Below are positions 1-42,836 of a DNA stretch of 42,836 bases, piece by piece. How positions within the stretch are numbered: position 1 is the stretch's first letter; every line of letters starts with the position of its first letter. A program made the position numbers and the translations under genes. The stretch is from a virus, in the IMG/VR virus record IMGVR_UViG_3300032753_000066, positions 1 to 42,836 of that record, one strand, 5' to 3'. Below the pieces are notes generated by a model. That model was not told the DNA's origin. It saw only the letters and a program-made list of their open reading frames with translations, and searched no databases.

Positions 1-2
1 TA

Positions 3-3000
3 ACTTCAAGCCTTGCCTCAGCACCATATAACTATAATATATCAGTTAATATAGACAATTATGGATTAACATTTACCAATAATGGTGTATTATCTATTGG
101 TTATATAACTGCTTCAAGTTTAAGCCAACTCGGTAATGCAACTGCTAGTTATATATTATCTGTTAATAGTTCTGGATTGCCTTTATGGGTGCCATATACA
201 ACACAAGTTATTAATGGCGTATTAAATTATGTTTCTAAATTTAGTGGTACAAGTTCTCTGACAAGTTCAAATATATTTGATGGTGGAACATATATAAGTA
301 TGTTTACATCATCAAATAGTGCGGTAACTCCACAGTTATTTGTTAATGGCTCAATAGATACTAGTAGATTATATTTAAATTCTTCTGCGGCTACTTATTT
401 ATCTTCTACTTCGACACTTATTACTATTAATTCACAAGGATTATCAGTAACAGATGGTACTAGAAATTATTTACAATCTTTACGTGATGATACAAATGGT
501 AATACTTTTAATTTATTAAATTCATTATTTCAATTAAAATCATTAGGCAGTAGTAATTTTACGGCATCGTTAACTTTACCAACTATAAATGTAGTTGGTA
601 TTGGAACAGCTACGCCTTCAAATTTATTACATATATACTCCACACAACCTGCATTTAGATTACAAGATGGTTCTCAAGGATATGGAAAATATCTTATTTC
701 TGATTATAATGGGTTATCATCATGGGCAACTATTTCTGGCGTTGGTATTACAATTTCTGGAACAACATTTTCTATATTATTACAATCAAATTCAGGTTTA
801 ACACTAAGCAATAGTGGACTTGGTATTCAATTTGTAAATAATAGTGGGTTAACTTTAAGTTCATCAGGAATTGGAATAAATTCAACAATAGCTGGATTTG
901 GATTATCATATTCTGCGGGTCAATTGAGCGTAACTCCAGCTGCTCTTAGTTTAAATTTTTCAGGTGGATTAGTTTCGAGTGGTGGTACAGTTTCAATTAA
1001 TACTGGAACAGGATTAACTATATCGTCAAATAAATTAATCTTAGATCCAACTATTATAGGTAATGGGTTGACATATTCTGGTGGCTCAATTAGCACTGTT
1101 AATTTTTTAACAGTTAATGGTACATTAAATTATATTGCACTATTTAATGGGACTTCATCTTTAACTAGTTCTAATATTTATCAATCATTTAATAATATAT
1201 TAATAGGAACTACATCTAACATAGGTTCTAAGTTATATGTAGTTGGAACATTTAGTTTTATAAATGATGGTATTATAAACAATATAAATATAGGTAGAGG
1301 TAATAGTTATACAAACTTATTACTTGGTAATAATGCTTTATCCGCCTTTACACCGGGTAATTATAATATTGCAATAGGTGATAATTCATTGCAATTAAAT
1401 AGCGGTAAAGATAATATTGCAATTGGGGTTAGTTCATCTATCGCTATAACATCTGCTACGGCCACCATTGCTATTGGTAATTATGCGATGAGTGCTAATA
1501 ACATTAATTCAAACGCCATCGCTATTGGTTATAGATCTGGTTATAGATCTGGGTATAATAGTATATCTATTGGTGCATATGCTGGTTCTTCTATTGTTGG
1601 CAACGCTGCCAACTCTATAGCAATTGGCTTTGGAAGTGGTAATCTAAGTGCGGGTTCTTCTAATATATTTTTGGGATATTTAGCTGGCACTAGTTTTACA
1701 GGCAGTTATAGTGTATTCATAGGTAGTTATGATAGTAGTTTATCTACTTCTAATAATATATTTATATCAGATGGTCAAGGCAATTTAAGATTATATGTTC
1801 CTTCTACGGGTAATTTATTAGTAGGCACTATGTCTGATAATGGGTATAAATTACAAGTAGTTGGTAGTGCATCATTTATTGGTAATTTAAAAATTATTGA
1901 CGGAACACAAGCAAAGGGTAAATTATTAATTAGTGATGATAATGGTATTACTACTTGGTTTATGCCAAATGGCATTGGTATGACTATATCTGGTTATACT
2001 TTCTCTGTTCTTTTACAAAATAATAGTGGTTTAACAGTTAGTTCTAATGGTTTAGGTATAGCAATTCAATCAAATTCTGGATTAACAATTAGTTCTAATG
2101 GATTAACAATTAATTCTTCTATTGCTGGTTATGGGTTGACATTTAGTAGTGGTAGCATGTCATTTACCACACTTATTAATGGAAATCAAGGATATGTTAG
2201 TTATTTCAACACAGCAACATCTTTAACAAGTTCTGTTATATATCAAACTTCAAGCAATATATTAGTTGCCACAACTTCTAACGATGGATCAAGATTTTTA
2301 GTTGCTGGTTCTGCATCTATATATGGTACATTAAAAATTGCCGATGGCACGCAAGGTGTAAATAGGATTTTAATTTCAGATCCTTATGGTAATTCATCTT
2401 GGACTTCTTCATCTTCTTTACTTGGTGGAACTTTTTTTGAACAAGGTGGTAATTCATTTGGTGCAACAGCAACATTAGGCACAAATGATAATAATAATTT
2501 ACAAATAAATATTGGCACTACTTTATCAACAATTTTCACTACTAGTTCTGTTACTTTCTTTAAAGATATTTATCTAAAAGGAAATTATATTGGGTTAACA
2601 TCTACTTCATTTAATATAATAACTGCTACAAATAGTGCTGGTCCTGCCAACTCTTTATATATAGCTTCTGGTAACGGAACTAATACTGGTGCAATTGCTA
2701 ATCAAGCTGGTGGTATTATAACAATAAAAGCGGGCGACGCTTATAATAGCATGAGTGGACCTGGTGCATCGCCAAGTGATATATTTATATTTGCAGGTGC
2801 AGGAGCATCAAGCACACCAGCTGGATCAATAACTTTACAAGGAGGTTCGTCAAATACTATTGGTGGTAATATTAACTTAATTAGTGGTAATTACACTTCA
2901 GGTAGTATTAATATATCATGTGGGTTACCTAATATTGTTGGGTCAGGAGCAAGCTATCCGGCGGGTAATATATCTTTGTCTTCTGGTATAGGGCATGTAA

Positions 3001-3848
3001 ATGGTGGTGGTATTTCAAATGATGGCGGTACAATATACATGAGAACTGGTACAGTACAAACATCTTTATTTGGAGGATATATTAATTTAGTTGCTGCAAA
3101 TGGTGGTTTATACTCAATTATAACAGGAACTGGAGGTAGTTGGGCTAACACAGGAAATACGGGTTCTGTTGGTGGTAATGGTGGTATATTTAATATAACA
3201 ACTGGTAATGGTGGTAGTGTAAATGGTTCTGGAGCAACCGGTGGTAATGGTGGTTATGCTTTACTTACACTTGGTAATGGTGGGTTTGGTAGCTCTGCAA
3301 GTGGAAATGCTGGATACTTTAAAATTGTTCAATCTTTAACTGGGTCTGATGTAACTTCTATGTTACAATTAAATCCAACTTGGAATACAAGTGGTACACC
3401 AACTGCTATTAAGTTAAATATAACTGATGCTAATTCGGCAACAGCATCTTTATTTTTAGATTTACAAAAAAATAGTGTATCTCAATTTAATGTAGATAAA
3501 AATGGTAATACAACTGTGAAGGGTAGTTTAATACTAAACTCTACAATTACAGATATAAGTGGATTAACAGGACCAAATAATTATGTATTATCAGCAACAA
3601 CTGGTGGTGTTAAATGGGTTGTTTCTGCACCAAATAATGTTGTTAAATACTCTGGTACACAGTCATTTAGTGCAAGTGTTCCTTATGTAATAAATCATAA
3701 CTTAAATACACAATTCTATATAATTCAATTATTTGATTATCCAACAGGTGACGAAATAATGGGTTCTTATACTAATCGTGGATTAACTCAAGCAACAATT
3801 ACATTATCATCTAATGTATCAAATGCTGGTATAATAATTATGGGATAA
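3..3848 (+). CDS. Tail fibre / adhesin, 5'-truncated by the window edge
   Basis: The frame is open from base 3, so the gene begins before the window; the first possible internal start (TTG at 177) is not its start. Over 1280 residues are visible. Seen: repeated modules of the type KxLISDxNGxxxW and NSGLTxSxxGLxI; a run of IAIG repeats (about 1366-1730) like the head repeats of YadA/Hep_Hag trimeric adhesins; and a stretch very rich in Gly, Asn and Ser (about 2650-3330) with GGNGG-type motifs. The C-terminal ~70 residues form a separate, less repetitive domain (VVKYSGTQSFSASVPYVINH onward). There is no peptidase S74 chaperone motif. Repeats of this kind occur in trimeric, beta-rich receptor-binding fibres, so host-surface binding at the tail is inferred. 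It lies just upstream of baseplate genes on the same strand. Identity as a fibre is fairly sure; receptor unknown. Confidence 0.8.
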   Translation, partial: TSSLASAPYNYNISVNIDNYGLTFTNNGVLSIGYITASSLSQLGNATASYILSVNSSGLPLWVPYTTQVINGVLNYVSKFSGTSSLTSSNIFDGGTYISMFTSSNSAVTPQLFVNGSIDTSRLYLNSSAATYLSSTSTLITINSQGLSVTDGTRNYLQSLRDDTNGNTFNLLNSLFQLKSLGSSNFTASLTLPTINVVGIGTATPSNLLHIYSTQPAFRLQDGSQGYGKYLISDYNGLSSWATISGVGITISGTTFSILLQSNSGLTLSNSGLGIQFVNNSGLTLSSSGIGINSTIAGFGLSYSAGQLSVTPAALSLNFSGGLVSSGGTVSINTGTGLTISSNKLILDPTIIGNGLTYSGGSISTVNFLTVNGTLNYIALFNGTSSLTSSNIYQSFNNILIGTTSNIGSKLYVVGTFSFINDGIINNINIGRGNSYTNLLLGNNALSAFTPGNYNIAIGDNSLQLNSGKDNIAIGVSSSIAITSATATIAIGNYAMSANNINSNAIAIGYRSGYRSGYNSISIGAYAGSSIVGNAANSIAIGFGSGNLSAGSSNIFLGYLAGTSFTGSYSVFIGSYDSSLSTSNNIFISDGQGNLRLYVPSTGNLLVGTMSDNGYKLQVVGSASFIGNLKIIDGTQAKGKLLISDDNGITTWFMPNGIGMTISGYTFSVLLQNNSGLTVSSNGLGIAIQSNSGLTISSNGLTINSSIAGYGLTFSSGSMSFTTLINGNQGYVSYFNTATSLTSSVIYQTSSNILVATTSNDGSRFLVAGSASIYGTLKIADGTQGVNRILISDPYGNSSWTSSSSLLGGTFFEQGGNSFGATATLGTNDNNNLQINIGTTLSTIFTTSSVTFFKDIYLKGNYIGLTSTSFNIITATNSAGPANSLYIASGNGTNTGAIANQAGGIITIKAGDAYNSMSGPGASPSDIFIFAGAGASSTPAGSITLQGGSSNTIGGNINLISGNYTSGSINISCGLPNIVGSGASYPAGNISLSSGIGHVNGGGISNDGGTIYMRTGTVQTSLFGGYINLVAANGGLYSIITGTGGSWANTGNTGSVGGNGGIFNITTGNGGSVNGSGATGGNGGYALLTLGNGGFGSSASGNAGYFKIVQSLTGSDVTSMLQLNPTWNTSGTPTAIKLNITDANSATASLFLDLQKNSVSQFNVDKNGNTTVKGSLILNSTITDISGLTGPNNYVLSATTGGVKWVVSAPNNVVKYSGTQSFSASVPYVINHNLNTQFYIIQLFDYPTGDEIMGSYTNRGLTQATITLSSNVSNAGIIIMG

Positions 3849-3870
3849 TTTTTCAAAGAAAATAAACTAT

Positions 3871-3933
3871 TGTAGTTATTTTTAATATGATAGGAGTGAG
3901 ATAAACTCTTATATATAATTAAAAATAACTACA
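3871..3933 (+). promoter_or_regulatory. 16-bp inverted repeat with a 31-nt loop before the gp26-like gene
   Basis: TGTAGTTATTTTTAAT (3871-3886) is perfectly complementary to 3918-3933. The 31-nt loop contains AGGAGT...ACTCTT, which can form an inner stem. The structure fills most of the 91-nt gap between the fibre gene and the next start codon (3940), and its 3' arm ends 6 nt before that ATG. There is no U-tract directly after the stem as in an intrinsic terminator, although TTTTTT follows the last arm bases. It may act as an mRNA processing, attenuation or translation-control element. Confidence 0.5.
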
Positions 3934-3939
3934 TTTTTT

Positions 3940-4878
3940 ATGGAACAACAACAAAAAACTCTTACAGAAGAGGATTACTTAAGAAAACATCTTGAAAAAA
4001 TAGAAAAAAAGCCATCAGTATATGATACACAGGCTCCTATAAAACAACAACAAAAAGATAACAGTAGAACAACTGATTTACAATATCAAGCTTTTGATTG
4101 TAGTTTATTTCCATGTGGTATGTTTTATCCTAATGGTACAACTATTCAAGTTAGACCAGCTTTAGTAAAAGAAATACAAGCTTATTCAATGGTTGATGAT
4201 AATAATTTTCCAGATATTATTGATAAAATGAATGATATGTTAATGGCATGTGTTAGAGTTAAATATTCTAATGGCGATATTGGTTCATATTTAGATATTA
4301 AAGAACAAGATAGAATTTATTTATTATTCTTAATAAGAGATTTAACATTTCAACAAGGCATGTATTTAACAGTTAATAAAGAATGTAAATGTAAAAACGA
4401 GGTTCAAATTGAATTAAAGCCAGCAAATTTTATTTATTTTAAATTAAATTCTACTATGGAAAAATATTTTGATAGTTATCACAAATGTTTTACATTTGAT
4501 TATAAAGGACAAGAATTTAATTTAACTATGCCTAATATTGGACTTCAAAAATCATTTACTGATTATATCACAGAAGAAGTAGGACAAAAGAAAGATCCAA
4601 ATTTATCTTTCTTAAAAATAATGCCTTTTTTATTAGGTGATAAAAATTATATTGATAGTAAAGAAATAAAAGAACAATTGAAAACTTTCCAATCATTGTC
4701 GGTTGATGCTTTCCAATTTTTAAATTCAGCAATTTCTCATATGAAATTTGGTATTGAGAAATTGAGAAAAGTGTGTTCTGTGTGTGGCAAGGAGGTCCAC
4801 ACAGAAATGGTATTTCCCAACGGAGCGTCAGGTATTTTCGTTATTCATGATGCCTTTGAAAGATTTATTCAAGAATAA
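3940..4878 (+). CDS. gp26-like baseplate hub / assembly protein
   Basis: 312 residues. Seen: an N-terminal charged, Gln-rich leader (about 1-45), a helical core, and two Cys motifs, CKCKNEVQIEL near residue 148 and CSVCGKEVH near residue 281. The second is followed by a FP-x-G segment and a final helix. Two CxC/CxxC beta-hairpins of this kind separated by a helical domain are typical of the T4 gp26 baseplate family, and the gene sits between the fibre and the tail tube, which fits. The role is inferred as a baseplate hub subunit or assembly factor. The gene overlaps a second reading frame at its 3' end by 32 nt, recalling the gp26/gp51 pair. Family identity is moderately sure. Confidence 0.55.
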   Translation: MEQQQKTLTEEDYLRKHLEKIEKKPSVYDTQAPIKQQQKDNSRTTDLQYQAFDCSLFPCGMFYPNGTTIQVRPALVKEIQAYSMVDDNNFPDIIDKMNDMLMACVRVKYSNGDIGSYLDIKEQDRIYLLFLIRDLTFQQGMYLTVNKECKCKNEVQIELKPANFIYFKLNSTMEKYFDSYHKCFTFDYKGQEFNLTMPNIGLQKSFTDYITEEVGQKKDPNLSFLKIMPFLLGDKNYIDSKEIKEQLKTFQSLSVDAFQFLNSAISHMKFGIEKLRKVCSVCGKEVHTEMVFPNGASGIFVIHDAFERFIQE

Positions 4879-5098
4879 GCTTTTATTACAGGAAAATTTT
4901 CATACAAATGAAGCAAGTATGGATGATTGGCCATTTTGGATGTTTGAAGAAAATATAAAGCAAGCAAATGCGATTATAGAAGAAAAAGAAAAATCTAGAA
5001 AAAAGGAAGAAGATTTACAAAAGCAAAATATGCCTAATATGAATCCAAGTCAATATACCAATGGAATATCAAGTATGATGAACAAATTTAAAAAATAA
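4847..5098 (+). CDS. Small gp51-like partner overlapping the gp26-like gene
   Basis: 83 residues from ATG 4847; 4850 and 4919 are alternative starts, and the frame is open upstream to a GTG at 4784. Seen: a short helical segment, the aromatic cluster DDWPFWMFEENI (about residues 26-37), a highly charged Lys/Glu helix and an Asn/Met-rich tail. In T4-type and related phages a small protein with a W/F-rich motif plus charged helix follows the gp26-like protein and helps baseplate or tail assembly. The frame is +1 relative to the upstream gene, and the overlap (4847-4878) suggests translational coupling. An AAGGAGG at 4789-4795 is too far from either start to be their ribosome-binding site. Product function is inferred from position and motif only. 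Confidence 0.55.
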   Translation: MMPLKDLFKNKLLLQENFHTNEASMDDWPFWMFEENIKQANAIIEEKEKSRKKEEDLQKQNMPNMNPSQYTNGISSMMNKFKK

Positions 5099-5100
5099 TA

Positions 5101-5130
5101 AAAAAATCAACCAATATTGGTTGATTTTTT
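5101..5130. terminator. Bidirectional intrinsic terminator
   Basis: Perfect palindrome with 15-bp arms (AAAAAATCAACCAAT and its complement), giving a T-tract on both strands. It lies between the convergent gp51-like gene (ends 5098) and the HNH gene (ends 5133). Confidence 0.9.
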
Positions 5131-5132
5131 TA

Positions 5133-6335
5133 TTATTTTCTACTACTAATTATATTATGATAAATATCTGTCGTTTCTGTAATTGTATCACTTTTTTCTA
5201 AATTATCTTCTCCCCAAATAGGTCTTAGATTTTTATAATTGGATAATTTCAAACATTCTTCTTCTGTTATCCCAAATGATAACGGAATTATATGATCAAT
5301 ATGCCACTCACTTCTATTATCCCAATTCATACCTTCTAAAAATAAAGATTCTATGTGAGTTTTAAAATCTTCATAAGAACATCCTAATATTTCATATGTT
5401 CTAGAGTTTTTAGAATAACCATATCTTGTTAATGCTTTTCTTGTAACATCTCTTGCTATCATCTTTGCTTTATATAAAGGATCAGTAGCCATTCGTTGCT
5501 TTCTATATTTTTTGTCGTAATCAAGTAATTCTCTTTTATGTGCTTGCCTATATTTTCGCTTTACGTTTGTTTGACTATCTTTCCAACAATCAGAGCATTG
5601 ATTCCTATGTGAATTATCATCATTTTTGTTTCTCAAAGGAAATAAATCTAGTGATTTTATTTCCCCACAATCTATGCAAAATTTTTCACCATCTATTATT
5701 GGATTTTTTGGATTTAATATATTATATTCTTTTACTTTTATACTTCTTTTTTCGAGAGCACATTTTTTACAATCACCACCATTTTCATGAAAAAATAATT
5801 GCTGTGTAAATTTTCCATGTTTGGGACAAATTATATTAATATATCCATTATTAATTTTTAAATCACTATAAGTATAATAATTATTGTGTCTATCTTTTAA
5901 TTTATCTAACCTTTCTTCATTTAGCTTGAGTAATTTGAATCCACCACCAGCACATAAAGGACAACCATGTCCTTTTTCATGATGATATATAATTTGAGTA
6001 AATACACCGTGTTCTGGGCAAGTAATATTTATTTCCCCATTTGTTATATTTAAATCATTATATTCATATTTATTATTATGTATTTTTTTAATACTATTTA
6101 ATCTTTCGCTTGATAATATGGTAAGCTTATTTTTATTTATTCCACATTTAGAACATCCTTGTTTTTGTTTACCAATATGATTATCAGGTGATATCTCAAA
6201 TTCCCCATGAATTTTACATATTAATTTTATCTTTGTTCTCGTATTTATATATTCTGTTTTTGAATAATCATAAGTATCACCATGTATATTGACACATTTT
6301 TCTATAAATTGTTCTTTAGTTAATTTTTTTGCCAT
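5133..6335 (-). CDS. HNH homing endonuclease with zinc-ribbon repeats
   Basis: 400 residues. Seen: three N-terminal repeats of about 55 residues, each with an H-[GN]-x-x-Y-x-Y-x pattern followed by IxCxxHG and GCxxC/CxxC cysteines (about 10-65, 75-130, 138-190), similar to the DUF723-type zinc repeats of phage endonucleases. A further CxxC pair (FCIDCGE, about 218) precedes a C-terminal HNH-like domain with WHIDHIIPL and NLRPIWGEDNLEKSD (about 340-385). The HNH part should cut DNA and the zinc repeats should give site specificity. The gene lies antisense between tail genes, as freestanding homing endonucleases do. Its start overlaps a small zinc-finger gene by 20 nt, so the two are probably co-translated. 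Confidence 0.85.
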   Translation of the reverse strand: MAKKLTKEQFIEKCVNIHGDTYDYSKTEYINTRTKIKLICKIHGEFEISPDNHIGKQKQGCSKCGINKNKLTILSSERLNSIKKIHNNKYEYNDLNITNGEINITCPEHGVFTQIIYHHEKGHGCPLCAGGGFKLLKLNEERLDKLKDRHNNYYTYSDLKINNGYINIICPKHGKFTQQLFFHENGGDCKKCALEKRSIKVKEYNILNPKNPIIDGEKFCIDCGEIKSLDLFPLRNKNDDNSHRNQCSDCWKDSQTNVKRKYRQAHKRELLDYDKKYRKQRMATDPLYKAKMIARDVTRKALTRYGYSKNSRTYEILGCSYEDFKTHIESLFLEGMNWDNRSEWHIDHIIPLSFGITEEECLKLSNYKNLRPIWGEDNLEKSDTITETTDIYHNIISSRK

Positions 6336-6462
6336 TTTTATTTGTTTTTAATAATTCTCTTTTTCTATATGTTTGCTCCATAGATTTACAACTTCTGTTA
6401 CAAAATTTTTTATCAATTCTGCCTTTTATTTCATTTTTACAATTTCTATATTCACACTTCAC
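6316..6462 (-). CDS. Small zinc-finger protein, GTG start
   Basis: 48 residues, read from a GTG at 6462. The sequence begins MKCEYRNCKNEIKGRIDKKF and continues to NRSCKS, placing four cysteines as C-x4-C-x12-C-x3-C (residues 3, 8, 21, 25), then a basic tail. The spacing fits a treble-clef or zinc-ribbon finger of the kind often found beside phage HNH endonucleases. The last 20 nt overlap the start of the HNH gene in another frame, suggesting coupling. TAAATATATA occurs 2 nt before the GTG, a variant of the start-proximal motif seen elsewhere in the window. No ATG is available in frame before the finger, which lowers confidence. It may be a DNA-binding accessory or the remnant of a longer endonuclease. 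Confidence 0.5.
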   Translation of the reverse strand: MKCEYRNCKNEIKGRIDKKFCNRSCKSMEQTYRKRELLKTNKNGKKIN

Positions 6463-6589
6463 ATTATATATTTATTTTTGTATTGCCCATAATATTATAT
6501 TTATAAATTATTTAAAGTTTATAATAGGTGATAAATATTTTTTTATATATACTTTATAGTAAAAAACTACAAAAAATAATAACAATAAA

Positions 6590-7204
6590 ATGCCCTTACC
6601 TCACTATACACAACTAGAGATGACTGGTGCGCCAGGTGGCCCCGGCACAACCCCACAAGAACCAGTGTTTTTGAACCTGTTTGAGATTTCTTTTATCTTA
6701 CCAACAATTTTAACAGCACAGAATCGTGATTCTTTGTTGTTGCTTGAACAAGCTACTAATATTAGCTTAGATTTAACACCAGAATTACAAACAGCTTCTC
6801 AACGTTTCAAATATTCAACAAGGATATTCATAAAAACTCCAGAAAAGACTGATACAGCATTTAGTATTAGTTTTAATATTAACGTGAATAATTCAGGTTC
6901 TATGGAAACTTGGGATACTTTAAAAGCATGGTATGATTTAGCATGGAATTCACAAAATGGTTCTTTGCATTATAAAGCGGATACTATTGGCACTGTAATA
7001 GTAAATCAACATGATAAAAAAGGTTTAGTATTAAGAAGAGTTACTTTTCAAAATGCACAACTTTTAGGTATTGATGCGACTGAACTTAAATGGGATTCAA
7101 GCGATATAGGTATGGCAAATGCTAAATTTGTAGCAGATTACTGGATAGACGAATATATTGATAATGGAACTACTATAGCCCCGCCCTACGTCAGTGGATA
7201 TTAA
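6590..7204 (+). CDS. gp19: Tail tube protein (T4 gp19 family)
   Basis: 204 residues, close to the usual size of gp19-type tubes. Seen: N-terminal FLNLFEISFILPTIL, followed by a repeated beta pattern; a W-centred block (METWDTLKAWYDLAWN, about 103-118); and the typical C-terminal run GTVIVNQHDKKG...RRVTFQNAQLLGIDATELKWDSSDIG...FVADYW. This order (tube strand, central W block, then the GTV/vxxxNaxLxGI/LxW/FxxDxW series) is that of contractile-tail tube proteins. The product polymerises as hexameric rings inside the sheath. The N-terminus is rich in Pro and Gly. A terminator hairpin follows 25 nt after the stop. Confidence 0.85.
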   Translation: MPLPHYTQLEMTGAPGGPGTTPQEPVFLNLFEISFILPTILTAQNRDSLLLLEQATNISLDLTPELQTASQRFKYSTRIFIKTPEKTDTAFSISFNINVNNSGSMETWDTLKAWYDLAWNSQNGSLHYKADTIGTVIVNQHDKKGLVLRRVTFQNAQLLGIDATELKWDSSDIGMANAKFVADYWIDEYIDNGTTIAPPYVSGY

Positions 7205-7228
7205 TAAAATCAAGGTTTTTCAAATAAT

Positions 7229-7259
7229 AAAAAAAGATGGGTTAGCCCATCTTTTTTTA
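7229..7259. terminator. Bidirectional terminator after the tail tube gene
   Basis: Stem GATGGG/CCCATC (7236-7241 with 7246-7251) with loop TTAG, flanked by an A-run on the left and a T-run on the right. Confidence 0.85.
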
Positions 7260-7260
7260 T

Positions 7261-7269
7261 TAATATATA
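7261..7269 (+). promoter_or_regulatory. TAATATATA motif, 4 nt before start 7274
   Basis: TAATATATA followed by CTAT and then ATG. It resembles the T4 late promoter element TATAAATA and is one of eight copies in the window at exactly this distance. If it acts as a -10 element the mRNA would be leaderless or nearly so. Confidence 0.55.
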
Positions 7270-7273
7270 CTAT

Positions 7274-8032
7274 ATGAAATTTTTAGAAAATTTTAGCCGT
7301 TTTAAAAATAAACCCGTTGAAGATTTTAAAGGTAAAAAAGAAACATATCGTTTTACCGACATACATAATGATCCAAAAACTGGTATAAGAATGGGTAAAT
7401 GTCGTGAATGTGGTAAAATAGTTGATATAACTGAACATACTGAGGAAAATTGTTTAGATGAATATTCTATTAAAGAATCTTATAATGACGAACAGTTAAA
7501 GTTTATGTTATTACATAAGGCTATTACTGATGGATTTAAATTAAATTTACATAAAAATTCAAATTATAAACATAAGACATTTCCATCAGTTGAATTAGAG
7601 CAAAAATTAGGAATTATTGGATTATCACAAGATTATAATATGCCATTAAATTTAACAGAAGCAGAATATGAAAATTTGGCTGTAATATTTAAAGAAGATA
7701 GTGAGGTAATTAATTTTTTATTTGATGAATTATTAAAAGTAAATCCTATATTAAATATTTTTAAGAATACTAATAGAAAATTTAATGTAATTGATGGAGT
7801 AACTTCTAAAATTAGAATAGAAGATATCAAAGATTATATAGAACATTCAGCAAATATAACTAAATTACCTTCTAAGTTAGATTTAAGATATATTTTTAAA
7901 AGAAATGATGGCAATGATATTCAATATCAAAATATGTGGAATAGTTTAGTTGAGGTAGATGCTAAACCAAATTGGTTTCCACCTATCGAGACTATGAATT
8001 ATATTTATCAGAAAATAAAGAAAACTATTTAA
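7274..8032 (+). CDS. Capsid-tag-like protein with a zinc ribbon, function unknown
   Basis: 252 residues. Seen: N-terminus MKFLENFSRF, which matches the tag shared by about nine proteins here; a zinc-ribbon-like segment CRECGKIVDITEHTEENC (about 40-57, C-x2-C and H-x4-C); then a mostly alpha-helical acidic/basic body with many Asn and Lys and no recognised fold. The tag resembles the T4 capsid-targeting sequence, so packaging in the head is a hypothesis. The gene stands alone on the + strand, with a terminator before it and the LAGLIDADG gene converging on it 14 nt after its stop. The start is fixed by the TAATATATA motif 4 nt upstream. Function is not recognised. Confidence 0.8.
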   Translation: MKFLENFSRFKNKPVEDFKGKKETYRFTDIHNDPKTGIRMGKCRECGKIVDITEHTEENCLDEYSIKESYNDEQLKFMLLHKAITDGFKLNLHKNSNYKHKTFPSVELEQKLGIIGLSQDYNMPLNLTEAEYENLAVIFKEDSEVINFLFDELLKVNPILNIFKNTNRKFNVIDGVTSKIRIEDIKDYIEHSANITKLPSKLDLRYIFKRNDGNDIQYQNMWNSLVEVDAKPNWFPPIETMNYIYQKIKKTI

Positions 8033-8045
8033 CATGATTGGCAAA

Positions 8046-9068
8046 CTATTTAAATCCTAACCATTCGCCCCAAGTAGTCCAACCTATTCCTTTATAAAAA
8101 TCATAAGGATTGCTTGGTATATTTGTTGGTCTATTGCCATTTTTACAAAAATTGTTCCATTCCATTTTATTTTTTAAATTAAATTGTTGTATATATATTA
8201 ATGACTCGTTATAATTCATATATTCATCCTTTTTTAATTTTTTAATTTTTGGTTTATTAAATCCTTCCTTAAAAAATTTATTTTTTTCTAATAAATTATA
8301 TATTTTTTTATATCCACATTTGTAAATATTTACTATTTCTTCTATATTTTTATTATTATTTACAAAATTTATTAATTCAATTATGTCTATTTTTGACTTG
8401 TTTACAGAGGTTTTTGGCTTATTGTTAATTATCATTTCACATTTAGTAAATTTTCTTTTTAATCCAAATTCAAATCCATGTGGGTATAGAAATCTAAAAA
8501 GTTTTTCAATCTCAGAATATTTATTTATTCTAATCAAAGAACTTTTTCCGTTCTTTGTGATAACTTTTTTTATTTCATATTGCTCTATATTAAGAATTTT
8601 GAATAAATTCTTAATATGATCCCAATTCTGATCATAAGAAGATGAGATAGAAAATTGCTTTGTTTTCAAATTTGGTGAAATATAAAAACACCCGTCGCCG
8701 TCAATTAATCCTAAATAAAAATAATTTAATAAATTATTTGGAATTAAATTAAGTAATTCACATGGAGAATTAGTACTTTTTTTAATAAAATATTTACCAA
8801 AAAAAGTATCATATAATTTAGCATTGCAAAAATATAACATCATTTGTGGTTTATAATTTCTATTAAAACTTTTTCTATGCCTTTTAAACAAATTGAATTT
8901 TATAAATTCAATTTTTTGAAATTCTTTAAATATTTCAATCCCATCTTCTTCTATTATTTCTATTGAAATAACATTTCTTTTCACGGTACCATCAGACCAC
9001 AAATATCCTAAAAAATATACAAATTCTTTGGACCAAATTATGTTTAAACTTTTTTCATTATTTTTCAT
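8046..9068 (-). CDS. LAGLIDADG-type homing endonuclease
   Basis: 340 residues. Seen: two LAGLIDADG-like helices, FLGYLWSDGTV (about 14-24) and YFYLGLIDGDGCFYI (about 116-130), each ending in an acidic residue suited to metal binding, so a single chain can form the two-helix active site. The C-terminal ~60 residues carry the motif WNNFCKNG...P-x-x-IP-x-x-P-x-x-x-Y...GWTTWGEWLG, like the phage-integrase repeat unit (INT_rpt), probably a DNA-recognition add-on. The gene is antisense between the zinc-ribbon gene and the gp47-like gene and is AT-rich like its surroundings. Function as a freestanding homing endonuclease is well supported by motifs; activity is inferred. Confidence 0.85.
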   Translation of the reverse strand: MKNNEKSLNIIWSKEFVYFLGYLWSDGTVKRNVISIEIIEEDGIEIFKEFQKIEFIKFNLFKRHRKSFNRNYKPQMMLYFCNAKLYDTFFGKYFIKKSTNSPCELLNLIPNNLLNYFYLGLIDGDGCFYISPNLKTKQFSISSSYDQNWDHIKNLFKILNIEQYEIKKVITKNGKSSLIRINKYSEIEKLFRFLYPHGFEFGLKRKFTKCEMIINNKPKTSVNKSKIDIIELINFVNNNKNIEEIVNIYKCGYKKIYNLLEKNKFFKEGFNKPKIKKLKKDEYMNYNESLIYIQQFNLKNKMEWNNFCKNGNRPTNIPSNPYDFYKGIGWTTWGEWLGFK

Positions 9069-9072
9069 ATAA

Positions 9073-9081
9073 TATATATTA
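9073..9081 (-). promoter_or_regulatory. TAATATATA motif, 4 nt before start 9068
   Basis: On the minus strand TAATATATA is followed by TTAT and ATG. The surrounding TAATATATATTA (9070-9081) is self-complementary, so the motif is present on both strands of this divergent region. Confidence 0.5.
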
Positions 9082-9104
9082 AAAAATTAATTGTCTTTAT
9101 ACAT

Positions 9105-10202
9105 ATGAGTAAAATTTTACTGGTGGGCGATACCCATTTAGGCTTGGGTTACCCTAACAAACTCGATCATTATTTTAAAGTTTCACAAGAATATTTTGAA
9201 AAATTCTTATTTCCTTTAGTTAATAAACTCACTAAAGATGATATTATAGTTCATTTAGGTGACCTATTTGATAATAGAAATATTGTTCCTATTAATATTT
9301 TAAATTATGCACAATCTATTTTAGAAAGAATGTCTAAAATATGTCCAGTGCATGTTATTATAGGCAATCACGATATTTATAATAAATCAGATAATGAGGT
9401 TAATGCTTTAAAGGCATATAATTATATGCCTAACGTTTATGTATATGAAACTACAACTAAAATCAAATTTAATGGTAAAGATATATTATTAATGCCATGG
9501 GTTGAAAATAGGATAGAACAAGTTGAATTATTAAAACAATATTCTGGATGTGATTATTTGTTCTGCCATTCTGATTTAAACGGCGCAAAAATGCACTTAA
9601 CTTCAGTTGGGCATAGAAACTCTGACAAAATAGATGTCGATGACTTTACAGGCTTTAAACATGTTTATTCGGGTCATATCCATTTAGTCCAAAAAAATAA
9701 GAATTTTACCTTTGTTGGTTCTATTCATGAGATGGATAGAAATGATATTGATAATCAAAAAGGTATATTTATATTAGATACTAATAAAGATGTTGAATTA
9801 TTTGTACCGAATAATATATCTCCTAAATTTAAAAAGATTTATGTAAATAAAGAAGAAGATATTGAACTCTTAGCAGAAGGTATAACTAAAGATTGGATAG
9901 ATTTATTTGTATCTAATAGTTTGCTGGTTAACAATAGAAAATTAAGAAGAAAAATAGAATCTATTTTACAAGCAGGTTCATTTGCTTCTGTTGAATATAT
10001 TGATGACATTGCTTCTGATGAAGAAGCAAAAGAAGATGAGGTAATTAATGAATCATTGTCTATTAATTTGGATTATAGTGAATATATAAAGAATTATATT
10101 TTAAGTAATGATTATGGAACAGATAAAGTTAAGAGTGGTATATTAGCAGAACTTGATGCTGTTATAGAAATATACAAGGAATCTAAAAAGAAATTAGACT
10201 AA
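9105..10202 (+). CDS. gp47: SbcD/gp47-like recombination nuclease subunit
   Basis: 365 residues; T4 gp47 has 339. Seen: the five calcineurin-type metallophosphoesterase motifs in order, GDTHLG (about 8-13), LGDLFDNR (about 51-58), IGNHD (about 86-90), CHSD (about 151) and GHIH (about 187-190), supplying the two-metal site of Mre11/SbcD nucleases. The C-terminal half is helical and charged, as expected for the capping and partner-binding region. In T4 gp47 works with the SMC-like ATPase gp46 in resection and recombination-dependent replication; no gp46 gene is in this window, so the pair is separated or lies outside it. The gene is a replication/repair island among structural genes. Identity is secure at family level. 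Confidence 0.9.
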   Translation: MSKILLVGDTHLGLGYPNKLDHYFKVSQEYFEKFLFPLVNKLTKDDIIVHLGDLFDNRNIVPINILNYAQSILERMSKICPVHVIIGNHDIYNKSDNEVNALKAYNYMPNVYVYETTTKIKFNGKDILLMPWVENRIEQVELLKQYSGCDYLFCHSDLNGAKMHLTSVGHRNSDKIDVDDFTGFKHVYSGHIHLVQKNKNFTFVGSIHEMDRNDIDNQKGIFILDTNKDVELFVPNNISPKFKKIYVNKEEDIELLAEGITKDWIDLFVSNSLLVNNRKLRRKIESILQAGSFASVEYIDDIASDEEAKEDEVINESLSINLDYSEYIKNYILSNDYGTDKVKSGILAELDAVIEIYKESKKKLD

Positions 10203-10204
10203 TC

Positions 10205-10585
10205 TCAATTAAACATTTTTTGATATTTTTTTGGTGCTTCTCTTAAATCCAAAACTTTTGCTTTAATTGTATCTTGATTTGTATTTATAGCTTTTAATAA
10301 TCTATGGTGTCCATCTAAAATCATGTTATACTTACCATCTAAATCTTTTGATATAATTATTGGATATGATAAATCCGATTTTTCTGATCTTTGTTTAGTT
10401 TCTATATCAGTTTTATCTTTGTGGATGCACATATCCGTAATTTCTTCAACAGGTATTTCTATAATAGGCTGCTTTTTAAGATAATCCTGAATTTGTTGTA
10501 TAGTAATAGTTTCTTTTTTGCCATCAATTTTGGTAGTCCAAGATGTTTCCTTGTAATAATTTTCAAATAATTTTAGGTATTTCAT
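10205..10585 (-). CDS. ParB/sulfiredoxin-fold protein with capsid-tag-like N-terminus
   Basis: 126 residues. Seen: N-terminus MKYLKLFENYYKE, a strong match to the shared tag; then a ParB/Srx-like core with IPVEEI (about 41), YPIIISKDLDGKYNMILDGHHR (about 74-95, ending in the GHHR signature) and a final strand IKAKVLDL. ParB N-terminal/Srx folds use the G-H/N-x-R loop to bind nucleotide or nucleic acid and include nucleases, kinases and CTPases. With no helix-turn-helix region, a role in partitioning is unlikely. A tagged, possibly packaged, nucleotide-acting enzyme is the working guess. It converges on the gp47-like gene with 2 nt between stops. The fold call is moderate; the activity is unknown. 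Confidence 0.7.
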   Translation of the reverse strand: MKYLKLFENYYKETSWTTKIDGKKETITIQQIQDYLKKQPIIEIPVEEITDMCIHKDKTDIETKQRSEKSDLSYPIIISKDLDGKYNMILDGHHRLLKAINTNQDTIKAKVLDLREAPKKYQKMFN

Positions 10586-10589
10586 TATT

Positions 10590-10599
10590 TATATATTTA
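10590..10599 (-). promoter_or_regulatory. Variant TAAATATATA motif, 4 nt before start 10585
   Basis: On the minus strand TAAATATATA is followed by AATA and ATG. It has one extra A relative to the nonamer found before other genes, at the same 4-nt distance. Confidence 0.4.
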
Positions 10600-10621
10600 A
10601 TTTAACATATGTTATATACTT

Positions 10622-10630
10622 TAATATATA
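10622..10630 (+). promoter_or_regulatory. TAATATATA motif, 4 nt before start 10635
   Basis: TAATATATA followed by TGAT and ATG, directly before the 1941-residue baseplate gene. It is one of the fixed-spacing copies. Confidence 0.55.
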
Positions 10631-10634
10631 TGAT

Positions 10635-13600
10635 ATGAATAATTTGATATGGTTTAATCAAGAAGGCGATGCCTTAAATATGTCGCAAGACTCAAATACT
10701 GGGATTTATAACGGAACATTATTTTTTGATGAGAATAGCTCTGATACATTTAAGACAATAGGTTTATATTTATTTGAATCTGTTTCTCCAATTAATTTAA
10801 ATTCAATCGGCGGTGATTTAAGTACGCAAAAATTTCAATTATTCAATGAAAATAGAATTACTATTACAGGAAATTCTAATTTTACACAGAGTGTTATAGG
10901 TATAACTGCGTCTAATAATAACGCTTCTTTTTATTCTAAATGGATTTATGGTCAAGATTTTGATATAATGTTTCCAGTAGGTTCTTGTATTACATTTAAT
11001 AATAATATATTTGAGTTTACTAATCCATCAATAACATATACAGTTGTTAGTGTGCAACGAAATGCCATAATGATTGTGACACATATGGATAATAAAACAT
11101 TCACTTCTTTGTACGGTGGATTAACATTTTCTAATATAACAATTAGTGGATTAAATACTATTGGTATATATGATTATAGAAGAGGGGTTGATAATCAATT
11201 ATCAAGTTGGAATGAACCTAAGTTTTTTAATTTACTTTATGATAAAAAGAAATTAACTATAATAAATGCTACTAATAGCGGCAATACTACTATACAGAGT
11301 AGTGCTGCTAATTCTTTAGTTACGGTTAAAAGTAGTAGTTATACTGATAGAAATTATTATGAATATAGTATTGGCGCTTTAAGTTATACACAGAGTCAAG
11401 ATTTAAATGTTCAATTAACTTTAAATGCTGATTTGCCGAATATTTATTCAGGATATATTAATATAGTAACTAATTTAAATTCATCTAATTTATATTTTGG
11501 AAATGCTGTTCCGCAATTAGTTTTAAAACCTGGTACATCATTTATTATAAATAATAGTTTATTAAATACTCAAGAAATAACAGTTGGTTCTATTCCTTAT
11601 TTTACTGGTAATGTAATTACTACATATTATGCAACACAATCACAAGTTATTTGGAATAATATAATATATGAATGCACACAAGCTTATACTTGGAATGCTA
11701 CATCTAGTATAAATCCAGATAATAGTAATTATTGGACAAGTTCTATAACTCATTTACCTTCTGAGAATATATTAATTAATGAGAATTTATTAAATGGCAC
11801 AATACATTTAGTTACAAATAAATTAAATTTTACACAAGCATATACTCAAAGTAATAATATTACTATGGGATTATTTGTTCAAAATAATAAAGATTTATTT
11901 AATTTATTTAATATAAATTTATATTATAATGATGGTTCATTAAACTCAGATTTAATATGGGGGTCTAAATATGCTACTGTTGATTATTTTATAGGAAATG
12001 CCACACAATCTATAACTACAACTAATATTAGAAATGAATATATTTTTTCAACTGAGGAAATATTAACACCACAAATTAATACTAATATATCTTCTAATTT
12101 TAAATACTCAATGGTTATAAATTTTATTGATGAATTTGGTATTAAATTTATCATAAATGGTCATACTTATATTGAGAATGTTGAATATGTATATAATGGT
12201 TTAAATGTTGATCAAACAAAAACTATTGATAGAACATTAAGAAATTTTGTATTTAATAATTTTGCTAGATTAACATCTATTGGCATAAATCCACTATTAG
12301 AATCTAATATTTATAATCCAGAATTTGATTTTTATAAAGATACTATAACATTTGAAACTATTTATCCTAATGTGCCACTTAAACTTTCGGTTCAGATGGG
12401 TTCATTGGCTTCATATTATATAAAACACTCTGAAATTAATTTTTCTGATTTAGGAACTTATTTAAATATAACTATAAATAATAAAAGTTACGGGCAGGTT
12501 GTTACATCATTAACTGCAAGTTATTTTCAACCAGATATATCAACTGCAATTACAAATTGGGTAAGTGCCTATTCTAATATATTAGAAGGATATGGTATAT
12601 TAGTTTCTAATACAAGAAATATTTTATATTTTGATATAATAGAACCTTCAACTAGATTAGATTATACAATTAAAACAAATAAATCACCTATTCCTAGTGT
12701 TGATCAATGGAAAATAACAAATTATATTACTGGTAATTTTGGAATATTAATTTCTGGAAATGAAGTTGTTTTAGCCGCAACAAGTAGCCAAAGTTTTGAA
12801 ATTGCCGGGTTTGCTACTGGTATGATTACTGCTATAAATAATACACCATACCCTTATAATAATCAAGAATATAATACAATTTATGTTGATTCTAATCAAA
12901 TAGGTTTAAGTTACCAAGGTCCATTTTTCCAAAGCGAATTGAATGAATGTACATTATCTGCATTCACAACACTAGCATTTTCCCCATTAGCTTATGGGGT
13001 GACTGCTTGTCCAGTCATTTCGCTAACTGGTGGCAGTGGTGGAGCATATTATATATCTGAATATAGTAGTGGATTTAATATAACGTATGTTTATGTAAAT
13101 AGTTATGAAGTTTATACTTTAGACTCTGGTAATACAAATTTAGGAGACATGATATATCTTAATAAATTTGACAGTATTTATACTGGCGGTTATAATGTAA
13201 GTAATGTTGATGCTAAACAATTTATCTTAAATAATACTGTAACTATACCAATTCATACTGGTATAAAAAAGATGGTTTATAATAGTTATAATAATTATAT
13301 TTATGCTGCTACTTCTACTAATATAATGGTAATAGACCCAACAACTGATAATTATTTAGCAACAATAAGTATATCAGTATTCGATATTTTGGTTAATCAA
13401 TCTAATGGAGATGTTTATATTACAGATGGATTAGGAAATGTTAAAATATTTTATTATAATAATTTTACAAGCATAGCAAATATTACTTTAGTTTTAACTG
13501 GTGCTGGAAAAATGGAATATAATTTAATTGATAAATACATTTATGTTATAGGAACTTCTAATTTATATGCTATAAATTCAGTTTATAGAGTAATTCAAAA

Positions 13601-16460
13601 TACTATTTCTATACCAACACCAGACAATAGATATATTTTTACTGAGCCTATTTATGGTTCAATATATGTGTGGGGTAATACAACTGGTGGTACAAGTAAT
13701 ACTTTATATAAATATACACAAGGTATTATAACAACAATTAGTTTAATAAATAATGGCGATAATAAATTATTATATGATAATTTAACTGGAGATTTATTTT
13801 TAACACAATTAAGTGGTAATTTTATCAGAATTACATCAGATAATTCAATTATATATACACAATTGCTTGATTATGGCGATATAGTGATTAGCCAATATGA
13901 TTCAGATATTTATATGATAACACCTAGCGGCAAATTGATTGTAATTGATGCTGCTAGTGGATACGAGAAATATAATAGTACTAATGCCCCATTAGGAGTT
14001 CCATGCAAAAAAATAATTTATGATCCTTTGAGGGATAGTATTATAGTAATGACTGTTGCTGGTCAGTTAATTGAAGTAACAGTTACTTTAAATAATAGTA
14101 TTGCACTTTCGTCCACAGCATCGTCTCCAAGTTCTGTTGGTGATGGGTTGTTTGGAACATTAGACCCAAATTATGTTGCGCCGACGAATATATGGTTAAA
14201 AACAAGGCAGTATATAAGAGGTCCAAGAGTTAATTATAGTGATAGCAATCAACCACAAGCTAAATTAGTTTATAAATTCATTGATGATCAAACACCACAA
14301 ATATTTATGTTTGATTTATCTGGTAGTCAATTATCTACTGGCACTTCATTTTCTTATATAGGGCCAAAGCCATTAGAAAATGCATATTTAAATGATTCTC
14401 CTAATATGGATTTAAATAGGACTTCAGATCCAACTGCACAACAAACTATTTTTGAAGAAATCGTAACTACTTTAGATTATTTAGATTCTAGCACAGATAT
14501 ATCTATATTACCAGAACCTATTGAATTATTTTTAGGATATAATAATATTATAGAAGGTTATGATAAAACAACTTTAAAGATGTATGAGCGTTGGGATATT
14601 TCCTTAACAATGTCATATAATCCTAATTATTATAATAATATAACTTTAACAGATAGTGGAACTTCTTCACAATATCCAAATGGGTATGGTAAAATAGAAT
14701 TAAACACAAATTCTATAGAAAGTTTTTTATATGATTTAAATAGCAATCCAACAGGTTTGCAAGTAGGACAATTGATAAAATTAACTGTGACTGATGTTAC
14801 TAATTTAACTAATAAATATCTTTCATATAATAATGGACAAGAGTTTATAATTAGTTCTATATCGAATAATGAAATTATAGTTGAATATTTAACTACAAGT
14901 TATGGTATTACATCTTCAATTTATAATGAAAGTAATGTTATTAATAATTATCCTTCATCTGGTAATATAACTTATTTACAAATTGTATTTACAACAATTG
15001 ATAAAGAAATTGCTAGTGTTGATTTGTATGGGCAAACAGAAATTGAGGATGTTAGATATGCAGTAGAGTTGTATAATTCTGGCGGGCACGTTATAAATCC
15101 AGAAGATTCTTATATATTTAAGACATATGATATAAATGAGCAGGGCATTGATTGGAGTTTCTTAAATAAGAAAAGAAAAGAAATGTTAATTGTAAGAAGT
15201 CAAATATTTCCATATGTGGGTTCTTATAAAGCAATAATAAATGCTATAAATTATTTTGGTTATAATGATTTGCAGTTAAATGAATATTATAGAAATATAA
15301 ATGTTAATTCATCTAATTTTTATAAATTATTTAAAGTTGAAATACCTAATATATTTGATAATAGTGTCAAAGGTTGGACTACAAATGATTTTTTAGCAAA
15401 TACAATGCCTAATCCAAATTTTGAAGAGACTAATTTATTTAATTTAACTTATTTAATTACAGATAAACAAGGTAATAATATTTTAATGTATTCTTTGGAA
15501 GAAGTATTAATTAAATTACAGGGATTAAAAAAATGGTTAGAAACACGTGTTATACCAATAACACATAGAATATTGGATATATCAGGCAGAGCTGATTTTA
15601 GAGGAGGTAATTATATAATACATAAACCATTTTCTAGAAAAAGTTATAAAACTATACAAACTATGACGCCAATTGACTTTGATATCAATGAAGCATATCT
15701 AATGCCTGTTAATAGTGGTTCAACCGTATATAATGTTGTAGTAGATTTTAAATGTTCTCAAAAAGATATAGCAACTATTCCAGATAATTTTACAGTTTTG
15801 ATAAGAACATATAAAACATATTTAGAATGGAATCCATTTACTATATATAATATAGGCGATGAAGTTACATATTATGGTATAATATATAAATCAAATGTTG
15901 ATAATAATAAATTAAATGACCCAAGAAAATATGCTAATATTGAAAATTGGAGTTCAAATATAGATTATACTAATGGACAATTAGTTAATTATAATAGAAA
16001 TATTTATGAATACGTAGGTACACAATCTACATTTGTAACTTTTGGTACACAATCAACTGCAATTTATTCGATACCTACCCCATATCAAACAGATTTATGG
16101 CTAAATATAAGTCAATGGGTTATACAAGATTTAGTTCCTGTGCAAACTATAAAAGAATATAGATATATAGATGTTAATTCTCTTACTTATTCAACATCTA
16201 ATAATAATATTTTATGGTATGCGAATAATATTAAGCCAAAACAAACTATTCAAGCATCATTACCATTTAATTTTAGTATTGATTCTAATATAGACCCATT
16301 TATTACTGTTGAAGTAACATCGAATAATAATTATGGTTTAGTTTATACTTCTAAGAAAAATTATGAAATAAGAGGATTAAATGATTTATACTCTGGGGTG
16401 CCTGTAGGTGATTCTATGGGTCCATTTATACCAATAATCCCTGTTACGAATCATATATAA
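10635..16460 (+). CDS. Very large baseplate / fibre-attachment structural protein with an embedded beta-propeller
   Basis: 1941 residues, the largest gene here. Seen in order: an Asn/Thr/Ser-rich N-terminal beta region (1-330); a small W-rich module with WNNIIYECTQAYTW...NYWTS (about 335-370), like the carbohydrate-binding modules of fibres; further beta domains; a repeated series (about 875-1150) such as MVYNSYNNYIYAATS and DILVNQSNGDVYITD, typical of a YVTN/NHL-like beta-propeller; and a conserved-looking block IDWSFLNKKRKEMLIVRSQ (about 1505) that recalls wedge proteins joining fibres. Near the C-terminus are two more W/Y modules, YLEWNPFTIYNIGDEVTYYG and NWSSNIDYTNGQLVNY (about 1728-1820). 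Baseplate wedge or fibre connector is the inferred role. It ends at a strong terminator. Its counterpart in T4 cannot be named from sequence alone. Confidence 0.65.
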   Translation: MNNLIWFNQEGDALNMSQDSNTGIYNGTLFFDENSSDTFKTIGLYLFESVSPINLNSIGGDLSTQKFQLFNENRITITGNSNFTQSVIGITASNNNASFYSKWIYGQDFDIMFPVGSCITFNNNIFEFTNPSITYTVVSVQRNAIMIVTHMDNKTFTSLYGGLTFSNITISGLNTIGIYDYRRGVDNQLSSWNEPKFFNLLYDKKKLTIINATNSGNTTIQSSAANSLVTVKSSSYTDRNYYEYSIGALSYTQSQDLNVQLTLNADLPNIYSGYINIVTNLNSSNLYFGNAVPQLVLKPGTSFIINNSLLNTQEITVGSIPYFTGNVITTYYATQSQVIWNNIIYECTQAYTWNATSSINPDNSNYWTSSITHLPSENILINENLLNGTIHLVTNKLNFTQAYTQSNNITMGLFVQNNKDLFNLFNINLYYNDGSLNSDLIWGSKYATVDYFIGNATQSITTTNIRNEYIFSTEEILTPQINTNISSNFKYSMVINFIDEFGIKFIINGHTYIENVEYVYNGLNVDQTKTIDRTLRNFVFNNFARLTSIGINPLLESNIYNPEFDFYKDTITFETIYPNVPLKLSVQMGSLASYYIKHSEINFSDLGTYLNITINNKSYGQVVTSLTASYFQPDISTAITNWVSAYSNILEGYGILVSNTRNILYFDIIEPSTRLDYTIKTNKSPIPSVDQWKITNYITGNFGILISGNEVVLAATSSQSFEIAGFATGMITAINNTPYPYNNQEYNTIYVDSNQIGLSYQGPFFQSELNECTLSAFTTLAFSPLAYGVTACPVISLTGGSGGAYYISEYSSGFNITYVYVNSYEVYTLDSGNTNLGDMIYLNKFDSIYTGGYNVSNVDAKQFILNNTVTIPIHTGIKKMVYNSYNNYIYAATSTNIMVIDPTTDNYLATISISVFDILVNQSNGDVYITDGLGNVKIFYYNNFTSIANITLVLTGAGKMEYNLIDKYIYVIGTSNLYAINSVYRVIQNTISIPTPDNRYIFTEPIYGSIYVWGNTTGGTSNTLYKYTQGIITTISLINNGDNKLLYDNLTGDLFLTQLSGNFIRITSDNSIIYTQLLDYGDIVISQYDSDIYMITPSGKLIVIDAASGYEKYNSTNAPLGVPCKKIIYDPLRDSIIVMTVAGQLIEVTVTLNNSIALSSTASSPSSVGDGLFGTLDPNYVAPTNIWLKTRQYIRGPRVNYSDSNQPQAKLVYKFIDDQTPQIFMFDLSGSQLSTGTSFSYIGPKPLENAYLNDSPNMDLNRTSDPTAQQTIFEEIVTTLDYLDSSTDISILPEPIELFLGYNNIIEGYDKTTLKMYERWDISLTMSYNPNYYNNITLTDSGTSSQYPNGYGKIELNTNSIESFLYDLNSNPTGLQVGQLIKLTVTDVTNLTNKYLSYNNGQEFIISSISNNEIIVEYLTTSYGITSSIYNESNVINNYPSSGNITYLQIVFTTIDKEIASVDLYGQTEIEDVRYAVELYNSGGHVINPEDSYIFKTYDINEQGIDWSFLNKKRKEMLIVRSQIFPYVGSYKAIINAINYFGYNDLQLNEYYRNINVNSSNFYKLFKVEIPNIFDNSVKGWTTNDFLANTMPNPNFEETNLFNLTYLITDKQGNNILMYSLEEVLIKLQGLKKWLETRVIPITHRILDISGRADFRGGNYIIHKPFSRKSYKTIQTMTPIDFDINEAYLMPVNSGSTVYNVVVDFKCSQKDIATIPDNFTVLIRTYKTYLEWNPFTIYNIGDEVTYYGIIYKSNVDNNKLNDPRKYANIENWSSNIDYTNGQLVNYNRNIYEYVGTQSTFVTFGTQSTAIYSIPTPYQTDLWLNISQWVIQDLVPVQTIKEYRYIDVNSLTYSTSNNNILWYANNIKPKQTIQASLPFNFSIDSNIDPFITVEVTSNNNYGLVYTSKKNYEIRGLNDLYSGVPVGDSMGPFIPIIPVTNHI

Positions 16461-16489
16461 AAAAAGCCACTCAATTGAGTGGCTTTTTT
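16460..16489. terminator. Bidirectional terminator
   Basis: Perfect palindrome with 15-bp arms (AAAAAAGCCACTCAA and its complement) between the stop of the 1941-residue gene and the converging 254-residue gene (ends 16492). Its first base overlaps the preceding stop codon. Confidence 0.92.
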
Positions 16490-16491
16490 AA

Positions 16492-17256
16492 TTATTTTGA
16501 TGAATCATCATCTTTCTTCTTAGACTTTTTTGGTTTAAGAGATTCTGTAGTTTCAGAAGAATTATCAACTGTTGGTGTTGTAGGTGTTTCTAATTTACCT
16601 GGTGTTGGTCTACCCCAAGATTTTCCTTCTACATAAACACCTGGTTCAAAAGTAGATGCCCAATCTTGTATATCTTTGTTAAAGTTTTTAGCATGTGTAT
16701 CATAATAAGATACTACTTTAGAAATAAAGCCAATTTTTCTTAAAATTTGTGTAAATAAATAAGTATCAGCAGTTAAACCTTTTACTGTATGTTTAGCTAT
16801 CAAATGATACATATATGTAATTTCAGTGGCATCGCAAGTATATGCTTTAACCTCAGTATCATCTTTAGTATCTTTTTTGCCTTTAGTCATTTCCCATGTT
16901 CCTAACATATTAGTTAATTCAATTGCTAAGAATACTGTATTTACATCATACTCTAACTTTGAGATTAAAAGGTTAGTTAAGAAATTATATTGCTTTCTAT
17001 TAAGATAGAAAGTATATTTCATAGTTTTTAGCCTATCTACAAAAGCTCTCCATGTAGATTGTGCTTCATAATACAATTGATCTTTTTCAACTTCAGTTTT
17101 GCCTAAACCATGATTATTATTGATAAAAGTATCAATTTCATTGATTTTGTTATCTAAATAAATTTCATCTTCAAATGAAATGGATCTCATATTTTGGTTA
17201 TTTTCAAACACTGAAATTTCAGGTTTTACTACATTCGTTTCTATTAATTTTTCCAT
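16492..17256 (-). CDS. Hypothetical tail-region protein
   Basis: 254 residues, not recognised. Seen: an acidic N-terminal leader; a helical middle with LNRKQYNFLTNLLISKL (about 92-108) and a second helical block; a Trp/Gly segment GVYVEGKSWGRPTPG (about 213); and a low-complexity Thr/Ser/Pro then Lys/Asp tail (about 228-254) that is probably disordered. It is the last of four minus-strand genes beginning with the tape measure; position suggests a tail-assembly or tail-completion role, but nothing in the sequence proves it. Confidence 0.75.
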   Translation of the reverse strand: MEKLIETNVVKPEISVFENNQNMRSISFEDEIYLDNKINEIDTFINNNHGLGKTEVEKDQLYYEAQSTWRAFVDRLKTMKYTFYLNRKQYNFLTNLLISKLEYDVNTVFLAIELTNMLGTWEMTKGKKDTKDDTEVKAYTCDATEITYMYHLIAKHTVKGLTADTYLFTQILRKIGFISKVVSYYDTHAKNFNKDIQDWASTFEPGVYVEGKSWGRPTPGKLETPTTPTVDNSSETTESLKPKKSKKKDDDSSK

Positions 17257-17302
17257 AATTATTTTGTTTTTATTATTGTATTCTAAATTTTAGTTTTGTT
17301 TA

Positions 17303-17752
17303 TTAACTTCTAAAATCATTTTCAAAATCAGTGCTAATTTTAAGTTCGGACGAAATTTCAGCTAATTGATTTGCTCTAGATATTTTTTCTATACCCCATT
17401 TTTTAATTAACGAAGAGAATGTAGAAATATCTGGTTTAACCAATTTAACTTTGCCCTTTTCAATATCAAATTGAATCTTATCTATTTCTTGTTCAAATAG
17501 AATGCTTATTGATTCATCGTCAAATTGTGACATTAAAACTTCGTTGATTGATACCAATATATGTTTATTTAATAAATATTCATATTGATCTGATAACTTT
17601 GATATTTTAACTACCATTTTTTGGGAATCATTTCCAATAAATTGGAATGCCACATCATTTAATACTTTTTTCCTTACTATCTCAGAAAATACATTGACTG
17701 TATCTTCAGATACTTCGTAGAACTTACTTATACCTGTTACTTCTTTGCTCAT
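17303..17752 (-). CDS. Hypothetical protein, possibly a degenerate phage metallopeptidase fold
   Basis: 149 residues. Seen: strand MVVKISKLSDQYEYLLNKHI (about 46-65), then ILVSINEVLMSQFDDESISI and LFEQEIDKI (about 85-93), then GKVKLVKPDISTFSSLIKKWG (about 100-120). The order (surface strand, vN-strand, helix, 'pD-x-x-x-F-x-x-x-x-x-x-G') resembles the small putative phage metallopeptidases (PF18894-like), in which the helix normally reads HExxH. Here that position reads Q88-E89-I-D-K92, so both zinc-binding His residues are absent. If the relation is right the protein is a catalytically dead structural relative. The comparison is from memory of the family pattern and is uncertain. Confidence 0.7.
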   Translation of the reverse strand: MSKEVTGISKFYEVSEDTVNVFSEIVRKKVLNDVAFQFIGNDSQKMVVKISKLSDQYEYLLNKHILVSINEVLMSQFDDESISILFEQEIDKIQFDIEKGKVKLVKPDISTFSSLIKKWGIEKISRANQLAEISSELKISTDFENDFRS

Positions 17753-17799
17753 TTTAAATTAATTGTTTTAACTTATATGTGCTAAAATAAAGAAGTTTA

Positions 17800-18231
17800 T
17801 TAAATGAAAAATTTTATTATTAATAATATTAGTATAATCGCACTAACAATTGGAATTGCTTTATATAAATTTGTCATAAACTTATCAGATTTAAATAATG
17901 AAAAGCCATATACAAGCAGATAGCTAGTTTTATCTATTTTTGATATATCATAAAAGTCATATAATTCATTTAATCCATTTTTATTTAAAAAAACAGATAA
18001 TTGGTTTGTATAATCTTTTATAAATGATTGTGATATAGTGTCTATGTCGGCTTTTCGTATAGAATATGGCTCGTCTATTAATTCTTGAGGAATATTAAGA
18101 ACGGTATACATTCTATATGCTTTATCAATTCTTATACCGAATTGTCTTTCTAAATTTAGCTCTATTTTTTTGATAGTTTTCCTATATAAAAGGAATAATT
18201 TTACTTTTTTATAAAATGATATATTTCTCAT
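17800..18231 (-). CDS. Tail-anchored membrane protein, function unknown
   Basis: 143 residues. Seen: a basic N-terminus (MRNISFYKKVKLFLLYRKTI), a mixed helical domain of about 100 residues, and one hydrophobic C-terminal helix (about 121-143, AIPIVSAIILILLIIKFFI) that would anchor it in the inner membrane with the N-domain in the cytoplasm. There is no signal peptide. The gene lies 29 nt after the tape measure stop in the same strand group, an unusual place for a membrane protein; it could be an assembly factor or a small effector. No family recognised. Confidence 0.75.
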   Translation of the reverse strand: MRNISFYKKVKLFLLYRKTIKKIELNLERQFGIRIDKAYRMYTVLNIPQELIDEPYSIRKADIDTISQSFIKDYTNQLSVFLNKNGLNELYDFYDISKIDKTSYLLVYGFSLFKSDKFMTNLYKAIPIVSAIILILLIIKFFI

Positions 18232-18260
18232 ATTATTTGTATTAATTTTTTAAGAATAGT

Positions 18261-21179
18261 TTATTTTGGTCCTTGTCCTTTTCTACCCTTTTCTGCCATA
18301 GCATTTTTTAATTCAGATATAAGATGATCAAATGGAGATTTAATTGAATTAGCAACTGCTGCTCCTATGCTGGCCGCTAAATTTGTAGTATTTGCTACTA
18401 TTTGATCTAATTTTTGTTCCATAGCGGCTGTGCTACTTCCACCTCCTGCTCCACCAATATTTCTAACTGGATAATTAGTATTTTTTGCAGCTTTTTCTGC
18501 TTCTGTTTGTAATTCTTCTACTACTTTAACAAATATTCCAGCTTTTGCTTCTAATGCATCCATCATACTTTCAAATTGATTAGAATCCATAAGTGACATT
18601 AAAATAACATTACCACTTACTCTATTCAAGGCATCTATTTTTTCCATATCAATTGAACTTAGTGCATTACCTAAAGATTTTACACCTTTGCTTAATCTTT
18701 CGTATCCTTCTGCTAATTTTGCTAAGCCGGTTGTTATTCCAAAAATACTCTCAATTCCATAAAGACTTACATTTTTATTCTCTAAATATTCTACTAATTC
18801 AACATATAATTTTACATTATCTGTTAATGACCTCATATAACCATCAGGTATTGTAGTATTAAATTTAGCGTCATTTAATGAATTGGCGGCAGCGACTATA
18901 CCTTCTGCAATTGATGTTACTGCTGATTTTAATTTATCTGTATCTGCACCACTATACCAATGTGTATTTTGATTTAAATAATCAAAAATTGGCGCAAATG
19001 CTTGTAATGCGGTGCTTATGGATTCTGACCAAGTTGATTTAGGTCCACCAGTCCAAATATTAGAAGGTTGATTTACAAAAAACTGCCCAACTGCTACAAT
19101 GGCAGCAGAAATGGAAATCATAGCATTTATCATATCATCTGGTGTTGGTCCACTTCCAAATAATCCAGAAGATTTAGATAAAGCATCAAAAACTGGAGCA
19201 AATGCTCCAATAGCGCCGCCAACACCTGCTGCCCAATCTGCTTTTGGTCCACCCGCCCATATACCAGTTTTTCCTTTAAAAAATTCAGCAGCAGTTACGA
19301 TGCCCTGAGATACTTTAGTTATAGCATTAGAAAAATCATCTGCGGATGGGCCCTTTGAAAATAATCCAATTATGCCTCTATCAAATAATACTTTAAATAT
19401 TGGAGCAAATGCGCCTAATGATAATGCGACACCTTCTGCCCAGTCTTTTGTTGGGCCGCCTTTATATTCTCCGGTTGATAATATTGCAGCAGATGAAACT
19501 ATTGCATTTGATATTATATCAACGCCTTTTGCACCAATTTCTAATACAAGAAGTCCGGCGCCCAATGTTCCTAATATCATGGTACCAAGCCCAGCAACTC
19601 CTACTGCAAATGCGCCCATTGATAAACTAACACCGAGAGCCCAGTCAAAAGATGGATAATTACCATATTCACCGGCACTTAAAATTTTCGATGAAGCAAC
19701 TAATGTTCCAGCAACAACCAACATACCAACTGCTCCTAAACCAACTGCCGCCAACCCAAGTCCTATTCCTTCTGCTACGATTAGACTTCCTATTGCCATA
19801 ACTCCAGCACCAAATGCTACTAAACTTAAACCTGCGCCCAATGCCCATTCTATTGTGGGTGCGTTTGCATAATTACCTAATGCGATTAATTGAGATGCAG
19901 CTGCTAATGCTCCAGCTATTATAACAATTGATATTGCTCCTAATGTTACTTCTTTTACTCCTAATTTAAATTCTTTTAAAGCAAACATGGCTGCACCCAA
20001 AGCGACCCCCATTATACCGATGGTTATAGATTGTAACACAACATTCCATAATAACCCACCATCAATCTCCTCTGTTTTTGCTAATATTTTAGATGATAAT
20101 ACTATACCTAATGACATTAAAGGTAAAATTGCCACCATTAAAGCAACATCTTTTATATTTGTATTTTTAACTGCATATGATAAAACAAGTAACGGTAATG
20201 TCATTGCTGTTAATGCTATTGCTATGCCTATTGTTCCTATAAATTGTTTAAATGTTAATGGTTGTATACCTTGTAAAATAAATGATGCACCCACCATTGC
20301 AATACTAAATGGTATTAGTATCAGAGGTAGTAATAATGCATCTTCTGGTGTAATTCCTTTTATTCCATTTACTAAATTTTTAATACCATAGCCTATAACA
20401 GCAAATGTTCCTGCTATTAAAATAGCAGTTAGTCCTTGTGATATCGATATTGGATTTATAAATCTCATTACTTGTGAGGCTAATGCAATAGATAATCCAA
20501 CTGAGAATAATACTAAAGGCATTTTAACTAAATCACTTGCTTTTACATCTTTTATACCTTTAGTTATTTTTTCAATTCCATATGAAATAACTGCAAAAGT
20601 ACCAGCAATTAAAATAGCAGTTAGTCCTTGTGTAAATGATATGGGCACAATAAGACTCATTATCCATGATGCTGCTGTTATAGAACTTGCTATTGTAACT
20701 GTAACAAAAAATAAATTTACCATTTCAGTTCGTTTCAAGTGCTTCATTTCGGCTATTTTCTCAAATGCCATAGCAACAAGTGGTAATGCTATTGATAATG
20801 CTATAACAGATAAAAAGTTAACAGAACCAATTAATTTAAATGCTACACCAATTGCTAATACACCAGCTGCTATTAACAATACGGTGCTAACGCCATCTTT
20901 TATTTTAGATTTTTTTTCTCCAGAAACTTCAAAAAGTTTAGTTTCTTTTTTATCTTTAGAAATTCTTAATAAAGTTTCTTGATTTTTTAAAATTTGTGTT
21001 GTATCTTTTTTAATAGATTTAAGACCATTGCTAATAGATTCTATCTTTTTATCAATATTGTTAATACTTTGTAAAATTTTACCAGCTTCGGATTTAGCTG
21101 ATTTATCTTTCAAAGATTCTGCTACGGCGTCGAGTGCTAATGTTAAGTCATTAAGAGCTGATAGAATTTTATTATCCAT
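18261..21179 (-). CDS. Tail tape measure protein
   Basis: 972 residues. Seen: an N-terminal helical coiled-coil leader (1-95); long Ala/Gly/Ile-rich hydrophobic helices (about 100-560); a series of ~67-residue repeats centred on W-A-x-G...GAFA (about 440-740); and a C-terminal Gly/Ala/Ser-rich basic end. Length, hydrophobic helices and tandem repeats, next to other tail genes, are those of a tape measure (the T4 gp29 role), which sets tail length and is ejected into the envelope. T4 gp29 has 590 residues for a tail near 100 nm, so scaling by length suggests roughly 150 nm here (inference). The start is supported by TAATATATA 4 nt upstream. Identity is likely but rests on composition and context. 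Confidence 0.75.
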   Translation of the reverse strand: MDNKILSALNDLTLALDAVAESLKDKSAKSEAGKILQSINNIDKKIESISNGLKSIKKDTTQILKNQETLLRISKDKKETKLFEVSGEKKSKIKDGVSTVLLIAAGVLAIGVAFKLIGSVNFLSVIALSIALPLVAMAFEKIAEMKHLKRTEMVNLFFVTVTIASSITAASWIMSLIVPISFTQGLTAILIAGTFAVISYGIEKITKGIKDVKASDLVKMPLVLFSVGLSIALASQVMRFINPISISQGLTAILIAGTFAVIGYGIKNLVNGIKGITPEDALLLPLILIPFSIAMVGASFILQGIQPLTFKQFIGTIGIAIALTAMTLPLLVLSYAVKNTNIKDVALMVAILPLMSLGIVLSSKILAKTEEIDGGLLWNVVLQSITIGIMGVALGAAMFALKEFKLGVKEVTLGAISIVIIAGALAAASQLIALGNYANAPTIEWALGAGLSLVAFGAGVMAIGSLIVAEGIGLGLAAVGLGAVGMLVVAGTLVASSKILSAGEYGNYPSFDWALGVSLSMGAFAVGVAGLGTMILGTLGAGLLVLEIGAKGVDIISNAIVSSAAILSTGEYKGGPTKDWAEGVALSLGAFAPIFKVLFDRGIIGLFSKGPSADDFSNAITKVSQGIVTAAEFFKGKTGIWAGGPKADWAAGVGGAIGAFAPVFDALSKSSGLFGSGPTPDDMINAMISISAAIVAVGQFFVNQPSNIWTGGPKSTWSESISTALQAFAPIFDYLNQNTHWYSGADTDKLKSAVTSIAEGIVAAANSLNDAKFNTTIPDGYMRSLTDNVKLYVELVEYLENKNVSLYGIESIFGITTGLAKLAEGYERLSKGVKSLGNALSSIDMEKIDALNRVSGNVILMSLMDSNQFESMMDALEAKAGIFVKVVEELQTEAEKAAKNTNYPVRNIGGAGGGSSTAAMEQKLDQIVANTTNLAASIGAAVANSIKSPFDHLISELKNAMAEKGRKGQGPK
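19021..19870 (-). repeat. Five tandem ~67-residue repeats in the tape measure gene
   Basis: Copies begin near 19860, 19660, 19460, 19260 and 19050 (minus strand reading) with the cores PTIEWALGAGLSL, PSFDWALGVSLSMGAFA, PTKDWAEGVALSLGAFAP, PKADWAAGVGGAIGAFAP and PKSTWSESISTALQAFAP. Spacing is about 200 nt. They have diverged at DNA level, so the duplication is old. Confidence 0.75.
20396..20639 (-). repeat. Direct repeat in the tape measure gene (192-nt period)
   Basis: Two nearly identical ~50-nt blocks start at 20396 and 20588 (both contain TTAAAATAGCAGTTAGTCC), encoding SQGLTAILIAGTFAVIGYGI and TQGLTAILIAGTFAVISYGI. A third, weaker protein-level copy follows. The period of 64 residues differs from the 67-residue WALG repeats downstream. 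The high DNA identity suggests a more recent duplication. Confidence 0.75.
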
Positions 21180-21183
21180 ATTT

Positions 21184-21192
21184 TATATATTA
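21184..21192 (-). promoter_or_regulatory. TAATATATA motif, 4 nt before start 21179
   Basis: On the minus strand TAATATATA is followed by AAAT and ATG of the tape measure gene. Confidence 0.55.
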
Positions 21193-21268
21193 AATTTAAA
21201 GGACCTTAATGGTTTATAATAACTTCTCATCTATAATTTAATATATAAAGTATAAAAATTAATCTGAA

Positions 21269-21703
21269 ATGATTAAAAGATGGTATAAACATTACGTTTT
21301 AAAAGAGTCTATCAAAGACATAGAACTCAATAGGATATTAGATAAAATTTCAAAAGGTGAAAGTTTAACCATTAGGGAAGATGACTTTTTGAATTTATAT
21401 AATCAAACTCAGGATAGTGATTTAAATGATTATGCTTATTTATCAAGAAATTTAGCTTGTGATAAAGTAATAGATTATCTTGCTAAAAAAAAGAAAATAT
21501 GGTGTGATTTATATGATAAAGATGGTAAAATTGGTGATATAATTACTGATGTTTATAAACCTGAATTTAAATTAATATTAAGACATGGTAGTTATATAAT
21601 GAGTGATAATTTATTATATAATATAACATATAATATGAAAAAAGATGAATATTCGTTAACTAAACAGGATGAATATTATGAAGAAATAGAAGTAGGAAAA
21701 TGA
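21269..21703 (+). CDS. Hypothetical small protein, possible weak capsid tag
   Basis: 144 residues. Seen: N-terminus MIKRWYKHYVLKESIKD, which loosely resembles the shared tag and contains L-K-E|S, a match to the T4 prohead protease site [LI]-x-E|[AGS]. The rest is an acidic/basic alpha-beta body without a recognised motif and ends with an acidic DEYYEEIEVGK tail. The stop TGA overlaps the next start (ATGA, 21700), so the two are co-translated. TAATATATA occurs 20 nt before the start rather than at the usual 4 nt. Confidence 0.75.
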   Translation: MIKRWYKHYVLKESIKDIELNRILDKISKGESLTIREDDFLNLYNQTQDSDLNDYAYLSRNLACDKVIDYLAKKKKIWCDLYDKDGKIGDIITDVYKPEFKLILRHGSYIMSDNLLYNITYNMKKDEYSLTKQDEYYEEIEVGK

Positions 21704-21963
21704 GAATAAAAACATATCAAAAATTTTTAGAAGCAATATCAGGCACAATTGATACTGCACCATGGGGTGTGGGTATGCCAAGACAACAATTGCCTAATAC
21801 AATCACTAGCGCAGATACAAATGTTGTATATGACGAAACTACTGATAAATTTTATTCAGAAGATGAATATTACGATTTATATAATGAGTATATAGAAAAA
21901 GGTGGCAAACCATTATCTGGTGGATTAAATAAAGAAAATTTACAAAAAGTATTAAATAATTAA
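21700..21963 (+). CDS. Small protein with the closest T4-type capsid-targeting N-terminus
   Basis: 87 residues. Seen: MRIKTYQKFLEAISG, which aligns with the T4 internal-protein capsid-targeting sequence MKTYQEFIAE|A (KTYQ, then F, then E|A). The following 75 residues are Asp/Asn/Tyr-rich with PWGVGMPRQQLPNTI (about 22-36) and no known fold. In T4, proteins with this signal are packaged in the prohead, cleaved after the Glu and injected. By analogy this is the best candidate for an internal head protein in the window. Start set by the ATGA overlap with the previous gene. Function inferred only from the N-terminus. Confidence 0.75.
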   Translation: MRIKTYQKFLEAISGTIDTAPWGVGMPRQQLPNTITSADTNVVYDETTDKFYSEDEYYDLYNEYIEKGGKPLSGGLNKENLQKVLNN

Positions 21964-21970
21964 TAAAAAA

Positions 21971-21993
21971 AGCCTTCAAATAATTTGAAGGCT
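21971..21993. terminator. Hairpin, first of two after the 87-residue gene
   Basis: Stem AGCCTTCAAA (21971-21980) with 21984-21993, loop TAA; an A-run precedes it on the plus strand, giving a T-run for minus-strand transcripts. Confidence 0.75.
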
Positions 21994-22002
21994 AATTAAA
22001 AT

Positions 22003-22030
22003 AAAAATGCCTCTTTAAAGAGGCATTTTT
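22003..22030. terminator. Bidirectional terminator before the sheath stop
   Basis: Perfect 28-bp palindrome with 14-bp arms (AAAAATGCCTCTTT and its complement) ending in T-runs on both strands, between the converging 87-residue gene and the sheath gene (ends 22037). Confidence 0.92.
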
Positions 22031-22036
22031 ATTTTA

Positions 22037-25000
22037 TTAAAGTGTTTGGAAACCACCTGATTGAATTGCACCAGTTTTAAGAACTGTTATATTATTTACT
22101 ATAATTGCAAGACCCTTAATTGGTTCTACATAAGTATCTAATACTCCTATTTGATTATCTATCAATGTTTGTGTGTTATTTTCAGAATCACATTTGTTAA
22201 AGTAGTTATATAAACCATTTTTATTAACATAACCTGCGCAAATAACATCTGCTCTTAATTTGATTTCTGTTCTTGTATCCTGTGTATTAAATTTCCATTG
22301 GAATTCTAATAACATTGCTGCTAAATCTCTTTCTAATTCTATTAACACCTCTCTTACATGTAAATAAGATAATGCTGACTTATAAAGAGTTAATGCTGTA
22401 TTTTCAGTATCAATTACCCATCCTCTATTCTTTCTAAGAACAATTGGATTCATGTGAGCTTGATTTAAATTCTCAACATCTGTTGGGTTAAAGTCCATTT
22501 CAACACCCGCAATACCAGTTATTAAACCATTTGTTATACCAGCAGCAATTGTCCAAGGTACAGTAGTTGTGACATTAGAATTATGCTTTCTCATATAAGT
22601 TGAAGCCACGAACATTGCTGGTGGAACACTTAGTGGCGCACCATTATCGCTAACTGTTACATAAGGAGCAAAGTAACCTACACATGTTGTACCATTCCCT
22701 TCTGCCATAGTATATAAGAATGCTGGATTACTATCTAAATTACCACCTTGAGCAATATAAGATGTTTGTAATACACCTTCTGAATCAACAAATGATGGTG
22801 AACTTGATTGTCTAAATTGCTTCATAGAAGGCATATTTAAGAACCCTAAGCAGTCTAATCTTGCACCACAAATATCAGCTAACTGTTGTTTTGAGTTTTC
22901 AATTAAGCCAAGTCCAAATGAGTCAACTAAATATCTAAAATCTAATGCATCTTTATTTGTAATTGCATTGAATAAAGGAGTACCTTTAGCAACTAAATTA
23001 AGTATTGCATTTTGTTGTGCTTCAGTACCATCTGGTAAAGATGCTTGACGAATTCTAAATCCTTTTAATGCTATAGCCTTATAAGTAGATACATAATTAT
23101 CTAATGAAGAATATCTCATTGTTTGATAAACACCAGATGTTGGGCTACCAATTGGATATGTGAATATTGATGCGTCACAAGTTAATAAAACTAATGATGT
23201 GTCTGCACTATAAACTTTCTTAGAAATAATTCTTGTTAAGTTTTTAAATTGTTGTCCAACATTTTCAGTCATACTGTTATCTTGTAATAAGAAGTCACCA
23301 ACTACTACATTAGAATATCTTGTTGCATTAACCAATATTTGGTTAGGCACTGATGTATAACCAGAAGGTATAACTATTTCAACTGTTTCTTGATAATTAG
23401 CATCAAATGAGTTTACATTAAATGTTGAATTAACTCCAAAATTATTATATAATGTTGTGTTTGTTCCTAAATATGTATAAAGGTCATTACCAGTTATATT
23501 AACAGTCAATAAATTATTAGAATCAATATTCATTGATAAGTAATATTTAGTTGTTGCATCCCAAATTCTAGTTATACTATATAAGGTTTCAGCAGTAACG
23601 CTTTCGGTCAATAAATATGCATAAGCATTAGATTGTGGATAACCTATTATTGATGAATAATCATATCCTACTGGATGTAAACCATATGGATCAGATTTTA
23701 TATTAAATGTTCCTGTATTTAATAGTGAATCAGGTACTATTATTGATGTAAATGAGCTACCAAATTGATTATTAAATGGATCATTATTATCGCCTATTAT
23801 AAGAATAAAGTTTAATCCATTATATTGTGCATTTGAACCAGTTAACCCAGAAGTTTTAACAAAACTTACAGTAGCAGTATAAACTGTTTCACTAGTATCA
23901 ACCATAGCATTTGCATAAAAATAATCACCTGTATTTATAACTCCATTATAAAAGTCTTGATATAAAGTAGAGTATTGCGCAACAATGCCATAACTATTTG
24001 CGCCTATTGGAGTTGCAGCACTTGCTGGACTATTTGATGTAATCATTTTATTATCTGATAATATTAACTCATTATCAAGTTGATAAATAACTAACCCACT
24101 TTGCAATCCTAAAATTGTTGTTGTTCCAAATATACTTTCAGATAAACCTAAATTTGTTTGAACAGTTATTGTTTTATTTAATGAAGTTGAAGTTTCTGAA
24201 GATATAGCCATATTTGCAAGACTATACTTTTTAGCACCTGAGCCATCAACTTTTAACATAATTGCGCCTTTAGAAACAGAAGCTGATTCTAAATAGGTTC
24301 TTAAAGCATTAAATCTTTTAATTCTTCTATATTGTGCATAATTTGAAGTTGAAGGAACAGCCGCAGATGCACTAAATGTAAGAACAAATGTGTTATTAGC
24401 ACCAGTTGATGTTATTGTATAATCTGTGCCATATGCTAAGTCAAGATAACCAGCAGAATCAACTGCAATGTTAGTAAATGTCATTGATTGTATATTACCA
24501 CCCTGTATAGTAAGCATCATATAACCAAGAACAATATCTGTTGCTGCTACTGATGGGTATGTAAGTGGTGTTGTTGTAGAAACACTAGTAATAGAACCAG
24601 TAGTATCTAATTTAAATACACTATAATAACTTGCAGTGGCAGAAGCTGATGCATAATTATTTGCATTAATTGTAAATGTATTACTACCTGTTGCAATAGA
24701 AACCATATTACCACCTATGATAGCATATGGAGTTAAACCATTAATATCTGTTCCAGAAACTGTATAAGTTACTGTGGCACTTGATGAATTAGAAGATGTA
24801 GCAGATTTTACAACACCGCTTATTCTTTCTTCTGAATAAGTATCTGTTCTAACATTATTTGTTAAAGCTTGAACATAATTTTTTGCTGGATCAATAGATA
24901 ATACATTATTAACTCTATCTAAATTAGTATTAGTATAACCAATTGTAGTTACTAAATTTTCATTATAAGATAAGAAATCAATACTAGTATTATTTGAATC

Positions 25001-25963
25001 TACTAAACTATCACTATTAATAAGATTATTACCAATTAAGTCAATTTTTCCTGCTGGGTAATCAGTTTCAAATAAATCCATATTAAATGCACAGAATAAA
25101 CCAGTTTTTTGAGTATCTTGGTTAATAACTGTTTCAATAAAAATATTTTGATTATTAGAATCTCTGAAATAAGGAATAAAACTTAAACCTTGATAGTATT
25201 TTAATAATGTAACATTTCTATCATTAATGAAATTTTGAACTTGATTTTTCATTAAACCAGTTGCGTCAAAATATTTTGACCAGTTTTTATCAACTGATAA
25301 TGCTTGATAGTTTGACCAGTCACCTGCCATAACTACAACATCTACCATATAATCAGAGACATAATCTGTTGGGTTAACATAAGGTGGAATATTTGTAATA
25401 GAGCTGTACCAATTTGTGAAAGTTACATCAAATCCAGTTGCAGTTGTTTTGAAAACAAATACTGTAATATATGAAGCTGATGTATTAGTGAAATTTAATA
25501 ATCTATTTTCATAATTTGGATTACTAGATGCTAAAGATAAGAAAGAATCTGTATCTAAGTTCCAAAATCCAGTTGTGTTGAAAAATCTTCTGTAAGCACC
25601 TAATTGAGTTGTATCATTTGTATTATTAGTAGCTGTTGATAAAGGAGCGTATTCAATTTGATCTAATGTATCATCAGTCTCCAATAAGTTTATTGCATAA
25701 ACTGGACTTGATTGAATCATTTGAGATATTGTTCTTTGAAAATAAGAACCTTTTCTTTCTAATGTTCTATCAATACCACCAAAGATATTTTGTAGATCTT
25801 GCGTAGTTTGTATAAGCACCGGAGTATTTATAGGACCAGTTTTAGAAACTCCTATTACAAGATTAGTTAAACCTTGTGCTGTTTGGCTAGCAATCACACT
25901 ATTGTCATATTCTTGTATAAAGATACCTGGTCTTTTATAATTACTTATTATTACTGATGGCAT
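22037..25963 (-). CDS. gp18: Contractile tail sheath protein, unusually large
   Basis: 1308 residues; sheaths are commonly 400-700 (T4 gp18: 659). Seen: an N-terminal sheath start RPGIFIQEYDNSVIASQTAQ and TNLVIGVSKTGPINTPVLI (about 11-54); a long beta-rich, Thr/Ser/Asn-rich middle (about 330-960); and a well-conserved C-terminal sheath domain from KGFRIRQASLPDGTEAQQNA (about 990) through MPSMKQFRQ, VGYFAPYVTVSDNG, VPPAMFVASTYMRKH and AGVEMDFNPTDVENLNQAHMN to the final WKFNTQDTRTEIKLRAD and tail. The ends form the polymerising core; the middle must be extra decoration domains on the outside of the tail. It is the last of three minus-strand genes. Confidence 0.9.
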   Translation of the reverse strand: MPSVIISNYKRPGIFIQEYDNSVIASQTAQGLTNLVIGVSKTGPINTPVLIQTTQDLQNIFGGIDRTLERKGSYFQRTISQMIQSSPVYAINLLETDDTLDQIEYAPLSTATNNTNDTTQLGAYRRFFNTTGFWNLDTDSFLSLASSNPNYENRLLNFTNTSASYITVFVFKTTATGFDVTFTNWYSSITNIPPYVNPTDYVSDYMVDVVVMAGDWSNYQALSVDKNWSKYFDATGLMKNQVQNFINDRNVTLLKYYQGLSFIPYFRDSNNQNIFIETVINQDTQKTGLFCAFNMDLFETDYPAGKIDLIGNNLINSDSLVDSNNTSIDFLSYNENLVTTIGYTNTNLDRVNNVLSIDPAKNYVQALTNNVRTDTYSEERISGVVKSATSSNSSSATVTYTVSGTDINGLTPYAIIGGNMVSIATGSNTFTINANNYASASATASYYSVFKLDTTGSITSVSTTTPLTYPSVAATDIVLGYMMLTIQGGNIQSMTFTNIAVDSAGYLDLAYGTDYTITSTGANNTFVLTFSASAAVPSTSNYAQYRRIKRFNALRTYLESASVSKGAIMLKVDGSGAKKYSLANMAISSETSTSLNKTITVQTNLGLSESIFGTTTILGLQSGLVIYQLDNELILSDNKMITSNSPASAATPIGANSYGIVAQYSTLYQDFYNGVINTGDYFYANAMVDTSETVYTATVSFVKTSGLTGSNAQYNGLNFILIIGDNNDPFNNQFGSSFTSIIVPDSLLNTGTFNIKSDPYGLHPVGYDYSSIIGYPQSNAYAYLLTESVTAETLYSITRIWDATTKYYLSMNIDSNNLLTVNITGNDLYTYLGTNTTLYNNFGVNSTFNVNSFDANYQETVEIVIPSGYTSVPNQILVNATRYSNVVVGDFLLQDNSMTENVGQQFKNLTRIISKKVYSADTSLVLLTCDASIFTYPIGSPTSGVYQTMRYSSLDNYVSTYKAIALKGFRIRQASLPDGTEAQQNAILNLVAKGTPLFNAITNKDALDFRYLVDSFGLGLIENSKQQLADICGARLDCLGFLNMPSMKQFRQSSSPSFVDSEGVLQTSYIAQGGNLDSNPAFLYTMAEGNGTTCVGYFAPYVTVSDNGAPLSVPPAMFVASTYMRKHNSNVTTTVPWTIAAGITNGLITGIAGVEMDFNPTDVENLNQAHMNPIVLRKNRGWVIDTENTALTLYKSALSYLHVREVLIELERDLAAMLLEFQWKFNTQDTRTEIKLRADVICAGYVNKNGLYNYFNKCDSENNTQTLIDNQIGVLDTYVEPIKGLAIIVNNITVLKTGAIQSGGFQTL

Positions 25964-26037
25964 ATATATGTATTATTTTTATATTTATGTTATATATTAT
26001 TATTTAAAACCAACTTTTGGTGATTTTTAAGTACACA

Positions 26038-26667
26038 CTACTTTGTAGGAAGTTTAATTTTATCTATTCTTTTCTTTGCGGCTTCTATTTCTTTCTTCTT
26101 ATCATCAAGTTCTTTCTTAGATGCTTTTTTAAGATTTTCAGCATTAGTTTGAGTTTGATCTAATTTATTGTCCATATTAGTGATATCTTTATTTATATTT
26201 TCAATATCATTTTTAGCAGTTTCCGCATCACCAACATTAGTTTGTATAGATTTTTGTTTAGCAGCCAAATCTTGTTGCTTTTGTTGTAAAGTTTGTTCCG
26301 CTTTAGTAGCATTTCTTTCTTGCTCTAGTTCTTCTGCATAAAGCCTAAATAAAGAATTTTCTTTAGTATTTATATCATCTGGCTCATCTGGGTTTTTCCA
26401 AATAATTTGTCCTTTAGTTTTAGGTGTGCCTTTTTTAATAAATTTAGCAGACAATAACTTATTATATAAATCGGTGGCTATACCATCTTTATTTGGTGTT
26501 TCATCATCAATATAATTCATGTAAATATTTTTTAATTGAGCCTTAAATTTATCAAACTTCTTTTTATTACTTTCGTCAGTATTAAATTTAGTCATATCAG
26601 CCTTTATCTCTAAAGGCTGATTTTCTTTGGCTAAATCAAATTTTTCGTATGTTTTTATGTATTTCAT
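26038..26667 (-). CDS. Coiled-coil protein with capsid-tag-like N-terminus
   Basis: 209 residues. Seen: N-terminus MKYIKTYEKFDLAKE, one of the clearest matches to the shared tag; a Lys/Asp/Asn-rich middle; then a long heptad-rich coiled coil (about 105-205, rich in Glu, Lys, Gln and Asn). The start codon shares one base with the stop of the 912-residue gene (TAATG), so the two are tightly coupled. The tag and coupling suggest both belong to one functional unit, perhaps head-internal or assembly proteins. No enzyme motif is seen. Confidence 0.75.
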   Translation of the reverse strand: MKYIKTYEKFDLAKENQPLEIKADMTKFNTDESNKKKFDKFKAQLKNIYMNYIDDETPNKDGIATDLYNKLLSAKFIKKGTPKTKGQIIWKNPDEPDDINTKENSLFRLYAEELEQERNATKAEQTLQQKQQDLAAKQKSIQTNVGDAETAKNDIENINKDITNMDNKLDQTQTNAENLKKASKKELDDKKKEIEAAKKRIDKIKLPTK

Positions 26668-29405
26668 TATTTTATCTTTGTTAAATCTACTGCTAAAGAA
26701 CCAAATACATTATCCATATTTATTTTTTTATCTTTATTTATGGAATTTATATTTACTTCATTAATTTTACCCTTTAGTATTGTTTCATCCCCCTTATCAT
26801 CTATAGCAGTTAATACTGAAATAGCATTCTTTAAACTACCTGCTCTTATTACATCGCTATGTATTTCTTTTTTAGAAGGAGTAAAATGCGTATAATGTGA
26901 TTGTGCTTTATCATTTATCTTATTTATATCATAATATACCATAGTAAATGGTTTGCCATATATTATATTTTTTGTTTCTTGTCCTTTGCTGTCCTTTTCC
27001 AATCTTGATAAATCTATTAAACCAACATAAACTATATCACCAATTTTATTAGTTTTGATATAATTATTGCCAGCAGTTATTTTGCCACCATATGTTTCCG
27101 CTATGGATTCATTATTGTACTGCCATTTTAACAAAATTTTATTGTCCTTTTTCATCATAATTTGCCCAACAATTAATTTATGTTTGTCTTTTAACAGATT
27201 ATCTTTGTTATCTTTAAATTTAAAAGTTACGTTTATAGCTATAAATGAGCCAACATCTGAGCCTTTTGTTTCAGATATTTTATATATTTCTGCCCATTTA
27301 ACTTTAGTGTTAGCATCTAAAGTAGTTGCTGCACCAGGTTGTTGTGGTTTAACATCTGGTTCATGTTCTGTATTACCAACTAAGCCAAAATATTTATTTA
27401 ATAATTTTGATCTATTTTTTTCATAACTTTTTAAAGTATTTTCATCAATCATATTGCGAATAAATTCTAATAAAACATTACCAGATGTTGGCTTGCCATC
27501 AGTTCTATTTATTGCGCCAGCATTAAATATTTTTCTATATTTTGTATTTTCAATTAAATCACTTATTTTATCCGTAAAATTATTAAATACTCTTATATTA
27601 GCCCATGGTCCATTTGGTCCAATTTCTGGTGAGTAAGAAGGTGCTTCACCATCGCCAATATATTTATATTCTCTAAATGTTTGCGGACTAACTCTACCAC
27701 CTGGTCTATTAGATGGTATATTTTTAGTAGCATAACATCTATAAGCTTTACCAAATAAATCAGATATTCTTAATATAGGATCTTTTGTATTATCATTTTT
27801 AATTTTTTCTCTGAGTTCATCATCTGTAAGTGGTTTTGTATTTTTATCAATATCCGCAGCTACTTTATTAGCTTGATCCATATTTAATCTCCATTCATTC
27901 TCTTCTCCCTTTTTAAAATTATTAGACCAAGCTACTTGAACTTTATCACCAGTTTTTTCTTGTTTAGGTTGAGCTTCATTCTGTGTGTTATCTTGCGCAG
28001 GTTGAGTTTCGTCCTGTGAATTTTCATCCTCATATATTTTGCCATATTTTGCATAAAAAGAGAAATTAGTATTTTCAGTAGTTGCTTTATTTTTAACTTT
28101 TTTAGAGGTATTAAAGTCACCTTTTGGCTCTTGTGTTTTTAATAAAGTATAGCATATAGATAATGTTTCTTTTAATAATTTAATAGTTAAATTATAAAAT
28201 TCCTCTTGTTCTGCTGTTGCCGGCTCTGCTGTTATTTCTTGCTTCTTTATTTCAGGTTTATCAGTAGTAACTAAGCCAGTTTCTTTACTTTTATCAGTGG
28301 TAACCAATCCAGTTTCTTGATTTAAAGCAATTTCTTTATTTTTGTTTGTAGTAGTTAGACCAGTTTCCTGTTTAGCTGGTGCAGGATATTTTTTGCCTAC
28401 ACTAGCGCCTTGTTCTTTATCTTCTGTTATAAAATGAGAATATTTTAAAAATAAATAACTAGCGTTGACATTACCAGTTGGCGCATTAGATGTGGTTTTA
28501 TTTTTACTATCATACATATTTACCATTTTGGTATAAGTTTGCCCAAATACATTTACAAATTGTTCTATTTGTTTGAAAATAGGATTAGTTTTTTCATAAT
28601 TTATAAATTCAGATGAGTTTAGTGGTATAATTAATCTAGAAAAAAGTGATACAGCTTTAGCAGCATTATTAAATATCATATCTTCTTGAATTAATTGATC
28701 ATAAGTAAGTGGTTTACCAACAGTAGATTTATTGACCATTAATTGTTGCCCAAACTTAACTATTTCAACTTTGTCATTTGATTCGGATAATTCTTTTATA
28801 TTTGAAAGATGTGGCTTAATGTTTCTCAAACCTTTAAATAATTTAGATAAAATTATTTTTTCAATATCTTTTTTTTCTGCATCTTCTTTATCTTCAGATT
28901 CTGATCCTTTCGTAAGTTCTTCTTTTAATGCTTCTAATTCTGACTTAAATTTTTCAAGTTGAGAGATTAATGTATCTCTATCTCCTTTACCGTAATCAGC
29001 ATCAGCTGGTGATGCTTTTATGTACTTTATCGCAAGAGTTATTAATCCATCATCATTTGGTTTATCTAAAAGTTGGTTAATTTTATCTAATTCATTAACA
29101 TCACTCATAACAGTGGTGTAAATCTCTTCCAAAAGAGCCTTAGTTATTATAGCTCTCGCTTTTTCTTGCTCCTCTTTCTTAATTGTGGAAAATAACAATT
29201 TATTTAATTCATCTTCAATTTCTTTTGCAATCGGTTCAACTTTTTTATAATTGATTTCTACTTTTGCTTTTCTTATAATAGAGTTTACTAATCTACCTAA
29301 TAAAGACCCACCAAAGGTAATATCATTTGTAAAAGTTGATTCATTTATTTGTGTTTCCTTATTTATAGTTGATAAAAATATATCTCTTGTAGTTAAATAT
29401 CTCAT
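26667..29405 (-). CDS. Large charged structural or head-internal protein
   Basis: 912 residues, not recognised. Seen: N-terminus MRYLTTRDIFLSTINKETQ followed by INE|S, a weaker tag match with a site fitting the T4 prohead protease rule [LI]-x-E|[AGS]; a Lys/Glu-rich helical region (50-330); a low-complexity repeat of ETGLVTTDK units (about 344-381); an acidic Gln/Asn/Thr linker (about 450-500); and a C-terminal alpha-beta half with PNGPWANIRVFNNFTDKI (about 598). It overlaps the next tagged gene by 1 nt. Candidate roles are an injected or head-core protein; this is inference. TAATATATA lies 22 nt before the start. Confidence 0.75.
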   Translation of the reverse strand: MRYLTTRDIFLSTINKETQINESTFTNDITFGGSLLGRLVNSIIRKAKVEINYKKVEPIAKEIEDELNKLLFSTIKKEEQEKARAIITKALLEEIYTTVMSDVNELDKINQLLDKPNDDGLITLAIKYIKASPADADYGKGDRDTLISQLEKFKSELEALKEELTKGSESEDKEDAEKKDIEKIILSKLFKGLRNIKPHLSNIKELSESNDKVEIVKFGQQLMVNKSTVGKPLTYDQLIQEDMIFNNAAKAVSLFSRLIIPLNSSEFINYEKTNPIFKQIEQFVNVFGQTYTKMVNMYDSKNKTTSNAPTGNVNASYLFLKYSHFITEDKEQGASVGKKYPAPAKQETGLTTTNKNKEIALNQETGLVTTDKSKETGLVTTDKPEIKKQEITAEPATAEQEEFYNLTIKLLKETLSICYTLLKTQEPKGDFNTSKKVKNKATTENTNFSFYAKYGKIYEDENSQDETQPAQDNTQNEAQPKQEKTGDKVQVAWSNNFKKGEENEWRLNMDQANKVAADIDKNTKPLTDDELREKIKNDNTKDPILRISDLFGKAYRCYATKNIPSNRPGGRVSPQTFREYKYIGDGEAPSYSPEIGPNGPWANIRVFNNFTDKISDLIENTKYRKIFNAGAINRTDGKPTSGNVLLEFIRNMIDENTLKSYEKNRSKLLNKYFGLVGNTEHEPDVKPQQPGAATTLDANTKVKWAEIYKISETKGSDVGSFIAINVTFKFKDNKDNLLKDKHKLIVGQIMMKKDNKILLKWQYNNESIAETYGGKITAGNNYIKTNKIGDIVYVGLIDLSRLEKDSKGQETKNIIYGKPFTMVYYDINKINDKAQSHYTHFTPSKKEIHSDVIRAGSLKNAISVLTAIDDKGDETILKGKINEVNINSINKDKKINMDNVFGSLAVDLTKIK
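28262..28372 (-). repeat. Short tandem repeat encoding ETGLVTTDK units
   Basis: Four in-frame copies of E-T-G-L-[TV]-T-T-[DN]-K, some separated by spacers, inside the 912-residue protein. The DNA copies share CCAGTTTCTT on the plus strand. Probably a flexible linker that expands and contracts by slippage. Confidence 0.75.
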
Positions 29406-29525
29406 TAAAAAATATTATATTTTAGGTATATATTAATTAATCAAACCTTATTTTCAAAAAACCAAGAAATGAAAATAATGCTAAAATAAAATTGAATATA
29501 TAACGTATTAATAAAAATATTTATT

Positions 29526-29810
29526 ATGAGATTCAAAGAACTTAGAGTAGGAGAAAGGGTTATCACTAAACCTACTGATATAAATAAAGAATTAACCAAA
29601 TTTAATCTACAATGGTTAATTGACTCTGAAATAGAGGATGCAGAAGTAGAAATCAAAAATAACACACTAATCTGGAATGACGGTAAATTTATTACTGGGC
29701 ACTGGCAATATGGCATCTGGAAAGATGGACAATTTAGGGGCACATGGGAAAACGGCATTTGGGAAAAGGGCAATTTTGACGGTAAATGGAGGTCCGGTAT
29801 TAAGAAGTAA
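29526..29810 (+). CDS. Small W/G-repeat (MORN-like) protein
   Basis: 94 residues. Seen: an N-terminal segment with RFKELRVGERVITKPTDINK and a C-terminal run of about five short repeats of the form G-x-[WF]-x-x-G-x-W (IWNDGKF, GHWQYGIWKDGQF, GTWENGIWEKGNF, GKWRSG), similar to MORN repeats, which form a beta-hairpin ladder. Such repeats occur in phage structural or accessory proteins, but the role is unknown. It lies divergent from the 912-residue gene, and the next + strand start follows after 37 nt. Confidence 0.75.
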   Translation: MRFKELRVGERVITKPTDINKELTKFNLQWLIDSEIEDAEVEIKNNTLIWNDGKFITGHWQYGIWKDGQFRGTWENGIWEKGNFDGKWRSGIKK

Positions 29811-29847
29811 CAATCCATAATTGGATATAAAAAATAACATTTCTTTT

Positions 29848-30312
29848 ATGAAAAAGAAAAGAGTAAGAGTAATAACAAAGGTTCGTGACACATCTATTGT
29901 TATTTACAGCTCAGATAGAATTAGAGTAAATAAAGAATTAAACGGCGAATTATTTTTTGAAATTGACAATGAATTAACAACAGATTTAGCAGAAGCAATA
30001 GCAATTATACTAAACAAAGGAATTAATGATAATAAATTTTGGCAAACAGATTTTAATATTAACACACAAAATATATCCCCAGATAAAACATTATATTGGA
30101 TGTCTGGTGGTGATAGAGAATGGATTACAAAACCACATTATATAAAATCATGGTCAGATGTATATTTAACATTCCAGGAAGAATATGGTCTATTTGTCAT
30201 AGACACAATCAACAAATCTAAAACATTTGGAGATATTAAAAATGAATTTTTGAAAAAATTAAACCTACCAACTCTATATGAATTTTCTTTAGAAAAAGGT
30301 TATGTAAAATAA
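29848..30312 (+). CDS. Hypothetical protein
   Basis: 154 residues from ATG 29848; an in-frame TTG lies 27 nt upstream but has no better context. Seen: a basic start (MKKKRVRVITKVRDTSIVIY), a beta-rich first half, and an aromatic segment with LYWMSGGDREWITKPHYIKS (about 85-104). It ends with a helical C-terminus. No family recognised and no signal or membrane segment. It is followed at once by a strong terminator. Confidence 0.7.
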   Translation: MKKKRVRVITKVRDTSIVIYSSDRIRVNKELNGELFFEIDNELTTDLAEAIAIILNKGINDNKFWQTDFNINTQNISPDKTLYWMSGGDREWITKPHYIKSWSDVYLTFQEEYGLFVIDTINKSKTFGDIKNEFLKKLNLPTLYEFSLEKGYVK

Positions 30313-30313
30313 T

Positions 30314-30347
30314 AAAAAGCCCTGCTTAATATTAAGCAGGGCTTTTT
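30314..30347. terminator. Strong bidirectional terminator
   Basis: Perfect 34-bp palindrome with 17-bp arms (AAAAAGCCCTGCTTAAT and its complement). The right T-run continues directly into the TAATATATA motif of the next gene. Confidence 0.92.
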
Positions 30348-30355
30348 AATATATA
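30347..30355 (+). promoter_or_regulatory. TAATATATA motif, 5 nt before start 30361
   Basis: TAATATATA followed by CTATT and ATG. The 12 nt TAATATATACTAT-type context matches that before 7274. It starts in the last base of the terminator's T-run, so one gene's end and the next gene's start signal are fused. Confidence 0.55.
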
Positions 30356-30360
30356 CTATT

Positions 30361-30633
30361 ATGGAAAATAAAACTATTTGTAGTAATCCTTGGTGTAAAG
30401 GCACATTTACTTATACAGGCGATATAATACCAAGACAATGCCCTAAATGTCATGGGTTTAACACTCAAGTTTCAGGCGGAGTATCATGGGCTACTAAAGA
30501 ATATACAGAACCAAAAGATGATGGACAAGCACATGAAATATCTATAAATATTTCAACTGGTGGTCAAAGAAATACTTCTTCTGTTGGTGGCGCACTTGGG
30601 CAATTTTTAAGAGATTTATTAAAAAGAAAATAA
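30361..30633 (+). CDS. Small zinc-ribbon protein
   Basis: 90 residues. Seen: a zinc ribbon with CSNPWC (residues 7-12, C-x4-C) and CPKCHG (about 28-33, C-x2-C); a Gly/Ser/Thr-rich linker; and a short basic C-terminal helix, GALGQFLRDLLKRK. Nucleic-acid or protein binding is plausible for such a ribbon; no specific family is claimed. Followed after 5 nt by the HAD-like gene on the same strand. Confidence 0.75.
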   Translation: MENKTICSNPWCKGTFTYTGDIIPRQCPKCHGFNTQVSGGVSWATKEYTEPKDDGQAHEISINISTGGQRNTSSVGGALGQFLRDLLKRK

Positions 30634-30638
30634 TATAA

Positions 30639-31484
30639 ATGATAGGACATATATTTGATATTGATGTTTTGTTAAAAACAGATTCAAGACCTTGGATAGT
30701 AAATAAATTTAAACCAAATGAACCTTTACTTAAAATAAGTAAAGCAGATTATAATTTGTTTAAAAATGGTGTTTATAAAAATCAAGGTAATAAAATTGAA
30801 TATAATGATAAAACATTTTGGTTACCAACTGATTTATTCAATAAATTAAAAGTTATTGCTAAAAATCAAAAAATTGGTATGAATGATTTAGCTATTTCTT
30901 TACAGGAGTTTTTAAATCAAGAAATAGTGGAAAATACCAATTACCAAATTAATTATGATATTATATCGCATTTAAAAAATAAAAATGAAGATATTTATTT
31001 AATATGTTCTAATAATACAGAAAGGACATTTAAAATATTAGTAGATAAATTAATTGAAAAATTAAAAGAAGAAGGTATTGGTATTAAGAAATTTTATTAT
31101 ATTAATGATACTTTTTATAACGTAAGTACAGATGAAATTGTTTATAAAAAGTCAAAAATTTGTTTACAGCATTTAGTAGGATACGAAATTGAGAATGATA
31201 AATTTGTTGATAAGGAAATAACTAAGTATTCTAAATTATATTTCTATGATGATGATTTTGATACTTTAAAAATGGCAGACGAAATTAATTCATTTTTAAA
31301 ATATATTTTATCTAAAACTCCTACTGGATTAAAAGAAGTTATTAGACAAAATGTTAAGGATGATAAGGCTGAATTTTTTGTAAATAAGATAACAAATAAT
31401 AAATTTAATAAATTTACTACAAGTGATGTAAAATTAAGTTTATCTAATATTATAAAGTTTGAAAATTTTAAATGGAAAAAATGA
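30639..31484 (+). CDS. HAD-superfamily-like protein
   Basis: 281 residues. Seen: MIGHIFDIDVLL at the N-terminus, fitting HAD motif I (D7-x-D9); a possible motif II in DIYLICSNNTERT (about 118-130, Ser/Thr after a strand); and an acidic pair in KLYFYDDDFDTLKMADEI (about 205-222) as motif IV. A ~60-residue helical cap region lies between motifs I and II. HAD proteins of this kind transfer phosphate; substrate unknown. The stop overlaps the next start (ATGA at 31481), coupling it to the tagged acetyltransferase. The HAD assignment is moderate because motif III is not clear. Confidence 0.6.
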   Translation: MIGHIFDIDVLLKTDSRPWIVNKFKPNEPLLKISKADYNLFKNGVYKNQGNKIEYNDKTFWLPTDLFNKLKVIAKNQKIGMNDLAISLQEFLNQEIVENTNYQINYDIISHLKNKNEDIYLICSNNTERTFKILVDKLIEKLKEEGIGIKKFYYINDTFYNVSTDEIVYKKSKICLQHLVGYEIENDKFVDKEITKYSKLYFYDDDFDTLKMADEINSFLKYILSKTPTGLKEVIRQNVKDDKAEFFVNKITNNKFNKFTTSDVKLSLSNIIKFENFKWKK

Positions 31485-31921
31485 AATGGTTAATTACATT
31501 TGAATCTTTTAAAATTAATTTACAAGATATAAACATAATTGAAAGAGATAAAGTTGGTAAATATAAAATGCCATCTTATGATAAAGTTTTGATTTGTAAA
31601 TATAATAATTTAGAAATAGCAAGACTTGAATATACAGTTTTTACCAAAATTCCTTTTACAAAAGAATTTATAGATAAATATAATACCGAAATTTATATTA
31701 GCTATTTAGAAACAGATGAAGATTATCAAAAAAATGGTTTAGCAAATTTATTATTGAAAACATTAATAGAAAAATCAAAATCTATGAACATTGATGTCAT
31801 AACTTTAAAATATGATTTATTTGTAGAAAATCCAGAATGGTTAATTAAACAATATGAAAAAGTTGGTTTCAAAATATTAAGAGGAAATAAAATGTATTTA
31901 GAAATAAAAAAACCGCTTTAA
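31481..31921 (+). CDS. GNAT acetyltransferase with capsid-tag-like N-terminus
   Basis: 146 residues from ATG 31481. An upstream in-frame ATG (31472) would only add three residues; the ATGA overlap with the previous stop and the exact tag MKWLITFESF favour 31481. Seen: a GNAT core with ISYLETDEDYQKNGLANLLL (about 83-102, acetyl-CoA-binding motif A, with Q/K-x-G-L-A in place of the usual R/Q-x-x-G-x-G/A) and the terminal NPEWLIKQYEKVGFKIL (about 123-139, motif B). It probably acetylates an amine on a protein or small molecule. With the tag, an injected host-modifying enzyme is a testable idea. Fold assignment good; substrate unknown. Confidence 0.7.
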   Translation: MKWLITFESFKINLQDINIIERDKVGKYKMPSYDKVLICKYNNLEIARLEYTVFTKIPFTKEFIDKYNTEIYISYLETDEDYQKNGLANLLLKTLIEKSKSMNIDVITLKYDLFVENPEWLIKQYEKVGFKILRGNKMYLEIKKPL

Positions 31922-31934
31922 AAGCGGTTTTTTT
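31906..31934. terminator. Bidirectional terminator overlapping the acetyltransferase stop
   Basis: Arms AAAAAAACCGCTTT (31906-31919) and 31921-31934 around a single A. It separates the converging acetyltransferase and DUF5824-like genes; the last codons of the former lie inside the left arm. Confidence 0.9.
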
Positions 31935-31943
31935 ATTAAATAA

Positions 31944-32360
31944 TTATTTTTTCTTTTTCTTTCTTTTTTTCGCTTTACTTGCCTGTGCCCACAATTTTGC
32001 ATCTGCTTTTCTTGCACCACCTGAACCAGTAATAAATGAATTTACACGACCCATGCCCCACTGATGTTGCGCAACACCTGGTCTGTGCCCAGCATTCCAC
32101 GCTTGCATACCTTTAGAAAATACTTTTCTTAAAATTCCCATAGGAATACCAGATGCTTTTGCTTTTTTACGAAGTGCTTCTGTTACACCAGATTTTTTTG
32201 CTTCATCAACTTTATATTCATCATCATATAAATCATCTAATTCAGAAATTTCATCTGACAATAATTCATTTATACCATCTTCGGTTAATTCTAAATCTTC
32301 CTCTGTTAAATATTGAGAGAAATCTTCATGTAATTCATTAAAGTTTAAAAGGTGTTTCAT
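31944..32360 (-). CDS. DUF5824-like basic protein with capsid-tag-like N-terminus
   Basis: 138 residues. Seen: N-terminus MKHLLNFNELHEDF (tag match); an acidic middle (about 20-50); then the block SGIPMGILRKVFSKGMQAWNAGHRPG with QHQWGMGRVNSFITGSGGARKADAKLW (about 68-125), which I recognise as the DUF5824 pattern found in phages and giant viruses; and a poly-Lys end (KKRKKKKK). The basic tail suggests DNA binding. With the tag, an internal head protein that condenses or coats DNA is inferred. It sits 3 nt after the equally basic DUF5872-like gene. Confidence 0.75.
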   Translation of the reverse strand: MKHLLNFNELHEDFSQYLTEEDLELTEDGINELLSDEISELDDLYDDEYKVDEAKKSGVTEALRKKAKASGIPMGILRKVFSKGMQAWNAGHRPGVAQHQWGMGRVNSFITGSGGARKADAKLWAQASKAKKRKKKKK

Positions 32361-32363
32361 ATT

Positions 32364-32633
32364 TTATTTTTCTTTTTTGCCAAACATTTTTTGATATGCT
32401 TTGGTTGCTGCGGATTTTTTAGTTTTTACTCTTTTGCCTTTGCCACCCTTTCCAGATGTATAATCAGCGTCCCAGTCTTTTTTATATTCTTTTTTGCCAC
32501 GAAATCTGTCTATCTCTTTTTTCATAGCTCCAGGATTTTTAGTTAAATATTTACCAGGAACTTTATGTCCCTTGTAATACTGTGCTTTTGCTTTTTCGAC
32601 CAAAAATTCTTCAAAATTAAAAATAATTTCCAT
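32364..32633 (-). CDS. DUF5872-like basic protein with capsid-tag-like N-terminus
   Basis: 89 residues. Seen: MEIIFNFEEFLVE (the shared tag without the second-position Lys); then YYKGHKVPGKYLTKNPGAMK (about 19-38); DWDADYTSGKGGKGKR (about 53-68); and KTKKSAATKAYQKMFG (about 70-85), the pattern of DUF5872 proteins known from giant viruses and large phages. About one third of residues are basic, suggesting DNA contact. It heads a two-gene unit with the DUF5824-like gene. TAATATATA lies 4 nt before the start. Biochemical function of the family is not known to me. Confidence 0.75.
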   Translation of the reverse strand: MEIIFNFEEFLVEKAKAQYYKGHKVPGKYLTKNPGAMKKEIDRFRGKKEYKKDWDADYTSGKGGKGKRVKTKKSAATKAYQKMFGKKEK

Positions 32634-32637
32634 TAAT

Positions 32638-32646
32638 TATATATTA
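32638..32646 (-). promoter_or_regulatory. TAATATATA motif, 4 nt before start 32633
   Basis: On the minus strand TAATATATA is followed by ATTA and ATG. Confidence 0.55.
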
Positions 32647-32649
32647 TTT

Positions 32650-33261
32650 TTAAGATTTATTTTTAAGATGTTTTAATAATAACTCATTCATTTTTCTAGA
32701 ATCTACTACCATATTATCATCTTTTTCATCCTGTTTAATATCTTCTTCTGCTTGACTTTGTACTTCATTAGCACCCATATCTTTTCTTATATCTTTATAA
32801 AATTTTTCTAAGTCAGATTTAACTGATGTATTAAATTTAATATTATCACGCATTTGTGTCATAGTTTGATTCATTACCTCATACATTCTAGCATTATTAT
32901 CACCATTATCAACTTGTCTCATCTGTGAGATAAAAGTTTTTCTTGTCATCTTAATTAAGAATAGTGTTTCTGCGTAGTTTAAAGCATCTTCTTTCACTTT
33001 ATTTTTGATATAAGAGTGTTGCTTTACACTTGGTAGATCACCCAAATATAAGTCTAATAATGAATTTAATACTTCTTCTGCTCTATCTTTCGATTCTATT
33101 ACATCCGCATTATAATCGTATATTTCTATTTCACCAAATTCAGGCAGGTCATCAACCTTAGCCAAATACATGTTTACATCTAGATCTTTATTATCTTCTT
33201 GAATTTTGTTAAATTCTTCCTGAAGATTGTTAATTTTGTCGTTTTTATCGTTCTTACTCAT
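32650..33261 (-). CDS. Acidic coiled-coil protein next to TerL, possible small terminase
   Basis: 203 residues. Seen: an Asn/Asp/Lys-rich N-terminal coiled coil (1-30); a helical core with LYLGDLPSVKQHSYIKNKVK (about 72-91) and ETLFLIKMTRKTFISQM; an acidic linker; and a final helix MNELLLKHLKNKS. A small, mostly helical protein divergently transcribed from TerL could be the small terminase subunit (T4 gp16 role), which binds DNA and regulates the motor, but no helix-turn-helix is evident, so this rests on position only. Confidence 0.7.
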   Translation of the reverse strand: MSKNDKNDKINNLQEEFNKIQEDNKDLDVNMYLAKVDDLPEFGEIEIYDYNADVIESKDRAEEVLNSLLDLYLGDLPSVKQHSYIKNKVKEDALNYAETLFLIKMTRKTFISQMRQVDNGDNNARMYEVMNQTMTQMRDNIKFNTSVKSDLEKFYKDIRKDMGANEVQSQAEEDIKQDEKDDNMVVDSRKMNELLLKHLKNKS

Positions 33262-33308
33262 AGGAACCTATATATTTTATTATATATATTAAAAAACATA
33301 TATTTCTT

Positions 33309-35474
33309 ATGGCGACAGCTAAAAAGCAGATACAAGAAGAAGAAAACAAGAAATTTGTTTTTACTAGTAAAAACATAGCCGAAATTACTGAACAAATTGG
33401 TGATGGTGTAGTAATTAAAAGATATCAAAATCCATGGTTTAAAAATGAAGTAGGTGTAAGAAGAGCTGGTATATCATTTGGTATAACAGCATGGGAATGG
33501 GAAGAATATTTCAAATGTGCAGAAAGTGTACAATATTTTGCAGAAAATTATTGTCAAATTAAAAGAGAAGATGGTTCTATTGGACCAATTAAATTAAGAG
33601 ATTATCAAAGAGATATTTTAGATCTTTATGAAAATAATCGTGTTATACTTTGTGCGAGTCGTCAAAGTGGGAAAACAATTAATGCGGCAATTACAATTTT
33701 GCATTTTATCACTTTTAATAATGATAAAAATGTAATGATTGTGGCAAATTTACGTGATACCACAATTGAAATTGTAGATAAAATTAAAAATATCTATATA
33801 AATTTACCATTCTTTTTAAAAGTTGGTATTAAAAATTGGAACCAAAAATCTATGGTTTGTGAAAATGGTTGCAAAATTAGAACAGCAGCAAGAAGTAAAG
33901 CACCAGCAATTGGGTTTACAATAGACTTTTTATATTTGGATGAATTTGCACACATACCTTCTAATATTATTGAGCCATATTATACTGCTGTATATCCAAT
34001 CGTTGCGGCGGTTAATAACTCAAAGATAATAATAACTTCAACTCCAAAAGGTATGAATTTATTTTATAAATTATTAACCGATGCAGAAAGAGATGAATCT
34101 GATCCACTAAGCACCAATTTTAAATCTATGAGAATTTATTGGTATGAGGTGCCGGGTAGATTTGTAACATATTTTCGTTTATACCCACAAAAATTATTTG
34201 AGTATGGTATAAATAAGGAAGATATATTTTTACAAGTTAAAGAAGCTTTTCCATATGCAAAAGTAGAGATGTCATATAACATAGATTTAGAAAAAGATGT
34301 TATTACTGTACATAATAAAAATCCAGAAGATGGAACTTTAACACCATCAGAAGAAGTTAAGAAATTTGTTTATGTTAAAGATGATAAACAATATTTTATA
34401 CAACAACTGGCATATGTGACAACATGGCAAGAAGAAACTACTAAAGAAATTGGTGGTGAAGATGCGTTTAACCAAGAATTTGCATTAAGGTTTGTAGATG
34501 GTTCACGCTCATTATTAAATGAAGCTTTAATTGATGATTTATTAAAAAATAAAAAAGAATATATTCATTATCCATCATATGAATTTGATAGAAGATTAAA
34601 ATTCAATTATGAAGATTTACAATTTGTTGGTGATACATCTATATATTCTCCATTAGATAGAAATAGAATAAAAGGTATATTTTCAATTGATATATCAGAA
34701 GGATTAGGTCAAGATTATTCTATAATAAATATGTTCAAAATAAAACCTAAACCATTAGAAGTTATACAAATGTATGGCAAAGAATATAGTTCTTTATCTG
34801 ATTTCTTTTGTTTAGAACAGTTTGGTATGTATAGATCTAACTTAGTTTCCGTAAGACAATTAGCAGAATTATTTTATGTATTAGCATTTGAATATTTTAA
34901 TCCTGAAAATTTTAAAGCAGTATTAGAATATAATACTTATGGTGGTCAATTTTTAGCAGAAATGCCACATTTATTTGATGGTAATAATCAATACGGTTCA
35001 AGTATATTCTATAGGTATAAACATAGAATAGATTCACCAGAAGAAAAGATTGGATTAAAATTAAATACTAATAAGGAAATATTAGTAAAGGATTATCAAG
35101 AAAATATGAATAAAAGAAATTTTATCATTAATAATACTACAAATATAAATGAAATTACAACTTTTATCAAACACGTAACTCCTTCTGGTAATATTAGATA
35201 TGCAGCGGATACCGGAAATGATGATACTGTAATGAGTATTGTAAATGCATCTAGTGTATTTTCTAAGTTTGCATTCAGAGAGATGGTAGAAGCAACAGCG
35301 CCTGAGTTGGTAGATTCAAATACATTAAAACATTTTAATGACATTCTTAAAAATCAGGAACAACCTGATTATGGTGATAATCAATATGATTATAAATCAG
35401 TTATGAATGCTGCTAGGCAGCAAAAATTTGTGAACCAATTTAAAAATATAGGAGGTAATAGTTGGTATAAATAA
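33309..35474 (+). CDS. terL: Terminase large subunit (T4 gp17 type)
   Basis: 721 residues, longer than T4 gp17 (610). Seen: an adenine/Q motif region RDYQRDILDLYENNRVILCA (about 98-116); Walker A SRQSGKT (about 117-123); Walker B FLYLDEF (D211, E212); a coupling-type motif ITSTPKGMN (about 243-251); and a C-terminal RNase H-like nuclease domain with FSIDISEG (about 459-466), AVLEYNTYGG (about 537) and AADTGNDD (about 634-641) carrying the acidic metal ligands. The enzyme pumps DNA into the prohead and cuts it. It lies divergent from the 203-residue gene and convergent to clpS, with a hairpin across both stops. Confidence 0.95.
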   Translation: MATAKKQIQEEENKKFVFTSKNIAEITEQIGDGVVIKRYQNPWFKNEVGVRRAGISFGITAWEWEEYFKCAESVQYFAENYCQIKREDGSIGPIKLRDYQRDILDLYENNRVILCASRQSGKTINAAITILHFITFNNDKNVMIVANLRDTTIEIVDKIKNIYINLPFFLKVGIKNWNQKSMVCENGCKIRTAARSKAPAIGFTIDFLYLDEFAHIPSNIIEPYYTAVYPIVAAVNNSKIIITSTPKGMNLFYKLLTDAERDESDPLSTNFKSMRIYWYEVPGRFVTYFRLYPQKLFEYGINKEDIFLQVKEAFPYAKVEMSYNIDLEKDVITVHNKNPEDGTLTPSEEVKKFVYVKDDKQYFIQQLAYVTTWQEETTKEIGGEDAFNQEFALRFVDGSRSLLNEALIDDLLKNKKEYIHYPSYEFDRRLKFNYEDLQFVGDTSIYSPLDRNRIKGIFSIDISEGLGQDYSIINMFKIKPKPLEVIQMYGKEYSSLSDFFCLEQFGMYRSNLVSVRQLAELFYVLAFEYFNPENFKAVLEYNTYGGQFLAEMPHLFDGNNQYGSSIFYRYKHRIDSPEEKIGLKLNTNKEILVKDYQENMNKRNFIINNTTNINEITTFIKHVTPSGNIRYAADTGNDDTVMSIVNASSVFSKFAFREMVEATAPELVDSNTLKHFNDILKNQEQPDYGDNQYDYKSVMNAARQQKFVNQFKNIGGNSWYK

Positions 35475-35485
35475 CCAACTATTAC
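35455..35485. terminator. 12-bp hairpin across the terL and clpS stops
   Basis: GTAATAGTTGGT (35455-35466) pairs with 35474-35485 around a 7-nt spacer ATAAATA. It spans the last codons and stop of terL and the last codons of clpS. There is no long U-tract, so it may be a weak terminator or RNA end-protector for the convergent pair. Confidence 0.6.
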
Positions 35486-35760
35486 ATTTCTTCTAAAGTG
35501 ACAGTTAAACCACGAGCAAATAATTTATTATAAATTTTTTGCATACTTTCTTTGTCGCCTCTTTTGACGTCACACTTGCCTTTAAAATGTATTAAAAATG
35601 TACATTGCTCTGCTTGTTCTGGATTATGCCCAGCACAATTTATTAAGCATTCTATAACAAAATCGAATGAGTGTATATCATCATTCCATACTATTACAGC
35701 GTAAGGTTCGCCTAATATTTCATCTACTTCTGAGAAGTCTTGTTCTTTAATTTGCCCCAT
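35482..35760 (-). CDS. clpS: ClpS, Clp protease N-degron adaptor
   Basis: 92 residues, normal for ClpS. Seen: a ~18-residue N-terminal extension (needed in ClpS to trigger ClpA or ClpC); the core YAVIVWNDDIHSFDFVIECL (about 20-39) with the N26-D27-D28 pocket residues; F32 where many have Met; and EQCTFLIHFKGKCDVKRGD with H58 matching the substrate-binding His. The HNPEQAEQC and KGKCDVK wording is that of flavobacterial ClpS. ClpS delivers proteins with N-terminal Phe, Leu, Trp or Tyr to Clp protease. It is the last gene of a three-gene operon (1-nt gap to the UVR gene). It probably redirects host proteolysis; acquisition from the host is likely. Confidence 0.9.
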   Translation of the reverse strand: MGQIKEQDFSEVDEILGEPYAVIVWNDDIHSFDFVIECLINCAGHNPEQAEQCTFLIHFKGKCDVKRGDKESMQKIYNKLFARGLTVTLEEM

Positions 35761-35761
35761 A

Positions 35762-36178
35762 TTATTCTAATTCTTTCAGTTTATTGTTGATTATTTTAGC
35801 CATTTCATAATTTTCATTTGAAATAGCTTTTTCTAGTTCTTTTTTAAGTTCTTCTTTGCTTTTTTTAGCAACATTAACATGGTTTAATTCAACAGTATTA
35901 ATATTAAATAGCAAGAAATTTTTTAATTCTGGCGAATCATAACTTTTTACAAATGAAACTTCAAACCCGTCGACTCTACAAAAAAACCATATTTTTCTAC
36001 CAATTGGATCATTATTTTCAATTTCTATAGATATAGGCTGATCGTTATATTGTTTGCCATTAATTGTTTTACTATAACCATTTGGTATATCTATATATAT
36101 ACTTTCGCCACTTTTTAATTCTCTCAGTTTTAATTCTTTGAGTGAATATTTTCTAAATAATTTTTTCAACCAATTCAT
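35762..36178 (-). CDS. UVR-motif protein between HAD and ClpS genes
   Basis: 138 residues. Seen: a basic N-terminus (MNWLKKLFRKYSLKEL); a beta-rich domain of about 75 residues; and a C-terminal helical hairpin KEELKKELEKAISNENYEMA followed by KIINNKLKEL (about 108-137) that fits the UVR motif (A-I-x-x-E-x-Y-E-x-A-x-x-I). UVR motifs link UvrB/UvrC and also occur in ClpC and its cofactor McsA. Being between a HAD gene and clpS with 1-nt gaps, a link to Clp proteolysis is more attractive than DNA repair, but this is inference. Confidence 0.75.
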   Translation of the reverse strand: MNWLKKLFRKYSLKELKLRELKSGESIYIDIPNGYSKTINGKQYNDQPISIEIENNDPIGRKIWFFCRVDGFEVSFVKSYDSPELKNFLLFNINTVELNHVNVAKKSKEELKKELEKAISNENYEMAKIINNKLKELE

Positions 36179-36179
36179 A

Positions 36180-36695
36180 CTAATATAATTGTTTCTTATT
36201 TATCACATCAATAATAGTTACTTTAATTTTGTAGTCTTTTTCTATAATCTCTGCCCATTCAACAAATTTAACTAAATGTTCGTGTCTATCATCATAGAGT
36301 ATGAATTCATCTGCCTTAGGATTTTTTTTAATAATAGATTCAAATAGTTTAGTTTTAAACCTAAAAGTTTCACTGCCCCAATTGCAGAATACATCATGAA
36401 ATTTCAAATCATGGAAATCAAGTATCGCCTGAACTTCTTCTTTTAATTTGTCCATACGTCCTGTTGCTATAAAGACATAATTATCTTCATCAGAAATAGA
36501 TTCTGTATATTTTTTATACGTCCACATATTCATGGCTGGATAAAAAACACTCATATCCATAGATTCTTTTTTACTCCACCAACCAGTTGGGTGTGGGAAT
36601 GGCTCGCCCTTCTCACGAAGCCAGATTTGTCTGCCCTCTTCTGGTTCCATGGTGTGTATTAACGTTTTATCGAAGTCAAAACAAATAAGTTTCAT
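36180..36695 (-). CDS. HAD-type phosphatase (Swiss-army-knife-like)
   Basis: 171 residues. Seen: motif I CFDFDKTLIHT with D7 and D9; motif II FIATGR (about 75-80); a Lys-containing helix after RFKTKLFESIIKK (motif III); and motif IV EFILYDDRHEHLVKF (about 131-145) with a DD pair. The set and the DDRxEH wording resemble the HAD_SAK_1 group (Swiss Army Knife RNA-repair-like) and polynucleotide 3'-phosphatases, so an RNA/DNA-end phosphatase is a reasonable guess. It opens the three-gene operon behind a host-type promoter. Confidence 0.8.
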   Translation of the reverse strand: MKLICFDFDKTLIHTMEPEEGRQIWLREKGEPFPHPTGWWSKKESMDMSVFYPAMNMWTYKKYTESISDEDNYVFIATGRMDKLKEEVQAILDFHDLKFHDVFCNWGSETFRFKTKLFESIIKKNPKADEFILYDDRHEHLVKFVEWAEIIEKDYKIKVTIIDVINKKQLY

Positions 36696-36721
36696 AAGAA
36701 AAGTTTTTTTTTATATATACA

Positions 36722-36752
36722 CAAAGATACGAAAAATCTTTGAAAAAACAAA
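36722..36752 (-). promoter_or_regulatory. Bacteroidota-type host promoter for the HAD/UVR/clpS operon
   Basis: On the minus strand TTTG (36752-36749), 19 nt, then TATCTTTG (36729-36722) match the Bacteroidota vegetative consensus TTTG-N19-21-TAnnTTTG exactly. The start codon is 26 nt after the -7 box. CAAAGAT (36722-36728) and ATCTTTG (36736-36742) also form a dyad with a 7-nt spacer in this divergent region, so the plus-strand gene at 36766 may share control. Confidence 0.65.
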
Positions 36753-36765
36753 AAAATTACAAATT

Positions 36766-37203
36766 ATGTCAGAACAAATTCAGGAAATCAAGAGTAAATT
36801 TGATTTAAAAACGATTGTTATCATTATTTTAGGTATTTTATGTGCCGGTATGTTTATTTTTGGATTTAATAATTCTTTGGATTTTAAAAAGAAAAAAAGA
36901 GAATTAGATACTAAAATAAATATGTATCAACATATTGATGATAGTTTAGCCAATATAGATAAACATAAAGCAGAAGAATATAGCACTTTAGAATCTAAAT
37001 TCCAATCTGATTCTCTTAGATTGGATAGTTTAAAAGATGAATATTATGATGCTAGCGATAATGCTAGAGAATCTGAGAAAAATGCCAATTATTATAAAGG
37101 TAAATATACAGATGCTAAAAATAAAGTTGTTTATTTAGAAACGCATATTATAAATATTAAAGGTGATAGTTTATTAATTTCACTTTCAAAAAAAATAAAT
37201 TAA
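36766..37203 (+). CDS. Inner-membrane coiled-coil protein, possible spanin-like
   Basis: 145 residues from ATG 36766; the open frame extends upstream to 36649 but that part overlaps the HAD gene and its promoter. Seen: a 15-residue cytoplasmic start, one transmembrane helix (about 16-34, TIVIIILGILCAGMFIFGF), then a basic KKKKR stop-transfer cluster and a long coiled coil (40-130) that may lie in the periplasm. The shape (one N-terminal membrane helix plus a coiled coil) is that of an i-spanin, and the following gene encodes an exported coiled-coil protein. A role in lysis or envelope change is possible; KKKK after the helix could instead keep the coil in the cytoplasm. Confidence 0.65.
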   Translation: MSEQIQEIKSKFDLKTIVIIILGILCAGMFIFGFNNSLDFKKKKRELDTKINMYQHIDDSLANIDKHKAEEYSTLESKFQSDSLRLDSLKDEYYDASDNARESEKNANYYKGKYTDAKNKVVYLETHIINIKGDSLLISLSKKIN

Positions 37204-37206
37204 TAC

Positions 37207-37749
37207 ATGAAAAAAATATTATTATCTATAATTATAACGCTAATAGCATTTACTGGGTTTTCACAAACTTATACAGTCGCATCTATTGATACTAATAATA
37301 ATTTAATTCCAAGATACTTATTAGTAGATTTACCTAATAATACTAAAGATACAGTGGGTATAATAATTACAATAAAACAAGCTCAAAAGATTAATACTGA
37401 TTTAGATATATTACATTTATATAGAGGATTACACAAAGAATGTGATTCAACAGTAAATTATTTAGTTCAAACAGTAGAAGATTATAAAATAGCTAACTTA
37501 GCAGCAGAAAAAGTTTTAAAAGAGAATGATTCTTTATTGGTAATTAGAAATTTAGAAATAGAAAATTTAAAACAACAGTTAGTTATATCAAAAGATAGAT
37601 TGGCTGCTAATGATAGTATTATTTCTGCTAAAAATGATATGATTAATTTAGTTAAAGCAGAATCTAAGAAATTTAAGAAGCAAAGAAATAGAGCAATAGG
37701 AGCTGCTATATTAGAAGGTTTAATAATAATTGGATTAATATTCCATTAG
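37207..37749 (+). CDS. Exported coiled-coil protein with a C-terminal membrane helix
   Basis: 180 residues, starting 3 nt after the previous stop. Seen: a clear signal peptide MKKILLSIIITLIAFTGFSQ, with cleavage expected near FS-Q and an ending common in Bacteroidota; a small domain; a coiled coil (about 95-160); a KKFKKQRNR cluster; and a C-terminal hydrophobic helix (about 163-179). No lipobox Cys, so it is not a classical o-spanin or u-spanin. The pair with the preceding membrane coil suggests a two-component envelope complex, perhaps lysis-related or a superinfection barrier. Confidence 0.7.
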   Translation: MKKILLSIIITLIAFTGFSQTYTVASIDTNNNLIPRYLLVDLPNNTKDTVGIIITIKQAQKINTDLDILHLYRGLHKECDSTVNYLVQTVEDYKIANLAAEKVLKENDSLLVIRNLEIENLKQQLVISKDRLAANDSIISAKNDMINLVKAESKKFKKQRNRAIGAAILEGLIIIGLIFH

Positions 37750-37803
37750 TAAAAAATGGCTTTTTATTTATAATATATAATTTACAAAAACAATTTTTTG
37801 ATA

Positions 37804-38274
37804 ATGAAACACGTAAAAAAATTCGAGGGTTTTAAAAATAACAAACCTGAAGTTAAAATAGAAGATAAAGTGAACGAAACTGTATTCCAAGTGGAGAATA
37901 CTTACAGAGTTAACATTATCGCAGATGTTGAAGCTAAACTTTTATCAGCTTATGCTAAAAAGGTTAAGCAAAATATGAATAAAGAAATTACTGATTTAAT
38001 GGGTAATGCTATGTTAGCAGAAGAACTTGTTAAATGGGTTCTAAAGGATGGTTTAGATGCTGAAAAAATACCTGCAAGTGCTATTATAGGTGGTGCTCAA
38101 GGTCAAGCACAAGCTCAAGGACAAGCACAAATACAAGATGCACAACCTCAAGCTCAAGTTCAGGCACAACCTCAGGCTCAAGTTCAGGTTCAAGCTCAAG
38201 CACAGCCTCAAGCTCAGGGACAAGGAATGGAAGAAGTTCAATCACAAGGTGGTAGCGAAGAATTACCAGCTTAA
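37804..38274 (+). CDS. Capsid-tag-like protein with a Q/A-repeat tail
   Basis: 156 residues from ATG 37804; an in-frame TTG two codons upstream is less likely, since the tag MKHVKKFEGF begins at this ATG. Seen: tag, a ~80-residue helical domain (about 20-95), and a low-complexity C-terminus of Gln, Ala, Pro and Val (about 98-141: AQ, QAQ, QPQ units), then an acidic end EELPA. The repeat should be disordered or form a flexible fibre. Function unknown; packaging is suggested by the tag. Confidence 0.75.
   Translation: MKHVKKFEGFKNNKPEVKIEDKVNETVFQVENTYRVNIIADVEAKLLSAYAKKVKQNMNKEITDLMGNAMLAEELVKWVLKDGLDAEKIPASAIIGGAQGQAQAQGQAQIQDAQPQAQVQAQPQAQVQVQAQAQPQAQGQGMEEVQSQGGSEELPA
38095..38225 (+). repeat. 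CAAGCT/CAGGCA hexamer-type tandem repeat encoding the Q/A tail
   Basis: About 22 imperfect 6-nt units (CAAGCT, CAAGTT, CAGGCA, CAACCT), all read as Q-A, Q-V or Q-P. A likely site of slippage and length variation between relatives. Confidence 0.85.
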
Positions 38275-38287
38275 TTAAAATAAAAAT

Positions 38288-38316
38288 AAAAAAGCCGCTC
38301 AATGAGCGGCTTTTTT
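38288..38316. terminator. Bidirectional terminator
   Basis: Stem AAAAAAGCCGCTC (38288-38300) with 38304-38316, loop AAT, between the converging Q/A-tail gene and the GIY-YIG gene. Confidence 0.92.
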
Positions 38317-38325
38317 TATTTTATT

Positions 38326-39093
38326 TTAATCCATATGTGAAAAACATTCTTTCTGCCACCCATTTTTGTGTATTGATTTATAGCATCCACTTTTATATAT
38401 TTTTAATTCACTTCTGGTTTTATATTTTAGTGATTCTTCTATACAAGTATCTTTATTCCATATTATTTCATTACCACCTAGTGCGCCACATTTTATTTTA
38501 TTTAAAATTATATATCCTTTAGATTTATATTCATTTTTAATACTTTCCTCTAAAATAGAAGCCTCATTAGAGTTTATATAATCTGTCACTTTTTTGAAGA
38601 CTGGAAATAATCCAGTTTTATTAATATGCTTCAGAACGGAGCTATTATTAGTTTTCTTATTTTTATTTATATGTTCCTTTATTCTTTCTTCATAATTATA
38701 TGTCAGTCCCACATAAATACTATTATCTGAAAATATAGCAACATAGATACACCTTTTTAATCTATCACCAATTGGTATCATAAATGAACACATATCATCC
38801 AACCAACCATTTCTACGAAGTGCATTATATAGTGATGTATTATTTTTTTGTATTTCACTTTTGTGTTTATATTTAACAATTTCTTTTTCGCAATTTTCTT
38901 TATTGTCCCAAAATCCTTGCATTTTGCGGCAATCGAAATTGATACATATTTCTTCTAACCAACCATTTTTTACACAAGCTGAATAAGCCGGACACGATTT
39001 TTCTCTAAAGTCCTTTTTTGTCTTATGATTAAGAGACTCCTTTAGACAATTTTCTTTAGTCCAATAATTATTAGGTTTTGGTTTTTTTGGCAT
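38326..39093 (-). CDS. GIY-YIG homing endonuclease, main frame (probably continues from 39227 by -1 frameshift)
   Basis: 255 residues from the first in-frame ATG (39093). Seen: two ~50-residue DNA-binding-type repeats (W-[TN]-K-E-N-C...[KR]-N-G-W-L-[DE]-x-[IM]-C, about 12-105), a GIY-YIG-like core CIYVAIFSDNSIYVGLTYNYEERI (about 113-136, with YVA...YVGLT for the two strands, then E-R-I-x-E-H), and a third repeat at the C-terminus (about 209-250). Upstream of ATG 39093 the same frame continues as ENILDEICIH, which matches the end of another repeat, so the N-terminal repeat is split between frames. The gene nicks or cuts DNA and spreads by homing. Active only if the frame is restored or translation starts at 39093. 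Confidence 0.75.
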   Translation of the reverse strand: MPKKPKPNNYWTKENCLKESLNHKTKKDFREKSCPAYSACVKNGWLEEICINFDCRKMQGFWDNKENCEKEIVKYKHKSEIQKNNTSLYNALRRNGWLDDMCSFMIPIGDRLKRCIYVAIFSDNSIYVGLTYNYEERIKEHINKNKKTNNSSVLKHINKTGLFPVFKKVTDYINSNEASILEESIKNEYKSKGYIILNKIKCGALGGNEIIWNKDTCIEESLKYKTRSELKIYKSGCYKSIHKNGWQKECFSHMD

Positions 39094-39110
39094 ATGAATA
39101 CATATTTCAT

Positions 39111-39227
39111 CTAGTATATTTTCTTTTTTGAAAAGTTATAACAAGACAAATTATATTTGCGCAAATCGGTTCTGGTTTTATATTTTAACGCTTCTGTGAT
39201 GCATTCTTCTTTAGTCCATTTTCTCAT
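39111..39227 (-). CDS. 5' part of the GIY-YIG gene in a shifted frame
   Basis: 38 residues from ATG 39227: MRKWTKEECITEALKYKTR and on, ending KKKIY. It matches the first half of the repeat found three more times in the downstream frame (W-T-K-E-x-C-x-x-E-[SA]-L-K-Y-K-T). It carries TAATATATA 4 nt before its ATG, so 39227 is most likely the true start of the endonuclease gene. A -1 shift at the A_AAA_AAG heptamer (39129-39123) joins it to the 38326-39093 frame without any other change. Either a programmed frameshift or a lost A in the homopolymer explains it. Confidence 0.65.
   Translation of the reverse strand: MRKWTKEECITEALKYKTRTDLRKYNLSCYNFSKKKIY
39123..39129 (-). promoter_or_regulatory. 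Candidate -1 frameshift site A_AAA_AAG
   Basis: In the frame from 39227 the codons are TCA-AAA-AAG, which makes the canonical A_AAA_AAG slippery heptamer used by insertion sequences and dnaX. Slipping back one base gives GAA-AAT-ATA, which encodes the expected continuation of the repeat. No strong stem-loop was noticed just downstream. Confidence 0.45.
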
Positions 39228-39231
39228 AATT

Positions 39232-39240
39232 TATATATTA
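39232..39240 (-). promoter_or_regulatory. TAATATATA motif, 4 nt before start 39227
   Basis: On the minus strand TAATATATA is followed by AATT and ATG. It marks 39227, not 39093, as the start of the GIY-YIG gene. Confidence 0.5.
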
Positions 39241-39257
39241 TAATGTCAAGTGTTCCT

Positions 39258-39446
39258 TTACATATTTTTTAATATTTCTTTAATATCTAAGCCTTCCTTT
39301 TCAAGTAGTTCCAAAACTCGTTCGGGTGGTATTTTTTTTTCTCGCCTCCATAAAGATATTGCTTGTCTAGTGGTGTTAAAATACACCTGTAATTTTTTAT
39401 TATATTTATTTTCTATGAAATCTTCTACAAAATCAAAATCCAACAT
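39258..39446 (-). CDS. Small Cro/CI-like helix-turn-helix regulator
   Basis: 62 residues. Seen: a short N-terminal helix and a helix-turn-helix in LQVYFNTTRQAISLWRREKK followed by IPPERVLELLEKEG (about 19-52), the arrangement of small Cro-like repressors (recognition helix around RQAISLWRR). Its first seven codons form one arm of a 21-bp inverted repeat whose other arm reaches the glnA stop codon, so its start codon can be hidden in an mRNA hairpin. It is downstream of glnA in the same direction, with 29 nt between the genes. It may regulate glnA or itself; targets unknown. Confidence 0.7.
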   Translation of the reverse strand: MLDFDFVEDFIENKYNKKLQVYFNTTRQAISLWRREKKIPPERVLELLEKEGLDIKEILKNM

Positions 39447-39475
39447 AAGTTTTATATGTTGGATTTTGATTTTGT
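39427..39475 (-). promoter_or_regulatory. 21-bp perfect inverted repeat covering the Cro-like start codon
   Basis: Arms 39427-39447 and 39455-39475 are perfect complements around the 7-nt spacer AGTTTTA (plus strand). One arm holds the ATG and first codons of the Cro-like gene; the other ends at the base before the glnA stop. In a read-through glnA transcript the hairpin would bury the AUG. No U-tract follows. It could be a translation switch, a dyad operator, or an RNA end for glnA. Confidence 0.75.
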
Positions 39476-40588
39476 TTATGAAAGAATAGTTTTTATCAAA
39501 ATATTTATTATTTCATATGGGTCTGCGCTACTTGCTGGTCTGCGATCCTCTAAATAACCAGGTGTAGTAGAATCTTCAATAGAAGAAGGTATTCTAATAG
39601 ATGCAGTTCTATCTCCTATGCCATATCTATATTCATTAATAGAGCAAGTTTCGTTGGCTCCAGTTAAACGATACTCATTATTTATACCATAAACTGCAAT
39701 ATGCTCAGGAATTTTAGTTCCTAATTTTTCACAAGCTTCTATAACTAATGCCTTTTTATTTTTTAAATCAGTTCTCATAGTTTTTGTAGAGAAGTTAACA
39801 TGCATACCAGAACCATTCCATTCATTGCCTTTATAAGGTTTTGGGTCTAATACAATATAATAATTATATGATTCTGATAATCTTTCTAAAATATATCTAG
39901 ATACCCATAATTGATCCGCACCTTCTTTAGCATAAACTGGGCCAATTTGATATTCCCATTGTCCTAATGCTACTTCTGCGTTTATACCAGATATTTTTAA
40001 ATTAGCAATTTCACACAATCTCGCATGCTCTTCAACAAATGCTCTACCTGCGACATTTCTGCCACCAACTGCACAATAATATGGACCTTGGGGTCTTGCT
40101 GGCGTGGTCATTTTTTCTGTATATGCATTATTTGCTGGCCATCCTAATGGTTTGCCAGTTTTAATATCAAATATAAAATATTCCTGTTCAAGACCGTACA
40201 TAGTTTCGTCATCATATTTATCTAGTGCTTCAACCATCTTTGCTCTTTTATTTGTAATATGTGGTGTCATATCAGTATGATATACTTCAGCAACAACGAT
40301 GAAGCCATTTTGTTTGAATGGATCTAAAAAGATATTAACTGGTTTAAGCAATAGCTCTGAATTTTTGGTATCTGCTTGATCAGTAGATGAACCATCAAAG
40401 TTCCACAAAGGAAGTGTTTCTGGATTTTCTTTCCATGATTTGAAAATTGTATCTTTAGTAACAACTTTTCCTTTTGTGTCTAATGTTGTAGTGATTTCTT
40501 TTTCTACAATTTTTGTTTTAGAACGTATTTGCTGTGGATATGAGCCATCCAACCAAATATATTCTAAATGAAAATTAATTTTTAGCAT
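39476..40588 (-). CDS. glnA: Glutamine synthetase, type II
   Basis: 370 residues, full length for GSII (usually 340-370). Seen: beta-grasp start EYIWLDGSYPQQIRSKTK (about 9-26); PLWNFDGSSTDQA (about 60-72); the metal site YGLEQEYFIFD (about 131-141); QWEYQIGP (about 210-217); GSGMHVNFSTK (about 258-268); the ATP/glutamate site TGANETCSINEYRYGIGDR and SIRIP (about 310-334); and YLEDRRPASSADPY (about 344-357). All expected active-site motifs are present, so it should make glutamine from glutamate, ammonia and ATP. A full enzyme of nitrogen assimilation in a phage is rare. Divergent from an RHH regulator across a 15-bp dyad; followed by a Cro-like gene. Confidence 0.95.
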   Translation of the reverse strand: MLKINFHLEYIWLDGSYPQQIRSKTKIVEKEITTTLDTKGKVVTKDTIFKSWKENPETLPLWNFDGSSTDQADTKNSELLLKPVNIFLDPFKQNGFIVVAEVYHTDMTPHITNKRAKMVEALDKYDDETMYGLEQEYFIFDIKTGKPLGWPANNAYTEKMTTPARPQGPYYCAVGGRNVAGRAFVEEHARLCEIANLKISGINAEVALGQWEYQIGPVYAKEGADQLWVSRYILERLSESYNYYIVLDPKPYKGNEWNGSGMHVNFSTKTMRTDLKNKKALVIEACEKLGTKIPEHIAVYGINNEYRLTGANETCSINEYRYGIGDRTASIRIPSSIEDSTTPGYLEDRRPASSADPYEIINILIKTILS

Positions 40589-40644
40589 AATGTAATTTTT
40601 TTATTTTTATTTTATATATCCAAAATAAAAAATGTTGTTTTTGG

Positions 40645-40681
40645 TGTAAAATAATTACACAACAAATGTAATTATTTTACA
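40645..40681. promoter_or_regulatory. 15-bp dyad in the glnA/RHH divergent region, probable operator
   Basis: TGTAAAATAATTACA (40645-40659) and its complement (40667-40681) around a 7-nt spacer. TACATTTG, which fits the Bacteroidota -7 box TAnnTTTG, reads on the minus strand at 40670-40663 inside the dyad, toward glnA; no good -33 TTTG was found. A repressor bound here would block that promoter. The RHH protein encoded 26 nt away is the obvious candidate ligand. Confidence 0.65.
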
Positions 40682-40706
40682 TATAATATAAAAATAAAGG
40701 ATAAAT

Positions 40707-40991
40707 ATGAAAACAATAAATATAAGTGATGAATTACACACAAGGTTAAAAGATGCTGCTGAATTTTGTGGCGTATCTATACAAACTTTAGTAACAGAAA
40801 TGTTGGAAAGAGATTTTAAAAATGCAATAACAGTTAAAGAAATTACCATTGACGATGCTGGTGATTTAAAATTATATCATGATCAAATACAAAGCTATCT
40901 TAGAATTAAGAATTTAAATGAAGGAGATTTTAAGCTAACATTAACTAGTGAATTATTTAAAAAACCTAAAATAAAAATATATCATAGATAA
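40707..40991 (+). CDS. Ribbon-helix-helix (CopG/Arc-type) regulator
   Basis: 94 residues. Seen: an RHH domain at the N-terminus, MKTINISDELHTRLKDAAEF then CGVSIQTLVTEMLERDF (1-37), with the strand TINIS as the DNA-reading ribbon of a dimer; then a ~50-residue beta-rich C-domain. It is one of few genes here with a recognisable Shine-Dalgarno (AAAGGA, 8 nt before ATG) and it lacks the TAATATATA motif, so it is probably expressed by host machinery. It lies divergent to glnA with a dyad between them. Repression or activation of glnA and autoregulation are inferred. A tail antitoxin role is possible, but no toxin gene is adjacent. Confidence 0.8.
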   Translation: MKTINISDELHTRLKDAAEFCGVSIQTLVTEMLERDFKNAITVKEITIDDAGDLKLYHDQIQSYLRIKNLNEGDFKLTLTSELFKKPKIKIYHR

Positions 40992-41024
40992 AAAAAATTG
41001 CCTTATTTTATAGGGCAATTTTTT
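40992..41024. terminator. Bidirectional terminator
   Basis: AAAAAATTGCC (40992-41002) pairs with 41014-41024 and leaves T-runs on both strands. It lies between the RHH gene and the converging isochorismatase-fold gene and overlaps the 3' end of the latter. Confidence 0.88.
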
Positions 41025-41614
41025 GCTGAATAAATAAATTTCTCATTTTTTAATATTTTTAATCCAAGTGCTTTAGCTGTTATCATAACATCTAATATGC
41101 ATTCATTTTCTGCACCACCAACTATTACAATTTCTTCTCCTTTTATAGATTTAAATAAATCATATAATTTAATAGGAGAATGAAACCACTGATGATTGTT
41201 ACCTATATAAACTATAATAGTTCCTTCGGTTGTTTTAAAATATTCACCTCTTTGTATATTAGAACCTTTAGATTTTATTTCGTTATAAGTTTCTTCTGAA
41301 AGGATTTTTTTATAAAAATCAACATTAACATCGTAATTATATCTTTTTTCAATTAAATCAACTTGATTTTGAAACCTATATAAATCATCTTTATTTTCTA
41401 TATCAGGTTGTTCATCATATAGAAAATCTTTATCAGGATTTTTTCCTTCGTGGTGATTATCAAATATTTGATAAACTTTGTCGAAGTCGTTACAATATTC
41501 ATTAAGTTGTGCCAAATAATTATCATTAAAATATTTTTTAAATGATTTTTGAACATCAACAATAATTAAAATTCTATCTTTAGAAAAATTCTCAAATAAT
41601 TTAATATACCTCAT
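41003..41614 (-). CDS. Isochorismatase/nicotinamidase-fold hydrolase with capsid-tag-like N-terminus
   Basis: 203 residues. Seen: tag MRYIKLFENF followed directly by the fold's first strand RILIIVDVQKSF with D20; a possible metal pair D52/H54 in IFDNHHEG; K90 in DLIEKRYNYDV; and C172 in IVIVGGAENECILDV, then a helix and strand AKALGLKILKNEKF. D20-K90-C172 form the expected catalytic triad of cysteine hydrolases that include nicotinamidase and isochorismatase. Substrate unknown. The tag is fused to the enzyme start, so a delivered enzyme acting early, for instance on NAD-derived nicotinamide, is a hypothesis. TAATATATA lies 4 nt before the start. Confidence 0.8.
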   Translation of the reverse strand: MRYIKLFENFSKDRILIIVDVQKSFKKYFNDNYLAQLNEYCNDFDKVYQIFDNHHEGKNPDKDFLYDEQPDIENKDDLYRFQNQVDLIEKRYNYDVNVDFYKKILSEETYNEIKSKGSNIQRGEYFKTTEGTIIVYIGNNHQWFHSPIKLYDLFKSIKGEEIVIVGGAENECILDVMITAKALGLKILKNEKFIYSAKNCPIK

Positions 41615-41618
41615 TATG

Positions 41619-41627
41619 TATATATTA
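41619..41627 (-). promoter_or_regulatory. TAATATATA motif, 4 nt before start 41614
   Basis: On the minus strand TAATATATA is followed by CATA and ATG. Confidence 0.55.
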
Positions 41628-41631
41628 AATA

Positions 41632-41660
41632 AAAATCCATTACTTTAAGTAATAGATTTT
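41632..41660. other. Imperfect inverted repeat in the divergent region
   Basis: AAAATC-C-ATTACTT (41632-41645) pairs with AAGTAAT-A-GATTTT (41647-41660) with one mismatch. It lies between two divergent genes that both have TAATATATA motifs. It may be a regulatory dyad; no U-tract supports termination. Confidence 0.4.
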
Positions 41661-41707
41661 CCAAATTGAGCATATACCTCATAACTTGCAAGGGAGAAAC
41701 ATTAATT

Positions 41708-41716
41708 TAATATATA
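41708..41716 (+). promoter_or_regulatory. TAATATATA motif, 4 nt before start 41721
   Basis: TAATATATA followed by TTAA and ATG; extends to the self-complementary TAATATATATTA (41708-41719). Confidence 0.5.
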
Positions 41717-41720
41717 TTAA

Positions 41721-42836
41721 ATGATAATAACAAAAAAGGTTGAAATAAGGGTAAATAATAACAGTATTAAACATTTAAATAATAAAGGATATTTAAATAT
41801 AAAGGTGGGTGATATAATAGAAATTGATGTAGAAAGTTTAATGAGAGGCTCTGGAATAAAAGTTTTAGTTAAATGTGATTTTTGTACTAAAGAAAAGGAG
41901 ACAACATATGGATTATATTTGAGAAATATAAATAATGGTAATTTATATGCTTGTGGACCAAAATGTGCTTCATTAAAATATAAAAATACATGTTTAGAAC
42001 AATATGGAGTAGATAATTTTATGAAAACAGAAAAATGTAAAGAAAAAATAAAAAATACATGCCTTGAAAAATATGGCAAACACTTTTCAAAAACTTCGGA
42101 AGTTAAAGAAAAAATAAAAAATACGTGCCTTGAAAAATATGGCAAAATAGGATATAATCTAACAGATAAATTTAAGGAGCAAAGTAAAAAAACTTGTTTA
42201 GAAAAATATGGCGTTGAACATATATCACAATCTACTGAAATAAAATGGAAAGTTAAAAAAACAAATTTAGAAAAATATGGTAGCATTTGCTACCATACAT
42301 CTGATGTATCAAAGGAAAAAAATAAAGTTTTATACGGTGTTGAATATTATTCACAAACTGATGATTTTAAAAATAAATGGAAATACACTATGAAAGAAAA
42401 ATATGGTAAAGAATTTTATTCACAAACTGATGATTTTAAAAAACAGGCTAAATTAACATGTTTAAAAAATTATGGCGTTGATAGTCCAATGAAAAATAGA
42501 GACATAGTAGAAAAATCTTTAAAATCAAGAGGACTTGATTTTGAAAGTGATGAATATTTAATTTATAGAAGAAAAGTAAATAATTTAACAAAAAGAAATA
42601 AAAAAGAATTGTTTGAAAATTGGAATGGATATGATTTTTATGATAGTGAGTACATAAAGGATAATTTAGTATTAAGTTGGAATTCTGGTAAATATCCAAC
42701 AATAGATCACAAAATTAGTGCTTATGATGGTTTCAAAAATGGCATATCCCCAGAAGAAATATCAAAAATGGAAAATCTATGCATTACAAAAAAAAGCATA
42801 AACTCTAGTAAAAATAGAAAGTCTATAACTTATGTT
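41721..42836 (+). CDS. Repeat-rich phage endonuclease (DUF7487-like), cut by the right window edge
   Basis: The frame is open for 372 codons to the last base, so the 3' end is missing. Seen: an N-terminal domain ending in a zinc-type pair, KCDFC (about 53-57) and ACGPKC (about 77-82); then about eight copies of a 20-25-residue repeat of the form C-L-E-K-Y-G-V-x-x-x-x-Q-[ST]-x-[ED]-[FIV]-K-x-K-x-K-x-T (about 89-270); and a C-terminal segment with YPTIDHKISAYDGFKNGISP (about 332-351), an HNH-like D-H pair typical of these homing-type nucleases. The LEKYG repeats probably read DNA. AT-rich and standing alone beside the isochorismatase gene, it is likely a selfish element. Confidence 0.8.
   Translation, partial: MIITKKVEIRVNNNSIKHLNNKGYLNIKVGDIIEIDVESLMRGSGIKVLVKCDFCTKEKETTYGLYLRNINNGNLYACGPKCASLKYKNTCLEQYGVDNFMKTEKCKEKIKNTCLEKYGKHFSKTSEVKEKIKNTCLEKYGKIGYNLTDKFKEQSKKTCLEKYGVEHISQSTEIKWKVKKTNLEKYGSICYHTSDVSKEKNKVLYGVEYYSQTDDFKNKWKYTMKEKYGKEFYSQTDDFKKQAKLTCLKNYGVDSPMKNRDIVEKSLKSRGLDFESDEYLIYRRKVNNLTKRNKKELFENWNGYDFYDSEYIKDNLVLSWNSGKYPTIDHKISAYDGFKNGISPEEISKMENLCITKKSINSSKNRKSITYV

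Follow-up and report, generated by a model that had tools for sequence, protein, structure and literature searches.

We consider it rather likely that the DNA analyzed here (the window, a 42.8-kb virus record that is itself a fragment) derives from a Mahaphage-like huge phage with an old viral type II glutamine synthetase (GSII) gene, glnA, whose product would make glutamine. In this reading the divergent neighboring gene encodes an RHH-like regulator that would repress itself and likely modulate glnA, and a small HTH ORF, a 21-bp dyad and a GIY-YIG endonuclease gene at the other end of glnA would form a separate insertion. The original prediction had described a self-regulated GS module. It stands with respect to the GSII gene, the divergent RHH gene and the operator-like dyad, which are kept in the closest relatives, but not with respect to a Cro-like gene and the 21-bp dyad that it also included. 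The features of the glnA-rhh region are as follows.

39476-40588, minus strand: glnA, encoding a 370-aa type II glutamine synthetase (GSII) with intact catalytic motifs
40613-40639, minus strand: probable glnA promoter region, AACAACA (40633-40639) plus ATATATA (40613-40619), identified by inspection
40645-40659: operator-like palindrome 1, TGTA-N7-TACA
40667-40681: operator-like palindrome 2, TGTA-N7-TACA, its centre 22 bp from that of palindrome 1
40682-40689: -10-like box TATAATAT of rhh, abutting operator-like palindrome 2
40707-40991, plus strand: rhh, RHH-like regulator gene divergent from glnA, 94 aa, N-terminal beta-alpha-alpha ahead of a small C-terminal alpha/beta domain
40992-41024: terminator-like inverted repeat that is flanked by A/T runs and separates rhh from the gene beyond it

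The terminase encoded by the window is 57-58% identical over its full length to those of LR745206 and LR756502 (634- and 642-kb huge phages), and a run of neighboring genes near the terminase is common to the window and both genomes. Judged by this terminase similarity and synteny, the window would be a fragment of a Mahaphage-like huge phage. Al-Shayeb et al. placed their largest genomes in the Mahaphage clade and predicted Bacteroidetes hosts for the five genomes over 634 kb (PMC7162821); by analogy, the host of the phage studied here is probably a member of the Bacteroidota. Several related terminase genes are interrupted at the start of TINAAIS, beside Walker A (L029:9025-11040, L001:9040-10890, L226 and L227), and the interruptions in L029 and L001 have an intein-like C-terminal HN-T junction. 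The terminases of the window and of L003 are uninterrupted.

ORF calling in the window gave glnA as an uninterrupted frame of 370 aa. Nearly the full length of its product could be aligned with solved GSII enzymes (best PDB match 4bax, E=7e-82, then 7v4i, 2e-80), and the NCBIfam GlnII model NF041605 matched over the whole model (E=9e-103). The equivalog cut-off of NF041605 was not reached however (344 bits vs 500), and the GSII name is therefore based on homology and motifs: the protein is clearly homologous to GSII by sequence and too divergent to receive the GlnII name automatically. The catalytic domain PF00120 passed its curated cut-off (62.8 bits vs 24), and the beta-Grasp N-terminal domain PF03951 scored 32.2 bits vs a cut-off of 33.4. 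Both classical GS signature motifs, searched with PROSITE-type patterns, were found, at residues 64 and 250. In addition, E134, E136, E212, H263, E313, R332, R349 and R350 were invariant in all viral sequences compared (30 close and 38 other) as well as in more than 100 bacterial ones. The predicted intact GSII with its active-site motifs is thus borne out by the uninterrupted ORF, the PDB and NCBIfam matches, both signatures and the invariant catalytic residues. Together, the sequence data support the view that the window carries a real, selectively maintained phage GSII.

In a quick IQ-TREE phylogeny, with support given by SH-aLRT only, the window GS fell within a viral-only clade (SH-aLRT 100) on a stem branch of 0.32 changes per column. 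Bacteroidota GSII, against which the original prediction had proposed to place the enzyme, and other viral clades join near this clade in an order that the tree does not fix; a Bacteroidota-related origin of the viral GS is likely on this basis. Recent acquisition of the gene from a bacterium was considered and is disfavored because of the viral-only clade and its long stem. The dN/dS ratios of the window GS vs clade members were about 0.12-0.23, with synonymous sites near saturation for the more distant members, and by this measure the clade is under strong purifying selection. A GSII from a Flavobacteriaceae MAG contig (TMED121) nests inside a viral GS clade (L185/L124); it may come from a phage contig that was binned with the bacterium, or reflect transfer from virus to host.

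Phage-borne GS had been called rare. Relatives of the window GS are however encoded by 259 IMG/VR stretches, nine moraphages encode GS (PMC12619734), and glnA is listed for jumbo phages (PMC13037316). Phages with a GS gene are thus not rare, nor is the finding of one new, and such genes are common in the huge-phage group of the window. Four INPHARED records also contain GS relatives; two of these, each of 735,411 bases, share identical match coordinates and are probably one genome. As in the window, the GS gene of the moraphages and jumbo phages resides in large phages, and the moraphages are mostly linked to Bacteroidota, with GS proposed as a nitrogen auxiliary metabolic gene. The available parts of these two sources do not describe a flanking RHH gene or operators, and the likeness to these phages is by description only. 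The huge phages LR745206, LR756502 and LR756501/3 (634, 642 and 735 kb; PMC7162821) encode GSII 44-45% identical to that of the window, and two of these genomes have the terminase neighborhood in common with it. Their GS genes are however separated from the terminase by ~10-14 kb or located at a great distance from it, their enzymes belong to other tree clades than that of the window, and no rhh homologue was detected in them.

The window GS shares enzyme family, catalytic residues and about 49-55% BLAST identity with Bacteroidota GlnII/GSII, but its phage clade differs by a longer N-terminal region and by the fixed changes D78E, H312N and G328T, each present in 30/30 close viral rows. In an alignment of 106 bacterial GSII sequences, 103 columns were at least 95% conserved; the window GS retains 92 of these, and the three fixed changes are among the exceptions. 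H312N adjoins E313, which we take to be the catalytic flap glutamate. Most members of a second viral (Mahaphage) GS clade have RDTS replacing RGAS, in the same stretch as G328T. None of the phage-clade substitutions touches the catalytic residues checked, and altered kinetics or feedback control of the viral enzymes would be a guess from sequence.

The rhh gene occupies the same divergent position beside GS in L029 (97%), L001/L002 (64%) and L003 (43%), in agreement with the predicted RHH regulator divergent from glnA; L001 and L002 are near-identical, so that these four relatives represent three independent ones. No curated RHH family matched the rhh product above its cut-off, and sub-threshold matches, at residues 3-36, were mainly to RHH families. 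An AF2 model of moderate confidence (pLDDT 72) places helices at residues 8-21 and 25-36 ahead of a small alpha/beta domain; a PDB fold search with this model returned nothing significant (best NikR, E 0.25). Beyond this lineage, a search for relatives of the protein gave one weak partial match (L083). The rhh product resembles Arc/CopG/ParD/NikR-type RHH repressors in its short N-terminal beta-alpha-alpha pattern, its divergent gene and the tandem palindromic sites, but it reaches the threshold of none of these families. The gene was not found in the GS relatives L004 and L008, and it would therefore be dispensable for GS function. Between the window and L029, dS was 0.19 for RHH and 0.76 for GS. 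Because of this difference rhh and GS appear to have partly separate histories, the rhh-side block having been exchanged between relatives, as judged by dS, more recently than the GS genes diverged.

The gene next to rhh (41003-41614, minus strand) looks isochorismatase-like by eye and has no Pfam match. Its homologue in L225/L228 and in the Mahaphages L187/L188 follows the homologue of the gene at 37798, on the same strand and with no GS between them, and on this ground the placement and orientation of GS-rhh in the window look derived.

The glnA-rhh intergenic region contains a perfect inverted repeat (40645-40659/40667-40681; 15-bp arms, 100% identity, 7-nt spacer). This repeat and the one with 21-bp arms, also with a 7-nt spacer, lie exactly where the original prediction had placed them. 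Perfect arms of at least 15 bp occurred on average only 0.017 times in 60 dinucleotide shuffles of the window, and therefore neither dyad is accidental. The other long perfect arms in the window (24, 20, 18, 17, 17 and 15 bp) have loops of 0-4 nt, and several are terminator-like.

Comparison of the three independent relatives is informative about the nature of the 15-bp dyad. In L001 its arms are TGTAAAAAAATTACA and TGTAGGATTATTACA, which break the long hairpin and keep the ends of both palindromes: the outer TGTA/TACA bases are unchanged at 16/16 positions and inner bases differ at 6/14 (Fisher p about 0.005). In L003 only one palindrome, TGTAATTTTTCTACA, survives. Since the relatives keep the palindrome ends while the hairpin is lost, the 37-bp dyad looks better read as two 15-bp palindromes, putative operators of a local repressor, than as one hairpin. 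Within the 143.8-kb L029 record, TGTAANNNNNTTACA (strict form TGTAA-N5-TTACA) occurs only at the dyad, which favors local control. Across IMG/VR the operator pattern was found in 20 stretches, among which the record of L029 is the only recognized relative.

The RHH protein probably binds the two tandem TGTA-N7-TACA palindromes between glnA and rhh. Because palindrome 2 touches the -10-like box of rhh, repression by RHH of its own promoter is the proposal that we regard as safest. RHH would likely also modulate the neighboring glnA promoter, since the promoter-like elements of glnA lie just beyond palindrome 1. The layout does not force such control however, because the probable glnA promoter has the operator pair upstream of it; control of glnA by RHH, in addition to autoregulation, is plausible. 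The AACAACA and ATATATA elements are kept in L029, L001/L002 and L003. GS genes of other phages, for example that of L080, have related ATATAAAATAAAA elements upstream of them.

The motif TAATATATA, which the original prediction took as a putative late promoter mark, is enriched in the window (19 observed vs 7.25 expected; 0/100 shuffles) and is found upstream of many of its genes. It is absent upstream of glnA and rhh, and on this point the listing of sites agrees with the prediction. A Bacteroidota-like -7 box had also been claimed, with early expression from host RNA polymerase as the consequence. The box, TACATTTG, is indeed present within the 15-bp dyad (40663-40670, minus strand), but TANNTTTG occurs at chance frequency in the window (94 observed vs 85 expected) and the box is not conserved, L001 and L003 having TACATTAG instead. 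We therefore rejected the box as the glnA promoter, and the claim of early expression based on it is not supported. A sigma-70 scan of the window yielded no excess over shuffles. The box TATCTTTG (36722-36729, minus strand) lies just upstream of a HAD-family gene (36180-36695) that lacks TAATATATA, and may be a better candidate for a host-type promoter than the box in the dyad.

The region on the other side of glnA contains the following features.

38288-38316: bidirectional terminator, directly 3' of glnA in relatives
38322-39484: ~1.16-kb insertion relative to L029 (HTH ORF, dyad and GIY-YIG), separating glnA from the ancestral convergent terminator
38326-39093, minus strand: GIY-YIG endonuclease ORF, with its N-terminal part in a different frame that reaches upstream to about 39227
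39258-39446, minus strand: small HTH/Cro-like ORF, 62 aa, with a YdaS-like sub-threshold match; inside the insertion
39427-39475: perfect 21-bp inverted repeat (39427-39447/39455-39475, 100% identity, 7-nt spacer); inside the insertion

The alignment of the window with L029 is continuous from 41684 to 39485 and is followed by a gap until 38321. The insertion is absent from L001, L002, L003 and L029, and apparently from L220, which has no room for it; in the first four, glnA is followed almost directly by the convergent terminator. The Cro-like gene downstream of glnA and the 21-bp dyad are present as predicted, but are not parts of the module. The HTH-like protein did not reach the cut-off of a curated HTH family (YdaS, 16.6 bits vs 30), and its model is all-helical, of low confidence and without significant matches in a fold search. 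The dyad is located between glnA and the HTH ORF and overlaps the first codons of the latter, whose start codon lies in the 3' arm. As RNA it is very stable (-28 kcal/mol, z -9.9), and no exact copy was found elsewhere in IMG/VR. Hairpins limit translation of T4 endonuclease genes, and by analogy the 21-bp stem may block translation of the HTH ORF from glnA read-through transcripts.

The GIY-YIG gene has its own TAATATATA at 39232-39240 (minus strand) and relatives in Vibrio phages, Rhizobium phages and the 636-kb phage LR756504. It is split: an upstream 38-aa ORF (39111-39227, minus strand) has a WTKE-C repeat motif in common with the main ORF, and the frame changes at an A AAA AAG heptamer (about 39123-39129), a type of site used for -1 ribosomal frameshifting. 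Ribosomal frameshifting and a plain frameshift mutation or assembly error are equally possible explanations. The HTH ORF would, along with the 21-bp dyad and the GIY-YIG gene, constitute a separate mobile insertion. Pairs of an antitoxin-like regulator and a homing endonuclease are likewise described for moraphages (PMC12619734), where they are CcdA/HicB-like plus PacI-like rather than HTH plus GIY-YIG. The window also contains a LAGLIDADG-like endonuclease gene (8046-9068, minus strand) and an open frame (41720-42836, plus strand) that runs off its end, has many CLEKYG-type repeats and resembles, by eye, proteins associated with phage homing endonucleases. Together with the GIY-YIG gene, these suggest a heavy homing-endonuclease load.

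The proposal that RHH likely modulates glnA has to be weighed against the possibility that it is a purely autoregulated hitch-hiker, for instance a solitary antitoxin-like protein, beside a glnA promoter that is older and independent. The contact of palindrome 2 with the -10-like box of rhh fits this, as do the exchange of the RHH block separately from GS, the similar ATATAAAA elements upstream of GS genes in other phages that lack rhh, and the many free-standing antitoxin genes reported for moraphages (PMC12619734). Four relatives have the same gene arrangement however, the palindromes in the L029 record are confined to the glnA-rhh intergenic region, and palindrome 1 lies on the glnA promoter side, so that we regard a mere hitch-hiker as possible but unlikely. 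That the Cro-like gene and the 21-bp dyad form another regulatory arm of the module might be suspected from the position of this gene directly downstream of glnA and from the dyad ending at the glnA stop codon; we consider it highly improbable, as IMG/VR searches with the HTH protein and with the dyad found no relatives at the sensitivity used and a terminator directly follows glnA in relatives.

It is also improbable that the dyads, instead of being DNA operators, function at the RNA level as hairpins of an attenuator, a riboswitch or an element for RNA stability. Both fold stably (the 21-bp dyad has z -9.9, the 15-bp dyad z -4.7/-4.2), and the 21-bp dyad, which has no operator-like relatives and contains a start codon, would suit translational sequestration. 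For the 15-bp dyad this is contradicted by L001, in which the long hairpin is lost and the palindrome of each arm is kept, and an Rfam search for a riboswitch or known RNA at glnA gave no match. We give similarly little credence to the idea that the GS has drifted away from glutamine synthesis, whether to a different amidation or to a regulatory or decoy role: H312N and G328T, fixed beside the active site throughout the clade, could be read in this way, but the signatures and catalytic residues are kept and purifying selection is strong. A bolder extension of the favored reading, which we hold to be doubtful, is that the surroundings of the active site have been re-tuned in viral GSII (H312N, G328T; RDTS for RGAS), possibly to escape host feedback, and that this is combined with a dedicated phage repressor switch, perhaps sensing a metabolite through the small alpha/beta C-terminal domain of RHH.

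According to the favored reading, GSII would convert glutamate and ammonium to glutamine in the course of infection, and the amide nitrogen of this glutamine would go into nucleotides and phage protein. Because the synthesis of purines, pyrimidines and amino sugars draws on glutamine as amide donor, a huge phage that encodes GS may sustain nucleotide supply when host nitrogen assimilation falters. The window adds a specific, testable arrangement of regulator and operators beside a phage GS. In addition, the clades of viral GSII genes are old and maintained by selection, with changes of their own adjoining invariant active-site residues, and these changes make phage re-tuning of nitrogen assimilation testable with purified enzymes.
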